The notes beneath the pieces are model-generated. The model was given only the letters and a program-made list of their open reading frames with translations, did not search any database and was not told where the DNA came from. A DNA stretch of 64,000 nucleotides from Gracilaria domingensis (Eukaryota; Rhodophyta; Florideophyceae; Gracilariales; Gracilariaceae), in the NCBI GenBank assembly GCA_022539475.1, contig VCMS01000098.1, positions 102,420 through 166,419 of the forward strand, read 5' to 3'. Of this stretch, positions 1 to 64,000 are shown one piece after another; position 1 is the stretch's first letter, and each line of letters opens with the position of its first letter. The translations under genes were made by a program, and so were the position numbers.

Positions 1-636
1 CAATACGGTGATGTTCGTAGTAGCGTTAGCAATGCTTAAACACACATCTACCTCCGAAAAAAACTTTTCAAGTTTCTCCTCGAGCGTCTCGGCCAGTTTC
101 GAGCAGTTGAGGGGATCAATAAGAGTAGCCATACTGCCTTTCTTGAAAGGTCGCACTATTCTCTCAAAATCTTCCTTCGAAAGCTGCTTCTCACGGTTAC
201 CATACGAAGTCTCCAGCAGTTTCGCAATGCGTTCATTAACCAAATGATTGTGGCGATCGACTTCTCGCTCACCATCTGCCAAAGCCGCGCGCATTTGCTT
301 CAGAATTTTCTTTTCGGTACTAACGAGATTCTTCTTCTCAATGGCCTTGGCAATTGTCATGGCCTCCCCTGCGACCTCGACGGTTGTGGTGGCATTCTTC
401 ACCACAAGAGCGGTTTTGATCTTCCGCCGCCTGCTCATAAGATCGTTGAGAGATTGCCATGATGCGCGCTGATCCTTCTCAAACTCAGCCTGCGACTTGA
501 TGAAAGCAGGAAGGACATCCCCCTTCTTGACGGCGATGAATTTGATGGTGTCAATCTTCTTTTCGATGCGCTTGGTGAGCAACTTCAGCTCCACCAACGC
601 CTTGGTGAGCGTCATGGTCTTCGCGACTGCCGACAT
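1..636 (-). CDS. Coiled-coil protein of unknown function, 3' end outside window
   Basis: Reading the minus strand from an ATG at 634-636, the frame stays open for 212 codons to the window edge, so the C-terminus is missing. The protein starts MSAVAKTMTLTKALVELKLL. It is rich in Lys, Glu, Ala and Leu with long predicted amphipathic helices (about residues 8-45 and 70-130) and has no membrane segment. A central block reads KIKTALVVKNATTTVEVAGE, and a second Asn-Ala-Thr-Thr occurs near the truncated end. This helix, 'NA-T-V' strand, helix rhythm reminds me of small coiled-coil families such as DIP1984, but the match is from memory and weak. Codon use is typical of the neighbouring genes. The next gene on the left is not visible. 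I do not know its function. Confidence 0.6.
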   Translation of the reverse strand, partial: MSAVAKTMTLTKALVELKLLTKRIEKKIDTIKFIAVKKGDVLPAFIKSQAEFEKDQRASWQSLNDLMSRRRKIKTALVVKNATTTVEVAGEAMTIAKAIEKKNLVSTEKKILKQMRAALADGEREVDRHNHLVNERIAKLLETSYGNREKQLSKEDFERIVRPFKKGSMATLIDPLNCSKLAETLEEKLEKFFSEVDVCLSIANATTNITVL

Positions 637-1535
637 TGCGAAGCGGAGGTTCGACGTTGGAGCTGCCGAAGCTTCGTGATGGAGGATGATAATGCGATGA
701 CGCGGCGGTTGCTGCGACCATTCGCTAGCTAGAAGGCTGCAGGCGACGAGCGCGTCTTTCTATTCAATTTGCATAGCTGATGCAGTGCTGGAGTACGACG
801 GTACCTTTGTACCTCGGTGGATGCACGCGCGTACGTGTAGCAGCAAAGATCGATAGTTGCGCTGATTCATGATGATAACCGTTCCCTCTTCATCGGCAGC
901 AGGTACCACGAACAGTTGCAAGCGTAATGCGCGAATCGTTGCCAGCCGTCGCGAGCGCCACGAACAGATTTCAAGAGCGTAGAGCAGGAACTGGGCGAGA
1001 GCGCCACGAACGCGTTCAGTGAGTACTTTGCACTCCGACGAGCGCGTACAAGGTACACTGTCGGCGGAGTCTGTACTCTACGTCTTAGAAAGAGCAGGCT
1101 CGATCGTGAGCAACTGCGCTTGCGAACGGGTACATAGACTGACAGAGAGTGCCTCTGCTGCGAATCGGGTATAATGATAGTAAAAGCCGACACGATCGTG
1201 AGGGATACGGCGATTATGTTGGTGGTAACTCATGGCTGGTTGGGGCTTTGTTAGAAGCTGGCACATGAGAAATGCAGGTTTCATCACTCGTTTGAGATCG
1301 CTCATCCGTCTGCGTGCCATTCGTGAGAATTGCTGAGACGCACACTGTGATACACATGGCGTACATTGCTTGTCAATGTTTATTCTTCGCTCAATCATGC
1401 GATGCGCGCGTGCGACAGTGGTTGGCAAGGCAGAAAACCATGACTGCGCACGTTGACTAGGGCGTGGCGGTGATTGGATGCACGGGTGACAGCATGAACG
1501 AAAGCCAAAACTGGACTCTTTGAGTACTTGTGTGA
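637..1535. other. Intergenic, no gene seen
   Basis: This is about 900 bp between the start of the left-edge gene and the stop of the deacylase gene, both on the minus strand. It should contain the promoter of the left gene and the 3' UTR of the deacylase gene. The open frames on both strands are short and have no family resemblance. Apart from the GTAC element at 793-812 I see nothing. Confidence 0.5.
793..812. promoter_or_regulatory. GGTACC/GTACC promoter element
   Basis: Three GTAC cores (793, 801, 809) lie 8 bp apart, two of them joined as GGTACC-TTT-GTACC. They are about 165 bp upstream of the minus-strand ATG at 636. The same 9-bp-period GGTACC arrangement recurs near 22,333 and 31,481. 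The regulatory role is inferred only from position and recurrence. Confidence 0.3.
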
Positions 1536-2021
1536 TTACCAGGCCTGACACTTTCCGTTGGTGGCGGTGAGACATATTGTATGCGGCCCTTCATTGACCA
1601 GTTGCACCTGCATCCAGGCGCCGAACACTCCGGCCCGAACAATGCCGCCGCCGTCCTCAACGGGGCGACAGCGCTCGACAAACTGGTCAAACATGGCGGA
1701 GGCGTCCTGCGGCGGCATTGCGCGATGAAAACTTGGGCGCCCACTCTTGAGCGTAGCATTCAACGTAAACTGCGACACGAGCAAAAGATCGGCGCCGGCC
1801 TGCGCCAAGTTGAACATATTCCTGGTCTGGCTGGCGGCATCGGTGAACAAGCGCAGCTTGAGCAGCTGCTTGACGGCGGCGTCAAGGTCGGCGGCGGTAT
1901 CGTCGCGTTCGAAGCCGACGAGGACGCACAGCCCGCGCTGAATGGAGGAGGTGACGGTGGGGTGGCCCTCCCGCGAAGAGGTGACGGCGGCCTCCGCCAC
2001 CTTCTGCACGACGAGGCGCAT
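1536..2021 (-). CDS. DTD1: D-aminoacyl-tRNA deacylase (DTD)
   Basis: The gene encodes 161 residues, the usual length for the DTD family, which hydrolyses D-amino acids (and glycine) mischarged on tRNA as a translation proofreading step. It begins MRLVVQKVAEAAV, the typical first strand. Family landmarks are an SQFTL block near residue 92 and the C-terminal block FGAWMQVQLVNEGP at about residues 138-151. In the standard enzyme the last part reads N-D-G-P-V-T, so the NEGPHT seen here varies at two positions, although the Gly-Pro that forms the chirality pocket is kept. I chose the ATG at 2019-2021 because the family consensus starts there. The frame stays open a further 112 codons upstream with an Arg/Ala/Ser-rich sequence that could encode a plastid or mitochondrial leader. 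A 12-base C tract on the sense strand sits 52 bp upstream of the start. Confidence 0.88.
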   Translation of the reverse strand: MRLVVQKVAEAAVTSSREGHPTVTSSIQRGLCVLVGFERDDTAADLDAAVKQLLKLRLFTDAASQTRNMFNLAQAGADLLLVSQFTLNATLKSGRPSFHRAMPPQDASAMFDQFVERCRPVEDGGGIVRAGVFGAWMQVQLVNEGPHTICLTATNGKCQAW

Positions 2022-2072
2022 GGCGAACGAGAGCTGCGCGCGGCGCGGAACGGGCGCGGACGCGGCGCGGAC

Positions 2073-2084
2073 GGGGGGGGGGGG
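2073..2084 (-). promoter_or_regulatory. Sense-strand C12 tract upstream of DTD
   Basis: A run of 12 G on the plus strand reads as C12 in the deacylase sense strand, ending 52 bp before its ATG. It is one of a recurrent set of sense-strand C tracts in leaders of this window. Confidence 0.4.
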
Positions 2085-2636
2085 CCCGCGCGCGCGGCGT
2101 GGGAAGCGCGCTGCCGCGCTTGGGCATCGGCGTGACGCGCGCGCTGTAAAGCGGCGCCGCGTGACACGCGTCCAATACGTGCGCTTCAGGTGCACGGAAT
2201 CTGCCACGCGATGCGAGCATTGCATCTTCATTCGGCGCCCACGAAGCATGCGCGATTGTTCCGTTGCCATGCTCACTGATGAGCAGTGCTCAGCCGGCTT
2301 GTTCCGTTGTCGACAACGCTCCCCAACCATTTGCACAGTCATGTCTCTTTTGTACACCAGTGGAACCAGAGGCGCCGCTTTGGTAGAACACGATAGATAC
2401 AGTTGCCCGATCCAGCCGAAAATGAAAGAGCCGTGCGCCCCTCACAGCTCCAGCATGACGCATGGCGTCCGTGTTCCAACCTCCGTATCAGCCCCCCCTT
2501 TTTTTTTATATCTAATCACACAGCCGCATTGACAGCGATAAGCAGCTCTTGCCCGCCATCGGCGCCATGGGCCGCTGTCGTATTCCCACAGCAGCAGCTC
2601 GCGCCCTCCCACTCCACTGTCTAGTTCACAGGTGCT
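2085..2636. other. Intergenic, upstream of DTD and downstream of PFK
   Basis: This 550 bp stretch lies between two minus-strand genes. It holds the deacylase promoter and probably the 3' UTR of phosphofructokinase. It contains a run of T at about 2,497-2,505. I see no conserved coding frame other than the possible N-terminal extension of the deacylase. Confidence 0.45.
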
Positions 2637-4390
2637 CTACAGTTCCGATTCTTCAGGTTCCACAACCGTAGGTTGCGAATTGCAGTCCACGATCAACGGC
2701 TCGTTCCGAATCTTGAGATCGCCGTCTATGGCTTCGATCAAGCTTTGCGACACATCCGAATGGCCGGACAGGCTCGGTTGCATCGTGGTTGCGATCACAC
2801 GGTGCCACATTCGGCTCTTCACATCCACTGTTCAAAACAACAACAACAAGAAAAAAAGAACAAGCAAATGTCAGCACCATGATATCGATACAGAATATGC
2901 CAAGCCAACATTAGAAAAAAGAGCGGGTACGTACCTTTTGTGCGTCCGCGACCACAAATTTCCTCCATGGGAATCAGAACAAAGTGCGTGTTGATGAGAC
3001 CGACAGAAAAGCCCGAAAAGCCGTGCATGGCGCCGTGCACAGCCGACTGCGCGAGCAGGCTGCAGTGCAGGTTGTCGCTGGCATTGGCGGGAACGCTGCG
3101 AATCTCGTACGTTGGGTCGATGAGCTTGATATTAATCTCACGGCCGCGATTTCTAAAGTCGGTGCTGATCTTGTTCTTGAGCCACAGCCCCACATCGGCC
3201 AGCTTCTTGTTGCCCGAGGCGTCGACGCCGTCAGAGGGCATCTCGCGCTCAATGAGCTCGCCGCCAGCGCCCTCGGCCACCACAATGACCATGTGGCGCT
3301 TGGATCGCAGCGTGTCCTCAATGTACTGGAACAGGCCGGCCTTGCCGTCCAGCTCGAAGCGCACCTCGGGGATGAGGCAGCAGTCGACGTCGCGCGACGC
3401 CAGCGTGGCAAACATGGCGATCTGGCCCGAGTGGCGGCCCATGAGCTTGACGAGCCCAATGCCGTTGATGGCGCTCTTGGCCTCAATCTTGGCGCACTTG
3501 ATGCTGCGCTGCGCCTCCTCGACGGCGGTGTCGAAGCCAAAGCTCTTGTCGATGAGCGCAATGTCGTTGTCGATGGTCTTGGGGATGCCGACGACGCTGA
3601 CCATGGCGCGGCGGCGGCGCAGCTCCTCGAAGATCTTGACGGCGCCGCGGTGGGTGCCGTCGCCGCCAATGATGAAGATCTGGTTGTAGCCCATGGCGAG
3701 GATGCTGTCGCAGATGCGCTTGGTGTCGTGGCCGCCGCGCGACGAGCCGATGATGGAGCCGCCCTCGTGGTGGATGTCCATGACGCGCGCCTCGGTGAGC
3801 TCGACAATGTCGAGGTGGGTGCTGTAGAAGCCGCGGTAGCCGAAGGGGATGCCGTCGACGCGCGGCACGCGGTACATCTTCTTGAGGGTGATGACGAGCT
3901 CGCGGATGACCGAGTTGAGCCCCGGGCACAGCCCGCCGCAGGTGACGATGCACGGGCGCGCCTGGTTGGCCGGGTGGAAGGCGAGCTCGCTGCGCGGCCC
4001 CGCGCGCACAAACTCGCGGCTCATGGTGGTGTTCTCGGCGTCGGAGATGATGTCGACCAGGATGGTCTCGCGCGAGCCCACAAAGCTGAGGCCGAGGTTG
4101 AGCTGGGCGGGGTTGTTCTGCAGCGGGGACGGGAAGGAGCCGACGTTGGTCCAGTCGGAGATGCGCACGGGGCGCAGGCCGCGGCACGGGCGCGGGAAGA
4201 CGATCTTGGAGAAGCGCTCGAGGCGCGGGGACGAGATGGGGGTGGAGGCGTGGTCGTAGGAGACGCGCGCGTGCTTGATGACCTTGGGCAGGTCCTGGCG
4301 CGACTGCAGCGGGTCGTCGGGGTCGATGACGACCGAGTCCATGGTGCGGGTGCGCACGATGGGCGCGGCGGGGGTGGGCGGGCGCGACAT
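2637..4390 (-). CDS. PFK: ATP-dependent 6-phosphofructokinase (plant type), one intron
   Basis: This is the glycolytic enzyme phosphorylating fructose 6-phosphate, about 548 residues after splicing. Visible landmarks are TCGGLCPGLNSVIRE (nucleotide-binding start), IIGGDGTHRGA, PKTIDNDIALID, GFDTAVEEAQ and KLMGRHSG. The Gly after the Asp in GGDGT marks the ATP-using rather than the pyrophosphate-using form, and the Lys in PKTIDND is typical of plant-type ATP enzymes. The main frame runs into an intron of 107 bp (positions 2934 down to 2828, GTACGT donor, AACAG acceptor). Joining exon 1 (4390-2935) to exon 2 (2827-2637) restores a C-terminal block with WHRVIATTMQPS, which resembles the plant enzymes. 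No clear plastid leader is seen, so it is probably cytosolic. The sense-strand leader is C-rich immediately before the ATG. Confidence 0.93.
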
Positions 4391-4395
4391 GGTCT

Positions 4396-4468
4396 GGGGG
4401 GGTGGGGTGGGGTGTGTGTGTGTGGAAGGGGGTGCGGTGTGGCGGAGGGGGTAGGGGGTAGGGGGGGG
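4396..4468 (-). promoter_or_regulatory. C-rich leader tract of PFK
   Basis: The plus strand carries G7 at 4396-4402, a (GT)n stretch, and G8 at 4461-4468. All read as C/CA-rich on the PFK sense strand, beginning 6 bp upstream of its ATG. Confidence 0.35.
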
Positions 4469-4652
4469 TGGGTCAGCTGCGCGGGGGGCGCGGCGCGGCG
4501 CGGGCGCAGCGGCTTATCTATCTATCTATCCATCTCAGCGGCTGCGGGGGCGGGGGCGGGTGCCGCGTAAGATAAGATGACTGCGCCGGGTGCGATGCGC
4601 GCGGCGCGGCGGCGTGACGCGCGGTCACGCGTGCGCCGCGGGGCGCCGCGGC

Positions 4653-4700
4653 GCCACGCGGCCACGCGGCCACGCGGCCACGCGGCCACGCGGCCACGCG
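4653..4700. repeat. Six exact tandem copies of GCCACGCG
   Basis: An 8-bp unit is repeated six times without change in the roughly 480 bp between the divergent starts of PFK (-) and LSM14 (+). The flanking DNA is extremely GC-rich. It may be a simple satellite or an array of factor sites in a shared promoter. Confidence 0.85.
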
Positions 4701-4871
4701 CGCCACGGCGGGCAGCGGGCGGCGGCGCGGACGGGCGCGCCGCGTGCGCGCACGCGCGCGTGGCAGCCAGCCGCGGGCGGCGGCACGCGTCGGGTACAAA
4801 GCGGCGGCTGCGCGCGCGCGCGCGGCGCCGTCGGCGACGGCGGCCGCCAGCGACGCCGCCGCCCGCAAACG

Positions 4872-4911
4872 ATGGCCACGCCAGCCGCAGCCGCAGCCGC
4901 AGCCGCAGCGC

Positions 4912-4955
<44 letters not shown>

Positions 4956-5964
4956 CTCCGTGCCGTACGTCGGCTCGCGCATCTCGCTCATCTCCAAGTC
5001 GGCCATCCGCTACGTCGGCACGCTCTACACCATCGACACCGACGCCTCCACCGTCGCGCTCAAGGACGTGCGCTCCTTCGGCACCGAGGGCCGCGCGCGC
5101 GCCGGCGGGCCCGTGCAGCCGTCCGACCGCGTCTTTTCGTACATCGTCTTCCACGGCCCGGACATCCGCGACCTGCAGTTCCTGGACTCGCCGCCGCCGC
5201 AGCCGCCGTCGTCGCCGCCGCCGCCGCCGGTGGCGGCGGCGGCGGCGGCGCCGCCGCCGCCGCCGTCGCCACCGTCGCTGCCGCCGCCGCAGGCGCAGGC
5301 GCAGGCGCAGGCGCAGCCGCCGCCGCCAGCGCGCGCGCGCGGCGCGCCGCTGCGCGGCCCCACGCCGCGCGCGTGGGGCCCGCCGCCCACGGTGCGCGCC
5401 GCCGCCGCCGCCACCGCCGCGCGCGCGCCCAACGAGCCGCCGCTGCCGCCGCCGCGCGCGCCCAACGGCCACGCCAGCCGGCGCGAGCTGCAGCGCGGCG
5501 GCGCCGAGCTTGCGCGCGAGCGCGAGCGCGAGCGCGCGCCCGCAGCAGCCGCGCCGGCGCCGGCCGCAGAGCGCGCGCGCGCGCCCGCGGCGGAGCGGCG
5601 CGGCGGCGCGCAGGCGCGGCGCGGGCGCGCGCGGCGACGCGGCGCGCGCGGCGCGGCGGCGCCGCTTCACATCCCGGACGAGGACTTTGACTTTGAGCGC
5701 AACAACGAGCGGCTGGAGCGGCCGGCGGCGGCGGCGGCGGTGGCGCCGCTGTACGACCGCAGCAAGAGCTTCTTCGACGAGCTGGTGCCGGAGAAGGAGA
5801 TGCGCGGCGAGCGCAACGCGGCGCAGCGCCGCCAGACGGACGTGGAGACGTTCGGCGACGCGGCGGTGGCCAGCGCGCGGCGCGGCGCGCGCGGCCGCGC
5901 GCGCGCGCGCCGTGCGCGCGGCCGCGCGCGCGCGCGCGGCGCGGACGGCGGCGGCGGCCGGTAG
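4872..5964 (+). CDS. LSM14: LSM14/Scd6/RAP55-type mRNP protein
   Basis: This is a P-body protein that binds mRNA and translation factors and represses translation or assists decapping. The order of domains is diagnostic: an N-terminal LSM14 Sm-like domain from about 4,955 ([19 protein letters not shown], then [20 protein letters not shown]), a Pro/Ala/Gln-rich linker, then the FDF block ([16 protein letters not shown]), the FFD box ([14 protein letters not shown]), the TFG box (RQTDVETFG) and an Arg-Gly-rich tail. The start is unresolved. The LSM reading frame is open back to 4744 but contains no ATG. The best-placed ATG, at 4872, is one frame off. A length difference in the GCC repeats at 4,880-4,950 (sequence error or polymorphism), an unseen short exon, or a non-ATG start would each explain this. 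The coding sequence is almost saturated for G and C at third positions. Confidence 0.85.
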
Positions 5965-6045
5965 GGCGCGCGCGTTTTTCGCCTTTTTTGCGCGCGGCGC
6001 GCGCGCGCAGCCGCGGCGGCGGCGGCGGCGCCGAAGCCGACGGCG

Positions 6046-6133
6046 ATGGCGATGGCGGCGACGCGCGCAAGCGACGACGCCATGGACGTCGAAGGCGGCG
6101 GCGGCGGCGGCGGCGGCGGCTTGGCGACGGCGA

Positions 6134-6169
<36 letters not shown>

Positions 6170-7014
6170 GCGGCGGCGTCGGCGACATGCTGGCGGCGGC
6201 GCGCGGCGAGCTGCAGCGCCACCTGCGCGCGCACGCGGTGCACGCGCTGGTGCCGGCGCGCTCGCGCGTGCTGATCGTGGACGCGGCCGTGCCCGCCGCC
6301 GCCGCGTTCGGCGCGCTGCGCGACCACGACGTGCGCGCCGCCGCCGTGCTCGCCGACGGGCGCCTCGCCGCCATGCTCACGCTCGCGGCCGCGCTGCCCG
6401 CCGCCGCCGACCCCGCGCTGCTGCGCCGCCCGCTGGCCGCGCTGGTCGCCGCCGCCGCCGCGCCGCCGCTGCTCACCGTGTCCGCCGACGCGCCGCAGCT
6501 GCTCGCCGCGCGCCTGCTCTCGCAGACCGCCGCGCCGCCGCTCGCCGTCATGCACGCCGCCGAGCCGCTGCACTGGCTGTTTGCCGAGCGCCTGCTCGCG
6601 CTGCTGCACCCGCGCTTCCGCCACGCGCCCTTCCTCGCCTGCACCGTGCGCACGCTGCGCCTCGGCCGCTACGCCGACATTGCCACCGCCGACGCCGCCA
6701 TGCGCGTCGCCGACGCCGCGCGCCTCATGGCCGCGCGCCGCCTCGACTCGCTGCCCGTCGTCGCCAACGGCGTCGTCGTCGGCGTGCTGCACGCCGAGCT
6801 GCTGGGCGCCGCCGTCGTGCGCGGCGCCGCCCCTTCCGACCCGCTCGCGCCCTTCATGCGCCCCGCCGCCGTGTGCACGCGCGACGACCCGCTCAGCGAC
6901 GTGCTCGCCAAGCTCGTTGCCGGCTGCGGCCGCGTGTTTGTGGCCGACCAGCGCCGCGTCGTCGGCGTCATCGGCCTGCGCCACCTGCTGCGCTTCTTCC
7001 TGCCGCACTTTTAA
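6046..7014 (+). CDS. CBS-domain protein, AMPK/SnRK1 gamma (SNF4)-like
   Basis: The protein has 322 residues. After a Gly/Ala/Pro-rich start (to about residue 45) come repeated CBS motifs: SRVLIVDAAVPAAAAFGALR with RAAAVLADGRLAAMLT, then later VADAARLMAARRLDSLPVV with NGVVVGVLHAELL, and a final VFVADQRRVVGVIGLRHLL. The first block aligns by eye with the first CBS motif of AMPK gamma subunits (VxDxxLPxxxAFxAL, RAAPL, GMLTxxD), and the length is typical of yeast Snf4. If so, it is the nucleotide-sensing subunit of the energy-stress kinase. Two of the four expected CBS motifs are degenerate, partly through the very Ala-rich composition, so another CBS protein is possible. It starts 82 bp after the LSM14 stop on the same strand. 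Confidence 0.7.
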
Positions 7015-7025
7015 AGCCTCACATA

Positions 7026-7103
7026 CCCCCCCCCCCCCCCCCCCCCACCCCACCTGACCCTCCCCCAATTTGCCACCCTCTGCGCGTGCGCGACCCCCCC
7101 CCC
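7026..7103 (+). promoter_or_regulatory. C20 and C10 tracts in the CorA leader
   Basis: C20 (7026-7045) and C10 (7094-7103) lie on the sense strand between the CBS-protein stop at 7014 and the ATG at 7113. The whole gap is only 98 bp, so these tracts are most of the intergenic DNA and probably of the promoter or leader. Confidence 0.45.
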
Positions 7104-7112
7104 TCCCGCGCC

Positions 7113-7190
7113 ATGGCGTCCTCGCCCGCCACGCCGCTGCTGGCGCGCCGCACCGCGCCGCCGCCGTCGCCGTCGCCGCCGCGTTCGCCG

Positions 7191-7227
<37 letters not shown>

Positions 7228-8153
7228 GCCACGCGGGCGACGCGCCGGCCGTGGCGTACTGCACTGCGTTCGGCGCGGGCGCGGCGCGCGGCGCGGCCGT
7301 GCCGCTGCCGCTGCCGCTGCCGCTGCCGCTGCCGCTGCCGCAGCTGCTGAGCGACCCGCCGCCGCCGCCGCTGTGGCTGGCGCTGCACGCGTCGGTGCGC
7401 GGCGCGCTGCCCGCGCTGCTGGCGCGCTACCGGCTGCCGGCGCCGGCCGCGCCCGGCGTGTCGGGCCACCTGGCGCACCCGCCGCTGCTGGCGCACGTGC
7501 GCGTGCCCGCCGTGCTGGACGTGCCCGCGTTCGAGCTGCAGCTCGCCGCCGGGCGCGACGTGCTGGTGACGTGCTGCTCCGGCGGCGGGCGCGCGCCCGC
7601 GGCGGCGGCGGCGCTCGGCGACGCGCTGCACGCGGTGGTGGCGCAGCTGTGCGCGCACCTGGTGGCGGCGGCGCGGCGCAACCTCGACGAGCTGGACGTG
7701 CTGGAGGCGCGCGTGGCGCTGCTGGCGGCGCAGCCCGGCGCGGTGGCGCACGCCGTGTGGAAGATCCGCCGCTCCACGGCGGCGCTGCGGCGCGCGCAGC
7801 TGCGCGCGCGCGCGCTGGTGGACGCGTGCGAGGGCGGCGCGCTGCCGCCCGCGCGCGCGCGCGCGCTGCTGGTGCAGAGCGGCGAGCTGCTGGCGTCGGT
7901 GCGCGAGGGCGCGCACTCGCTGCTGGAGGTGCTGCTGGCGGTGCAGAACAACCGCATGCAGGAGACGATGCAGACGCTGGCGGTGGTGACGACGCTGTTC
8001 GTGCCGCTCACGTTCCTGGCGGGCATCGAGGGCATGAACTTCCGCTACATGCCGGAGCTGGACGGGCGCTGGAGCTACGGCGCGTTCTGGGCGCTGGTGG
8101 TGGCGCTGGTGCTGCTGCAGCTGGCGTTCTTCCGCCGGAAGGGCTGGATCTAG
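7113..8153 (+). CDS. CorA/MRS2-like magnesium transporter family protein
   Basis: The protein has 346 residues. The N-terminal part is Pro/Ala-rich. The middle is a long charged helix-rich domain (about residues 170-280). The C-terminus has two membrane helices. The first ends in the signature GMNF (context FLAGIEGMNFRYMPEL, about residues 305-318), followed by a short loop, a second helix and a basic RRKGW end. A Gly-Met-Asn loop between two closely spaced C-terminal helices defines CorA-superfamily Mg2+ channels, which act as pentamers. The preceding AVQNNRMQETMQTLAVVTTLF resembles the CorA stalk helix. The bacterial-like 'YMPEL' loop suggests the CorA branch over mitochondrial MRS2. No organelle leader is evident. 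Confidence 0.85.
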
Positions 8154-8827
8154 CTACTGTACCTGCATAAGATACAAGCCGGCGCACGCGAGATCGCGCG
8201 CTGACGTGGCCGCGCCACATGTTTTCTGCTATATTCCTCCTCGTCGCGCGCTCGAGCGGCGCGCTCGTCTGCATGAGATTCATTCGTTCATTCATTCACA
8301 TCGCGCGCCGCCGCCGACAACAATGCTTGGCGCAACTTTTTGCACAGATATTCATCAAGTTAAGGATACCGCTCCCGCATCGAACACCACCACCAGCACC
8401 ACCACCACCAGCCCCGCCGCCACTTCCATCCCCCCGCATTACACCGCCTCATAAACTCCGCCCCATATGACTTTCCATGAAGTATACAAGACAAAAAAAC
8501 CGTATGTTAGATCAAAAAGCTCCCTTCATCCTCGAGTCGACAGCCGCAACCCCATCATGGGCTTGCCCGCATCGCAACCGCCCGCCAACGAGATTCGTGC
8601 ACGCTTTCGCAGCTGAGATTGGAACAACCATTTGCAAAAGAAAAAAAAGGACAGCGCCCCACTCTGGTATGATGAAAACCATGTCCGAGCACTGGAATCA
8701 AAAACAAATCTGCAGCACGGTCCATGCAAGCTTGGGACATGCATAGCAGAACAGCACCTTTTTCAACTCAAGACACCAACAGCAATCACACTCCCTTCTG
8801 CTTCTGTCCAAAAACGCAACTGATAGG

Positions 8828-8854
8828 GTTGGAACGAGAACGCTCTCGTCCAAC
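8828..8854. repeat. Inverted repeat with one bulged base
   Basis: GTTGG-A-ACGAGA, four loop bases, then TCTCGT-CCAAC. Eleven base pairs form with one bulged A. It lies in the convergent gap 675 bp past the CorA-like stop. Confidence 0.6.
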
Positions 8855-8951
8855 TGCGCCAAAAATACCGCCTATCCGATGCCATGTGAGCGAGGAGAGA
8901 GCCCTCACTCTTTTAAGCAATCGTTTTGTATCCTCCGACACACACTTACAT

Positions 8952-8952
<1 letters not shown>

Positions 8953-8990
<38 letters not shown>
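8953..8990. repeat. (CA)n microsatellite
   Basis: An uninterrupted run of about 18 CA units in intergenic DNA. Confidence 0.95.
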
Positions 8991-9065
8991 AACACTTGTA
9001 CTACTCCGGTCACGCACGGCTCACACAACGATGCTTTATGCTACAGTTTCGGCTTGCAAGCAAAC

Positions 9066-9091
9066 CGTTTCTCGGAACAATCCGAGAAACG
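9066..9091. repeat. Perfect 10-bp hairpin
   Basis: CGTTTCTCGG, a six-base loop AACAAT, then CCGAGAAACG. It lies in the convergent gap between the CorA-like gene and ChlH, and similar perfect hairpins occur in the 3'-side gaps at 39.0 and 45.9 kb. Confidence 0.75.
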
Positions 9092-10021
9092 CATCACATC
9101 AAATACGCGAATGGCCCCCAACCTGGAGGAGGCGCCTCGCCCGTTCTAACCATTCCCAATCGCACCCATCAACAACAGGCGCGCAATTCCTAGCTTCGAA
9201 CTCGTGACACTCTTTCTCCCTCTCTCTGGGGTCATCAACGCGCAAGCCGAACTTCAAGTCAGCGCGGAACGCTTCTCTCTTGAGAGATGCGTTTTCTCTC
9301 ACTGCGAACACCAGAACGAACAAGAGGTTCTGCGCCATTTCTTCATAATGCCAGTGTCATATACTCTGCCAGCGGCGACTGCCATCACTACACACCGAGT
9401 ATATGTCGCCTGGTGGTTCTTGTAGATGATCCCAATCAGCAACAACGAACCGTTTTCTCTCGCGTGGGGCAGGCAACCACGACCTCCTTGGCAGAGTTCG
9501 GTTTGGGCACATTAGCATAGAGCGCTCAGCCGTGTTCACAAGTTTTAAATCAGAACCCTTGGTTTGCAGTCGCGCACAAGCCTCTTCCCCGCAAATCACA
9601 GTACGACTCACGAGGGATGAAGAGACGGAATGTGTCCCAAATAAAGCTGAGAGAAAGAGCACTCCCTGTTTCCCCAGGTCCCACCAGCTCTCCCATTTTA
9701 GGTGGGAAGCAAGGCATCAATAATTGGTCCCGAACGTCGTCGTGTAAAGCTTTTGCTTCACCTGCGCCAAGTATATTGGACCACAAGCAAAAGTCCCCAA
9801 GGCTGTTTCCATTTCCAGGTGCCTAGTCGCTTCTCGCTACTGAGTCCCCCACCTCATTTTCTTCTTACACTCCCCTTGCGCCTTGTTCAACAAAACTTGG
9901 TGCGGAACCCAGAACGAGCAACCTCGTTCACTGAAATCCACCTCTTGCGCAATGCACGTGCTCCCCGGCGCAGAGCACGATCAGAATAGCAAAAGGCAGA
10001 AGAGGTTCAGAGCTCTTCCAA

Positions 10022-13000
10022 CTAGGCTGAAGCAACGCCTTCGATCTCAGAATCAATATCTTCCAACTCGTCTCTAATTTTCTCCAGCAGCTGCTCGTCC
10101 GGTTCGGCCCAGATGCCCCGACCGGCTGCCTCTAAAAACCTCGACAATATGTTCCTGCAATGTTAAGAGGAAAAAACAGTTATATGAGTTAGCTTCCTTG
10201 TCGTCGATTTCGAGTTATTCGCTCAAGCAAAGAAAATGGTCATCACAAGAGCTACATACCTGTACGCTTCGGGTGAAGATTTCCTGATCAGCTTGCTGTT
10301 TTCTTCATCCAGCACATAGCGCTCGGCAGCCTGTTCGAACACAAAGTTATCTCCATACCCAACTGTTCCTCCCCATCCGATCAACGCTGTCATTCTTGTG
10401 GACACCTCAAAGGCACCTCCCGCACCATTCTTCAACATCTTTTCCGCCCATTTCGGATTGAGCAGTCTAGTTCGCAATTCCATGCGTAGCACTTGTTCCA
10501 GTTCCTTTGGCTCGCGACCTTCCCCACCATCTCGAGCTGAGCCAAACGATTCCACAATCGACGCACTGACGTTCTCATTCTTGCTTTCTTTTCGAGCAGC
10601 GCGAAGAAGGGCGCCAGTGTTTGCATAGTACTCTTGAATGTCACTCAACCCGTACTCAACGCTGTCAATCTGCTGAACAACTCGCGACGTTGTTGAGAGC
10701 ATCTTTCTCAGCGTTTGAGAATCGCGCTTCCCTTCCGAATTGCGTCCGTACACATATGAGTTGCGGTTCACGAACGTCTCCGCGAGCTCGTCCCCACTTT
10801 CCCAAGTAGAGTCCGCGACTTGCTCGTTTACCATAGAACCATAATCACCAGGCGGGTTCGAGAAAATCCGTGCGCCACCGTCTACGTCTTCGTCGTCGTC
10901 CGCTGAAATACTTAACGCATGTTTTCGAACGTAGTTCACTTCTGGAGGTTCATCGGCGTTCGCAGCTCTTCTGCAGACATCGTCCAAGAGGTATACCACA
11001 TGCTCGAACGAATCCCTGAAAATACCGCTCAAGTTGAGCAATACATCTATTCTTGGTCGACCAAGCTCTTGCACATCAATCAATTCAAACCGCACAACCC
11101 TTCCGGTGCCGTCTAACACAGGTTCCGCTCCAATGAATCCTAATGCTATTCCAACCGATTCGCCTTTTGTTTTGATATTATCAAGACCCCATAGTGGAAC
11201 CGCTACGGTTTCAGGGTACTGGCCATTGTTGCGTTCCATGTGCGCTTTTATCGTGCGATCGCTAATCGCTCTTCCGGTTCGATACGCAGCGGGAGAGGGT
11301 AACCTGTACGGATCCAACGCATGAATGTTTGCTCCAGTTGGTAAAACACCCGCACCGTCACGCAATAAGTCACCCCCAGGTACAGCTTCAATGTATTCTC
11401 CGTTCAGTCCTCGAACAATGCTATCCAGTTCGCGTTCGGTCTCTAAAAGCTTTGGCAACACGTCTGTCGCCCTCTTGAAACAGTCAAGGTGGGCATACTT
11501 CGAAGAATCAAATGATGACCAAGTACCCGTGTCCCCAGCAGATGGTTCTCCCATCACAGAAGCCACAATAGCACGAGCAAGCGGAAGACGATCATTCTCT
11601 TCAACACCATCAGAATGATCACCAATAATCGCCTCTACGTAACCCAAGGCGTCATCGTGAGAAGGTGTTTGACCGAAAACATGCAGCCCAGAGGAAAACA
11701 AACGCGATTCTAACGTCTTCAGATATACCGAGATGCGCCCAATGAATTCTGTGCTTTCCATATCCTGTGTGAGATCAAAGCCCAAATCAACATTCAATCC
11801 CGAGGTGATTAACTTCTCCTCCAGTAGCTTGCGAATCTCTACCAATTTCTCCTCTGGGTTGCCCATCTGCTTTGTTTCATTAAACTCCCACACGAGGTTC
11901 TTCATTTCTTCAAGCTGCCCGTACAGCGCTGCGCGACCATAGGGTGGGACATTGTGTGACACAATCGTAGCGTAACCACGTCTCTTGGCAAGGGAACCTT
12001 CGCTTGGATTGTTCGCAGCATAGACATACAGGTTCGGAACATTCCCAACGAAAATGTCAGACCAGCTTTCCTTTGTGTTCCCCAACGGGTTACCCGGCAA
12101 CCACTCATACGTTCCATGAGTGCCAATATGAATCATGGCATCCGCATGGAGACTTTCTTCAAGCCATCTATAAAATGCAGCATATTGCGGATGTGGAGTA
12201 AGATCTCTATCAAACATCATTCTCATCGGATCGCCAACAATCCCAAGAGGTGGCTGGACACCTATCCATACGTTTCCAAAGCTAACACCTCCAAGAAGGT
12301 GCGTGTGTTCAACAGTCTTAATGTTCTGGGAGGACCCAAGATCGCCGTTCCATGCAGATTCGATTCGTCTGGTATTCCGTAATCCGATCCAGGTGCGAAG
12401 ATCTGACGATAAAACCTTCGTAGTGCTTTCAAACAGTTCTCTGGCAGACTTGCCGCTCAAACTGCCTCCGGTCAGCACTTGATCGCTTTCTTTCACGAGT
12501 CCCAAAATCTCATCTGGAGACTTTGTGTGCCCATCACCAACGTCGTAGCCCTCCTCTTTCAATCGCTGAAGAATGTTTGAAACTGACTTTGGCACGTTTA
12601 ACAGAGCTGCGGTGCCAGTGGCTCCCACTGACGGTGGAAAGCCGTACACGACAATAGCCACGCGTTTCTGATCGTTCGGTTTCTTTCGCAAGGACACCCA
12701 TTTCTTGATCCGGCCGGTGAGGCGTTTGACACGATCTTTGACTAAATAGATCTGATCTCCGACAAGTCCGCCAATACATACCGTGTCAATTGCTCCGTCA
12801 AGTTCAGGCAAGCTGTAAAGAACAACGGATTGTAGTCCGGCAACTCCCTTCTGATGCCATGTACGCAGGTCCTGAATAAGCAGAGGCGCGGCAATAACAT
12901 ATGGCACGTTCATCTGTTGCAGGATCAGCTTTCCGACGTTCGCATTTCGAGCACCAGCCATGGAACCTGCAGGCCCACCAACCAACGGAAAACCGATGGT

Positions 13001-14179
13001 GGATACGACAGCATCAACGAAACAGTACTTTCCTTTCCTCTGACTTCCGTAAATGCGGTCTCCTCTGGAACGCGCTTCTTCCTTGTGTTGCGAAGTGAGA
13101 AAGTCGCGGACAACGATATGAGCTTCTACGCCTGTAATGAATACTGGGACTGGGACGACAGCTTCCTCTTCCATGTATGTTATCAGGCGCGGAATGTAAT
13201 CGAGGCGAGAAACTACATGCTTTCTATAGAGCAAAACGGCAACACGAGGAAAGCCATTACGCTGCGGAAATCGTTTCTGGTACCACTGAAGATACTGCGC
13301 CGGGTGCCCAAAGAAGCCATCATAATCGGGATGAAGCAGGCCGACGTTTGGAATCTGTGAGACTTGCGGAATTGACTGTTGAGCTGGCAATGGTCTTTCC
13401 ACGACTTCCTGAACTAGATATTTACACATAGAGACAATGTTGTCAACGCCGCCAGCGTTCCAATATGCATACACAGAAAGCCAATTTCGCAAGTCGCGCA
13501 CTTTCTTGCCGGGTACAAGCTTGAGCAACCTAGGGACGTTCTTCAGCAAGGTGAGGTAGCCAGCAAGCTTGTCTTCCTCACGTGCTAACAACCCCAGTTT
13601 GTTTAGAACGAGCTTTATGGATTTTGGAATGCCGCCAGAAGAGGAGGATTTATTGACAGCATTGCTCATTTGGAATGAGCCGACTTTTGTCTGTGACATG
13701 AGCTCCAACGCACTCTCAAAGGCAAAGACAAAGGGCACTTGAACAAGCCGTTTGTTGAGCCATTCGACCTGGTCATAGTCAAACAGCAGGCTACAGAAGA
13801 CGACGTCAGCATCACGCAGGGCGGACTGCAGACTGTCAGCGTGGCTTTCTACGTCGCGTTCCGTGAAGACATCCAGGACGACGCCCAGTTGGCTCACTCT
13901 TTCACTGGCCAGCTTGTACGTTGTGAGGTTGAACGTCTCGAAGCCAGCAATCAACACAATGCGAGCCAGCGAAGTAGGGAACGACACGGGCGCGCTAGAC
14001 GGCGCGGACGACGCCGAGCGGGAGGTGCGCAGCGCGCAGCGCACAGGCGCCGGCGTCAGCACCAGCGGAGGCGCCAGCACCAGCGGCGGCGTGGTGCGCA
14101 GCGGTGCGCCGTCACATCGCGGCGGCGCACCTGCTGCGCGCGCACGCAGCGGGAGCGGGGCAACGAAGGCAGCAGTCAT
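10022..14179 (-). CDS. CHLH: Magnesium chelatase subunit H, plastid, one intron
   Basis: This is the porphyrin-binding subunit of the ATP-dependent enzyme that inserts Mg2+ into protoporphyrin IX, the first committed step of chlorophyll synthesis. The spliced product is about 1,350 residues, normal for ChlH/BchH. Typical stretches include HIGTHGTYEWLPGNPLGN, NNPSEGSLAKRRGYAT, VAIVVYGFPPSVGATGTAA and MTALIGWGGTVGYGDNF. The start chosen (14177-14179) gives MTAAFVAPLPLRARAAGAPP, a plastid leader with an early Phe as in red algae and glaucophytes. The frame is open 69 codons further upstream, but that part is basic and unlike a leader. A 105-bp intron (10259 down to 10155, GTATGT donor, TTGCAG acceptor) precedes the last exon (10154-10022). 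Splicing restores the conserved C-terminus with LEAAGRGIW. Confidence 0.96.
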
Positions 14180-17100
14180 CAACGAAGGCCGGCGGATGGA
14201 GACGCGGTGAGGGTTGACGAACGTAGCGGGGATCCAGCGCCGCGGCGACTCGCCTGCGGGTGGGCGGGTTCCATGGCGACGGCACCGACGGCAGCGGACC
14301 GGCGCGCGCTCTGCTCGCGGTGAGGCGGCGCGGCCGCGCTGAGGCGCAGACGTCAGGTTTGTGCACATGTGGTGCCAAGCCGCCACGGCGCGCGTGCGCG
14401 GCTTGGCGCGCGCGCACCGGCGCTCGGCGCGCGTTCGCTCCGGATCCTTGAGCCGGTCTTGCCGCGCCCAACTACCAACTACCGGCGCGCCGCCTCAATT
14501 GGCTAGCGCGGCGCCATTGACAGTTAGCCCAACATTTGCGTCTCACTCGCTTGTCCTCGCGCTCTCCCAAACGTAGCCTTACATAGTGCACGCAACGCTC
14601 CACGTACCGTCGGTAGACGCCGCCGCTCTTCGCCGCCATCACCGCTACCCCGCCGCCCAGCCGCACAGCCGCTTCCAACGTCTCCGCCAACGGTCGACAC
14701 CGCGTCGCAAAGCACCACGTTGCCGTCTTCGTCAAACCCGTAAAGTTACGCCCGAATCTTTTTTCTCTCGCACTGCTGCTGTATGTTGAGCGCAACCATG
14801 CTTTGACGTCAGCCACCGCATATTCCTTCACCCCGACACCGAACCTAGCCCTATATTCCAAAGCACGCGAGGTATTAAGGATACTGACCGCACCCAACAT
14901 GTGAACGCCACTGTCCCAAGCGCCCCGTCTCGCAACACGTAAACCAAAAGTGTGGTACTGTATCCGTTCTAGACTGGCCCTTCGCGATATCGCGCCAGGG
15001 ACACATCACGTAAAACGTAATCTGCCAGCTTCTCGTCCTCCAGCAGCTCCAGCACTCCCAATGTAAGCCTTTCTTCGACCTCAACCCACCAACACAACAC
15101 ATATCGAACAGCGGTGTATCTCCCTGCTTTTCCGAAAAAAAAAAAAAAAACGTAAATACTTCTAGCGCGTACACACAAACGCCAACCATTTCGTCATCAC
15201 CAAGCGTCACATTTGTTTACATGCCCCCCCCCCCCCACCGCAGCCGCCCCTTTTTCTTTTCCACCCCCCCACCGCTAACTCTTGTCACCAACGTGCCCTC
15301 CTCCGCGCCCCAGGAGCCGAATCATCGCCACGCTCCGCGCTGCCACGCCCAATGCCCCCTTGCTCGATAGCCCATATGACGTTTTGCTATCCTCGTTATA
15401 GCGCCACCTCATCTTCGAGTACATACTTGTGCGCGATCCTCCTACACTGTCCAACATGTGTAATCACTACACATTCCCTGACGTACTGCTGTTGTATTGC
15501 CCTACAAGTTTATATGTTTTTTGCTCTGTATCATAGAACGAGCTCAACTGCGGTGCCGCCATCAACTCAAAATAGCTCGGCGCAGCCGTGTGGCGCCTGG
15601 ATGCTAGTTTCTGTAATCCCGCTTTGCGGTTTACACCTTCGCTGACAAACTGCGTTTACCACTAATGTGATGTGCATCCGCCAAAGCCGGTCGCCAACAC
15701 CGTTGTTGTACTGCTACCAGCGCTAGATATCAACACAACTCTACTCACTTCATCATACGTACTCGCACGCGCCGAAAGGTGCCATTTGCGCGCCCAATCA
15801 ACCGAATTTACATCTCGCGCCATCAACCTCGAGAAGAGCGAGACCAAGCGCTGTCTAGTCAAGCGCCTCCATCAAAACGAACGCTTGTCCCCCAAAGCGT
15901 GTCAATTCACATGTGCGGTCATTTTGACGATGCTCTACTTCCATTGTGAGAGAGCTCACTCTCACAGCAGACTGATAACAATAGATATTGCTCAAGCGTC
16001 TACAGCCGAAACCGTTCGGAAAGAGCGATTGAAAGACGCAATTTACTTGCGGTCATTGGTCTTTGCGCACATGAAAGAATGAAGCGACATGGCAAGAGGT
16101 GCGAGGCGAGAGCGAGTCCGGCGCAAAGGTGATGTTCCGCCGCCGCATGAAATGCTTCATTACGAACATCTCAACGTTTCCGTTGCGTCGAATGAACAGG
16201 CGCCTGCTCAAGATATTTAGGTGGCGCGTGCAATCTGTCGTAATGGACATCTCGCCGGATTAGAAGGCTACCATATTGCTTACAAAAACAGCGGGCACGC
16301 CAAAATATCTGTGAGGTGGCGCAAACTCACGCGGGGGCAGCGTGAGTAGAGTCAACTCTAGCAAGCGGGAGCTGGCTTGAAAAGCTTTTTTCGGACGGTC
16401 AGCTGGCGCAAGCTGAGAGGCGCGTGCGGGGTGGGTGTGGGGGGGGTGGGGGGGCGGGGGAGGGGGAAGGGAAGGGTTGGTCGAACGGGATCAAGCGCGC
16501 GCGCGGCAGACGCGCGCGCGGCGGCGCGCGGCGGCGCTGCTGACAGTGCGTGACAGGTGTGCGGTGGCTGGACACGTTCCATCTGTCCAGCGACGTCGAG
16601 CACACGGGGAGTGGCGCTGTAAAGCGCGATGCTTCGGCCTGCAGGCGCCGGCGGCGCATCCTATTTTGGAAACGTCCTCCTGCTCAGCCGTTGTCATGGT
16701 TGTGCGCGCGCGCGCGCGCGCGCGCCACAGCGCGCAGCGCGCGCTGTCATTGCATGCTGCCCGCATTGCTGTGCGTTTCTTTTACTCGCCAGCTCTCAGC
16801 ACACGCTCCTCGATGAATCGCTACCCTTCGTTAACCTGCCAGACGCTCGCGCTCCAGCCAGCCACCCCGTCCTGCACCCTCCGTCTATACACCTCCTTGC
16901 CACCGATGTCGCCCCCCTGATCCCTCTCAAGTCCGCTACCGAGACTGCTGTACCTTTCCACTTCCGCACATATGTGCCTCTATGAAGCGGCCCCTGATTT
17001 GTTGTTTTAATGTACGTAAGCGGTTTCCTCTCCGCCACTTTGGTCTTTGGCCAGCGCACCAGCAATTATTCAAAGCAACTCCCCCAAATATCGATATCAT

Positions 17101-17251
17101 GTGTAAACGGAACAAAATATGTACTCGTGGCGAAGAGTGTTTAGTCAAACACCGAACTATATACATGAGATACTTAATAACAATTAATAATATATAACTC
17201 TAGAAAGGTAACATAACAATCAATCAAGTATGGGAATGAGTTGGGAGCATT
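14180..17251. other. Intergenic, no supported gene
   Basis: This is 3.1 kb between ChlH and the 4CXXC zinc-finger gene, both on the minus strand. A minus-strand frame at 14,472-14,900 is open for 142 codons and ends near a GTAAGG donor-like site, but it resembles nothing I know and overlaps the ChlH promoter. C-rich and G-rich tracts occur at 15,224-15,236 (C13), 15,263-15,269 and about 16,440-16,470. By analogy with other leaders in this window these could mark the 5' ends of short or spliced genes that I cannot resolve. An 8-bp hairpin (TGTGAGAG/CTCTCACA) lies at 15,945-15,966. Confidence 0.45.
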
Positions 17252-18154
17252 TCACGGCTGCGAGTAGTGCGGCGGCAAGTTGAGTCGGAAATTCGGCGGA
17301 GGCTGAATCACTTGAACAGAAGACGGCTCAAGCAAGTGCGCATACGGACGCATGAGCGCGTCGGAACTTGCCAGCGCCGTGGCCACGGAGCTGGACCGCT
17401 TTTGGCCCACTTTCTTCCTTCTAGCGTTGATCCGGTTGTAGATGTGACACTGAGAGCGTGGCGGGCATATTTCAGCACAATGCGGGCATAGCCAATCGTT
17501 GGGGTTCTGCGCAATAGCATCGTAGTCCCAGCCTTGCTCGCGCACGCATTGCTCACACACGATCTTCCGGCAGTAGCCCTCGCGCATGCGGCGGCAGGTC
17601 GCGCTGCCTTGTCCTTTTCTCGGCATTCGAGAGCATATATGGCAGAATCGGCTCGCAACCGGCTTGGAGTACGTTTTCGGTTTCCGTGTGGTCTTGCGCT
17701 TGCGCACGCTGTTGAGCGGTGAGAGGTCGCGCACAGTGCACGGTGAGCAGCTTGGCGTCTGACATTGTGCCAGCGGAGCAGCGGCTTGCGCAGAGATGGC
17801 AGCGTGGAAAGCGTTGTTGATGGTAGCGATGCACACAGCGGATGCGTCGGGCTGCGCCGTTTCATACGAGGGATGTGCGAGCGCGTTGGGCATGGGGCTG
17901 GTGCTAAGTGAGGAGGTGGAAAGATTGAACGACGGCGGCGCCGACGACGCGGGCGTGGCAGCCGGCGTGAAAAGCTCGTCGCTGGAGGAGTGCTGCTGGA
18001 TGGCAGATAGATTGAGATCCGGTGGTAAAATGTGTTCCATTTTGTCGGTCATGTGCATGAAGGAGGCGATGGTGTCGTGGAGCGCAGCGTCCGAGTCCGC
18101 ATACGGAAGCGCGGGGGAGCGAGAGATTCCTTGCTTCACGGGAAACAAATCCAT
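17252..18154 (-). CDS. 4CXXC_R1 (CDCA7-type) zinc-finger protein
   Basis: The protein has 300 residues. The first 170 are Ser/Pro/Ala-rich and probably disordered. A basic stretch RKRKTTRKPKTYSK (about 176-190) can serve as a nuclear signal. It is followed by a Cys-rich domain (about 195-260): RFCHICSRMPRKGQGSATCR, then YCRKIVCEQC, then DWLCPHCAEICPPRSQC. This CxxC...C...CxxC...CxxC...C arrangement with the RxCHxC start matches the zf-4CXXC_R1 domain of CDCA7. In animals and plants CDCA7 recruits the remodeller HELLS/DDM1 to hemimethylated DNA and maintains CG methylation. The tail ends in Pro/Asn-rich sequence. A 20-base C tract lies on the sense strand 97 bp upstream. The family assignment rests on the Cys spacing; the function in this organism is inferred. 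Confidence 0.8.
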   Translation of the reverse strand: MDLFPVKQGISRSPALPYADSDAALHDTIASFMHMTDKMEHILPPDLNLSAIQQHSSSDELFTPAATPASSAPPSFNLSTSSLSTSPMPNALAHPSYETAQPDASAVCIATINNAFHAAISAQAAAPLAQCQTPSCSPCTVRDLSPLNSVRKRKTTRKPKTYSKPVASRFCHICSRMPRKGQGSATCRRMREGYCRKIVCEQCVREQGWDYDAIAQNPNDWLCPHCAEICPPRSQCHIYNRINARRKKVGQKRSSSVATALASSDALMRPYAHLLEPSSVQVIQPPPNFRLNLPPHYSQP

Positions 18155-18250
18155 TGTGACCAGAGGAGGTGAAGAAGGCGTGGGCGTTTGGGGGAAGAAA
18201 GGGGAGGGGGGTTTTGGGGAGCGCGGGCTGCGACAAGGTGTGCGGGGAGA

Positions 18251-18270
18251 GGGGGGGGGGGGGGGGGGGG
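18251..18270 (-). promoter_or_regulatory. Sense-strand C20 tract upstream of the 4CXXC gene
   Basis: G20 on the plus strand is C20 in the sense direction of the minus-strand gene starting at 18154. Further G-rich blocks follow to about 18,400. Confidence 0.45.
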
Positions 18271-21200
18271 TGGGGAAGAGAGAAAGTGGGAAAGCGGAGA
18301 AAGGACGGGGCCGGCGCTTTAAGGGAGGCGTGGAGGGGTTGCGGCGGGGGCGGTGGGTACGAAAAGGGGAGCGGGGCGGAGCGGGGCGGAGCGGAGCGGA
18401 GCGGCGGTGTTTTTGAAGGGTGCGTGCGGTTATCAGGGGGGGGAGGAAGTACACGCGCGGCGCGCCTCGTGGACGGCGCGGCGCGGTGGGTGGTGCGCAC
18501 AGCGGGCAGCGAGTGCGGTGATCCAATCGCGGCGATTGACAGCGGCGCAGCGCGGCGTGACGGCATCACACGCGTCTGAATTCAACAAGACGGGAGCGGC
18601 GGCGCTACCAGCGCTACGCGCGTGACGGCGGCGCGTGCGCGCAATCCATGAAAATAGCCGCCGCGCATATGTTTTACTGATTGGCTTCGCCGCATGCAAT
18701 TACACCGCGCGCGCGCGCCGCACGCGCCGCCCGCCATGTCGTGGCCGCGCGCGGCCGCACGCGCGCATCTCGTTCCGATCCGCCCTGCGCGCCGCGCTGC
18801 CCTTCCCCCTTCCTGCGCACCGCCGCCCGTGCGTCGCGCCCCGTCCCACCGCCTCGCCGCCACTTTCTCGCACCCGCCCCTCCCCCCGTTTGCCACGTCG
18901 TGCCGCTCCGCCGCCGCGCCGCTCCGCCGCCGCGCCGCTCCCGCGCTGCGGCACAGCGTCGCCGCGCGCGACCAAGCAACTCGCGCGCGCTCGGCTGCCC
19001 TGTCATTGCGTTGCACGCAATAATGCATAATGGTATCCACAGCTTACAAAGCCTGCAGCTTACCCTCGCTTCATTCCCTCTTTCCGCCTTCCCTGCCAGC
19101 AACATCAGCAGACACTCCCGCCCCTGTCATGGGCTAATGGCCACGAAACCCCCATCGTTTCGTCAGCCATACAGCCATGTCACCGCAACCCGTGCAGTCC
19201 GGCAGCATTCCGGCGTCCAATTACAGCCGCCCGTGAAACATCAGCTCCGTTTCTACCCGTAGATAGTCCCCAGCGCTTTGCCTTGCCGTCTGCGATAACG
19301 GTAGTTTCCAAATCGACAAGGGCTGGAGCCGTTCGAGCATTCTTTCGGTATCTTGCCAGATATTTCTCGTTCAACATAGTTCCCGTACAGAGCTCATAAT
19401 AGTTATCATAATACTGTCGCCTGCCCTATCTTGCAATCCCCTGCTGTGATGCGCCGCCAACTTTTTAACCTGGTCGCCTTTGTGCATGCTTACGTTAGTT
19501 CGTATATCTTCGACAACTACATGGGACACATTCAATCTCCTGGACTTGCGTTAGGGGCGAGCTTTCGTGGACCATACACCTCACTGACAAGATTCATCCT
19601 TACCGTGCCACTTCACCGCGCAAGCACTACCATTCACATGAAAAAAACCACATAAACCCACAAGCATATCTGCCTCTCTTCATGTTATCCACGATACGGA
19701 AAACTTTTGCCTCATGACACTATCCAATTATCACCACCACATTACGTGTATTTCCATGCCAACGAACCACTCCACACTTCCACCCTGTTGCAGCCACACT
19801 TGCGATAAATTTGTACAGTATCAACCTCAGCCAGCAACTGCATCTTTGAAACTGGCACATGCTGCGATGGGAAGGACTCGAGTTACTCCAAAAATATGTT
19901 GGAAAAGTCCTCAGCCCTCGCGTTTCTGCTTCTTCCCCGAAAACCACTCGTCGCCCGAACCTTCTTCGCCCCGCCGAGGTCCCATTGGAGAAGTTCTTAT
20001 ATGCAAATCCATCCAAACTTCTGACGCGACGAATCATTCTTACAATGTTCTCCCTCCACGTGTCCCGACAAACCGTCTTGGTTGTTTTCTTACTTTTCCC
20101 TCCATCACGCTGTCGTGTTCTCTCTCACGTCTTGTTCTACTCATTCTTGTTCCTTCAACGTCACAAGCTAGAGCCTGTTACATAAAGGTGGAACATGGCG
20201 AGGACTTTAATGATTCAGAGCTTTACTCTTCGAATACTTGTTTTCGCGAGATTCAGAGGGGTCCTAACCAATAGTACATCACCGACAACCAGAACACACT
20301 TGTCTTATTCCAATGCCAGTGTTTCATCTTGAAACAAACAGACGCACAACCTCTCACAGAGCCGAGAAAGATCTGTTCTCCTCAGTCAAAACTGTTTTCC
20401 TTGTTCAAGAAAGTATCGTGAGTCACGTGAGCCGTTCTTGGCTTGATCATCGAGACCAAAGCTCGATAAAAGCCACCACTTGGATACGGAAGTTTTCATA
20501 TGTTGAAAGCAGCTCCATTAAATCTACAATGCTATTGTTTCGACTTGACGTGTTCCTGGATATCTTTGCGAGAATTGATTGCACCTCCTCCGTCTTTAGG
20601 AAGCCTTCTACCATGCAAATCTATTTTGTTCAAGCGAAGTGTCTCAAAGAGTCTCTATCATTCCTAACTTGAAATGGTTCCTTTTTTAGGGCACGAGCGA
20701 TTCATTGCTATGAAATAGACGCGTAGGAAAACGGCAAAGAGTAACTCTTGTTTCGTTTATTGGGAAGAATGTCGCTGTATAGAAACAGATGTCTCCTTCT
20801 GCACCATTTTCACGAACTCGAAAAGTGGAAAGAATCGTACTTGAAGAAGTTGTGTCGCTGATACGACCGCGTTTTCACGACTACATATTTGTCATGTAAA
20901 CCTTTCTCTTGAATCGTACATCTTGTTTTAGAACTCCGATGGAAGTCTCGAGGGCTTCTCTCCTTAGGAACAGAGACATTTTTTTGGAATCTTATCCATG
21001 TATCTCACATGCCACGCTTAACTTCATTCTTCACAGGCAATCCTTTCTCCCAGAATGACGCCTTCGGCGCGCGAATGCTGCTGGAAACTACTGTTTGCAA
21101 ATTATTTTCTCAGAACTGGACCACATCTTGACGAGATGAAGATAGACGCTCCGGAAGAGGAGTTCACTTTCTTCCCGACAGCATGGAATTAGACACTACC

Positions 21201-22483
21201 CAGGACTAAATAACTGATGTACGAACGTCTCATGGTGAGGCGTGCCTTTTTCAAACGGAGACACGGACAGCATAACAAGGGTGTAGCACTTGTTAGTGGG
21301 AGAAGAAAAACCCGCTCGAGTTCGTTCCAACTATATGATTCAACAAAAAGAGTATGTAAGGGCAAGCTGATGTTCAGAAGATGGAGAGTGAGGCTTTACC
21401 TAATTGTTACACTTGGTGGGTTTTCTTTCTAAATTACTGTTTTCGGCAGCAAACCTTACTTTTGTTGATGTTGTCAACCATTGCTATCGTTCGCAGTGTC
21501 ATGACCTCTTTTTGTTTAATTTGGACATCTACCTTCAATGTGCTTAGCAGAAGCTGGACTATCTCGACTAAGCTTAGGGTTAGAACTGATGAGGACAACA
21601 GCTAAATCATGCTGCAAACCGAGAGTGAGCCGAATGTTAATGGCAGAATTTCTTGTCCCCTCGGGCTCTCGCATTCTGGCACATTGGCTTTCGTGTCCGT
21701 AGATATGCTCGGAATACGTTTGAAGTCTCTAGAGTTCTGGGAGAGAGCACCTGAAATCGCAGCTATCCCCGCTACGTATAAAGACATGTTAACGCCAGGG
21801 GGAAACATGCCCTTTACTGCCTCTTTCGTCTTCCCAGCATATCTTAAGGGCTTTTCACAATTTCTAGTCGTAGGAACCGGAACATGACCTTCAAATAAGA
21901 AACTTCACGAGCTTAAAATACTGCAAGGAACGAGGAACTTCGATTATGTCAAATATCCTATATACAGTAGATGTCCCTCGAAACCTCTTCGGTCCGCCTA
22001 ACTACTACACAGATCCCGTTGTCACTTGTCACAGATATGAAGGTACGGCGATATTCAAAACACAGCTGCTGCCCCAGAGGACTTCCGCAAAGGAGGATCC
22101 TCTAGGACTGGCAAAGTGGGAAGGATGCGGGGCGCTTGTGATGACAAATGCAGAGGCAGAAGGCGGTCGCTGACATGTACAATGTACACCGGTACACCTG
22201 TACGAAAAGTGCGCATACACAAAAAAAATATAATTTCAAAATAAATCTGTACATGTACCGACGGTACGTGTACGAGACTCGTACGATACGAGTGCAATTG
22301 TGCGCGGAGACGCAAAAAGTCAAGTCCCAAAGGTACCAAAGGTACCCTTGGTATCTATCATAGTGTGGAAATCGAAAATAATGTGCTTTACATGGAATAT
22401 GTTCACCACCACTGCGAGCCGAAGTGTCAACCGTGCCCTGATCACTGAACGCCTGCGGGAGCCATCCCCCTGTCATTGTGCTT
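18271..22483. other. Long intergenic region, no gene seen
   Basis: This is about 4.2 kb. The left part (to about 19,000) is GC-rich and must contain the promoter of the 4CXXC gene. The rest is close to balanced in base composition with many stops in all frames. Frames of up to 193 codons exist but have the low-complexity or random look of chance frames. The one distinct structure is the GTAC cluster at 22,177-22,345. Confidence 0.45.
22177..22345. promoter_or_regulatory. Cluster of eleven GTAC palindromes
   Basis: GTAC occurs at 22177, 22184, 22192, 22200, 22249, 22255, 22264, 22270, 22281, 22333 and 22342. The cores are mostly 6-11 bp apart. Chance predicts fewer than one in 169 bp. The cluster starts 140 bp beyond the stop of the PWWP gene, so it is either a regulatory region of an unseen gene or a 3' element. 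GTAC is the core of copper-response and SBP-factor sites in green algae; whether that applies here is unknown. Confidence 0.5.
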
Positions 22484-24661
22484 CTATGCCTTCGCATCTC
22501 CCTCCTTCTGCGAGGTATTCTTCTTAGCCTCCATGGCGGCCTTAGCATCATCCTTCTTTTCTGCCTTACCAGCGGCTTTACCGATTCCATCACCCTTCGA
22601 TTCCACGGCAGTCTTTTCAACCTCCTTCACAGCGCCACCGCCTTGTGCACCTTTCGTATCACCTTCTCTATCCGCGCCCTCAGTCTTCCCAACCTTGCCT
22701 TCTTCCTTCCCTTCCTTGGCCTTTGATGCGGGCTTCTTCATGCCTTTCCCCTCACCTTGTTTGCCGGAGGATCCTTCCTTTTCTTCAGACTTCTTCGCCT
22801 CCTTGTCCGGAAGGGGCAACTTTTCGCTCTTCTTCTTCCCGACAATAGGTTGCTTCAACGCGATCTTCGCCGATTGGGGTCCTTTTCTTGTCGAACCTTC
22901 TTTCTGTTCCTCCTTCGAACCTTGAGACTCCTTCTCCTTCCCCCCGCCATCGACGTCCATTTTGCTCACACCAGACGCTTGTTCTTCCTTAGCGTGCTTC
23001 CCGGCCTGCTTAACAGCGCCATCCTTCCCGGTGGACTCCTTCTTGGGAGTGCTGTCCACGTCCGTCTTTTCGTCTGCTTTCGGCTTGCTCTTACTAGAGC
23101 TGTCGGCATGACGGCTACCCTTCCCTTCCTTGACATTCTCACCGGCTTTTTCGGCAGCCCCAATGCTGTTTGAGCCCTTGGAGCGTCTAGTGGCGCCATC
23201 TTTCTTGGGACTGTCTTCTTGAGAAGCCGACGGCGTACCCACGGCTCCATTCTCCTTGCCCTCAGTGTGCGACGACTTGTCCTTCTTTTTCTCCTCATCC
23301 TTGACGCTGGGGTTGTTGTGCACGTAGTCCACCACCTGCCGCTTCCAACCGCGGTACAAGGCGTTGCAGTAAGCTGACACGTTGTGCATGTCCTTATACC
23401 TCTTGCTCATTGTCTTGATCAGGTTGCCAGCCTGGTGCTTGCGCAAGTCGATGACGGCGACGCGATTGACAAGTATGCCGCGTAGTAAGTCTGCCAGTTC
23501 CTTCTGATGCGTGACAACTTTGCCTTGCGCATCTGACACACCTTCAAGTAAGGAGCCGTAGTGCTGGCGGATTTTCTCCTGCTCTTCAGACAGCTGCTGG
23601 CGCTTGTCGTGCACGTCCTTGGCTGCGTCATCCAACTTGTCGAACAACTGCCTCATGGCGGTGACGCGGTGTTCAAACTCGTCAGAAGAAAGCAAGGAGC
23701 CGGTGAAGGGCTGCGGCATAGTCTCAATGGGCACGGTGTCCTGCTTGACCGGTGCAAACGTAACGACATTTCCGCTGGAGCGCAAATCCGAAAGGGCCTT
23801 CTCCTTACGGCGCAGGCTTGCAGTCAGCCTCTCAAGATTAGCTTGCATTTCTTCAATCCTGCTCTTGAGGGCGGCAATCTGCTTGGACTCGGATTGCTTG
23901 AGTAGCTGATCTTCCAACTCGTGCTCGGCAGTCTTGGCGCGTTTGCGGGGGGTTGGGGTGGTGCGCGGGGTGATAGACTTGCGCTTCTTGCGTTGGGGCT
24001 TGGGGGCGGCAGGTGTGCGAGGACTCTTCGCACTGGTGGTGGGGCGACGGCCTCGAGTTGCGGAGGAGGACTTGCGGCGGCGCTGGTGGTGGTCCTCACC
24101 GTCCGCACTCTCACTGTCGGAGCCAATGTCCATTGGGTCGTCATCGTCGGGGCGAGGGGCGTCGGGCTGGCGATTGTTGTCGTCGGTGTCTTCCTCATCG
24201 CTGAGAAGATCGAGGTCATCGAGCTGGCGGTGACGCTTGAGCGTCAAATCGTGCGGCGGGCGAGGCTTTGGCGGCGGCTGCGATCCGCGGTGAATGGTTT
24301 TGTACGCCTTGAGAGCGGCGTTGATGGCGGAAGCTTGGCTTTCGTGCCATTGGTGGTTGGAACGAACGCGGACGTGTTCGAGCAAGGAAGGGTGGAAGAG
24401 AACCATGCGATCGGCACGAACCCAGCCGCCCGTGTCCTCATCGGAGAAGGTGCACCAAAAGGCGAGGGTGGGCTTGCGGCCGCGCGTCTCGTGCATGCAG
24501 ACGTACTCGCCGGCGCGCTGCTGCTGGTGGGTCTGGTCGACAGTGGCGGGCCAGTAGGGGTAGGTGGAATAGCGACACAAGACAAGGTCGCCGAGCTGGA
24601 AGGGGAGCTCGGACTCGGGGGGGAGGGCGGCGGCGGAGTGCTTTTTCTGCTTGGAACGCAT
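22484..24661 (-). CDS. PWWP-domain chromatin protein with TFIIS-N/LEDGF-like region
   Basis: The protein has 725 residues. An N-terminal PWWP domain (about residues 20-95) begins FQLGDLVLCRYSTYPYWPAT, where YPYWPA stands for the PWWP motif; these domains bind DNA and methylated histone H3, commonly H3K36me3. Next come acidic and basic low-complexity segments with nuclear signals (QRKKRKSIT, PRKRAKT), a coiled coil (about 275-325), and a helical region (about 400-465) containing LRGILVNRVAVIDLRKHQAG and YRGWKRQVVDY. That region resembles the TFIIS N-terminal/LEDGF fold by its hydrophobic pattern and the 'YrgWK' end. The last 250 residues are an almost pure Lys/Glu/Ser/Gly tail. The architecture is like HDGF/LEDGF readers that tie chromatin marks to transcription elongation. 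It shares a 747-bp divergent promoter with IPMK. Confidence 0.8.
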   Translation of the reverse strand: MRSKQKKHSAAALPPESELPFQLGDLVLCRYSTYPYWPATVDQTHQQQRAGEYVCMHETRGRKPTLAFWCTFSDEDTGGWVRADRMVLFHPSLLEHVRVRSNHQWHESQASAINAALKAYKTIHRGSQPPPKPRPPHDLTLKRHRQLDDLDLLSDEEDTDDNNRQPDAPRPDDDDPMDIGSDSESADGEDHHQRRRKSSSATRGRRPTTSAKSPRTPAAPKPQRKKRKSITPRTTPTPRKRAKTAEHELEDQLLKQSESKQIAALKSRIEEMQANLERLTASLRRKEKALSDLRSSGNVVTFAPVKQDTVPIETMPQPFTGSLLSSDEFEHRVTAMRQLFDKLDDAAKDVHDKRQQLSEEQEKIRQHYGSLLEGVSDAQGKVVTHQKELADLLRGILVNRVAVIDLRKHQAGNLIKTMSKRYKDMHNVSAYCNALYRGWKRQVVDYVHNNPSVKDEEKKKDKSSHTEGKENGAVGTPSASQEDSPKKDGATRRSKGSNSIGAAEKAGENVKEGKGSRHADSSSKSKPKADEKTDVDSTPKKESTGKDGAVKQAGKHAKEEQASGVSKMDVDGGGKEKESQGSKEEQKEGSTRKGPQSAKIALKQPIVGKKKSEKLPLPDKEAKKSEEKEGSSGKQGEGKGMKKPASKAKEGKEEGKVGKTEGADREGDTKGAQGGGAVKEVEKTAVESKGDGIGKAAGKAEKKDDAKAAMEAKKNTSQKEGDAKA

Positions 24662-24693
24662 TGTGGCGAAGCGTGCAATTGAAGAGGCGGGAC

Positions 24694-24807
24694 GGGGGGG
24701 GCACGAGGGGCGGCGCGGGGGTGGAGAAACAATGGGGGTGGAATGGGGGGGGGTGTGGGGCGGGGCGGTGGGGCGGCGGAGAGGCGCAGCGGGCGGGGGG
24801 GGGGGGG
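24694..24807 (-). promoter_or_regulatory. C tracts in the PWWP gene leader
   Basis: G8 (24694-24701), G9 (24745-24753) and G13 (24795-24807) on the plus strand read as C tracts in the sense direction of the PWWP gene, 33-146 bp upstream of its ATG. Confidence 0.4.
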
Positions 24808-25267
24808 CGCGCCGCGCGCGTCGCGCCTTGAAACGGCGCGCAGATCCGGCGCGGGAGCGCGCGCGCGCGCGCGCTTTGCGTTGCTTGGCGCCGCGCTTGG
24901 CGCCAGTTGCGCGGCGGCTGTGCGGCGTGGCGCGCTGGCCACGTGCGCGGGCGCCAATTCGAGCGCGCGCGCGGCCGCGTGGCCACGTGCGGCGGCGCGC
25001 CGATGGCGCGCGCGCGCGCGCGCGCGAGCGCGCGGCCGCGGCGCGGCGCCTTTCGCGCGCCGCGCGAGCGCGCGCGCGCGCGCGCCGCCGTCGGCGCGCC
25101 GCTCTCGCGCGCCGCCGCCCCGGCGCCCGGTGCCGACAGCGCCTGCGCCGCTGCGCGCCGCCGCGCGCGCCGCCGCCGCCGCCGCCGCCGCCGCGCGCCG
25201 CTGCGCCCGCCGCGCCCGCGCCATGGCGCCGTTCCACCAGTGCAAGTTGGCGTGCCACGGCACTTAG
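24808..25267. other. Shared divergent promoter region, extremely GC-rich
   Basis: This is the middle of the 747-bp gap between the divergent PWWP and IPMK starts. It is dominated by GCGC runs, with long frames in every direction that are composition artefacts (almost only Ala, Arg, Pro and Gly). Confidence 0.5.
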
Positions 25268-25278
25268 CCCCCCCCCCC
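25268..25278 (+). promoter_or_regulatory. C11 tract upstream of IPMK
   Basis: C11 on the plus strand, 131 bp upstream of the IPMK ATG. The tract strand switches from minus to plus exactly where gene direction switches in this divergent promoter. Confidence 0.4.
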
Positions 25279-25408
25279 GTCGCCGCCGCCGCCGCCGCCG
25301 CCGCCGCCCCATGTCACCCGCCCCGACGCGTGCCCCGCCGTCGCCGCCGCTGCCGCCGCCGTCGCTGCCGCCGCCGTCGCTGCCGCCGCCGTCGCTGCCG
25401 CTGCCGCC

Positions 25409-26290
25409 ATGGAGCGCCCGTCGCAGCCTGAGCGCGCGCCCGGCGAGTCGTACTCCATCCAGGTGGCTGGCCACCAGCTCATCCGCCAGGCGCAGCCCGG
25501 CTTCATTCTCAAGCCGTGGTCCGACAAGGAGGAGGCCTTCTACCGCGCCGTGCACAGCGACCGCTTTCCGCCGCACCTGCATTGGCTGCGCGCCGCCACG
25601 CCCAAGTTCTACGGCGTGCGCCACTCTGCCGCCGCCGCCGATGCGCCCAAGTGGATCGAGCTCGAGGACCTCAATTATGGCTTCGACAAACCATCTGTCA
25701 TGGACGTCAAGATTGGCTTCAGACACTATGATGACGATGCATCCGAGCACAAGCGCCGGAAGCAGATACAGTCCGCCATCGCCACCACCACCTCCACCTG
25801 TGCCGTGCGCTTTGTTGGCACGCGTTCCTTCAAGCGCACCTCGCACGCCAACGCGCGCCACGGCCACTTTGTCGTGCACGACACGTTTTATGGAAAGGCG
25901 CTCAAGCGGCACGACCTGTTGCCAGAGCTCATCTGGTTCTTCCACGACTCGCACTCCTTCGATACACGTAGCGCTCGGCTCGTGCTGGAACGCTTGCAAT
26001 CCATCTGCCACAACTTCTCTCACCAGAGACGCTTTTACTTTTACTCCTCGTCGCTGCTGCTCATTTACGAGGGCGCCAAGTCCAGTGCGCATTATCCTCG
26101 CGTCGACGTGCGCATGATCGACTTTTCGCATACTGTCGACTCATCCGGCTTTCGCGACACCGGATATCTCAAGGGTCTGCAGTATATGGTCCATCTTCTG
26201 TCACAGGCTGTCGAGGCGCACACGGTCCAACCCGTACCACGTAACGCCACCACCAGCACCAGCGTAACAATCGCGGAGAACGACAGCTGA
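25409..26290 (+). CDS. IPMK: Inositol polyphosphate multikinase (IPK2/ARG82 type)
   Basis: The protein has 293 residues and phosphorylates Ins(1,4,5)P3 and InsP4 to InsP5. The family signature PxxxDxKxG is present as PSVMDVKIG (about residues 95-103). The ATP-site SSLL motif appears as SSSLLLIYEG (about 215-224), the metal-binding IDF motif as RMIDFSHT, and the C-terminal GYLKGL block follows it. The region between the first two motifs is the variable inositol-binding stretch. The length is close to yeast Arg82 and plant IPK2. No targeting leader is seen; such enzymes are nuclear and cytosolic. Confidence 0.92.
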   Translation: MERPSQPERAPGESYSIQVAGHQLIRQAQPGFILKPWSDKEEAFYRAVHSDRFPPHLHWLRAATPKFYGVRHSAAAADAPKWIELEDLNYGFDKPSVMDVKIGFRHYDDDASEHKRRKQIQSAIATTTSTCAVRFVGTRSFKRTSHANARHGHFVVHDTFYGKALKRHDLLPELIWFFHDSHSFDTRSARLVLERLQSICHNFSHQRRFYFYSSSLLLIYEGAKSSAHYPRVDVRMIDFSHTVDSSGFRDTGYLKGLQYMVHLLSQAVEAHTVQPVPRNATTSTSVTIAENDS

Positions 26291-27044
26291 ATTAATTCAT
26301 TCGCATCTACGCACTGTGCTAGCTTGCTAATTTTTTTTTTCTGCGATGGTGACCAAGTTTTGTGCGCTGCAAACATCTAAAATGTTTACGTACTAGTATG
26401 AGATACTACGATTTTCCACGCCTGTAATCACCATAAACACATCTGAGTAGCACGCCGGTCAGCTGTTCATCCAGTCACAGTCTCTGCCCATCCCCATTAC
26501 CCATTAACTCATCTCTGCCAAGATTCCCTCTGCCCACGCCATGCCCAATACAAGGTCTATCTTAGCACCTTCGTATTCTGGAATTGCTATGTGTCACGTT
26601 ACGAGTTTCCATGTTTCACAGATGGCGAACTATCTCGACTCGAAAAGTGTTGGCCTCCTTTGGAGACCCGAACGCGATCCGGTTCGCTTTCCCAAGGGAA
26701 AGTCAGGCACACCACGAGAAGGCGGATCACATGTGTGCCCGGGCGAACTATGAAACGATACCATACAAAAATCTTTACGCATATAAACTATTCTTGGGCA
26801 ATGCAAACGTTCATGTCTTCATCCGTGTAGATGTATCTGTGCATCTCTGGGTGACCTAGGGCCTCCAGCTTTCTGTCCTCACCTTCGCAAAATGAAGCTT
26901 TGGTACATACCGGTCTGTTATGTGCTTAGCACCACTTTACATTTCCTAATGTCCATGCCCTTTCTATGAGAGGATTGGTTCTCCGGGTGACTAGAAACTC
27001 AAGTCTACCTCAACTCGGTTATGAGTGAAACCGATACGACGGTC
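26291..27044. other. Convergent intergenic region
   Basis: This is 750 bp between the stops of IPMK (+) and the Sel1-repeat gene (-). It contains a T9 tract at 26,331-26,339. I see no gene or hairpin of note. Confidence 0.5.
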
Positions 27045-29762
27045 TTAGGTTCTCTCGTTTATTACCACATCACATTCCGCAGCCTCGCGGAGCAATCTTT
27101 GGGCACTTTCGGGGTCTGGCGGAAAACCATCAGCCCCAGCCAGAAGAAGATTATGCAAATTGATAAAGGCTTGAGGGTCGTTTGTGGCTCTAATTACCGC
27201 GCGATAGAGTTCTGCTGCGCGATGTGGATTCTTGTTATCGTGATTCAATTCATCTACAAGATAATCCGCAAGAACAAGCATAGCAGTAGCATTATTGTCT
27301 ATACTGATAGCCATTTCCAACAATCGAATCCCTTCTTGCCCGTCAGGAGCAACTCCAACTGCCAATGCAGGATTGCAAAGTAGATATCCAAGGTTGACCA
27401 TGGCCAAAACGCTCTTGTCTTCCTCAACAGCTCGTTTGTAAAGCTCAACGGCTCTGGACGAGTCTCTTGGGACTCCCGCCATGCCGTCGATAAGAAGACT
27501 AGCGTAATTCAGTACTGCTAGAGTTTTTGGATTCAAAACAACCTCACTCTCAGGTAGGACGCCATGTGACCAACCTCGAAATGGAAGGTTAGTCCTGGAC
27601 TGTCGAAGACTGCACTTCACCCAGACAAGTTTGGACATGTCCTTTTCCATAGAAATCAATCTTTCGAAAGCCCGTACTGCTCCATGTCCATCCAAATGTT
27701 CACTGTTTTCTCCTTCTGTGAAGAGATTTGCCAAAACTAGCAAGTGCGTCTCCTCATTTTCGTCCAGCGACGCTCTCTCACAGAGAAAAATCGCCCTCAT
27801 CGTATCCTTTTCCAGACTAGTGCAGCCTATTCTCAGGAAGTTAGCCAATGCGGGAAACGCAGGTATATGGTCTTCCTGGACAGCCTCAGTACAAAGTTGA
27901 ACAGCACGCGGAAGGTCCTGATCTTCAACCCACAACAACATTGACAAGTACGCTTTGGCCATTGCGGAGCTCTCTATGTCAATGGCTTTCTCGTACAATT
28001 CGATTGCCCTGCGTTTGTCCTTTGGTATTCCATCCAATCCAACGACGAGCATGACTGCCAGGTTGCACATCCCGACCACATTAAGCTTTCCAGCAGCTTC
28101 CTCGAACAACCGAAACGCTCGTGCTGGATCTCTTGGAAACTCTTGAGCTCCTTTGTAGTATAAGACTCCAAGTTCTACCAACGAAGTATCTATTTTTCCA
28201 TCTTCGATAGCCTTCTCATACAGTCTCACGGCCCGATGTGGATCGGGAGGAACTCCATCTGCACCATCACATAATATGGATGCGAGGAACTCCATAGCTT
28301 CATAGTGCCCCTCGGCGACGGCCCTTTCGAGCAGGGAAACCGACCTCACGGGGTCCGCATTAATATTCTCTCCAAAGAAGAGTATCTTCGCATGCCACAA
28401 GAGAGCATCGACAGAGCCCATGCCGGTCGCTCTCTCTAACAGACGGACAGCTCTAATTGGATTAGGAGGAATATCTTCAGAACCTGACGCTAATACAAGC
28501 GCGAAAACGAGAATTGCATCTACATCTTCTTCAGCAGCAGCTCTTTCCAGTAAGTCCATCCCTCGTTCCGGGTTCTTTGGAACTCCATCGGCACCATCGA
28601 CCAGCAATAGTCCTAGTTTCATCATGCTCGTTGTATCGTTTCCTTGTTCCACAGCTTCTTCAAGAAGTTTCACGGCTTCCGCTGGATTGGCCTGCACCCC
28701 ATCGGCTCCGTCAGCAAGCAGCTGAGCTAAACTAGACCTTGCCGAAATGCTTCCATTGTCGATGGCCATTCTGAACAACTCTACTGCCCGCGTGGGGTCT
28801 GCTTGCACATCATTCGTCCCATCAACGAGAATCCTGCCCAGTAGTTCCGCCGAAAGCGCATCATCGTTCTCCACAGCTCGTCCATAGAGTTCTACAGCTC
28901 GAGGCATATCTGCCGGAATATCTTCAGATCCGATTCCTAGAAGAGCTGCGAGATGCCTCATGGCAAAAGTGCTTCCAGAATCAATCGCCCTTTCGAAGAG
29001 ACGAACAGCACGCGGAATATCTCTTTGAACTCCGTCCTGACCAGCCAACAATAAGCAGGCAAGGCCATTAAGCACGTGCTCGTTTCCATGTTCTTCAGCT
29101 TGTTCAAATAGTCTGGCCACATCTGCCATGCGAATTCCTGTCATCTGTGCATCTCCTTCGATGAGAATTCCGAGGTTTACAAGAGCACGTTCATGCCCAT
29201 TTTCCGCAGCAGTTACGAAAAGTTGAACAGCTTGACTAAGGTTGCTCTCAAAACCAGGTCCGCCATGAAGACATAACACGCCATAATTATGTATCGCTCT
29301 GATGTACCCTTCTCGGATAGCAAGTTGGTATAATTGACTTGCGTAAGAGCCACTAGAATCAATTGTTAACCCCCCCGAAGTAAGAATGTCGGCAAGGCTT
29401 GTCATTTGCGAAGCTCTTAACGAATGTCCTAATTCCCAAGCTCGGAGATAAAGATACATGGCATGGGTTAGTTCCGAAGGCGAATGTTGTCCAAAAGACA
29501 CCACGAAGTCTGCAAGTGCGGCCATGGATTCCGGATCCTCTTGTTGCGCCCGTTGGCGTAGTGATGCAAGAGCTGCTTCAGTAAACTGCCTCGGTCGTGG
29601 TGTACCATCTTGTTCATTTTCACGAAAGTTTAGATTACTAATGCTTGGACGATATAAGCCCGTTTCTTCTTCTTCTTCTTCTTCTTCCTCTTCTACATTT
29701 TCAGACCCACTTTCTTGACTGCTACTTTCACGGTTTTCGCTTGCATCACTATAGTCATCCAT
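27045..29762 (-). CDS. Large Sel1-repeat protein
   Basis: The protein has 905 residues in one frame. The first 55 are acidic with an unbroken Glu run (about residues 25-34). From about residue 75 to the end there is a continuous array of about 20 Sel1-like (TPR-related) repeats of about 36 residues. The recurring pattern is x-A-V-x-L-[YF]-E-x-A-I/V-x-x-G-x-x-x-A-x-x-x-L-A-x-L-L-x-x-G-x-D-G-[VI]-x-x-[DN]-P-x-R. The strongly repeated 'DGADGVPxDPxRAV' turn is striking. Sel1 arrays form solenoids used as adaptor surfaces, for example in ER-associated degradation or signalling. There is no signal peptide or membrane helix, so an ERAD role is not supported. Function unknown; it is probably a cytosolic scaffold. 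Confidence 0.88.
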   Translation of the reverse strand: MDDYSDASENRESSSQESGSENVEEEEEEEEEETGLYRPSISNLNFRENEQDGTPRPRQFTEAALASLRQRAQQEDPESMAALADFVVSFGQHSPSELTHAMYLYLRAWELGHSLRASQMTSLADILTSGGLTIDSSGSYASQLYQLAIREGYIRAIHNYGVLCLHGGPGFESNLSQAVQLFVTAAENGHERALVNLGILIEGDAQMTGIRMADVARLFEQAEEHGNEHVLNGLACLLLAGQDGVQRDIPRAVRLFERAIDSGSTFAMRHLAALLGIGSEDIPADMPRAVELYGRAVENDDALSAELLGRILVDGTNDVQADPTRAVELFRMAIDNGSISARSSLAQLLADGADGVQANPAEAVKLLEEAVEQGNDTTSMMKLGLLLVDGADGVPKNPERGMDLLERAAAEEDVDAILVFALVLASGSEDIPPNPIRAVRLLERATGMGSVDALLWHAKILFFGENINADPVRSVSLLERAVAEGHYEAMEFLASILCDGADGVPPDPHRAVRLYEKAIEDGKIDTSLVELGVLYYKGAQEFPRDPARAFRLFEEAAGKLNVVGMCNLAVMLVVGLDGIPKDKRRAIELYEKAIDIESSAMAKAYLSMLLWVEDQDLPRAVQLCTEAVQEDHIPAFPALANFLRIGCTSLEKDTMRAIFLCERASLDENEETHLLVLANLFTEGENSEHLDGHGAVRAFERLISMEKDMSKLVWVKCSLRQSRTNLPFRGWSHGVLPESEVVLNPKTLAVLNYASLLIDGMAGVPRDSSRAVELYKRAVEEDKSVLAMVNLGYLLCNPALAVGVAPDGQEGIRLLEMAISIDNNATAMLVLADYLVDELNHDNKNPHRAAELYRAVIRATNDPQAFINLHNLLLAGADGFPPDPESAQRLLREAAECDVVINERT

Positions 29763-30266
29763 AGGTGTGTGTAGTACAAAGGCTGCTGTTCACCCGTTTG
29801 AACCGAGTGAAAACTTTTGCTAACCTGAAGCGGTTTTGCTTGTACGGAGGCCAGAGAAATGGAGGATCGCCGTAAAGATTATTAGCAAACCTTCACAGTT
29901 TTTGCATATACCCAACGCGTCGACCATGTCCAGGCCCAATATACATTGCTTCTCGATGCGAATTCATGCCCATACATCAGTGCTTGTATAGAAGGGCTGG
30001 CTTCGGTCCTTCTACCCGAGCCGACAGTGTTCGGAATTTCAACGAGTGTAGAGATGTGTACAACGTGCCCAAATTGTTTAATGGAACAAACTATGCTTCT
30101 GCGTCGACTGCAGGGGAGGTTCCCTCCAATTCCTGGGGCAATGAAAGACGATTTCTATCTAATAAGCAAATCTGCAACGGCTGGGCCAATATGCACAACG
30201 TATTCTGCCAACACTATTCTCTGAAAGGTATTCCGAAGCCTGCATTTCATCCTGTGCGGCATTTTG
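29763..30266. other. Intergenic between two minus-strand genes
   Basis: This 500 bp holds the promoter of the Sel1-repeat gene and the 3' UTR of the epimerase gene. Plus-strand frames here have no protein-like character. Confidence 0.5.
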
Positions 30267-31358
30267 TTACGCCAACTCGCTTAAGTTGTATGAAATACGT
30301 TGGGTCCTCGTTTCATTGGGATTCAGAGCCGCACAAGGAAAATGATCGTGGTTACAAGCATCGATCAAGTTACTGGGTTCAATAGCTATACTTCCATACT
30401 TTGCGAACTTCTCTTTTCCGGCGCCGCTGAATCCATTCGCTGTATACACTTGAAATCCTTGCTGGTCGCTCTGTACTTCCATCTTGACTCCTTTGCTAGA
30501 ACCTTGTTCTGAGAGTATCACGGCTACCAACGTTTGCATAGCGTGACCGTCTCCTCCACTAGATTTTGCTATCAAAAAGTTATCATAACCCTTTACAGCG
30601 GTTGATCCATCATCAATCGATCGTTCTTCGGTGAAATCAAAGCGGGTGCCCTGAACGGGAGAGACAAGGCCCGTGGGAACATTGTCATCATCGAGGACGA
30701 GATATTGCTCACAAGCGGTGGCTTGCATTCGGTACGAAAGCACGGAATCTGCTACTGTGCCGCCTCTACCACTGAGGTCAAAATAGGGATGTAGCGTTAA
30801 GTTAGAAACTGTTGGATCTCTACCGATGTTCTTCGTTGTGAGTGCTGCCTCTAGCTGTACGTCTCCCTTCAAATGATAGCGAACAGTGACCTCAACGATG
30901 CCGGGGTATCCCTGATCGCCATCGGGAGAAACCATAAACAATTCGACCGTACTTTCAGTTCGCGCTCGCACCGTGAACAATCTCTTGTCCCACGAGTGAG
31001 ATCCGCCATGAATATGATGATGACCCTGGTCATTGAGCTCCAGATGTGCATTGGAATCGATCTGTGGATAACGGGTGAGCCTCCCATTTCGTGTGCGATT
31101 GGCAATTCGACCAACAACAACGTTAACAGCTGCGCCGTCTGCTTCAACTGCGGCCAGGTCCGTGTAGGTTATGAGTCGATTAGGTCCTGTCGAAAAGCGC
31201 AGATCTAGCACTCGGGCGCCTCGCGTTAATACAGACGCTTCAGCTCCTGTTTCTGAACGAAGATGAATAGTGTTAACAAAATCGCCGTTCCTCGTGGTGC
31301 CTTCTATATGCGTTGTTCTGGGTGCGACATTGTCGGATTGCTGCTGCGAGCCTCCCAT
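30267..31358 (-). CDS. GALM: Aldose 1-epimerase (mutarotase)
   Basis: The protein has 363 residues and interconverts alpha and beta anomers of galactose or glucose, usually feeding the Leloir pathway. The active-site blocks are visible: HHHIHGGSHSWDKRLF (first catalytic His, about residues 112-127), LTLHPYFDLSGRG (second His, about 190-202) and IAIEPSNLIDACNH (catalytic Glu, about 325-338). NRTRNGRLTRYPQ before the first block also fits the family (usually N-R-I-x-x-G-x-F). There is no targeting signal. It is divergent from the HIT zinc-finger gene across 531 bp. Confidence 0.93.
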   Translation of the reverse strand: MGGSQQQSDNVAPRTTHIEGTTRNGDFVNTIHLRSETGAEASVLTRGARVLDLRFSTGPNRLITYTDLAAVEADGAAVNVVVGRIANRTRNGRLTRYPQIDSNAHLELNDQGHHHIHGGSHSWDKRLFTVRARTESTVELFMVSPDGDQGYPGIVEVTVRYHLKGDVQLEAALTTKNIGRDPTVSNLTLHPYFDLSGRGGTVADSVLSYRMQATACEQYLVLDDDNVPTGLVSPVQGTRFDFTEERSIDDGSTAVKGYDNFLIAKSSGGDGHAMQTLVAVILSEQGSSKGVKMEVQSDQQGFQVYTANGFSGAGKEKFAKYGSIAIEPSNLIDACNHDHFPCAALNPNETRTQRISYNLSELA

Positions 31359-31889
31359 TCTTGGATGCTGCTAATGGATTAAGACTGATTCCTAAGGCAG
31401 TTGCAGGTTGGGTGGAGTGTAAGGATAGCCCTTGTTAGTAAAAGCAAAAGGGCATGAGCTTGTGCGAAGGTGCTTTCGAAGGTACCAAAGGTACCAAAGG
31501 TAGAAGGTTTCCGACAGCACTCGGAAAACATTCATAAACAAAGCGGCTTATGTCAGCTGCGACAGCATAAAAAGGTCATGAACGCGATCTCACACGATTT
31601 GCTTCATCTGCAGAAGAGCCGTAGCATCGAGCATCACCCGTGACGAGCATGGTGACTCTGTAAGACAAATTACAGTGTGGACGAGCATCGTGACGCCGAC
31701 GAAAGTTTGATTTGATACACCTGCGTCACAAGGACTCTTTTCCATTCTCCTAGAGTTGCGACGTTAGGCTACGCTGTTCTCGCTCACACCTTTCTCGCCT
31801 GTCTCCATCCGCGGTTTGTTGGCGAACAGCTGCGAAGTTGAGGCAGAAGATATGAGTGCCTTACTCGGCTCTCTCCGTGAGCATTGACA
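31359..31889. other. Shared divergent promoter, epimerase and HIT-finger genes
   Basis: This is 531 bp between two divergent starts. It includes the GGTACCAAA repeat at 31,481-31,502 and no coding frame. Confidence 0.5.
31481..31502. promoter_or_regulatory. Tandem GGTACCAAA element
   Basis: Two exact 9-bp units GGTACCAAA followed by GGTA lie 123 bp upstream of the epimerase ATG and 388 bp upstream of the HIT-finger gene. The same 9-bp phasing of GGTACC occurs at 22,333 and near 800. Confidence 0.4.
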
Positions 31890-33341
31890 ATGACCTGCTG
31901 CGTAGCCCCTTGCCGAAATGACGCGCAGTACCGGTGCCCTCGCTGCCGCGCACAATACTGTTCCGTGCCCTGTTATCGCGAGCACTCACAATCCTGTGTT
32001 CAAGCCTTTTCACAGCAAGCATCGGCCCATCTGGCAGGCCTAACCGCTTCGGACACCGAAAAGGCTCGTTTCAACGCCTTGCTGAATCGCTTACGACGTG
32101 ACCCCGAGCTGCAACTGTTTCGCGAAGATGATTCATTGTGCAACGCAACGACTCTGGACCTTGAAGAGCGCTCGGCCAGCTCCGACACCTCTGGCTCCGA
32201 TTCCCAGCAAGATGAAGTGCCCACTGATTTGCCTTCGGGGAGCAAGGACGAACCACATGTGCTGGAGGAGCTCATCAATTCTTTGAACGATGAACAGAGA
32301 AAAGCGTTCTTTTCCGTCTTTCACTTGTCTATGGAACGCGCCTGCGCCACGGGAGGCTTGAGTACGGACAACGGCGATCATGAACAACAAAAGCATCATC
32401 ACGGCATGGAACGCGAATCCGCGACAGGAACAAACCAAACCCACGCTCACATGCCGGGAAAAGGTTCCACGAGGAGCGACCAACCGGTTCTATTGGAATC
32501 CACGCGAGGGCCCCAAGACGTTGCGGATACTCTTGGCGAACTGGTCCAAGATATGGAGCAATTTGACTTAACGTACGACCAAATCCTGTCAAGGCTCCCA
32601 CAGCAGCTCGCCGATCAGTTCCAAGACGAGCTCAAAAACCGCAGTTGCGAGGAGTCACTTAAGCCATGGCGTCCGTGGTGGTATGTTTCTAGATTCTCTG
32701 ACGAAGACAACGAAGAAGCGTCAGAGCTACCACGGCTTCCCAAAAGAGAGGACCTACTTGTATCTCCGGATATCCCAAAACGGCACGCGTCATCGCTTTT
32801 GGTCAATTCGGTCATCGACGTTCTTCATGCAATCTGTCTAACTCTCCGTCTGTATGACGGTGACTGCCTTTCCGACCCTTTTCACGCAGCGAAGACAATG
32901 TGGACACTTTCTTCGGTACTATCCTCAGATGTGCGGTATGCTACAGTAGATCAAGTATGTCGTGCGTGCGTTGAAACAACGTCCAAAGCTCGTGGAAACG
33001 AAATTGCGTACTTGGCTCTAGAGGATGTGGCCGCTGTGCTTGGGGGATGTTCGGATTGGGTGTGCCGTTGTTTGTTTTATGGCCAAACTTTGTTGCAGCA
33101 GAGCCGACGCGAAGTTGGGCTCCGAAAAGGGCGGAAGACTATCAAGGGAGGTGCAAGAAAGGTGGCGTATATGGTTTCATGGGCTCTGTGTGAGCGAAGC
33201 TGTGTGTTTCGGGATGTTGCAAGGAAAGTGGCATCGTTTGTTGAAGTGGAGCAAGGAAGGTGCAAAGAGCTAAATGTAGCAAAACGAGCGGTAGAGCTGG
33301 TCAAGGCTTTCAAAGAGAAAGAGGGTGGCAGCAAGGAGTGA
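31890..33341 (+). CDS. HIT-type zinc-finger protein (ZNHIT2-like)
   Basis: The protein has 483 residues, starting at the ATG at 31890 (the frame also has a TTG two codons earlier). Residues 1-35 form a zf-HIT domain: CCVAPCRNDAQYRCPRCRAQ, then YCSVPCYREHSQSC. This gives the CxxxC...CxxC...CxxxC...HxxxC spacing of HIT fingers in snoRNP, R2TP and chromatin-remodelling factors. A short helical block follows (FNALLNRLRRDPELQLF). The middle is acidic and Ser-rich and the C-terminal 200 residues are helical. Finger position, length and the 'LLxxLRxDPxL' region are most like ZNHIT2, which links R2TP to U5 snRNP assembly. BCD1/ZNHIT6 is the main alternative. Confidence 0.75.
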   Translation: MTCCVAPCRNDAQYRCPRCRAQYCSVPCYREHSQSCVQAFSQQASAHLAGLTASDTEKARFNALLNRLRRDPELQLFREDDSLCNATTLDLEERSASSDTSGSDSQQDEVPTDLPSGSKDEPHVLEELINSLNDEQRKAFFSVFHLSMERACATGGLSTDNGDHEQQKHHHGMERESATGTNQTHAHMPGKGSTRSDQPVLLESTRGPQDVADTLGELVQDMEQFDLTYDQILSRLPQQLADQFQDELKNRSCEESLKPWRPWWYVSRFSDEDNEEASELPRLPKREDLLVSPDIPKRHASSLLVNSVIDVLHAICLTLRLYDGDCLSDPFHAAKTMWTLSSVLSSDVRYATVDQVCRACVETTSKARGNEIAYLALEDVAAVLGGCSDWVCRCLFYGQTLLQQSRREVGLRKGRKTIKGGARKVAYMVSWALCERSCVFRDVARKVASFVEVEQGRCKELNVAKRAVELVKAFKEKEGGSKE

Positions 33342-33412
33342 GTTGGACTGCGTTCTATGGAGAGAGAAAGTACGATGGACGGAAAGGGCAGCAGCAGCAG
33401 CTTGCGCGATAT

Positions 33413-34125
33413 ATGCTGCTGATGTTGTTGTCGATGTACACCGGGGCGAGCTGCCAAGTTGGTTCTGACGCAACGTCGCCGTCCGTGTCATCGGCAGAAT
33501 TCATGGCGCATATGAATGTGCAGCGTTTGGTTTTGTTTCGTGTTCGAAATGGGAATCCGAGACGAGTGGCTTCCGTCTCGGTTGTTGATACGAATGACAA
33601 CATTGTTGAGCGCATTGAGCAGTTTGTTGGTTGAAGATTGGGTTTTGAGCTGGATGAGGCGGCAGACTACGAAGCGATGATGGGAAGATCATGTACCGTG
33701 ATGGTGCTACTGCTGATGGTCGGGACTTTTTGGCGCGCAACGAAAGTGCTGCTACGGAAGCAGTGGTGTGGGCGAGGTTTTTCAAGAGCTTTCGCCAAGG
33801 CGTGGCGTGGGGTTGGACGCGTTGCGAAGTGAGCGGCAAGTAAAAGGCGTTGGTTCCGCCGCATCGGCCACGCGCCGAGCTTTCTGTGGTATGGTGTTGT
33901 TTATATATAGCACCCGTTGTCCGCTTTGTCCGTTGCAGCTGTCGAAATTGCTGGACAGCTGCCAACTGTTGTGAGCATGTTTGCGTGCGATTTCACCACG
34001 CGTTTGAATATGGTACCGACGGTAGATTACGTCGGAGACGTTGAGCACCAGCACATGTTGGTGGTGATCATTTGCAAAGTGGGACAAAGGCACTGGGCTG
34101 ATGCAGCAGAGTGGAAGGAGAAGGT
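33413..34125 (+). CDS. Unresolved protein-coding region, probably spliced
   Basis: Three plus-strand segments in different frames look like real protein but do not join in one frame. Segment 1 (from ATG 33413 or 33434 to about 33,630) contains AEFMAHMNVQRLVLFRVRNG and VVDTNDNIVERIEQF. Segment 2 (about 33,676-33,828) contains KIMYRDGATADGRDFLARNE and AVVWARFFKSFRQGVAWGW. Segment 3 (about 33,939-34,123) contains VEIAGQLPTVVSMFACDFTT and YVGDVEHQHMLVVIICKVGQ. A GTGAGC donor at 33829 and a TTGCAG acceptor ending at 33938 would bound a 110-bp intron, matching the size seen elsewhere in the window, but the phases do not fit exactly. Either the splice sites are slightly different or the gene carries frame damage. 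I do not recognise the family. Confidence 0.4.
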
Positions 34126-34545
34126 ACGGACGTACGTACGGTACAATGTGCGCGTTTTACGCGGTCGTCAGCTTTTTGGAGCTGGGCAACGGGGTGGGTG
34201 AGCTGTGAGCGCGCCGTGCGCCTGTACAACAGTGTGACCACGTTCATCGAAGAATTGCAAGCTTCCGGTAAGTTATGTCATCATCAATTGGCGGCAAGTA
34301 CAGTACGGCCGGAGGGGGCGGCAGCGGTTGCACGGCGGGCGGCGGTTGCGCGGCGGCGCGCAGCGCGCGCGCGGCCAGTGTAAGGAAATGATTCGCAGTG
34401 ATGCGAGATCTGCGGCGATCTCGAGATTCGCCCCGCGCGCCACAGTAGCGCGCGCGCGCGCGCGCGCCGCCGGCGCGCCGTCGCGCGCGGCGCGGAAACG
34501 CGCGCGCCGCAGCACGCCCCGCGCGTCGCGCCCGCCCGATCTGTG
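34126..34545. other. Intergenic, upstream of the CtpA protease
   Basis: This stretch becomes extremely GC-rich from about 34,320. Four GTAC cores lie within 20 bp at 34,124-34,144. No gene is seen. Confidence 0.4.
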
Positions 34546-35680
34546 ATGCAGCGCGCGCGCGCGCGCACGCGCGAGCCGGCGTTCGTGGCCGCCACGGCCG
34601 CGTGCCGCGCGCGGCGCGCCGTCGCGCCGAGCGCCGCCGCAATTGGCGCCGCGCTCGCCGTGCTGCTGTGGCCGGCGCACGCGCGCTCGCGAGTGCCGCC
34701 CGACGCCGTCGCGCCGCCGCCGCCGCCGCCGCCGCCCGTCGCCGCGCGCTGCGCGCCGCGCCGCACGCGCGCGCGCCAGCGCCGCGCCGCCGCGCCGGCC
34801 GCGGTGGCGGTGGCGCGCGCGCCGCGGCCGCGGCCGCGCCAGCCGCAGCAGCAGCGCGCGAAGCGCGCGGAGGAGGCGGACGAGCAGCGGAGGAGGAGGG
34901 AGGTGCTGCTTGAGGCGTACGAGCTGCTGCGCGATCGCTACGTCGACGAGTCGCGCCTCAACTGGACGCGCCTCCGCCGCGGCGTGGAGCGCCGGTCGCT
35001 GGACACGGAGCACAAGCTGCAGTGCAGCCTGCAGTGGCTGTTCTCCCGCTGCGACGACCCGTTCACGCGCTACCTCACGCCGTCGCAGCTGGAGAGCATG
35101 AGGGACGACATGCACGGCGAGATGTGCGGCGTGGGCATCGTGTTCAGCGCCGAGCCGCGCGGCTGGCGCGGCGCGAAGCGCATCGTGGTCAAGCACGTGG
35201 TGCGCAACTCGCCCGCCGAGCGCGCCGGCGTCCAGAAGGGCGACGCCATCACCGCCATCGACCTGCACAACGTGCGCGCCATGAGCGTGGACGACGCCGC
35301 CGCGCGGCTGGTCGGCAAGCAGGGGCGCAAGGTGCTCATCTCGCTGCTGCGCCACGGCAGCGAGCTCAACGTGCTACTCACGCGGCGCCGCTTCCAGGTG
35401 CCCACCGTGTGGTGGCAGCGAATGGAAGTGAAGGGCGTGGGCGCGGTGGGCTACATACAGCTGCGCGAATTTGGCGCGCGCACCGCGAGCGAGGTGCGCG
35501 CCGCGCTGCGCGCGCTGCAGCGGCGGCGCGGCGTGGTGGCGTGGGTGCTGGACATGCGCGGCAACTGCGGCGGGCTGGTGGACAAGGCGGTGGAGACGGC
35601 CAAGCTGTTCCTGCCGCGCCAGCAGGTGGTGGTGCGCTTTGTGGGGCGCGACGGGCGCGGCTCGCCCGAGCTGAGCGGGC

Positions 35681-35717
<37 letters not shown>

Positions 35718-36117
35718 GTGGTGGTGGGCGTGGCGCGCGACGGGCGCGGCGGCGGCGCGCACGGCGCCCATGGTGGTGCTGGTGGACGGCGAGACGGCGA
35801 GCGCGGCCGAGCTGGTGGCGGCGGCGCTGCGCGACAACTGCCGCGGCGTGCTGGTCGGGTCGGACACGTTTGGCAAGGGCTCGGTGCAGGCGATTGTGGC
35901 GCTGAGCAACGGCGGCGGCGCGGCGGTGACGGTGGGGCGCTACCGCACGCCGCGCGACGCGGCGGTGGGCCGCGGGCGCGGCGTGGCGCCGGACGTGCGG
36001 CGCGGCGCGCTGCCGGCCGGCGAGGCGGCGGTGGAGCGCGTGCTGCGTCGCGGGCGCGGCGCGGCGCGGCTGCAGTGGGTGGCGGCGAGGCTGGCGCGCT
36101 GCCGCGCGCGCGCGTGA
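34546..36117 (+). CDS. CTPA: C-terminal processing protease (CtpA, S41 family), plastid
   Basis: The protein has 523 residues. In thylakoids CtpA trims the C-terminus of the photosystem II D1 precursor so the Mn cluster can assemble. The basic N-terminus contains an AFVAAT block near residue 12 and then a hydrophobic stretch AIGAALAVLLWPAHARS (about residues 37-53), consistent with a stroma-plus-lumen bipartite leader. The mature part has the helical start ELLRDRYVDESRLNW and DDPFTRYLTPSQLESM, a PDZ domain (about 190-275: VVRNSPAERAGVQKGDAITA) and the S41 core. The catalytic Ser lies in ETASAAELVAAALRDN (about 428) and the Lys in DTFGKGSVQ (about 446). A run of Gly codons at 35,685-35,714 interrupts the core. 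The start used is the ATG at 34546; a GTG one codon earlier is ignored. Confidence 0.92.
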
Positions 36118-36420
36118 GGGGAGCGGGGAGCGGGGAGTGGGGAGCGGGGAGTGGGGACTACACGGGGAGCGGTTCTTACGCTACAACAGTACAGAGCAGC
36201 TCTTTACGGAAGGGGGTTCATGTTAGTCGCTAACTGCCGAAAAACATAGACACGCACTCACACGACTTGTAAACGCAACCGGAGACGGTGGATGGCGGTG
36301 CAGCAGGGGGGCGGGGGCAGGGCGCGGGGCGGGGGGGAGGCGGGAGGCGGGAGGGGGAGGGGCGGGGCGGGGCGTGCGTTCTCGCGGCGCGGTCGAAAAG
36401 AGGCGCCGGCGGCGGCGCGC
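36118..36420. other. Convergent gap between CtpA and the LEA-like gene
   Basis: This is 300 bp. A short GAGCGGGGA-like repeat follows the CtpA stop (36,118-36,175) and a G-rich stretch covers 36,300-36,370. No gene is seen. Confidence 0.5.
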
Positions 36421-36678
36421 CTACTCGTCCTTCTTGTCCTCGGGCTTGACCTTGTCGACGGCGGCCGAGGCGGTGTCGACGACGGCGTCCTTGGCGGCGA
36501 CGGCGGCGTCGCCGGTCTTCTCGGCGACGGCCTTGCCGGTGTCGACGGTGGCGTCCTTGGTGGCGACGGCGACGTCGCCGGTCTTCTCGGCAACGGTCTT
36601 GCCGGCGTCGACGGCGGTGTCCGCGGCCTTCTTGGCGCCGTCGGCGGTCTTCTCCATGGTGGACTTGACGCAACCCAT
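36421..36678 (-). CDS. Small LEA-like protein with N-myristoylation signal
   Basis: The protein has 85 residues. It begins MGCVKS: Gly2, Cys3 and Ser6 fit the consensus for N-myristoylation with neighbouring palmitoylation. The rest is a hydrophilic Ala/Lys/Thr/Val/Asp helix built from degenerate 11-residue repeats such as KTVAEKTGDVAV, KDATVDTGKAV and EKTGDAAVAAKDAV, the pattern of group-3 LEA proteins and apolipoprotein-like amphipathic helices. Two near-copies of the block GKxVAEKTGDxAVAxKDAxVDT are visible. This suggests a stress-protective helix anchored at a membrane face (plasma membrane or an organelle envelope). A TATAAAA box on its sense strand lies about 115 bp upstream. It is divergent from the kinase gene. 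Confidence 0.8.
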   Translation of the reverse strand: MGCVKSTMEKTADGAKKAADTAVDAGKTVAEKTGDVAVATKDATVDTGKAVAEKTGDAAVAAKDAVVDTASAAVDKVKPEDKKDE

Positions 36679-36792
36679 GTCGGATGTGGCGGGGCGGGCA
36701 GTTGGAGCGGCGGGAGCGGTGCGCGGGCGGGCGGGCGGGCGGCGGCGGCGGTGGCGGGCGGCTCGGCGCGCACTGCCGCGGCGCGGCGCGCG

Positions 36793-36801
36793 TTTTTTAT
36801 A
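36793..36801 (-). promoter_or_regulatory. TATA box of the LEA-like gene
   Basis: The minus strand reads CATATAAAAAACG here, about 115 bp upstream of the LEA-like ATG. It stands alone in a very GC-rich surround, which makes a chance match less likely. Confidence 0.55.
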
Positions 36802-37088
36802 TGAGCGCGACGCAACGCACGGCGCTTACAGCGGCCGCCACGGCGCGCGCGTTCTTCAACGTGGCGCGCGCCGGCGCCGCGCGCGCGCGCCGCCGCTCTC
36901 GCGACGCGCGCGCGGCGCGCGCCAATTCGCACCACGTCACGCCGCCCCCGCCCGCAGCAAGGCCGCGCGCTGGCGCCCGCGCGCCGCCCGCGCCGCCGCG
37001 CCGCCGCGCCGCCGCGCCGCGCCCTACAAAGGCCGCCGCATCGCCCGCCGCCACACACACACGCACGCACCACGACGCCCACAAAGCC
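36802..37088. other. Divergent promoter, LEA-like and kinase genes
   Basis: This is the rest of the 410-bp gap between the divergent starts. It is very GC-rich, with (CA)/(CGCA) repeats just before the kinase ATG at 37,052-37,075. Open frames here are composition artefacts. Confidence 0.45.
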
Positions 37089-38402
37089 ATGCCCGCCGCC
37101 AACCCCCGCGCCCCCATCGCCGTGCGCCTCCGCCGCGACGGCGACCTCTTCTACCGCCGCGCGCCCGTCACGCTGCGCCTCCACCACTCGCACGCGCAGC
37201 TGGCCGCGCACGCGCTGCCCTACGCCACCCTCACCGTGTCGCCCGGGCTCGGCGCGCACGACGTCGTGCTCACGACGCCAACCTCCGCCTTCTGCGTGCG
37301 CCCGGCGCACAAGGCCGACCGCGCGTGGCCCGCCGTCGTCGCGCAGCTGCGCCTGTGCACGCTGGCGCCGCCCGGCTTCTCGTACGTCGACGAGATTGGC
37401 CGCGGCGCCTTTGGCGTCGTGTACAAGGCGCACGACGAGCGCGCCGCGCCGCCGCACCGCCTGTGCGCCGTCAAGCAGGTGGACAAGCTGCTGCTGCTGC
37501 GCCACAAGGTGCCGCTCGCTGTGGCGCGCCGCGAGCTGCAGCTCGTCACCAGCCTGCCGTCACACCCCAACATCGTCCGCACGCACTGCGCATTCGAGAC
37601 CGACCGCTCGCTGTTTGTCGCCATGGAGCACGTCGCAGGTGGCACGCTGCTGAGCCACCTGCGTCACGCGCCGCTGCCCTTGCCCGCGGTGCGCCACATC
37701 ACCCACCGCCTCTTGCACGCGCTGGCCCACATCCACTCGCACCGCGTCATCCACCGCGACGTCAAGATGGACAACATCCTCGTGCACAGCAGCGGCGCGC
37801 AGCAGCTCGAGCCCAAGCTCTGCGACTTTGGCCTGTCGGTGCGCCACTCGAGCGAGCCGGCCCCGGCGCTGCACCACACCAACGTCGGCACGCGCTATGC
37901 CCAGGCGCCGGAGATGCTCTTGCCTGCGCAACACGGCAAGAAGCGCGCGCCGTACGGCACGCCCGTCGACCTGTGGGCCTGCGGCATCCTGCTCTTCGCG
38001 CTGCTGTACAGCCGCATTCCGTGGATCCAGCAACCCAAGGAGCAGCTGCGCGACATCAGGCACATGTGCCTCTTGTCCCAGCAGTCCAAGCCGTACATCC
38101 AGATCGTGCAAACCGTCGAGGAGAGGCTGCGCACGCCGCCGCTGCTGCAGAGCCTGCTGTGCGCGCTGCTGCAACCGTGCGAGTCCAAACGGCTCACGGC
38201 GCGCGCGGCGCTCGAGCACCGACTGTTCTCGCCGCAGGTGCCTCAACCGCTCAGTGCGGAGCGCGAGATCGAGCAGGATCTGATGACTGCGCCCATCTCC
38301 GCCAAGCAGGCGTTCCGAAGAGTGGTCTCGCTGGTCAGGGCCGTCGACTGCTTTCGCAACTCCACAATCTCCGGCATCTCGCGCGCGCTCGTGGTGCTGT
38401 AG
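37089..38402 (+). CDS. Serine/threonine kinase with N-terminal PH-like domain
   Basis: The protein has 437 residues. The kinase domain (about residues 99-385) is complete: glycine loop EIGRGAFGVVYKAHDE, Lys in CAVKQVDKLL, Glu in ARRELQLVTSL, catalytic HRDVKMDNIL, DFG in CDFGLSVRH, APE as AQAPEML, and the DLWACGILLF helix. The alphaC and catalytic-loop style is CAMK/Nek-like; I cannot assign a subfamily. The first 95 residues (IAVRLRRDGDLFYRRAPVTL to RAWPAVVAQLRLC) have the strand-rich pattern and final Trp-containing helix of a pleckstrin-homology domain, which would give phosphoinositide or protein docking. The start is the first ATG of the kinase frame, after a GC-rich leader without ATG in this frame. 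Confidence 0.85.
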   Translation: MPAANPRAPIAVRLRRDGDLFYRRAPVTLRLHHSHAQLAAHALPYATLTVSPGLGAHDVVLTTPTSAFCVRPAHKADRAWPAVVAQLRLCTLAPPGFSYVDEIGRGAFGVVYKAHDERAAPPHRLCAVKQVDKLLLLRHKVPLAVARRELQLVTSLPSHPNIVRTHCAFETDRSLFVAMEHVAGGTLLSHLRHAPLPLPAVRHITHRLLHALAHIHSHRVIHRDVKMDNILVHSSGAQQLEPKLCDFGLSVRHSSEPAPALHHTNVGTRYAQAPEMLLPAQHGKKRAPYGTPVDLWACGILLFALLYSRIPWIQQPKEQLRDIRHMCLLSQQSKPYIQIVQTVEERLRTPPLLQSLLCALLQPCESKRLTARAALEHRLFSPQVPQPLSAEREIEQDLMTAPISAKQAFRRVVSLVRAVDCFRNSTISGISRALVVL

Positions 38403-39297
38403 CACATGTTACACCTACCAAGGGCATCTATTTGCTCTACGTGTACATTTCGCTGACAACCACCGAATCCGTTTTGCTCATATCGTCCTGCTGTACAGTA
38501 ATAACTCTTTCATACATACCCAGCGTATCTACGACGGCCGCACACCCCTCGATGGCCGCCATCTGCATCATCGTCTGTGGTACGGTATATTATCTTCGCT
38601 CAAGCCCCAATGCACAGACACACACACGACACAACAATTCGGGGAGAAGCCCGCTCATTGTACAGCTCTCAATTCGATAACCTTTTATACTTAACATACA
38701 TGTACAAGCCCCGATCACAGCGGAGAGCTTGAACGCTGACAAACGCTGTTGCGCTCATCAGCTCTCTTTTCTCGTCCTCTTTCTCCGTCTCTTTCTCTGT
38801 TTCGCTCGCTCACAAAACCCTTAGGTAGTCGAAATTGCATCCTTGTCATGCTCCCGATTGCGCCGCCGTCTCGTTCTCTATACTTAGATCATGAGTATCA
38901 GTCTTCTGTAAGGACAGTTGGGGTGACCGATGCGCGAGATCCGTCTTCATGGCATGCAACCAACGACACGGGTGCCCGATTTCTCTCACCTCTCGATTAG
39001 CCCGCAATCATGGCGGGTGTCTAAATGCCGTTCGAAACGCTCATCATCATCATCATGAGCGTTTCGAACGCTATGTAGATACCGGCGGCCCTTGTACGCA
39101 CTGCATGCTATAAAGCTTACAACAACATCATGTTCCATGACGATAATACCCAAACGGAATGAACGGATGGCTGGCCAAAGTGTGACATCTGCCTCGTCCC
39201 GATTCCTTCAGCTTCGAGCTTGGTCGCCCTTGCTCACGTCCAAAAGCAGCAGTACGCAGGGTCCACACGCTCGAAACGTCCGCTTGCGCCAACGTGC
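38403..39297. other. Convergent intergenic region with a strong hairpin
   Basis: This is 895 bp between the stops of the kinase (+) and Vma12-like (-) genes. It holds two adjacent hairpins near 39,000-39,070 and otherwise no feature. Confidence 0.5.
39029..39070. repeat. Perfect 16-bp inverted repeat, 10-base loop
   Basis: CGTTCGAAACGCTCAT, a loop of CAT repeats, then the exact complement ATGAGCGTTTCGAACG. It is preceded at about 39,001-39,017 by a smaller hairpin (CCCGC...GCGGG). It lies between convergent genes, so it may shape 3' ends of both transcripts, or be a remnant of a small inverted-repeat element. Confidence 0.85.
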
Positions 39298-39960
39298 TCA
39301 GCGCAAGGGCCGGGTGCGATCGGCCATGTGTTGACGGCGCCTAACGTGTCTATCAACTTGCGTGTCGATGGTGTATATTCTGGTCAGCACAAGAATCACC
39401 TCGACTCCCATGGCAACAATCATGGCCGCGACACCGCCTATTAGCCCGCCGGTCTGCGTGCCCGTGCTTTGTTTGAACACAAAGTAGCCGGCGGTGAAAC
39501 AAGTAGCCATTGTGACAATCACATTGACGCCGAGTGACATTTGCGGCGCAAACTTGCTCATGCGCGCAGCCTCGATCTCCACATTGGTCGCATCCACCCG
39601 CGACACGTCGCGAACGATTCTTGCGTACTCCGCGTCCTTCTGACGCGCCTCCAGTCGCTCAATGCGAGCTTGCAGTTGAGCGTTTCTTACGTGCGGAATG
39701 TGCGCGGCGCAGGCATGCTCGTGCGTCAGATAGACTTGCGATGTCGCGAGAAGCGATGCCAGAGAAGGCGCATTCGCGTTGTTCCGAATCGCGCTTGCGA
39801 GCAGCTTGTGAGAAACGGTTTGCACGTGCTTGGTCCTCTTCGACGCGCCTTCCGCCTGGGCGGCAGCCAGCGCCCGTCGGATTTGTTCGTTTACAAGCAC
39901 GACCACCATGATCCGAATCTCGGTTGGCCACTCCAGCGCTTCAACCAAGGGTTTCGCCAC
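39298..39960 (-). CDS. Vma12/TMEM199-like V-ATPase assembly factor
   Basis: The visible frame gives about 220 residues. The N-terminal half is soluble and helical (VNEQIRRALAAAQAEG; LTHEHACAAHIP). A conserved-looking block YARIVRDVSRVDAT is followed by two membrane helices (VNVIVTMATCFTAGYFVF and GLIGGVAAMIVAMGVEVILVL) with a short lumenal turn, and a basic tail. This is the layout of Vma12, the ER protein that helps assemble the Vo sector of the vacuolar H+-ATPase. The 5' end is open. Position 39960 would be a GTG; the frame is coding-like back to 40017 (CSVAKPLVEALEWPTEIR lies across the boundary). The first in-frame ATG is at 39909. An upstream exon is likely. Confidence 0.72.
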   Translation of the reverse strand: MAKPLVEALEWPTEIRIMVVVLVNEQIRRALAAAQAEGASKRTKHVQTVSHKLLASAIRNNANAPSLASLLATSQVYLTHEHACAAHIPHVRNAQLQARIERLEARQKDAEYARIVRDVSRVDATNVEIEAARMSKFAPQMSLGVNVIVTMATCFTAGYFVFKQSTGTQTGGLIGGVAAMIVAMGVEVILVLTRIYTIDTQVDRHVRRRQHMADRTRPLR

Positions 39961-40118
39961 AGAGCAGAAGAGCGCCGCTTCGACAGCGACGACGTCTGGT
40001 TTGACCGCTGTGCGTCGTCACGCGCGGCTGGAGGCGTGGGCGTGCACACGGCCAAAGTTACGTCTGGCGCCTTGCCGTTCAAACTGTCCCAGCTCGATGC
40101 CAGCAATGCAAGAGCTAC

Positions 40119-40187
40119 TGCGCTGCGCTGCGCTGCGCTGCGCTGCGCCGCGCTGCGCCGCGCTGCGCTGCGCCGCGCTGCGCCGCT
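40119..40187. repeat. TGCGC tandem repeat
   Basis: About 13 units of TGCGC with occasional CGCGC variants, lying in the divergent promoter between the Vma12-like and ssSPT genes. On the minus strand it falls in the expected 5' exon or leader of the Vma12-like gene. Confidence 0.85.
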
Positions 40188-40444
40188 CCAACACGGCTCG
40201 TGCCCCAACACAAAGCATTCCCAGATCGAACGAATTTGTTCTCACTTGAACGACTTGCTCCACCCGAGTGTTGTGCTTCCATCACCTTTCAAGCCTCGTG
40301 CCGAATCTTGTTCTGAATCTACCTTCGGTACCCGCACAAGGCACACTTCTCTGCACTTGGCAAGCTATCGCAACCAAGCAGGGCCCTCCCCTCCCCAATC
40401 TCAAGCCCGATCTCAAGCGTGCTCCGCTCGCCTCTACTTTCATC

Positions 40445-40836
40445 ATGACTCGACCGACATCCGCAGCTGAGCCAGCAACCAGCGCAGACGAGACCTACGG
40501 TGCTGCGCCCGCCACTTTTCCCCCACCATCAAACCGAACGTTGAAGGAGTCCGTCAATTTGTGGTATGTACCATTCTCTGAGAGACCAGAACTAGGCGTC
40601 ACGCGTTTTCGCCACTCCATCTCACATATCACGTACGATTGTTTCCACCCATTTCAAAACTTCTTTCCACCAGGATTTATCGATACAATCTCAGCACCGC
40701 GCTTTACATGCTAGAACCGTGGGAGAGAGCACTATTCAACGTCATCGTCATCGCCATTCTGGCGTACATTGCGTACGGTCTGTACAACTCTGCGCTCCAC
40801 CCGCTGTTCGAACGAATAGCCATTTCGTACATGTAG
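40445..40836 (+). CDS. SPTSS: Small subunit of serine palmitoyltransferase (ssSPT), one intron
   Basis: A short spliced gene of 93 codons after joining. Exon 1 (40445-40563) gives a Pro/Thr/Ala-rich N-terminus ending ...KESVNL. A 110-bp intron (40564-40673, GTATGT donor, CCACCAG acceptor) splits the next Trp codon. Exon 2 (40674-40836) gives IYRYNLSTALYMLEPWERAL, then a membrane helix FNVIVIAILAYIAYGLY. The core 'Y-x-Y-x-L-x-T-A-L-Y-M-L-E-P-W-E-R' is the hallmark of ssSPT, the tiny ER protein that activates and tunes acyl-CoA choice of serine palmitoyltransferase, the first enzyme of sphingolipid synthesis. The restored motif across the splice supports the intron. Confidence 0.92.
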
Positions 40837-41695
40837 GTAGCGCGTTCAGCATCAGAGCGATGTTGCGCTGGCGGTTAGCCAACAAAACCATACTTCGTAT
40901 CACTTGCTGTCCATCATGTCCCGAACGGCAGCTCGCATGCATTTTCGTCGCACAGCACTCCTGTTACGCTTCGCCCCTCACTACCCACGGGCAGGCTGGC
41001 CACAGCACTGCGAGTATGTTAACAGCTAAACAGAACGCCTTGCACGAAAAAGTCATTCGGATTGAAAAGAAAGAGAGAGAGTGTGGGTTAAGTAAAGCTG
41101 TTAATTTACAAAGTTTAAGATCACGTTCCCCGATCAAATGTTATGCTGCCGAGAATAAGCTCCTTAGTCCCATTCACGTATGAAAACAACAGCGGACCAC
41201 CTCCAAAGTGCATCCTTCACCTCACTCCTCCATGCGCAATTCTCGTCCCAACTGCTCAATGATGCACAGGTGGACGACGCCGACTCGCCGCCCATTCTGC
41301 TCTCCATCTTCGGCATCCCCGAGGGGGGGCGCAAACCCTTCCCAAAAAAAAAACCATGGACCTCCTGCAAAGATCCAACCACCATGGCAGTGTGTTACCA
41401 GTTTCTCTACTACTGACCGGCAAAACCAAACCCAGACGTACAGGCCCAAATAGCCCGCAGTTATTCTTGATGAACAAAGAATTCAAACCTTTCTCCCTTC
41501 AACCGCCAAGGAGCATTCTCGTTGCATGGTGGCGGCCGTGTAGAACAATTCTGTTCAGTACTAGGGATTAATCAACCAGGCACGGCATGCGTCTCTTCCC
41601 ACGCCTTCAAAACGATTGCCACCGGAGCTGTTTGTAAGTGAGCAGCGCAGTCACTGATTAGTTAGCATCCAACTCAATAACATTGATCTCATGCA
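40837..41695. other. Convergent intergenic region
   Basis: This is 860 bp between the stops of ssSPT (+) and Pcf11 (-). Short frames on both strands have no protein character. A run of A at 41,344-41,352 is the only simple tract. Confidence 0.5.
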
Positions 41696-44179
41696 TCATG
41701 TATTTGTCTGTGGATTGCATTCTTTCTGGCGCTTGGACTGAGGTTCAACCGCTTCTTCATCGGTTGGAAGAGATGGTGCTGCTAACGTAGAGCTGTTAGC
41801 ACTCAGAATTCCAAGGCTAGGGTCAAGCCTTGCGCCCTCTGTCTCTAATCTCTTTCTCTTCTGACCAGATGGTGGCGAAGTCGAAGCGGCTCTGGGCTCT
41901 TCTGTCCTAGCTGGCTCCAAAGCCATAACTTGAATCCCAGTTGTTGCGGCGAGCCACTTCGGTACTTTGGAGATAATGACCTTCCTGTTCATATCCGGGC
42001 CAGCCATGTTGCCGGGTGGAACCATATTCAAGCCCTGCATAGAAATAGGTCGATTGTTGATTATATCACCATGTACGGGCATAAGCGGCTCTTGTTTGGG
42101 CGGCATAACATGGGCTGCCGCGTGTAGATGGCTGACGCCTTGACTGTGAACTGAGATCATATTTGGTTCTGCTTTCGGCATACTCATCTGAGACACCATA
42201 TGTTGATTGTATGTATTATGAAAAGCTCGCTGTGGTTCCTCTTTGACAGTTGGAGCAAGCGCTGCGGTTTCATTAGCCGTTGTTGATGGCTCCTGCGGTG
42301 TTTCAGAGTTAGTGTTAGTCTGGGTTTCCAAAGGCTTGTTGTTCGTGCTTGTTAGTGCAGTACTTGAGCTCTCATTCTCAGGCTTCGACTTTTCGTCCTC
42401 CGGTTGCAGCTGAGCCGCCACTTCAGCAGACTCATCTTCAGCGAGGACTGCGTATTGCATGCACTTGACGTGGTACAGCTCGTCGTCGTCAGTTTTTGTG
42501 CAGTCACGCAACATCCAGGCGTGCTTGTCGTCATCCCAAAAGGTTTCAAACGCCTCATGGCAAGCGGCGCATATGTCGTTATCAGACTTGGATTCAACAA
42601 CAGAGACGGTTCTATCGTCGTTTTCGTCTGCTACAGTTTTCTTATTTACAGAAGGGTTCGTTGGTTTTGCGTTAGGATCAACTTTCCCAAGGAAGGCATC
42701 CATTGTGTCAAACCAACCCCGAGATTGACCCCCCACAACCACCTGTTCCTTCGTTCCCCGCTTGCGACGATTCTGTCGGAAAAGCCAATCAAGATGTTCT
42801 CGCAACGCCTCTTTGGTGGCGAATCGCATGCCATCGCTCTTGGAAAGATATGGTAAATCGGTGTATAAAGATCGAACGCCCGCGTGATGAGACATGCCCT
42901 TGAGATCCGCAAAAGTTAGCACAGTGGAAGAAGAAGGCGCAGAATACAACGGAGCAACGGCGTCTGGGAGGCGTCGAGGCACTCCAGAAGGGCGAGGCAT
43001 AGGCGCTGGGGAGGGAAGGTTGCCGACTCTGGCAGAAGGGGGAGGGCGAGACGGCTGTCCTACAGACTGGAGCAGTCCTGGGGGCATTGCGCGAAGCAAA
43101 TTGGTAAGGGTCGCAGAGACGTGCGGACCCGGGACTTGCGAGGTAGAGGGGGGTGCAGAGGGAGGGGCGCTGACGTGAGAGGTTATGGGTGCGGGCGCAG
43201 CGCGGTGACGAGGGGCGGAAGAGATTTCGCGTAGCTGTTGCTGGTAACGCATTAAGGCGCTTCGCTGTAGATTGGTGGTAGAGGATTGGAGCTGTGTGGT
43301 AATCATCCTGTTGAGAGTAAACAACTGGTGGTTTGATGGGAGAGTTCCCATGCTAGCATTTCTAATTACCTGTGACATCATGGTTTCCAACTCGACGAAT
43401 TCCTGAGGCGGCTGCGGCATGACGGCGGGCTGTGCCGGGTTTGAACGCAACGCGGGGCGCATCGGCAATCCCCTGGCGGCAGCATGGGGCAGTTGAGCGG
43501 CGGATGTGGCTGGTAGGTGAGCCGGCTGCGAGCGCAGCGACGGCATCGACGACTGCGGACGCGGTTCCGGCGGGTGATGGGGTGGCATGTGCATGCGCGG
43601 CTGTTGTGGCGTATAGTAAGATGGTGGTTGCTGCGAGGGCATGCGCACGGCTGAAGGGTGGGGCGCATGCATGGGGGCGTAGGGGGTGCTATCGCTTTGA
43701 TCGGCTCGAGCTGTCATGGCGCGGACGAGCTCCAAGCCGTAGATGTCCGGCCATGTGCTCAGCATTCTGCGCAGCGACATGCGGACGGTGGGTGGGGCAA
43801 CAGCGTAGGCGTTGGTGAAGGTGTGGAAGAGATTCTCAGCAAAACGTGAGAGATACCTTCTGCCGACGTTCTTCACGATGGAGTCCATGAGGTAGAGGAA
43901 TGGAAGCTTCATCTGTGGGGAGGCGCTGAAAATGCGCTGCTCGATGACGTAACTGATGGCATCGGCAGCTGGGATGTTTTCGGCGGCGATGGTGGTGAGC
44001 TGGTTGATGACGACCTTGGAGTTCCATGTGAGGTCGTTGAGGAAGGCGTCGTACTCGAGGGCGGCGGACTGGAGGGGAGGGGGGACGGCGGAGAGATCGA
44101 GCGGGGGACGTGGGGGAGCCGGGCGGGCGGGAGGCGGCTGAGGCGCGGCGTTGCTGACGTAATTGGTCTGGTGGAACAT
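41696..44179 (-). CDS. PCF11: Pcf11-like pre-mRNA cleavage factor (CID domain)
   Basis: The protein has 827 residues, starting MFHQTNYVSNAAPQ. An N-terminal CID domain (about residues 25-160) shows EYDAFLNDLTWNSKVVINQL, ENIPAADAISYVIEQRI, KLPFLYLMDSIVKNVG and FAENLFHTFTNAY, the set typical of Pcf11, which binds the RNA polymerase II C-terminal domain for 3'-end cleavage and termination. A long Pro/Gln/Met-rich middle follows. The C-terminal third has RGWFDTMDAFLGK and a Cys finger CAACHEAFETFWDDD...WMLRDC...YHVKC, which fits the C-terminal zinc finger of Pcf11 with its 'W-x-x-x-D' and H-x-x-C end. The frame is open 151 codons upstream, but the CID and the C tract at 44,211 support the ATG at 44177-44179. 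Confidence 0.9.
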   Translation of the reverse strand: MFHQTNYVSNAAPQPPPARPAPPRPPLDLSAVPPPLQSAALEYDAFLNDLTWNSKVVINQLTTIAAENIPAADAISYVIEQRIFSASPQMKLPFLYLMDSIVKNVGRRYLSRFAENLFHTFTNAYAVAPPTVRMSLRRMLSTWPDIYGLELVRAMTARADQSDSTPYAPMHAPHPSAVRMPSQQPPSYYTPQQPRMHMPPHHPPEPRPQSSMPSLRSQPAHLPATSAAQLPHAAARGLPMRPALRSNPAQPAVMPQPPQEFVELETMMSQVIRNASMGTLPSNHQLFTLNRMITTQLQSSTTNLQRSALMRYQQQLREISSAPRHRAAPAPITSHVSAPPSAPPSTSQVPGPHVSATLTNLLRAMPPGLLQSVGQPSRPPPSARVGNLPSPAPMPRPSGVPRRLPDAVAPLYSAPSSSTVLTFADLKGMSHHAGVRSLYTDLPYLSKSDGMRFATKEALREHLDWLFRQNRRKRGTKEQVVVGGQSRGWFDTMDAFLGKVDPNAKPTNPSVNKKTVADENDDRTVSVVESKSDNDICAACHEAFETFWDDDKHAWMLRDCTKTDDDELYHVKCMQYAVLAEDESAEVAAQLQPEDEKSKPENESSSTALTSTNNKPLETQTNTNSETPQEPSTTANETAALAPTVKEEPQRAFHNTYNQHMVSQMSMPKAEPNMISVHSQGVSHLHAAAHVMPPKQEPLMPVHGDIINNRPISMQGLNMVPPGNMAGPDMNRKVIISKVPKWLAATTGIQVMALEPARTEEPRAASTSPPSGQKRKRLETEGARLDPSLGILSANSSTLAAPSLPTDEEAVEPQSKRQKECNPQTNT

Positions 44180-44210
44180 GTCGGCGCGGGTAGGAGGGGA
44201 AACGGGCGAA

Positions 44211-44321
44211 GGGGGGGGGGGGGAGGGGGAAGGGGGAGGGGGAAGGGGGAGGGAGATGTGGAGGAAGACGCGAAGGTGATATGGGCGGAGTTGTGGGGGG
44301 GGGGTGGGGGTCGGGGGGGGG
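44211..44321 (-). promoter_or_regulatory. C tracts in the Pcf11 leader
   Basis: G13 (44211-44223), a series of GGGGGA units, G10 (44295-44304) and G9 (44313-44321) on the plus strand read as C/T-rich sequence on the Pcf11 sense strand, beginning 32 bp upstream of the ATG. Confidence 0.45.
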
Positions 44322-45877
44322 AAGGGCGCCGCGGCGAGAGAGGGGCGAACAGCTGCGCGGTGGAGCGCGTGCGCTTTTTGAAGGCCACTGACTGCGAATT
44401 TGGCTGTACGAAAACACTCGCCGGGTGCGCGCTGCCACGCAATCGGCGTCGAACCGTTTGCCCAAATATTTTTCCGTTTTCGGCAGCCAAATTCGCGCAG
44501 CCTCGCCACCGTCACCAAATGGTGATTCACCATGTTCCACTGCAATTCACATTCCCATTTCCTCGAAGCAGCTGTGGCCCACTCCGCGCCCTGTCTCGAG
44601 TCCGAGTCAGCCCCACCCTGTGCTGCAAACAACGGCAGTGTGCTTTCAGATAGCCTTCACAGCGTTGCGGCATGCCGCGCCAACAAAGGGCGCTGCGATT
44701 GTCGGTCGATTGACGTCGCCGCAGTACTCATCTCACGCCTTGTACAGAATATTCTCTTTGGTCCATCGCACTCTCTGCCCTCTCCACTTCAGGGAGCATC
44801 CTCAATACATCAATCTTTCATTGCTTTGGTGCGTCCTGACTCTACCGACGCACGGTCTGTTGCGCGCTCGAACGAACTCCTTTGCGCCCATTGTATCTCG
44901 ACGCAACGCAATCAGCCTGTTCAACCTGTACACGCGCACGCGAAGCCCCCTGTCCAGGGAGTACAGGTGGTACACTACTCGACAATTTGAACAACTCATC
45001 AGTGTTCATCTCCCCTGCGTTGCTGGCTATGATTGTGATCTGCTTACCTTCCTGGTTTCTCCACCTTCCAATACACGCCCACCGTCATGTATATGATACT
45101 TGGAAACCAACACGTCACCGCTAACCTGTATAGGCGGCACCCCCATCACCCATTCCCGTCGCTATTTGCCCATCCTGCATTATTGACTAGAGCACATAAT
45201 CTGTACCTCGACTTGTACCTGTGGCACGTTACCCACGATCAAGCACGTCCATGCCAGGCCTCTAATAATATTATGTTCATCCCCTTCCTTCCTTCCTTTT
45301 GATTCTTCCAGTCATACACGCTTGTGCATCGTAATCTCTAAACCCATGCTAGAGCAAGCCATCTGATCAACCGTCTCCATGTCGGCTTCGAACGAGTACA
45401 TCCCTGCGAAACCGTCCAAGTCTTTCGGGTCCCAAATTAGAATTCGTCACGTCCAAAAGCACTGAAACCCAAGTTACGCTCACCATTTTGCTCAACAAGA
45501 GCGACCTTCTGCGCTAGGCTACGTGCCTAATCAGCGCATTGTGTGTCACCTATCACACCTACCTTCCCTTAACACTGGAAATGCACCAAATCAACCAACG
45601 GCTGCATATTTTGGCACCGTAGATTCTTTCGATTCAGCAAATTTCTCACGTTCTCGCTAGCCGAGTCCCGCCTCTTCATTTCGCTTTCTGCTCGTAGCCA
45701 AGTGTTATGGTAGGTACCGCGTTATCTTGCTCTTTACGCGTGCAAAGCAAGTACATGTCCTGGACAAAGCCACAATCACTGTGTCACCCACCATTCGTGA
45801 CGTCCAGCACAGGTTATGCATCATACACCGAGAGGAAAATGTGCATAAATCATTCATATTAGTGTACAAAGGAACGC

Positions 45878-45902
45878 CACGAAGATTCTTTCAATCTTCG
45901 TG
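45878..45902. repeat. Perfect 10-bp hairpin, 5-base loop
   Basis: CACGAAGATT, loop CTTTC, then AATCTTCGTG. It lies about 340 bp beyond the stop of the C2H2 gene on its 3' side. Confidence 0.75.
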
Positions 45903-46141
45903 ATTGTGTATCCTCCAGCAATCGAACTCATCGGACGATAAGGCAACGCTTGAGACCAGTGTCCAAGGCTGCAATTTGAGAATAGCAGTGTGCGCAAACT
46001 TAGAGCAACGCAGTTGTGGTCGAAATCGAAACTGGGTAGAAACGCTGCTCGCAGTGTCTCACCAAGCTAGCCTTCTACTACCTCGTAGAGAGGTGAGGTA
46101 GCACGCTTTTCTAAGAACTGTTTACTTTCCCTCACTAACGA

Positions 46142-46199
46142 CTATCAAACTACGAAGACATTCTCAACTACTATCAAACTACGAAGACATTCTCAACTA
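46142..46199. repeat. Exact 29-bp tandem duplication
   Basis: Two identical 29-base units (46,142-46,170 and 46,171-46,199), each starting CTATCAAACTACGAAG, end 43 bp from the stop of the C2H2 gene. It is probably a recent duplication in its 3' UTR. Confidence 0.9.
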
Positions 46200-46241
46200 A
46201 ATCCTTCATCCCATCATGGTTCAGACACGAAACTCATACTT

Positions 46242-47879
46242 CTAACCACCATTCTCTGTCTCCCGCATATGCGTCATCTGGTGGACAGAGAGATTACTGG
46301 CAGTGTTGAATCTTCTGTCGCACTTGTCGCACGGGAACTGCCGAAGCTCCAAGTGCACCGCGTTCACATGTCTCGAGATGTTTCCTCTCCAACTCGAGAC
46401 ATAGGCGCAGTGTGGGCAGCGGTGTATCTTGGGCTTCGCTGCCTTTGTCCCTGCACGACCTCTTCTCCCACGTCTCTTGGCCACCCCTCCGTCTACCGAA
46501 AGATCCTCCTCTACTGGCACAGTGTGAATCTTCATGACATGGATCGAGCGGGCCCTGTCAGAAGAAAACATCGCGGGGCAGTGGGAACAAATGAAAGGAT
46601 TCGGCACCGTCTTATGTACCGTCTTCATATGCCGCTTAAGGTTCCCTTCGTTCTGCACCTCGATATCACAGATCTCACACTTCACTTTCGGAGTCTTCGA
46701 TTTCCGATGGGCCCTAGATGCGTGCCTTTTCCATGATGGTATATTCCCATACTCTTCCTCGCACTCGCTGCACCGAATGTTATTTTCTCCATCCATGTAC
46801 GCCCTCGCTGTTATCTTTGAGAGAAATGCCTCCGATAATTCCTCCGCCCCTGCAGAGCCCGGTACAACGTATCTCCAATTCTGCCCCACGTTGGTTTGGA
46901 TTTCATCTGTGACAGGATACGCTTGCTGCGAGCTTTGTGGAACATGCCCGTAATAATACGGTGCAGAAGGATATCCCGCATTCTCCGAACCCTGTACTCT
47001 TTGCTGATAAGAGGCACCCGGGTCCATTCGAAGCGCTCCATTTGTTGGTCCAACAGGATCAGTGATAGGTCTATGCTGTGCACTAGCCGTGACGACCAAG
47101 CTTTGTGAAACCTGTAACCCTGAAACTTCTTCCAACGAACCATGCTGCATGGTTGGCATAGGCTGGTACCCAACCTGAAATGCTGGGGTTCTCGAGTCGG
47201 CCGCTTGCATGCTTGATCCAAGGGAGTAAGGAACCATACTTCGCTGCATAGTATTTTGATGTTGTGCAGCATGATCTCCCCTGTATCCACAGCCGGAGTG
47301 CGCCTGCCTTGGTTGAGGGATTCTGTTTGGCATAACGGGCATGTCGACGTTTCCAGGGCGTTGGCAGTAAGAGTTGTACTGATTAGCACCGTGTCCCTGG
47401 CTCTGATGATAAACGGATGGATTTCCATGGCCTCCAGCTACGTATCCATGAACGGAAACTGTAGGCTGTTGATCATATCCATAATTAGGGCGAGAAGGGT
47501 AGTGTTGGGGCAATGTCAAAGAGGCGCGGCTAGGTGCCCAGTAGCTGCCCTGTGGCTCTGTTCTCGGCACCATGTTACTCATATCAACACCGGATACGAT
47601 ACTTCGCACGGATGGAAGCCTTCCTTCATGGCGCATGTCTGGGAGGGGAGACCCGGAGACCACTCCCTCTTGCCGTAAAGAGTCGTTCCTGATCCGTGAG
47701 ATGGCGATCGGTGGCGAAAGATGCATTCCAGAGATGTCCGAGGCGTGATTGACCGGCCTTCTTGTAGACAGTTCGGATCTTGGAGGAACATTCGAAGATA
47801 GTACGGCGGGGGGTGTGGGGGTGGTTAAGGGTGCGGATGTCATCTGAGTTGTCGACGCAACGGGAATCATACTGCTCAT
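46242..47879 (-). CDS. C2H2 zinc-finger protein, five fingers
   Basis: The protein has 545 residues. Residues 1-370 are Ser/Pro/Gln/Met-rich and disordered-looking. The C-terminal 175 residues hold five C2H2 fingers: RCSECEEEYGNIPSWKRHAS, KCEICDIEVQNEGNLKRHMK, ICSHCPAMFSSDRARSIHVM, then after a basic linker (KRRGRRGRAGTKAAKPK, which can be a nuclear signal) RCPHCAYVSSWRGNISRHVN and PCDKCDRRFNTASNLSVHQM. All Cys/His ligands are present. The layout (long disordered activation-type region, then a 3+2 finger cluster) is that of a sequence-specific DNA-binding transcription factor. The target is unknown. Confidence 0.9.
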   Translation of the reverse strand: MSSMIPVASTTQMTSAPLTTPTPPAVLSSNVPPRSELSTRRPVNHASDISGMHLSPPIAISRIRNDSLRQEGVVSGSPLPDMRHEGRLPSVRSIVSGVDMSNMVPRTEPQGSYWAPSRASLTLPQHYPSRPNYGYDQQPTVSVHGYVAGGHGNPSVYHQSQGHGANQYNSYCQRPGNVDMPVMPNRIPQPRQAHSGCGYRGDHAAQHQNTMQRSMVPYSLGSSMQAADSRTPAFQVGYQPMPTMQHGSLEEVSGLQVSQSLVVTASAQHRPITDPVGPTNGALRMDPGASYQQRVQGSENAGYPSAPYYYGHVPQSSQQAYPVTDEIQTNVGQNWRYVVPGSAGAEELSEAFLSKITARAYMDGENNIRCSECEEEYGNIPSWKRHASRAHRKSKTPKVKCEICDIEVQNEGNLKRHMKTVHKTVPNPFICSHCPAMFSSDRARSIHVMKIHTVPVEEDLSVDGGVAKRRGRRGRAGTKAAKPKIHRCPHCAYVSSWRGNISRHVNAVHLELRQFPCDKCDRRFNTASNLSVHQMTHMRETENGG

Positions 47880-50800
47880 GTTTGGTTGATGATGCGTTAT
47901 GATGAGCTACGGGAGGGATTGATTCGTGTTGGGGTGATACGAGATGATGGGACAAAGAATATAGATGGGAGTGCGAATGAGGCCGATAGCGCTGCACACT
48001 TGGATGATCGATAGGCTCAGATGAAAGGAGAAGAGAAAGTGTGCAGAGGAAGACTGGAGAGGGGGAGCAATTATGATGTAGAGAGTTTTCGCGGTTGGAA
48101 GTCGATCTTATGCGAGTGCAGACGCGCCGGCGGGAGAGGGGAGTTGGGGGGCGAGAGGGGGGAGGGGGGATTTTCATATGGTGAGCCGTCCGGCCCGTCT
48201 CCGCCACGCGGCACCAAACATTTTCCACGACGCTCGGTTAAGTGAGCGAGCCAGTGGCGTGGAGGGCGAGATAAGATGCGAACGTGGAAGCGTATACCGA
48301 AAGGAATTGCGAGATGGTCTTTCTTCCTGGAGGCTGTTACACGGCGAGCAGCTCTCACTGACAATCCCCAACGCAGAGTTTCATGTTGCTCGTGCCTCTG
48401 TCAGTAGCAGAGGGCTGTTTCTCTCTGAGTGCAAAAGTGCTGGAGCACACCGGCACTCAGTCTGGCCTTGTCAGAAAGTTTAAATGAGGAAGTACTGACA
48501 AAGTCTGGAAATCGAGACGTGCGCCGCCGGAACGCGTGTATGTTTGGAAACATACAGACGCATACAGCTTTTCTGTCACGTTGCGTGGTGGTTTGCTATC
48601 CGAGTGCAGCCGTAAGCGTGATGTATACCTCGGCGTGAGCGGTGGAATCGATGTTGGAACAAGTGTTGGAACAACATGCATTTAAAAGTGCCGACAGTGA
48701 AATGGGAATATCAGGGTAGCCAAAACTGGACGTGAGCCTTTAGTGATGGTAGCCCTATGTCGAGTATGGTTCCCACTTAGCGATGGATCTATTTCGCACG
48801 ACATGGAGCCAAGTATGGAGTTGCTCTCAAGCTGGTTGTGTCTTCGAAAACGCATGATGTACGATTCGTTTGGTTCATGCACTCTTGAGAGATTAATGTC
48901 TGAACATGCACGTTTTACAAATCGATGGACACTCACAGTGAAAGCCAGCAGGCTGGTTGCGTTCTATGCGAGGAACCAGAATCATACCACGGTTGCAGCT
49001 TGGTATGACCATGACCTAGGGTATATGAGTACAATACACTTCTCCAGCACTGAAGAGAGCATGAGAACATGTTTCTTTCCCTTCCCAAGATACATAACGA
49101 CATGTCTGATACCTGATGCACGCACGCGCATAAGGCTTGTGTCCGGCCACGGATCAGAGCCGACAGGTATCGCAGCGCTTGATCGTTCCGACCGAGTGCC
49201 CACCGCTTACTTGTTGGCGAACAGAGTCTATGGCCCGCCGCATACGGGCGGAAACCGCGTCGATGGAAGAAGCCACTGAGAGTGTACCTAGCAATTGCGC
49301 TTCTGATCTTGACCAGATTTCGATGTGGTAGCTAACGCGATCGAGCAAGCGGCGCGACACATAACGACGTGCCACATGCACGCAGCCCTGCACGGGATGC
49401 TTTGCTTCTGACGAGCGCGAGCACCAACGCGTGATGCGAACGTACGTGTGTTTCAATGGCACGCGCATTTTACGGTGTTGAACTTTACACAAGCTGCACG
49501 TGATGCTGCTTCGTTCCGCGCCAGGCAGATGCCCCAGTAATATTATCGCGCCACGCGGCAATTGCACGCCGTGTGCTTTAACTGGCGCACTGCGCAACAA
49601 TTCAAAGGCGCCGGCGTGTGGAACACCACTTATGGCCCAACACGTTTTCAGAAAAATTCGATACATCAAAATCAAGCTTTTTGATCTAGCAGCATTACAA
49701 ATGCCGCCCCTCGCACACGATTGGCTCGTGAAAATAGCAGTGTTACTTGCGGAGCACTGGTGCAGAGCAGTGACAACCCGCTTTTGGCTAACTTACCAAA
49801 CGCGCCTGACCGTTTCCGCTCTGCAGCCGCACTACAGCCGCGCGGAGGGCGCCCTTGAGTTACTCGGACAGGCGCAACTTTGCGTTCACCGGAAGGGAAC
49901 GGTGCGAACGATCAAAAAAGCATCCGGCAGCGATCAGACGCAGATCGCAACTCTACCACTTGCATCCCGCACGCTTTCCGAGATACTCCCACCATAAATT
50001 CGACCCCGGCTACTGGCACGATGCCCCCCAAAGTATTACTTCCAATCTGACCGGCTTCAAAGTTGCACGATGATGCATGCCCCAGATTCGTCTGGATACC
50101 AACCATCGAGCACAAAGAACACAGTCCACGGTGAACGCACATCAGAATCTTCGAAGCAGATCGCATCAAGGACACAAAACTACTGCGGCGGACGGATACT
50201 AATCCGTGAAGTACGTGTAGAACCGTCCAAGGGGCGTGAACCTAATGCTAATATGCCCATCATCTTCGCCATCATGTGCATTCTTCTCCTGATCTATCAC
50301 GTAGCGATAGATAAGCGCTGAGTTATCGATGCAATGTTGAACGCTCACAAGAACGCTAACTGATCTCTCCCTCTCTCTCCTTATCATGCATATTCTGTAC
50401 TTCTTGCTTCTAGATTATAGGAGATTTCATCTGCATTCCGTAGGAGGACTACGGCAAACCCATATGAGTCGCTCATCTATGCCACGAAGGCAAGTTCTCT
50501 GTACAATTTACAACAGGCAGCACACTATCAGTAAAAGTTAATGAGGTTAAATGAAGTCTGATCTTCTCAGATGGAAGACAATGTCAGCTGATGTTCCTTT
50601 AGTCGATTTCTTATACATACGTCTTAAACTAGTTGTCATCTCAATACAGAGTGGCCAAGCTCTTCTCTTAAAGCGTGAGCTTCAAACCGGTAATCAAGCG
50701 TAATCCAGGCTTGTAGCTCTGCGTTTGAATTACAATCAAAATCAGGATTTGCGTTTACCGCGATCTCATTGTCTATCGATTCTTCCGCCAAAGGCTGACG

Positions 50801-51220
50801 TAGCCTTGTGATGCCAAGAAACTCGGTTTTGATTTGAAATCATCTTACTTAGTTTAGAGAACGCGTCACTAAATCTATCTTGCTTCATTTCAACGCTACA
50901 ATGAGATCGGAATGTTAGAATCATGCGATCTTCACTCTTTAGCTTCACGAAAAGTTGCAGAGTCAGCGAGCAACAGATTGAAGACACGATCAGCACTTCA
51001 GCAACTCCAGCCATATGCCTTAAACAAGCACATGAGCGGCCAAAGCTCAGCTGTCAAACACAGTGAGAACTCTTTCGACGAAGTCCGAGACATAGGTTCA
51101 AGTTCTCGCGCGGCCACTCCCCCTAATCTACTATAGTGTAGTGCTGTCAGCTGCAGATGGCAGTCACAGACGGTCACGATAACACCTCCGCAGTGCAAGC
51201 TTAAGGGCCACACGCACTGG
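47880..51220. other. Long intergenic region, one weak small-gene candidate
   Basis: This is 3.3 kb upstream of the C2H2 gene. A G/A-rich block on the plus strand (48,120-48,176) is C/T-rich in the sense direction of that gene, 240-300 bp before its ATG. The only frame with some protein character is the small one at 50,070-50,321. Elsewhere I see stops in all frames. Confidence 0.4.
50070..50321 (+). CDS. Possible small tail-anchored protein
   Basis: The frame gives 83 residues. A hydrophilic Ser/Lys/Glu-rich front is followed by a single membrane helix at the very C-terminus (MPIIFAIMCILLLIYHVAI) and a short basic end, DKR. That is the form of a tail-anchored membrane protein. There is no recognised motif, no homology that I know, and upstream exons cannot be excluded. 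It could be a chance frame. Confidence 0.25.
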   Translation: MMHAPDSSGYQPSSTKNTVHGERTSESSKQIASRTQNYCGGRILIREVRVEPSKGREPNANMPIIFAIMCILLLIYHVAIDKR

Positions 51221-51303
51221 AGCGGCCATAGCTCAGTCGGTAACTACCTTCGTGTGCTTTTTGTGTGAGCCTGGGACCCTGGGTTCGAGTCCCAGCTCTG
51301 CTT
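51221..51303 (+). tRNA. tRNA-like sequence or head of a tRNA-derived SINE
   Basis: A pol III A box (TAGCTCAGTCGGTA, from 51,229) and B box (GGTTCGAGTCC, 51,282-51,292) are normally spaced. The T arm is perfect (CTGGG, TTCGAGT, CCCAG). The acceptor ends pair only 5 of 7 bp (one G-U), the D stem is poor and I cannot form a clean anticodon arm. A functional tRNA is therefore unlikely. It is a decayed tRNA gene or the head of a SINE. Confidence 0.45.
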
Positions 51304-52564
51304 TGCTCCCCTCTCGGTACACCACATACAGAAGTGTGGCAATATATTTTTCGGATATGATTAAAGACGGACAATTCCATCCTTTCAGAGATAATCTGAG
51401 AGAGAATCAAATTCTTACTTTGCTAATAATATAGCGGACAAGAAATAATTTATACTGTTACGTAAGCGGTTTTTAATTATTTAGTTTCTTAGCAGAGTGT
51501 TTCTTAAATTAGAAACAATAAAATATATGAAAGCAGTTGAGACAGAACCTCCCAAGGGTTCGTCCGGCAGCTCCGAGGTTCACTCGAACCACGGTGCGTA
51601 CACAAGTGGTAACATATCTTTTTCTCGCCTTCAAACGTGTAAACAAGAAGGAAAAGGATCGACAAGTAGCCAAGGCGAAACTGCATATTTCTTTTCTATT
51701 GCACTTGATACCAACCGCTATTATCACAGCTTGACCAGAACGAAACTATCATGGTATTGTCTTACTTGTGCTTGTGGCAAACTCTTCTTTATTCGAGCTT
51801 TTGTGAGTAAAAATTGATCTTCTAATACGAGGTTTCTGGACCTTATTTATATGAAAAACGGCGTGGATATTTACAAACCTTTGACACTGTCTCTTGTAGC
51901 AAAAAAAACTCACGAGTACAACTAGCTACACAAGAAGACTAGTGTAGATCCAGAACCTTACCACTAAATTAACAAAGTATGCCCAGAAAAGAACTAAATT
52001 TAAAAAACGGACAAAACATCTCATGAGTTGATAACCACCAAACATAAAAAGGCAAACAACAACAAAATGCACGCAACTTTTGCCACCATATTAATCTCTG
52101 CGAGTTCCAACAAAAGCTTAAAGACTTTATACCAAGCGTCGGAAGCATAAGAACTAACTGTAGAAAAGTTTTTAAATCAAATCATAACACCAATCTATTG
52201 CAAAAACATACTTTTAGCGCAAAAAGAACCCAACAAATAGCTTTCCTTCCAGTACAAATGCTGGTGTATCACGATTTGTTTTGATCTACACAAATATCCA
52301 AGCCAGAACGTTCTCTGTTTGGGCTCAAAATCGACAAAAGTACGAACGCTACACACTACTTGATTCTTTACAACGTCTATGGTGCTCCGACTTGTGTTTG
52401 CTTTGCGTCGTAAAAGAGCAGTTTTCTGACACGGCGAACCAGCACAAAGGATGTTTGTATGGCACATAACTCCAAACCCAGTAATAGATTACGTAAATGC
52501 ACAGCCTTTATAGTGAGTTAGAATTTACGTTGATTGATAACCGGTAAACGCAGTGTTTTCTTTT
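51304..52564. other. AT-rich stretch flanking the element
   Basis: This 1.26 kb is clearly richer in A and T than the rest of the window and has no convincing frame. It follows the tRNA-like head and ends abruptly at about 52,565, where the GC-rich element begins. It could be the tail or remains of an older insertion, or simply AT-rich intergenic DNA. Confidence 0.4.
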
Positions 52565-52593
52565 TGTTGAACATCATGTGATGGCGTTTCTTA

Positions 52594-52846
52594 GGGGGTG
52601 TTCTGCCGTCTCAGGGACACCCCCGAAGAATTTTTTTCTTGTATCTCCGCGGAGAGATAGGCGAAGTGCGGCGTGGAAGCTGCACTTCAAATCTCCCCCG
52701 CCCGCTGCGGCGCCAGCCGCAAGACAGGAGCAAGCTGCCCGTCGCGCCGCCGTGGCGCGACAGTGCACAGGAAAAGGCTTCCGCCAGTCGCGCCACCGTG
52801 GCGCGACTGCACAGGAGCGTGCCGCCTGTTGCGCCACCGTGGCGGG
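52594..52846. repeat. Cluster of palindromic hairpins at the element edge
   Basis: A GGGGGTGT/ACACCCCC inverted repeat (52,594-52,601 and 52,617-52,624) is followed by three spaced copies of a palindrome: TCGCGCCGCCGTGGCGCGA (52,742-52,760), TCGCGCCACCGTGGCGCGA (52,788-52,806) and a shorter GCGCCACCGTGGCG (52,831-52,844). Start-to-start spacing is about 43-46 bp. Copies 1 and 2 are each followed by a short CAGTGCACAGGA or CTGCACAGGA tail. The cluster sits just left of the first ACCRNNYGGT site. Confidence 0.8.
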
Positions 52847-52979
52847 TGGTATAACCGATCGGTGCGAGCTGCTAGTGGGGAGCCCCGCGTGGGCTCGACC
52901 CGGCGGAGGAGTGAAACGCGTGACACCTAATAGGTCGGCAGCACCCACCGTTGCCTATAGTGCACGGTGACCAAGTGGT

Positions 52980-54415
52980 AAATACGCCTGCACTGGTGTG
53001 CGGCAGGCACGTATAACCCTCGAGGTCAGCAAAACTATTAGAGGACTACTAGACTTATCAATTGTTGACTGTAGAACCGAACTGGTGTCAAATCAGCCTA
53101 GTTGGTGCTTGAATTTACCATTTGGTGTGGGAGGTTGGCGTCTCGGGGGTTTAGTACACCCGAGCGCCCCTCCGGCCCTCACGGGCCTAGTGCCACGTGG
53201 GCCACCGGGAGGTGCATTTGTGGTGCACCACCCCGGCCACATATCTACACTACCTAGTAATTATTAATTCTAAATTATCGAGAATAGACTAATTAGTCCT
53301 GTCCAAGCCTGCGCTTGCGCGTCCCACGTGGTACAGTAGACACACGTGCCCGGGAGCTCGTGACGTCACCACTTGGTCTTGTAGAGCCCCCGTTGATCTG
53401 GCCGAGCTATACTACAGACCCCCCTCCTACCGACAGGCACGCCCCGTGGCTGCGAAGGTCCCACGGCGTTTGCCGCCTTTTCACCAAACGGTCGTCGGCG
53501 CGCATCGCCTGGCGCACGGCGCGTCTCGCGATGACGCGAAGATGGCGCGGTGCACGGCGCGGTTCGCCACATGCACTGCAGCGCCATTACCCACGCCGCC
53601 GTACCCCCCTGTGGTAGGTGCGATCGTACCTTCCGTCCCTCGTGGTATTGGAACGCGAAACCGCGAACCGCGACCATTCAGGTTGATCTTGTCGCGCGCC
53701 TGGTACCACGTGGTTGTCTTCGCCTCTTTGGTCCCTCCCGAAGGAGTCCGTCACTTTATCTTCCCCTGTCCGTCCTCCCCCTGGGCGGGTTAGTCCCGGC
53801 TTACCAGTTGGTTTCGAGCCTCCCTTCGGTGGGGTTCGCAGTTGTCAACCGATCGGCACACCGCCCTCTCGTGGTGTCGCTCCTATTCTCTGTTGGCCAC
53901 TTGGTCTTGTGCCGTACTGAGGTGATACCTCGTTGGTTCCGACACGTACTGTCTCTCCGCTTGAGTGAGGGCGCCACTGGGGTGTCGTTGCATTGGGCGG
54001 CCGCGTCGAGGGTGAGGAGACTCCTGCCCGTGGCTCTTCAGACTTCGTGACCATACCGGTGCTGACGCCGCTTCTACCTAGTGGTCTGCCTCATCGGGGT
54101 GTTCAGGCTTGATTCAGGTCCAGCCGAGGGGTTTACCCGACTGCGTGGCGTTCAGCGCCCCTCCACCTGGTTCCTCGCGGTCTCCTTCCGTCCCTTAGGT
54201 TCCCTCTGGGGTGGTTGTACCCTCCCTGGTTCACGGAGCCCGTCCAGCCGGCGCACCACCCTGGTCATTTTCACGGTGTGTCAGCTCGCTCGAGCGGCGC
54301 GCCCGTTCTCTGTGACCCCTCAGGTTTCATCTAGTCATCCAATTGGTGGTGTTCCCCCTCTCGGTTGGTATCCTCCGTGGCACGCTCTCGCTCCAACTCG
54401 CGCCTTTTATACCTC
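52980..54415. other. Leader/promoter side of the antisense orphan gene
   Basis: This is 1.4 kb with no supported gene. Frames exist in all directions but end often. It carries at least eleven CCRNNYGG sites, so the motif does not depend on coding. CTTTTATA at about 54,404-54,411 lies just before the ATG at 54,416. Confidence 0.5.
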
Positions 54416-57142
54416 ATGGGTGATCAACCCGCTTCCCCAACGGGGTGGTCGATGACGTTCGAACGCCGTGAAGACGGTGCCGAGGAGGGCATCGCGCGCG
54501 CCCTTCCCGTTGTGGTGGACCCCGGGGGTGAGACGGCGCCGTTTCAATCGAATTACCACGTGGTTGACTCTTCGCAGCCCTGTCTGCCGTCCCAGACCGG
54601 TACACCTGTGTCCTTTCCATCGGGCGCCGAGGCTCCCGTGGAGGCCAACCACTTGGTATTGGAGGAGCCGCACTTCGACCCTATAAAGGGATATTCGGCT
54701 TCTGAAGTCTCCCCCTCGGCGGAGGTCAACCGTTCGGTTCGCGAAACTGTTGCCTCCCGGTCGAGGATGTCTGGCAAGACCCCTGGGGTAGCGCGCGGCC
54801 GCGGAGGTGGCATCTTCAAGCCTAACACGCGGTCGAGTACGCGTTCTCGTCAAGACCCTTACGGTCGCGGTGGGTATGATCCCTACGCAGCCGCCGCGGG
54901 CCCGAGCAACGTTAACCCTCTTGCGGTGGCCGGTACGGTGGAGGCTCAACAGCTGAATCCTCATGACCTTAATAGGACGCACGGGCAGCCGCATGCCCAC
55001 TATGGTGCACGCTTTGCCGATATCTCCGCCGAATTGGTCGCTCTGGGGAACTGGCCTTTCCACATCAGTTCCTCACTCTGTCCCTTGCGGTTCCGCCACA
55101 TGGGTCTCACGCAGTATACCGCAATTGCCCGTTGGGATTGTCGCCGGTTGGAGGCGGTGCCTATGGCACCTCCTCCACCACGCAAGGGCGAGAAGCAGAG
55201 CCGGTTCGGTCGACAACAGTGTTTTCATGCGCGGCAGCGACACACGAAGTTTCTATACTACATCCCCGTGGCCGTACCGTCGGATCTCCCCTTCATCCGC
55301 TGCGATGGGGAGGTCCACTACTTCCGCCGTTTGGTAGATATCCTTCACCGCTTGGACGAACCTGCTACGCACATCGAGGTCGATCTGGAGTACGTCGCGT
55401 TTGAGCGCCCTTTAGACACCAATTATTGGACTGACCGTGGGAGGTGGGCGACCGATGCGATGGCTGAGAGCCGTGTTCGTCACCGTAACAACCGTACGCG
55501 GACCATGTTCTTGTTCCACAACGTTGAGTATTGGTCGCAGAGCGACCACAACCGCCGGACATGGTATGTCAATCGACCCTCTTGGTGGGACCACTATGAA
55601 GTATGTCAGTGGCTGGAAGTGCCGACCCCGCCGGTCCTTGCGTACTTTGGTAGTAGCATCTCCCTCGAGAGGAACAACGCATATGCCGTTTGGTCGGTCG
55701 CGCGCAGCGAGTGGGCCGTCATGGTGGCTATCCTCGCCCTTCAGGCTTCCGTGGAAGGTGTGACTTGGGACACGCGCTGCCCTGACAAGTCTGTCGGGAT
55801 CAGCGGAACTCAACCAGTTGGTCGTATCTTCAATATTCCCAACGATGTGGTCGGCGACATTCGTGCCATGGGGCTCTCCAACATCGTGGAGGGCACCAAA
55901 TATACTGCGCAGCAGTTGGATGGCTACCTCACTGCGGTAATTAACCACAATTGGGGGCCTGAACAGGGTTGGGATGTCTACGACCCGGAGGTTCATAGCA
56001 TCGTGCCTCTCCAACAGCAGCACATGGCTGGCGAAGACCCATTTGGTAATGACGATACCGTGATGGTGGCTGCCGAGAACTATGAGTCCCCCGCATTGCC
56101 TCCGTCGGCACCTGTACAGGCTACTCCTCCGACCAGCGTGGCTGCGCCTGTTCCAAGTGGTCCGGCGAACCCTCAGGCGGTTGCTCACCCTCCCGGACGG
56201 GCTGCCCAGGGGCCTCTTCGGGTTGGTTTCCAGTCGCTTCCGGTGAATCCGGTGCCCCCTGGTGGTGATAGTGGCGCGATACGGAGCGCTCTGGCTCGTC
56301 TCAACCACGCCTCGATGGTGCACTTCAACCGTCCTGGTCTCAATGACATCCTCACCGCTGTGGATACTCTTACCAACTTGCTCCCCGTGGTTGCTCACCA
56401 CGAGCGGCGCACTTCTGAGCTGCGACAGTTCCGCGACTACTTCCAGCGCAATCTCTACCGTGAGGTGACAGCCTATGTTGGTCAGTTGAGCAACCTTGTG
56501 GAAGGCCACGCGCCGTTACATCGACCCCCTGTGGAAAGTTTCAACCCGTACGCTCCTGCGTCACAGCAACCTGCGACCCCAATGGTAGGCTTTGGTGGCC
56601 TTGGTACGTATCAACTCCCTGGTGGACCTCCTGGTGGTGATCCTGCGGCACCTTTCCATACTCCGCTTGGTCCTCACAACGTTCCTCTTCCTCCAGCAAG
56701 TACTGGGACAGGAGCACCAAGTGGTTTCTCAACTGGTTTCCGTTCGGCTCCGCTTCCGCCGACGTCCGGTGCTCCTAGGCCGCCTACTGGTCTGACCCCC
56801 GGTGCAGGGCCGTCTAGTGGTCTTGCTCCTCCGACCTCTGGTGGCATCCCTCCGTCTAGCTTACCGCCTTCCTTCCATCCACCCACTGGTCCTGCGAATA
56901 CCATGCCGGTAGTCAGCAGCGGTACCCCTGCGGGACCTGCTGGTACTTCTGCTCCCTTACCAAGTGGTGGTGCGCCACCGAGCGCGGCTAGCGGCGGGGG
57001 CGGAAGCTCCGCCGGACCTATGTCGGTGTCCTCTGGTCGTGGAGGTTCCGCTTCATCTCGCGGGACCTCCCGTGGACGTGGTCGCGGTCGTGGAACCAGT
57101 CGTGGACGCGGACGTGGCCGTGGGTCCTTCAAGGCCTCCTAA
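54416..57142 (+). CDS. Element-borne orphan protein, antisense to gag-pol
   Basis: The frame is intact, 908 residues, opposite in direction to gag-pol and located beyond the polypurine tract. After an acidic N-terminus comes an Arg/Gly patch (GKTPGVARGRGGGIFKPNTR, about residues 120-140). A globular-looking Trp/Tyr/Arg-rich core follows (about 190-560: RFADISAELVALGNWPF, RPSWWDHYEVCQWLEVPTPP, RSEWAVMVAILALQA), then a Pro/Gly/Ser-rich region and an RGRGRG tail. No RT, integrase, envelope helix or zinc knuckle is seen. RG repeats at both ends suggest nucleic-acid binding. A polyadenylation signal AATAAA follows at 57,181, so it seems to be an independent transcription unit. I do not recognise the family. 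Comparable antisense genes between pol and the 3' LTR are known in some plant Ty3/gypsy elements. Confidence 0.75.
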   Translation: MGDQPASPTGWSMTFERREDGAEEGIARALPVVVDPGGETAPFQSNYHVVDSSQPCLPSQTGTPVSFPSGAEAPVEANHLVLEEPHFDPIKGYSASEVSPSAEVNRSVRETVASRSRMSGKTPGVARGRGGGIFKPNTRSSTRSRQDPYGRGGYDPYAAAAGPSNVNPLAVAGTVEAQQLNPHDLNRTHGQPHAHYGARFADISAELVALGNWPFHISSSLCPLRFRHMGLTQYTAIARWDCRRLEAVPMAPPPPRKGEKQSRFGRQQCFHARQRHTKFLYYIPVAVPSDLPFIRCDGEVHYFRRLVDILHRLDEPATHIEVDLEYVAFERPLDTNYWTDRGRWATDAMAESRVRHRNNRTRTMFLFHNVEYWSQSDHNRRTWYVNRPSWWDHYEVCQWLEVPTPPVLAYFGSSISLERNNAYAVWSVARSEWAVMVAILALQASVEGVTWDTRCPDKSVGISGTQPVGRIFNIPNDVVGDIRAMGLSNIVEGTKYTAQQLDGYLTAVINHNWGPEQGWDVYDPEVHSIVPLQQQHMAGEDPFGNDDTVMVAAENYESPALPPSAPVQATPPTSVAAPVPSGPANPQAVAHPPGRAAQGPLRVGFQSLPVNPVPPGGDSGAIRSALARLNHASMVHFNRPGLNDILTAVDTLTNLLPVVAHHERRTSELRQFRDYFQRNLYREVTAYVGQLSNLVEGHAPLHRPPVESFNPYAPASQQPATPMVGFGGLGTYQLPGGPPGGDPAAPFHTPLGPHNVPLPPASTGTGAPSGFSTGFRSAPLPPTSGAPRPPTGLTPGAGPSSGLAPPTSGGIPPSSLPPSFHPPTGPANTMPVVSSGTPAGPAGTSAPLPSGGAPPSAASGGGGSSAGPMSVSSGRGGSASSRGTSRGRGRGRGTSRGRGRGRGSFKAS

Positions 57143-57180
57143 GTCACCTCGTGGTTCCCTCTCGTGGATTCTTCTCGACT

Positions 57181-57186
57181 AATAAA
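57181..57186 (+). terminator. Polyadenylation signal of the orphan gene
   Basis: AATAAA, 39 bp after the stop of the 908-residue frame, followed by a T-rich stretch (57,208-57,230), as expected downstream of a cleavage site. Confidence 0.6.
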
Positions 57187-57281
57187 GTGTCTTGCACTGT
57201 GTTCTCTGATCTTCTTTTGTTTTCCTGTTAGGTTAGTTAGTTAGCTTTTCGTGTAGCGTGGCGTTCAACGGCTTCGATAAA

Positions 57282-57298
57282 CCCCCCCCCCTTTCCTT
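57282..57298 (-). promoter_or_regulatory. 3' polypurine tract, overlapping the pol stop codon
   Basis: On the element sense (minus) strand this reads AAGGAAAGGGGGGGGGG. The pol stop TAA (57,299-57,297) runs into it. Polypurine tracts prime plus-strand DNA synthesis in LTR retroelements and normally adjoin the 3' LTR. Confidence 0.7.
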
Positions 57299-60200
57299 AG
57301 CGACGCGTACCACGCGAAGCAATACCAGTTGGTGGGGGCGTTCGCCCTTGTTTGCGCCAGTATCGGATGATGAAGTTGTTAGGGATATGACCAGGTGGTT
57401 CCATAGAGTCGTGCTCGGGCGACCATCCATACCATCTCACCCGGTAGCGCATACCCTTTGTGGTGTGTTCGTGACCTACAATGGTGTCAATAGCGCACTC
57501 CTGAGTGTCTACTTGAGGGTGTGACTCTTCCATTTGGTCATGGGGTGCGTGGCTCCCCGTGGGTGGTGTGACCCGTTGGTCTTGCCGAGGCTCGATCTCC
57601 TGTGCCGCTTGGGTCGTGGGGTCAGCCGTTACGGCTCTGGTGGAAGGTTGACCGCTCGGCTGACTCATCATAGGAGGGGGTATGGGAGACGTTTGCTCCC
57701 TCTCCGCTTCCTGCTGCGTTGGCTCACATATTGGTTGTGCATTCGCTGTCGTCGGTTGTGCGGCCTTGACAATCCTGTCGATGGAGACCGTGTTCTCCAA
57801 ACCTTCCATTATGACCGTAGCGGTATGCTCGTCGGAGCGAATCACCTTGTATGGTCCCGTGGACTTGGGTAGTAGTTTAGAATTGATATCCTCCTCAAGG
57901 CGGATGTCCTCTTCCATCTCCGCTGGGGTTGGTCGCTTACCTTTTGGTGGCACGTCAAGGAAGACCATGTCTCCTGCTACCACTTTGGTCACTTTGCTCA
58001 CCGTTCGGTCATAGTCCGCTTTATACCGTTCTTGGGCTGCTGTCATCTTAACTTTGGCAGCAGCCAAAGCGGCGCGTAACTTCTGGAGTATGTCTCTCTT
58101 GACCTTCGCCGGTGTGAGTGTCCCGGCCGCTTCCGAGCGGTCAGGTCCGGGCTGGACGATAATACCATGTGGTGTTCGCGAAAGTACCAGGTCGAATGGG
58201 GTTGTTTGAGTGACCCTGTGGACCTGGAGGTTGTACGCATATGTCAATGGTTGGACATACTCCGACCATGTGGTTTGGTGCTCTTCGACATAGTGCCGTA
58301 GGCGTGCCACTAGGGTCTTATTGAAGCGTTCCACTTGGCCGTTTGTTTGAGGATGATAGGCCGTGGTAAAGTAGTGCTTGACCCCTAGCATTGTACAAAC
58401 CGCCTCGAAGAACTTAGAAGCTAGGTTCGAACCGTTATCGGTCAGTAGGTACATGGGAGCACCGTACGGGTAGACCCAATTCTCCAGGAAGGCTGTCGCT
58501 AGTGTCGTTGCCGTTTGGTTCTTCAGAGGTATGGCTCTGGTGAGCTTTGTGAACCTGTCGGTTATGACTACTACAAAGCGATAACCCTCTGAGGTCTTGG
58601 GCAGGGGCCCCAGTATGTCGATTGCTACGAATTCCAGGGGCCCCGCCGCCGGGAATAGCTTTAGGTACTTCCTGTGCTTCGCCACACCACCTCGGGTCTT
58701 AATGCACGAATTGCATTGCGCCACATAGGTATATACATCGTTAGCCATATGCGGCCAGTAGAATTGCCTCCGAAGGGTATAGTACAACCGCGTGGCTCCA
58801 GGGTGCCCCGAAAGCCGTGGATTGTGTGACAGATATAACACCCTTTGTCTTAATGACTCAGGTACGACCTTCTGGAGAGCTCCGTCTAAAGGTGAGCGTC
58901 TGATGAGGTACCCATTGTGGTCGACGTCGAAATGAGAATCCTTCCTTCCAAGTACGTCAGCGAGCGTTTTGCACAACCTATCGGTCGATTGTTCGCGTAA
59001 GAATTCCTCACGGGTGATTGGAGCGTGTTCCCCTTCCTCCACAGGAAGGAGGGTCTCCACTACCACTTGGTACGTACTGTCATCATGCCAGTATCCCTTC
59101 AGAACTTCATTGACCTCGTGGTTAGCTGGTTCTATAGTAAAGCATGGGATGTCGTCGTCCACTGGGTCAGTGTCCAATCCTTCGGTATTCAACCGGGACA
59201 ATGCATCCGCCACTCGGTGCTTGACCCCGGGGCGGTACTGCACATCGTACTCAAACTCCGAGAGTCTCAGACGCCATCGGGCCAAGCGACCCGATGCGTC
59301 CGCCAAGCCTAATATCCACCTCGAGGAGTCGTGATCCGTTCGGAGCGTGAAGCGCACACCATATAGGTAAGGACGTAGCATGAGCATACTCCAAACAACC
59401 GCTAGGCATTCCTTCTCCGTTACGGTGTAGTTCTGCTCCGCTTGGTTAAGAGCTCTACTCCAATACCCAATTGGTGCGAGCTTGCCGTCCTCCTGTTCCT
59501 GCATTAGGCAGCAACCTATTTGGGCGTCCGACGCATCTGTGTCCAGTGTATACGGGAGTCCCGTTTTGGGCAATGCCAGTACCGGTGGGGAGAGAAGCGC
59601 TGCTTTCAATGTATAGAACGCCTCCACCTCGTCCTCTTCCAGGTGGTCAAAGTGTGTGGGCTGCCCCTTTTGCAACCTCCGGTTCAGGGGTGCGGCTATC
59701 TTTGCAAAACCCTTGATGAACCGCCGGTAGACGTTGCATAGACCTATAAAGGATCGTATGTCCGTCTGCGACGCAGGGAGCTTCGCTTCCTGTACCGCTC
59801 GGATATTCCGTTTGGTCACTTCGAGTTTCCCGGGGCTTATTGTATGCCCTAGGTACTCTACCTCTTGGTTGAAGAACATACACTTTCGTAGTTTGAGGGT
59901 CACGCCTGCCTCTTGTAGCAACTGCAGTACCACTTGGACGTGCGAGAAGTGCTCCTCTATGGACCTCGAGTACATGACTACGTCATCTATGTATACCAAT
60001 GCGGTTGTCCACTTCACTTTAGACAGTATGATGTCTAACGCCCTTTGGAAGGTAGCGGGGGCGTTTCTTAAACCAAACGGCATGCGTAAGAAGCGATACA
60101 GGCCTGCGTGGCATGTAAACGCAGTCTTATCACGGTCACCCTCTGGTATTTCGATCTGCCAATACCCGCAGTTGGCGTCCAGTGTGGTAAAGATGTTCGC

Positions 60201-61847
60201 ATCTCCTAGGGAGTGGATGCATTCATCCATCCTCGGGATGGGGTACGAGTCCCTTACCGTTACGGCATTAAGTTTTCTGTAGTCAATACAGAACCTCATA
60301 CGGGTCTCTCCTCGTTTTTGGACTAGCACTACAGGGCTAGCCCATTCCGAGTTTGCCGGTTCTATAACCCCCTCGCGGAGCATCCGCTCTACCTCCTCCA
60401 GCTCTACCTCACGGGCCTTATGTCCCGCGCGGTATGGCTGTTGGTGGATGGGACGGGAGTCCGGTTTGAGGTCAATCCTGTGCTGGGTGGCCTTAATGGC
60501 TCCCAGCTTACCCGACCACATGGTACTGAATGGCTCCAGGAGTCCAAGGATCCGAGCTCTGAGCTCTTCCCCTTCAAGTCCTATATTCACCTCCGTCTTC
60601 CAATTGGTCACTGGGTCGAGCTCCAGTTTCTGGTCTTCTCGCTCAGCTAGTCGCTGCACCATATGGTCTGTTCGCGACGAATTCAACGAATTGACACTGC
60701 CCCCCCCTTCCTTAGCATCCACGACCTCGTGGGACCATTGTGGTATAATTGTAAAGATCGTACGGGGAGCCGGTAAGGCAAGACCAATTACGGTGTGTTT
60801 TGGCAACTTGACCGGGCGGTTGCTGAAGTTACTCAGGTAGACCTGAAACGGTTTTGTCGGTATGTTGTCGACTATACCATTTGCCATTAAGGTCATGTGT
60901 CGTTCGGCCAACCGTGAATGGTTCTGAATGGATAACAGGCCAGGTTGTTGGCATGTGACCTTCACTACCAAGTGGTTCATAGGCGGTATTGTTACCGCCT
61001 TTGCCAATCGCACCTTGTTGGAGAGTGTGTTTTCCGGGACCGGTTGGTGTTGAGTGCGGTTCTCTTTCGTAGAGGCACCCTTGTGGTTACCAATAATGGC
61101 GATCCGGGGGCCATTATGGAACAGAACTGTCTTAGAACGTGGAAAAATTGCCCTGACATGCTGGTCTATAAAAGTTGTTCCAAGGATACAGTCTGTTGCC
61201 AGTTGGTTAACGACTATGAAGCGAACTCGGACCCTCATGGTGTCAATCAATACCATTATGGTAAGCGCTCCCATGACGGTTAGTGGTCTGTTGTTTGCGT
61301 CAACCAGTGGGTTAGTTAATGTACATGGCTGAAGCTTATTAAGTTGTCTGTTAGTTAATAGTTTGGCATTCACCAGATTAGGTCCTGCCCCGGTGTCCAG
61401 GACAGTGACGCATGGTACCAAGTGGTTAGAAGTAAACCCGAGGGTGACGTTTACCTTATAGTTACTATGCTTGAGAAAGCATATCGGTTCGGTGCCGTCC
61501 ATGAGGCTCTCCTCCCCTGTAACCAATGGGTAATTGTCCATACTTGCACCACTTGGTTCTGGAAGGCCTTCCGTCTTCGGACAGTTGGGGAAGGCCTCTA
61601 TCCCAACTGTTCGGCGTTTTCCGCCTGCGGGGCGGGATTCGTTTGGTCCTGCTCCGTGACGAGGTGTACCTGATGAGGTGTGGCTGCATTGGGTCGCGCA
61701 TTTGCGTGTCCCGTGCCTGCGCTCCGTGCCGGGGGCCCAAATATATCCTGGTGGTTCTGCTGGCGAGCAGTCAGGAGAGCGTTCCTGTTCTGCGGAGCCA
61801 CACTTGGGCACGCTGTTGCCAAGTGGTGAGGCGACAAACAGAACCAA
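57297..61847 (-). CDS. pol: Ty3/gypsy chromovirus pol polyprotein
   Basis: An uninterrupted frame of 1,516 codons. In order (residue numbers counted from 61,847): aspartic protease with DTGAGPNLV at 151; reverse transcriptase about 455-700 with FCIDYRKLNAVT and the YIDD catalytic motif at 619-622; RNase H from about 765 (TLDTDASDAQIG, DALSRLN near 881); integrase with an HHCC finger (His1008, His1015, Cys1045, Cys1048) and catalytic D1076, D1137 and E1173 (TDNGSN, HPQTNGQVERFNK); and a C-terminal chromodomain (about 1447-1500: IDTIVGHE, YRVRWYGWSPEHDSMEP). The frame begins with TTG at 61,847 and overlaps gag by 250 bp in another frame, so pol is probably made by ribosomal frameshift. All catalytic residues are present, so the copy may be young. 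Confidence 0.95.
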   Translation of the reverse strand: MVLFVASPLGNSVPKCGSAEQERSPDCSPAEPPGYIWAPGTERRHGTRKCATQCSHTSSGTPRHGAGPNESRPAGGKRRTVGIEAFPNCPKTEGLPEPSGASMDNYPLVTGEESLMDGTEPICFLKHSNYKVNVTLGFTSNHLVPCVTVLDTGAGPNLVNAKLLTNRQLNKLQPCTLTNPLVDANNRPLTVMGALTIMVLIDTMRVRVRFIVVNQLATDCILGTTFIDQHVRAIFPRSKTVLFHNGPRIAIIGNHKGASTKENRTQHQPVPENTLSNKVRLAKAVTIPPMNHLVVKVTCQQPGLLSIQNHSRLAERHMTLMANGIVDNIPTKPFQVYLSNFSNRPVKLPKHTVIGLALPAPRTIFTIIPQWSHEVVDAKEGGGSVNSLNSSRTDHMVQRLAEREDQKLELDPVTNWKTEVNIGLEGEELRARILGLLEPFSTMWSGKLGAIKATQHRIDLKPDSRPIHQQPYRAGHKAREVELEEVERMLREGVIEPANSEWASPVVLVQKRGETRMRFCIDYRKLNAVTVRDSYPIPRMDECIHSLGDANIFTTLDANCGYWQIEIPEGDRDKTAFTCHAGLYRFLRMPFGLRNAPATFQRALDIILSKVKWTTALVYIDDVVMYSRSIEEHFSHVQVVLQLLQEAGVTLKLRKCMFFNQEVEYLGHTISPGKLEVTKRNIRAVQEAKLPASQTDIRSFIGLCNVYRRFIKGFAKIAAPLNRRLQKGQPTHFDHLEEDEVEAFYTLKAALLSPPVLALPKTGLPYTLDTDASDAQIGCCLMQEQEDGKLAPIGYWSRALNQAEQNYTVTEKECLAVVWSMLMLRPYLYGVRFTLRTDHDSSRWILGLADASGRLARWRLRLSEFEYDVQYRPGVKHRVADALSRLNTEGLDTDPVDDDIPCFTIEPANHEVNEVLKGYWHDDSTYQVVVETLLPVEEGEHAPITREEFLREQSTDRLCKTLADVLGRKDSHFDVDHNGYLIRRSPLDGALQKVVPESLRQRVLYLSHNPRLSGHPGATRLYYTLRRQFYWPHMANDVYTYVAQCNSCIKTRGGVAKHRKYLKLFPAAGPLEFVAIDILGPLPKTSEGYRFVVVITDRFTKLTRAIPLKNQTATTLATAFLENWVYPYGAPMYLLTDNGSNLASKFFEAVCTMLGVKHYFTTAYHPQTNGQVERFNKTLVARLRHYVEEHQTTWSEYVQPLTYAYNLQVHRVTQTTPFDLVLSRTPHGIIVQPGPDRSEAAGTLTPAKVKRDILQKLRAALAAAKVKMTAAQERYKADYDRTVSKVTKVVAGDMVFLDVPPKGKRPTPAEMEEDIRLEEDINSKLLPKSTGPYKVIRSDEHTATVIMEGLENTVSIDRIVKAAQPTTANAQPICEPTQQEAEREQTSPIPPPMMSQPSGQPSTRAVTADPTTQAAQEIEPRQDQRVTPPTGSHAPHDQMEESHPQVDTQECAIDTIVGHEHTTKGMRYRVRWYGWSPEHDSMEPPGHIPNNFIIRYWRKQGRTPPPTGIASRGTRR
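60700..60713 (-). promoter_or_regulatory. Central polypurine tract-like sequence inside pol
   Basis: The sense strand reads GCTAAGGAAGGGGGGGGC, almost the same as the 3' tract (CGCTAAGGAAAGGGGG). It encodes Ala-Lys-Glu-Gly-Gly-Gly between protease and RT. Central polypurine tracts serve as a second plus-strand primer in lentiviruses and in yeast Ty1. Confidence 0.5.
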
Positions 61848-63349
61848 CAGAGGAGATTGCCGGTTGTGGGGTCCTTCATCGCGAGCGACGACGCGCGCGA
61901 TGGAGGACGGCCTCCAGTAGGTACTGCACTCCGTTGCTGCGGGTATGGTCCTTGTTCACCATATTGCTTGAATGGTACCGCTAGGACCGGGCTGACCGGT
62001 ACGGATACCTGTGATGGTGGAGCTGAGGTTTGTCTCGAGGGTGGCTCGCTGGATAGCGAGCTGGACCAAGAGGTATTACCGTGCGATCGAGTTGTCGGTT
62101 GTGCATGCACCAAGTGGACTGGGTGACCCTGGGAGGCGTATTGTGTGGACGCCTCCCCCGTAGTGGTCTCCTCTTCCTCTACGTCAAACACTGACCGCCT
62201 GGTCTTTCCTTTCTCCTTCGATGGTTTGCCGAGTGGTGCGGAGTCTTTCCTGGCCCCTGACCGAACGGTGTCGCCTAGTCCCTGTGCATGGCGGGCTAGT
62301 GCGTTGTAGTCGACCGTGCGGTTGGTAGCTAGGTAGTTACGAACCTGTGATCGGATAGACTTCGCCACGTTGTCGGCGTACATCGATTTCAACCTTTTGG
62401 TAGTAAAGACGCTTCCACAGCGGGAGGCTAATGCCCATAAGGAGCGAGCGAATTCCAATTCGGTTTGTCCCGCGCGCTGGCGGTACGCAAGCACCTCTGC
62501 GTACGCCTCCTGGATTACCTCATCGGTCGCGTAGGTTTCCAGTAGGAAGTTAACCACCTGTGGGTATGTTGTCAACATTTCCGTTTGGTCTTCGTCCACC
62601 GCCATGGTGTTTCCTTGGAGGCGGCTGTGGAGCAACGCTCCAGCCTGACCAGTTAGGTAGAATTGAAACAGCCACATGGCTGCTGCCTCTGAAAACCCAT
62701 TCTGATCACAAGCGATCTTGAACCTTTGAAGGAAATCAATGATCGCAATAGGGTCATCCTCGCTAAAGCGAGTTTCACCCAGTTGGAAACGAAGCTTCCT
62801 ATGATGCTTCGTTATCTTCTGAGCTACCTCTTTGGTATACTCAGCCTGTCTGTTCTCTAACCTATAGGTACGATAGTCAACCGCTTTGGTGAATAAATCA
62901 TTGAGCGGCGTAAGCACCTCTAGGTCAGTCTCCTCGTCGGAAGTTGAGTCCGAATCGTTATACCTTTTGGTCTTACCCTTGCGGGGATTCTTTCCTTTCT
63001 TCTTGCGAGAGTCCTTCCTCTTGCGTCGTGAACCTGTACGGTCGTCGTCTCCTGACGAATCCGAATCGGTGTCTGAGGACGAAGAGTCCGAGTCCGACCG
63101 GCGACTCTTTCTCTTTCCCCTTTTGGTTTTCTTCTTCTTACCATTTGGTTTACGTCGACGCTCGTCTCCTGAGCTCGACGAATCTCCATCAGGGTCTCCA
63201 CCATTGGTCCTGACGGAGCTACACCAGTAGGTTGGGGAGGTAAACGTACCTCGGGCCCTCCATCCCTGGAGGCTCTGCCCCTTTCCCCATACGGTCGATA
63301 AATCCTTCACCAGTCGGTTGTGTAGGAAGGTTAGGGTGGAGAATACCAA
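61598..63349 (-). CDS. gag: Retroelement gag, capsid and nucleocapsid part
   Basis: The frame has about 583 codons. A very basic and Ser/Asp-rich segment (about residues 50-145: GKKKKTKRGKRKSRRSDSD and long SSSDTDSDSSGDD runs) precedes a helical capsid-like domain (about 165-380) with FSEDDPIAIIDFLQRFKIAC, AAAMWLFQFYLTGQAGALLH, VVNFLLETYATDE and QTELEFARSLWALASRCGS, the pattern of Retrotrans_gag proteins. Near residue 505 is one zinc knuckle, CWFCLSPHHLATAC (CX2CX4HX4C). The stop at 61,598 lies inside the start of the pol frame. The true N-terminus is in another frame further right (63,219-63,862), so this frame alone has no proper start. Confidence 0.88.
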   Translation of the reverse strand: MVFSTLTFLHNRLVKDLSTVWGKGQSLQGWRARGTFTSPTYWCSSVRTNGGDPDGDSSSSGDERRRKPNGKKKKTKRGKRKSRRSDSDSSSSDTDSDSSGDDDRTGSRRKRKDSRKKKGKNPRKGKTKRYNDSDSTSDEETDLEVLTPLNDLFTKAVDYRTYRLENRQAEYTKEVAQKITKHHRKLRFQLGETRFSEDDPIAIIDFLQRFKIACDQNGFSEAAAMWLFQFYLTGQAGALLHSRLQGNTMAVDEDQTEMLTTYPQVVNFLLETYATDEVIQEAYAEVLAYRQRAGQTELEFARSLWALASRCGSVFTTKRLKSMYADNVAKSIRSQVRNYLATNRTVDYNALARHAQGLGDTVRSGARKDSAPLGKPSKEKGKTRRSVFDVEEEETTTGEASTQYASQGHPVHLVHAQPTTRSHGNTSWSSSLSSEPPSRQTSAPPSQVSVPVSPVLAVPFKQYGEQGPYPQQRSAVPTGGRPPSRASSLAMKDPTTGNLLCWFCLSPHHLATACPSVAPQNRNALLTARQQNHQDIFGPPARSAGTGHANARPNAATPHQVHLVTEQDQTNPAPQAENAEQLG

Positions 63350-63862
63350 GTGGTTTGGTGGCGTCTACTGCAGGCGGGGGAGCTTGCTTCATGAGCGCGG
63401 CCTGGGCCACCATCTCAGGTTGAAGCTTAGCCCCCTGCTGCTGCAGAGCCAGCATAACCAATCGGTCGATGTGTCCTCGCACCTCGTTTTCGAGGTACTG
63501 TAACACCACCACAGGTACCTTGTCGAGGACCTCCTGGAGGCTCGATCAACTACCACTCGGGTGACCTCGTCCAAGTCCAGTCGCGGTCCGACTGGCACCT
63601 CCATTTGGTCTACCACTGGGGTTGTTACAGGAGCGGGCTCCGCCCTTGCGGAGCCTGCTCCTCCGTCCACTTGGTCAGCCCGGGGAAGGGTCGAGGGGCC
63701 CCCAGCCTCTCGGTCTACCTTCTTCCCCCTCGGTGGGCGTTCCTTCCGAATCAGGTCCTCCGGGTTATCCAACACCGGATAGGACACTGAACCCCGTATG
63801 GGGTGACCACTTGGTGGAGCGCTCGGCGCCCTATTTGGGTAGCGCGCGCCCCGTTTCTCCAT
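63219..63862 (-). pseudogene. gag: 5' part of gag, split over two frames
   Basis: The ATG at 63,860-63,862 opens a frame (MEKRGARYPNRAPSAP...) that reads protein-like to about 63,545. A second frame then continues with EVLDKVPVVVLQYLENEVRG and ALQQQGAKLQPEMVAQAALM to a stop at 63,219. The main gag frame takes over at about 63,230-63,250. Two shifts of one base would be needed to read gag through. They may be real damage in this copy, sequencing errors, or programmed frameshifts. Codon use and motif content do not change at the breaks. Confidence 0.6.
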
Positions 63863-64000
63863 TTAGGTAACTGGCGTCGGAGCCAATTGCTTCGGCAACG
63901 GGAACCAAACCACTCGGGTATCTCGTGACTTCCAAATCCTCCCTTCCCAAAACCACTTGGTAATCACAGATTTCTAGTCGGGCAGACCAAAATATTGTGG
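63863..64000 (-). other. Leader of the retroelement, primer site not located
   Basis: This is 138 bp upstream of the gag ATG, running off the window. It includes two more ACCRNNYGGT-type sites (63,910 and 63,953). On the sense strand two TGG-starting segments (around 63,974-63,989 and 63,866-63,885) could be a primer-binding site, but I cannot match either to a tRNA with confidence. No LTR is seen yet. Confidence 0.4.

Follow-up and report, generated by a model that had tools for sequence, protein, structure and literature searches.

Results

A chromodomain Gypsy element at the contig end

The stretch of DNA analysed here, which we refer to as the window, comprises the 64,000 nucleotides at the end of contig C98 of Gracilaria domingensis, and our genome-wide counts cover 77.9 Mb in 680 contigs. 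The host side of the window includes a Mg-chelatase H gene whose closest named matches come from Agarophyton chilense (82%) and Gracilariopsis chorda (73%); the top match, a transcriptome protein, also stands at 82%. From 52,846 to 64,000, on the minus strand, comparison with other copies and Pfam searches delimit an LTR retroelement, which we call family A, seen from its 3′ LTR to the far end of its internal region. Its pol frame (57,297–61,847, minus strand) encodes a reverse transcriptase (RT), RNase H, integrase and C-terminal chromodomain in that order (PF00078, PF17917/PF17919, PF17921, PF00665 and PF00385), the chromodomain scoring 25.6 bits against a cut-off of 25.1. The 3′ LTR measures 571 bp (52,846–53,416, minus strand) and is the only LTR in view, as the 5′ LTR of this copy lies beyond the contig end; the same 571-bp repeat is present again at the far end of two other copies, C459 and C213, in which the second LTR starts directly after the base corresponding to 64,000. 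With this domain order and paired LTRs, the element is a chromodomain Gypsy (chromovirus-type) LTR retrotransposon. The first-pass annotation had recognised a retroelement at 52,971–63,961; the element in fact begins at 52,846 and reaches 64,000. Its LTR-side 2 kb has at least 41 matches in the genome at 96–100% identity, a figure that includes the window's own match, C269 in two pieces and two others that are partial.

Between the LTR and the first large gene lies a stretch (53,417–54,394) with eight CCRNNYGG words and a plus-strand open reading frame (ORF) of 166 aa (53,550–54,050) without a Pfam match. The gene that follows (54,395–57,142, plus strand), read as 915 aa from 54,395, runs antisense to gag and pol and ends in an RG-rich C-terminal tail; we refer to it as the orphan gene. 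Upstream of pol in the direction of the element, and overlapping the upstream part of the pol ORF, a 583-aa ORF (61,598–63,349, minus strand) matches no gag family and is labelled gag from its position, and a further ORF of 157 aa (63,389–63,862, minus strand) likewise matches no family.

Some features of the surroundings deserve mention. The contig stops (64,000, or C98:166419) where the internal region meets the 5′ LTR, a repeat at which the assembly seems to have been interrupted. Just outside the other LTR edge, a GC-rich 25-bp unit that contains a palindrome is directly repeated in three imperfect copies (52,737–52,848) at spacings of 46 and 41, the last overlapping the LTR by three bases. 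Elsewhere in the genome, RNase H matches of another Gypsy family recur on contig C94 (3381, 11506 and 19631) at 8,125-base steps, which suggests a tandem array of elements. A search of viral_contigs and genome_contigs for relatives of the RT piece confirmed none.

An inverted bipartite motif fills the element

It had been claimed that the palindromic word CCRNNYGG, usually extended to ACCRNNYGGT, occurs about 72 times (about 6.5 per kb) in the element. The excess is real and larger than that: between 52,971 and 63,961 we counted 85 CCRNNYGG (7.7 per kb, against 1.0 in the rest of the window) and 33 ACCRNNYGGT (3.0 per kb, against 0.09), and the 52,970 bases to the left of this interval hold 53 and 5, respectively. 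For the full element part of the window (52,846–64,000) the counts are 87 CCRNNYGG against a dinucleotide-shuffle mean of 18.4 (maximum 30 in 200 shuffles) and 35 ACCRNNYGGT against a mean of 1.1 (maximum 5 in 200 shuffles), whereas the rest of the window has 51 CCRNNYGG against 72.7 in shuffles and 4 ACCRNNYGGT against 2.6. A recount of the ChlH gene stretch, previously said to hold two CCRNNYGG, gave seven, and no decamers. Across the 77.9 Mb of the genome we counted 8,783 decamers (backward control, 5,764), or 0.11 per kb, which makes the word about 27 times rarer than in the element; the corresponding figures for ACCN5GGT, 22,778 against 21,629, are too unspecific to help. The 35 decamers, given by the position of their first C, lie at 52855, 52971, 53118, 53369, 53484, 53706, 53804, 54556, 54649, 54730, 55814, 56717, 56960, 57325, 57391, 58001, 58165, 58266, 59063, 60516, 60659, 60812, 60968, 61040, 61418, 61549, 62195, 62261, 62314, 63141, 63310, 63346, 63458, 63807 and 63953. 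When all gapped 3+3 and 4+4 words with gaps of 0–8 were scanned, ACCA-NN-TGGT ranked first, with 24 occurrences against 0.15 expected from base composition.

The decamer and its CCRNNYGG core are the form in which a broader signal, ACC-N4/5/6-GGT, most often appears. Dispersed over 52,846–64,000, inverted ACC and GGT half-sites occur 61 times with a spacer of 4, 38 times with 5 and 19 times with 6, where 8.2 are expected; a spacer of 7 gives 10, and the highest count among the remaining spacers from 0 to 25 is 13, at 25. No comparable enrichment was found in the element for GGT-n-ACC, ACC-n-ACC or GGT-n-GGT, and in the rest of the window the ACC-n-GGT profile is flat (maximum 15, at spacer 3, against 8.0 expected). 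At spacing 4 the inner pair is palindromic, A..T or G..C; spacing-5 sites of this copy are without an inner R..Y preference.

As the earlier annotation held, the sites run through gag, pol, the orphan gene and non-coding DNA, and they extend into the LTR as well, which holds five ACC-N4-GGT and three ACC-N5-GGT sites. ACC-N4-GGT amounts to 4.0 per kb in the orphan gene, 5.6 in pol, 8.7 in gag and 8.8 in the LTR. The sites do not stand at regular intervals, such as one to a nucleosome (coefficient of variation of the spacing 0.88, against 0.87 for random placement), nor is there an array of sites among the listed repeats of the window.

Protein coding does not account for the sites

Sites of the orphan gene had been reported in more than one codon phase; with the three spacings pooled, all three phases are used there (5/11/8), as they are in pol (17/18/12) and gag (11/6/3). 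We made 1,000 synonymous-codon shuffles per gene, and the observed number of ACC-N4-GGT lay above every shuffle in the orphan gene (11 against a mean of 2.4), pol (24 against 6.1) and gag (12 against 2.8), which bears out the claim that protein coding is not the cause. Weaker results were obtained for CCRNNYGG in the orphan gene (16 against 9.1, reached in a fraction of 0.009 of shuffles) and for the 157-aa ORF (2 against 0.33, fraction 0.035), and spacer 6 in family A exceeds synonymous-shuffle chance in pol only.

Half-sites are conserved in diverged relatives and decay in young copies

Seven diverged relatives (L027–L033), with 81–92% DNA identity in the part that aligns, were compared with the window copy; the expectation for a half-site base was taken from other bases that shared its trinucleotide context and codon position in the relative concerned. 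Site positions are conserved between these copies, in agreement with a check that the annotation had proposed: half-sites show 186 changes where 361 are expected (z −11.6, which overstates the certainty because the relatives share ancestry). The depletion is found at codon position 3 (67 against 186), at positions 1–2 (95 against 128) and in non-coding DNA (24 against 47). In a second estimate the ratio for silent half-site changes is 0.31 (67 against 217.9; site bootstrap 0.18–0.47, the safer figure given the shared ancestry), it is below 1 in all seven relatives (0.22–0.51), and the non-coding ratio is 0.45 (site bootstrap 0.17–0.89). Spacers are less constrained (277 changes against 341 expected). 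The idea that the half-sites are kept while the centre varies is thus upheld for the half-sites and has to be softened for the centre, where positions 1–2 (103 against 100.5) contrast with position 3 (130 against 187); non-coding spacer bases changed 44 times against 54 expected.

Young copies behave differently. Across 13 loci, some of them overlapping, half-site changes are not depleted (81 against 74.6 expected), and in nine distinct young copies 63 of 4,083 half-site bases had changed, compared with 922 of 67,077 bases overall. Since half-sites change at the normal rate in young copies, new insertions appear to decay freely, with the sites kept in the lineages that go on transposing, and a lower mutation rate is an improbable cause. 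The pattern of substitution indicates that the sites are kept by selection, in coding and non-coding DNA alike. That base composition, codon usage or mutation bias could yield the pattern has, in our estimation, virtually no chance of being right: codon use does raise the counts somewhat, the shuffled means being above the density of the rest of the window, but the dinucleotide and synonymous shuffles, the flat spacing profile outside the element and the conservation of silent and non-coding sites, which is absent from young copies, all speak against it. We reject these causes on the shuffles and on the contrast between old and young copies.

In the element and nine copies, CpG transitions are no more frequent than transitions at other C (0.0058 against 0.0073) and the CpG observed/expected ratio is 0.92, so that these copies carry no mutational sign of CpG methylation; CpG decay showed no trend with distance from the sites.

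The sites resemble those of a dimeric DNA-binding protein

The arrangement consists of inverted half-sites with rotational symmetry around a freer centre, whose spacer is partly constrained at silent positions. Bases adjoining the half-sites are complementary in just 7 of 61 sites at N4, 6 of 38 at N5 and 1 of 19 at N6, and about as often as by chance further out. A dimer bound to double-stranded DNA is suggested by the symmetry of the half-sites together with the palindromic pair inside them at spacing 4, by the relative freedom of the centre and by flanks that do not pair. The first reading of the locus had likened the two half-sites to those of a dimeric DNA-binding protein, and this likeness gains from the coding-independent signal and the silent half-site constraint; it is extended here by the range of spacings, 4 to 6, and by words specific to element families.

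RNA packaging had also been put forward; in that case short ACC-loop-GGU hairpins would be bound by Gag. Spacings of 4–6 resemble hairpin loops, and shorter spacings are not enriched. Against hairpins stand the flanks, which do not pair, and the palindromic inner pair, which would leave a two-base loop at spacing 4 if it paired and suggests instead a dyad on double-stranded DNA. Moreover, the palindromic triplet pairs among the top 12 words of the window element, ACC/GGT and CCA/TGG, are both parts of one site rather than complementary triplets at large. We consider packaging hairpins very unlikely.

Related families share the motif and a distant family has another

A sister family, B, shares the motif. 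Its copy C38, with an RT at 79% identity and 405 bp of the LTR repeat in view at 97.8%, is as dense in sites, with 48 at N4 and 62 at N5 against 8.1 expected; they reach the 500-base bin containing the LTR edge (about 193,322), beyond which a single site occurs in 4 kb (193,500–197,499). An alignment of A with B covers 3.9 kb at 67% DNA identity, and in it 17 of 35 site words have been retained at the matching position, compared with about 9–11% of control words. By tblastn the orphan gene was not found in C38, where matches amounted to fragments of 10–17 aa with E values of 3 or worse; the frames of this copy are broken by stops, and a copy-specific loss is possible. A second family B copy, C399 (RT 76%), likewise has the A-type motif, and tblastn found no orphan gene in the 5 kb of it that were read, 174 of these bases being masked. 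The motif in two copies of family B that lack the orphan gene means that this gene is not needed in cis.

In a more distant family, represented by C508 (RT 65% identical), the same antisense place is taken by an orphan homologue with 31% identity across 297 alignment columns. Here CC-N4/5/6-GG occurs 106, 125 and 85 times against 44 expected, with an inner G..C; CCGNNCGG (CCG-NN-CGG) is found 41 times against 9.0, whereas CCANNTGG is found just 4 times in 10 kb. CCGNNCGG exceeds synonymous shuffles in the pol piece (13 against 2.3) and not significantly in the orphan gene of this family (4 against 2.2). When 12 site words from the window copy were compared with C508, 2 were kept in register (2/5, 0/4 and 0/3), close to controls, as a differing motif would lead one to expect. 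C26, from a further orphan subfamily, has CCGNNCGG as its top word over the 3 kb read (9 against 0.6). An unrelated Gypsy element, C192, contained within 5 kb no ACC-N4/5-GGT, no CCGNNCGG and a single ACC-N6-GGT. Judged by their enriched words, motif specificity shifts between families, from the A/B type to CCG-NN-CGG.

Two observations concern the orphan genes themselves. L035:483-2852 represents another orphan-gene family, far diverged at 31% identity, that also has an RG-rich tail, and further subfamilies at 43–60% identity to this gene occur among the genome matches listed.

Discussion

Who reads the sites

The sites could be read by a host DNA-binding protein, such as an activator, insulator, replication or segregation factor, evolution having led the element lineage to be coated by it. 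The two family B copies that retain the motif in the absence of the orphan gene agree with this, as does the sharing of one motif by A and B within one host, and because CCANNTGG, as we take it, includes an E-box (CANNTG), a bHLH factor would be one option. However, the C508 family lives in the same host and uses CCGNNCGG, with next to no CCANNTGG, the sites lie all over the coding DNA rather than mainly in the LTR, and an E-box cannot account for spacings 5 and 6. Furthermore, the genome-wide decamer excess over the control equals about 86 element copies with 35 sites each, so that no large set of host sites is evident. A host reader seems unlikely to us.

Alternatively, Gag or Pol, through its integrase or chromodomain, might bind sites in the cDNA and so compact it, bring it into the nucleus, protect it or help it to avoid self-integration. 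The distribution of the genes would allow it, with gag-position and pol ORFs in A and B and pol in C508. Distance in pol tracks the type of motif, common to A and B at 76–79% RT identity and different in C508 at 65%, and coverage of the whole cDNA fits as well. No sequence-specific domain was recognised in these proteins apart from the integrase and chromodomain, and we regard this binder as unlikely.

The orphan protein is the first candidate: in the searches made it is restricted to the lineage, it has a separate gene of its own on the antisense strand, it bears an RG-rich tail, and its divergence is accompanied by a different motif. Among the genome matches listed for the gene, 40 of 54, several of them partial, have no stop within the matched stretch. 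A search of 5.8 billion proteins gave no homologue at E 0.001 among 7,994 scored, and in Pfam the window protein had no match and no recognisable DNA-binding domain. An alignment of its relatives produced weak matches only (best E 0.033, in one of ten members; PDB, E 0.65), and a single-sequence fold of 301 residues, at pLDDT 31.7, was useless. The main result against the orphan protein as the binder is the family B copies that lack the gene, unless B uses the A protein in trans; family B argues for action in trans or for another binder.

A model of the site array

We propose that the element is an array of sites for a dimeric DNA-binding protein, most likely one of the element lineage, that sets its DNA apart from that of the host, and we give this proposal an even chance. 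First, the whole element would present about 120 recognition sites, built from ACC half-sites (ACCR where they stand closest) that are separated by a variable 4–6 bp. These would be read by a sequence-specific, probably dimeric protein on double-stranded DNA. Selection on transposing lineages would maintain the array, so that binding could take place from one end of the element to the other, as provirus and/or cDNA; the presence of sites in LTR, genes and gaps alike suggests that it is the whole molecule, in either form, that must be bound. The binder would most likely be one of the lineage's own proteins, the antisense orphan protein being the first to consider and serving the orphan-less sister elements in trans. 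Finally, its job would be to distinguish element DNA from host DNA, either for the opening of element chromatin, in the manner of VANC anti-silencing, or for the handling of cDNA. A VANC-like removal of DNA methylation finds no support in the mutation spectrum; chromatin may be opened by other means. A more specific form of the proposal, tentative and to our minds possible rather than probable, is that the roughly 120 bipartite sites make up a code of self-identity read by the element's own antisense-encoded protein, that daughter lineages switch words (ACCA..TGGT or CCG..CGG) together with the reader, and that relatives without the orphan gene parasitise an existing reader.

Relation to known systems

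The DNA uptake sequences of bacteria (Neisseria DUS, Haemophilus USS) are asymmetric words in the bacterial genome that are read by the uptake machinery. Like them, the motif is a short word, here putatively of self-recognition, spread across coding and non-coding DNA and apparently kept by selection; unlike them, it is bipartite and inverted and belongs to one mobile element. The Su(Hw) insulator sites of Drosophila gypsy, about a dozen in one non-coding cluster, are bound by a host zinc-finger protein. Here too a Gypsy element carries many sites for a protein, in our case a putative one, but they are spread over coding and non-coding DNA and do not form one cluster.

Arabidopsis VANDALs are DNA transposons of the Mutator-like type. 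Two reports describe how their VANC proteins target their own kind specifically through a short motif that is repeated within one transposon lineage and differs between related families, the YAGTATTAY motifs lying mainly in non-coding regions and often in tandem repeats (PMC5735166; PMC10398659). The red algal elements are similar in that a motif is enriched in the element and differs between related families (A, B, C508 and, over 3 kb, C26). They differ in having a Gypsy pol and LTRs in place of a Mutator-like backbone, and a bipartite inverted motif of flexible spacing whose sites stand singly through coding DNA, with no tandem array; an element-encoded reader is hypothetical here, and the element copies show no sign of CpG methylation decay. 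A structural likeness is found in plants, where Retand, Grande and RIRE2 Gypsy elements have antisense ORFs between pol and the 3′ LTR, one product of which, TRP28, is predicted to bind DNA (PMC11963269). The antisense accessory gene of the window element lies in the same place, yet it matches neither TRP28 (PF04195) nor any other Pfam family. In the sections of that report cited here, Retand is described as a non-chromovirus lineage and a dispersed motif is not mentioned for these elements (PMC11963269). By analogy, VANC/VANDAL would be the nearest functional parallel and the Retand antisense ORFs the nearest structural one. Among the titles and abstract openings that our searches of an open-licence library brought up, none described a dispersed motif in an LTR element, or this kind of element in red algae.

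A DNA signal covers the whole of this LTR retroelement and overrides the synonymous freedom of its genes, and it does so with controls for composition and coding in place. How a retroelement tells its own DNA from that of its host thereby becomes testable in a red alga, and the different code words of related families would offer a natural experiment on the co-evolution of protein and DNA outside the VANDAL transposons.
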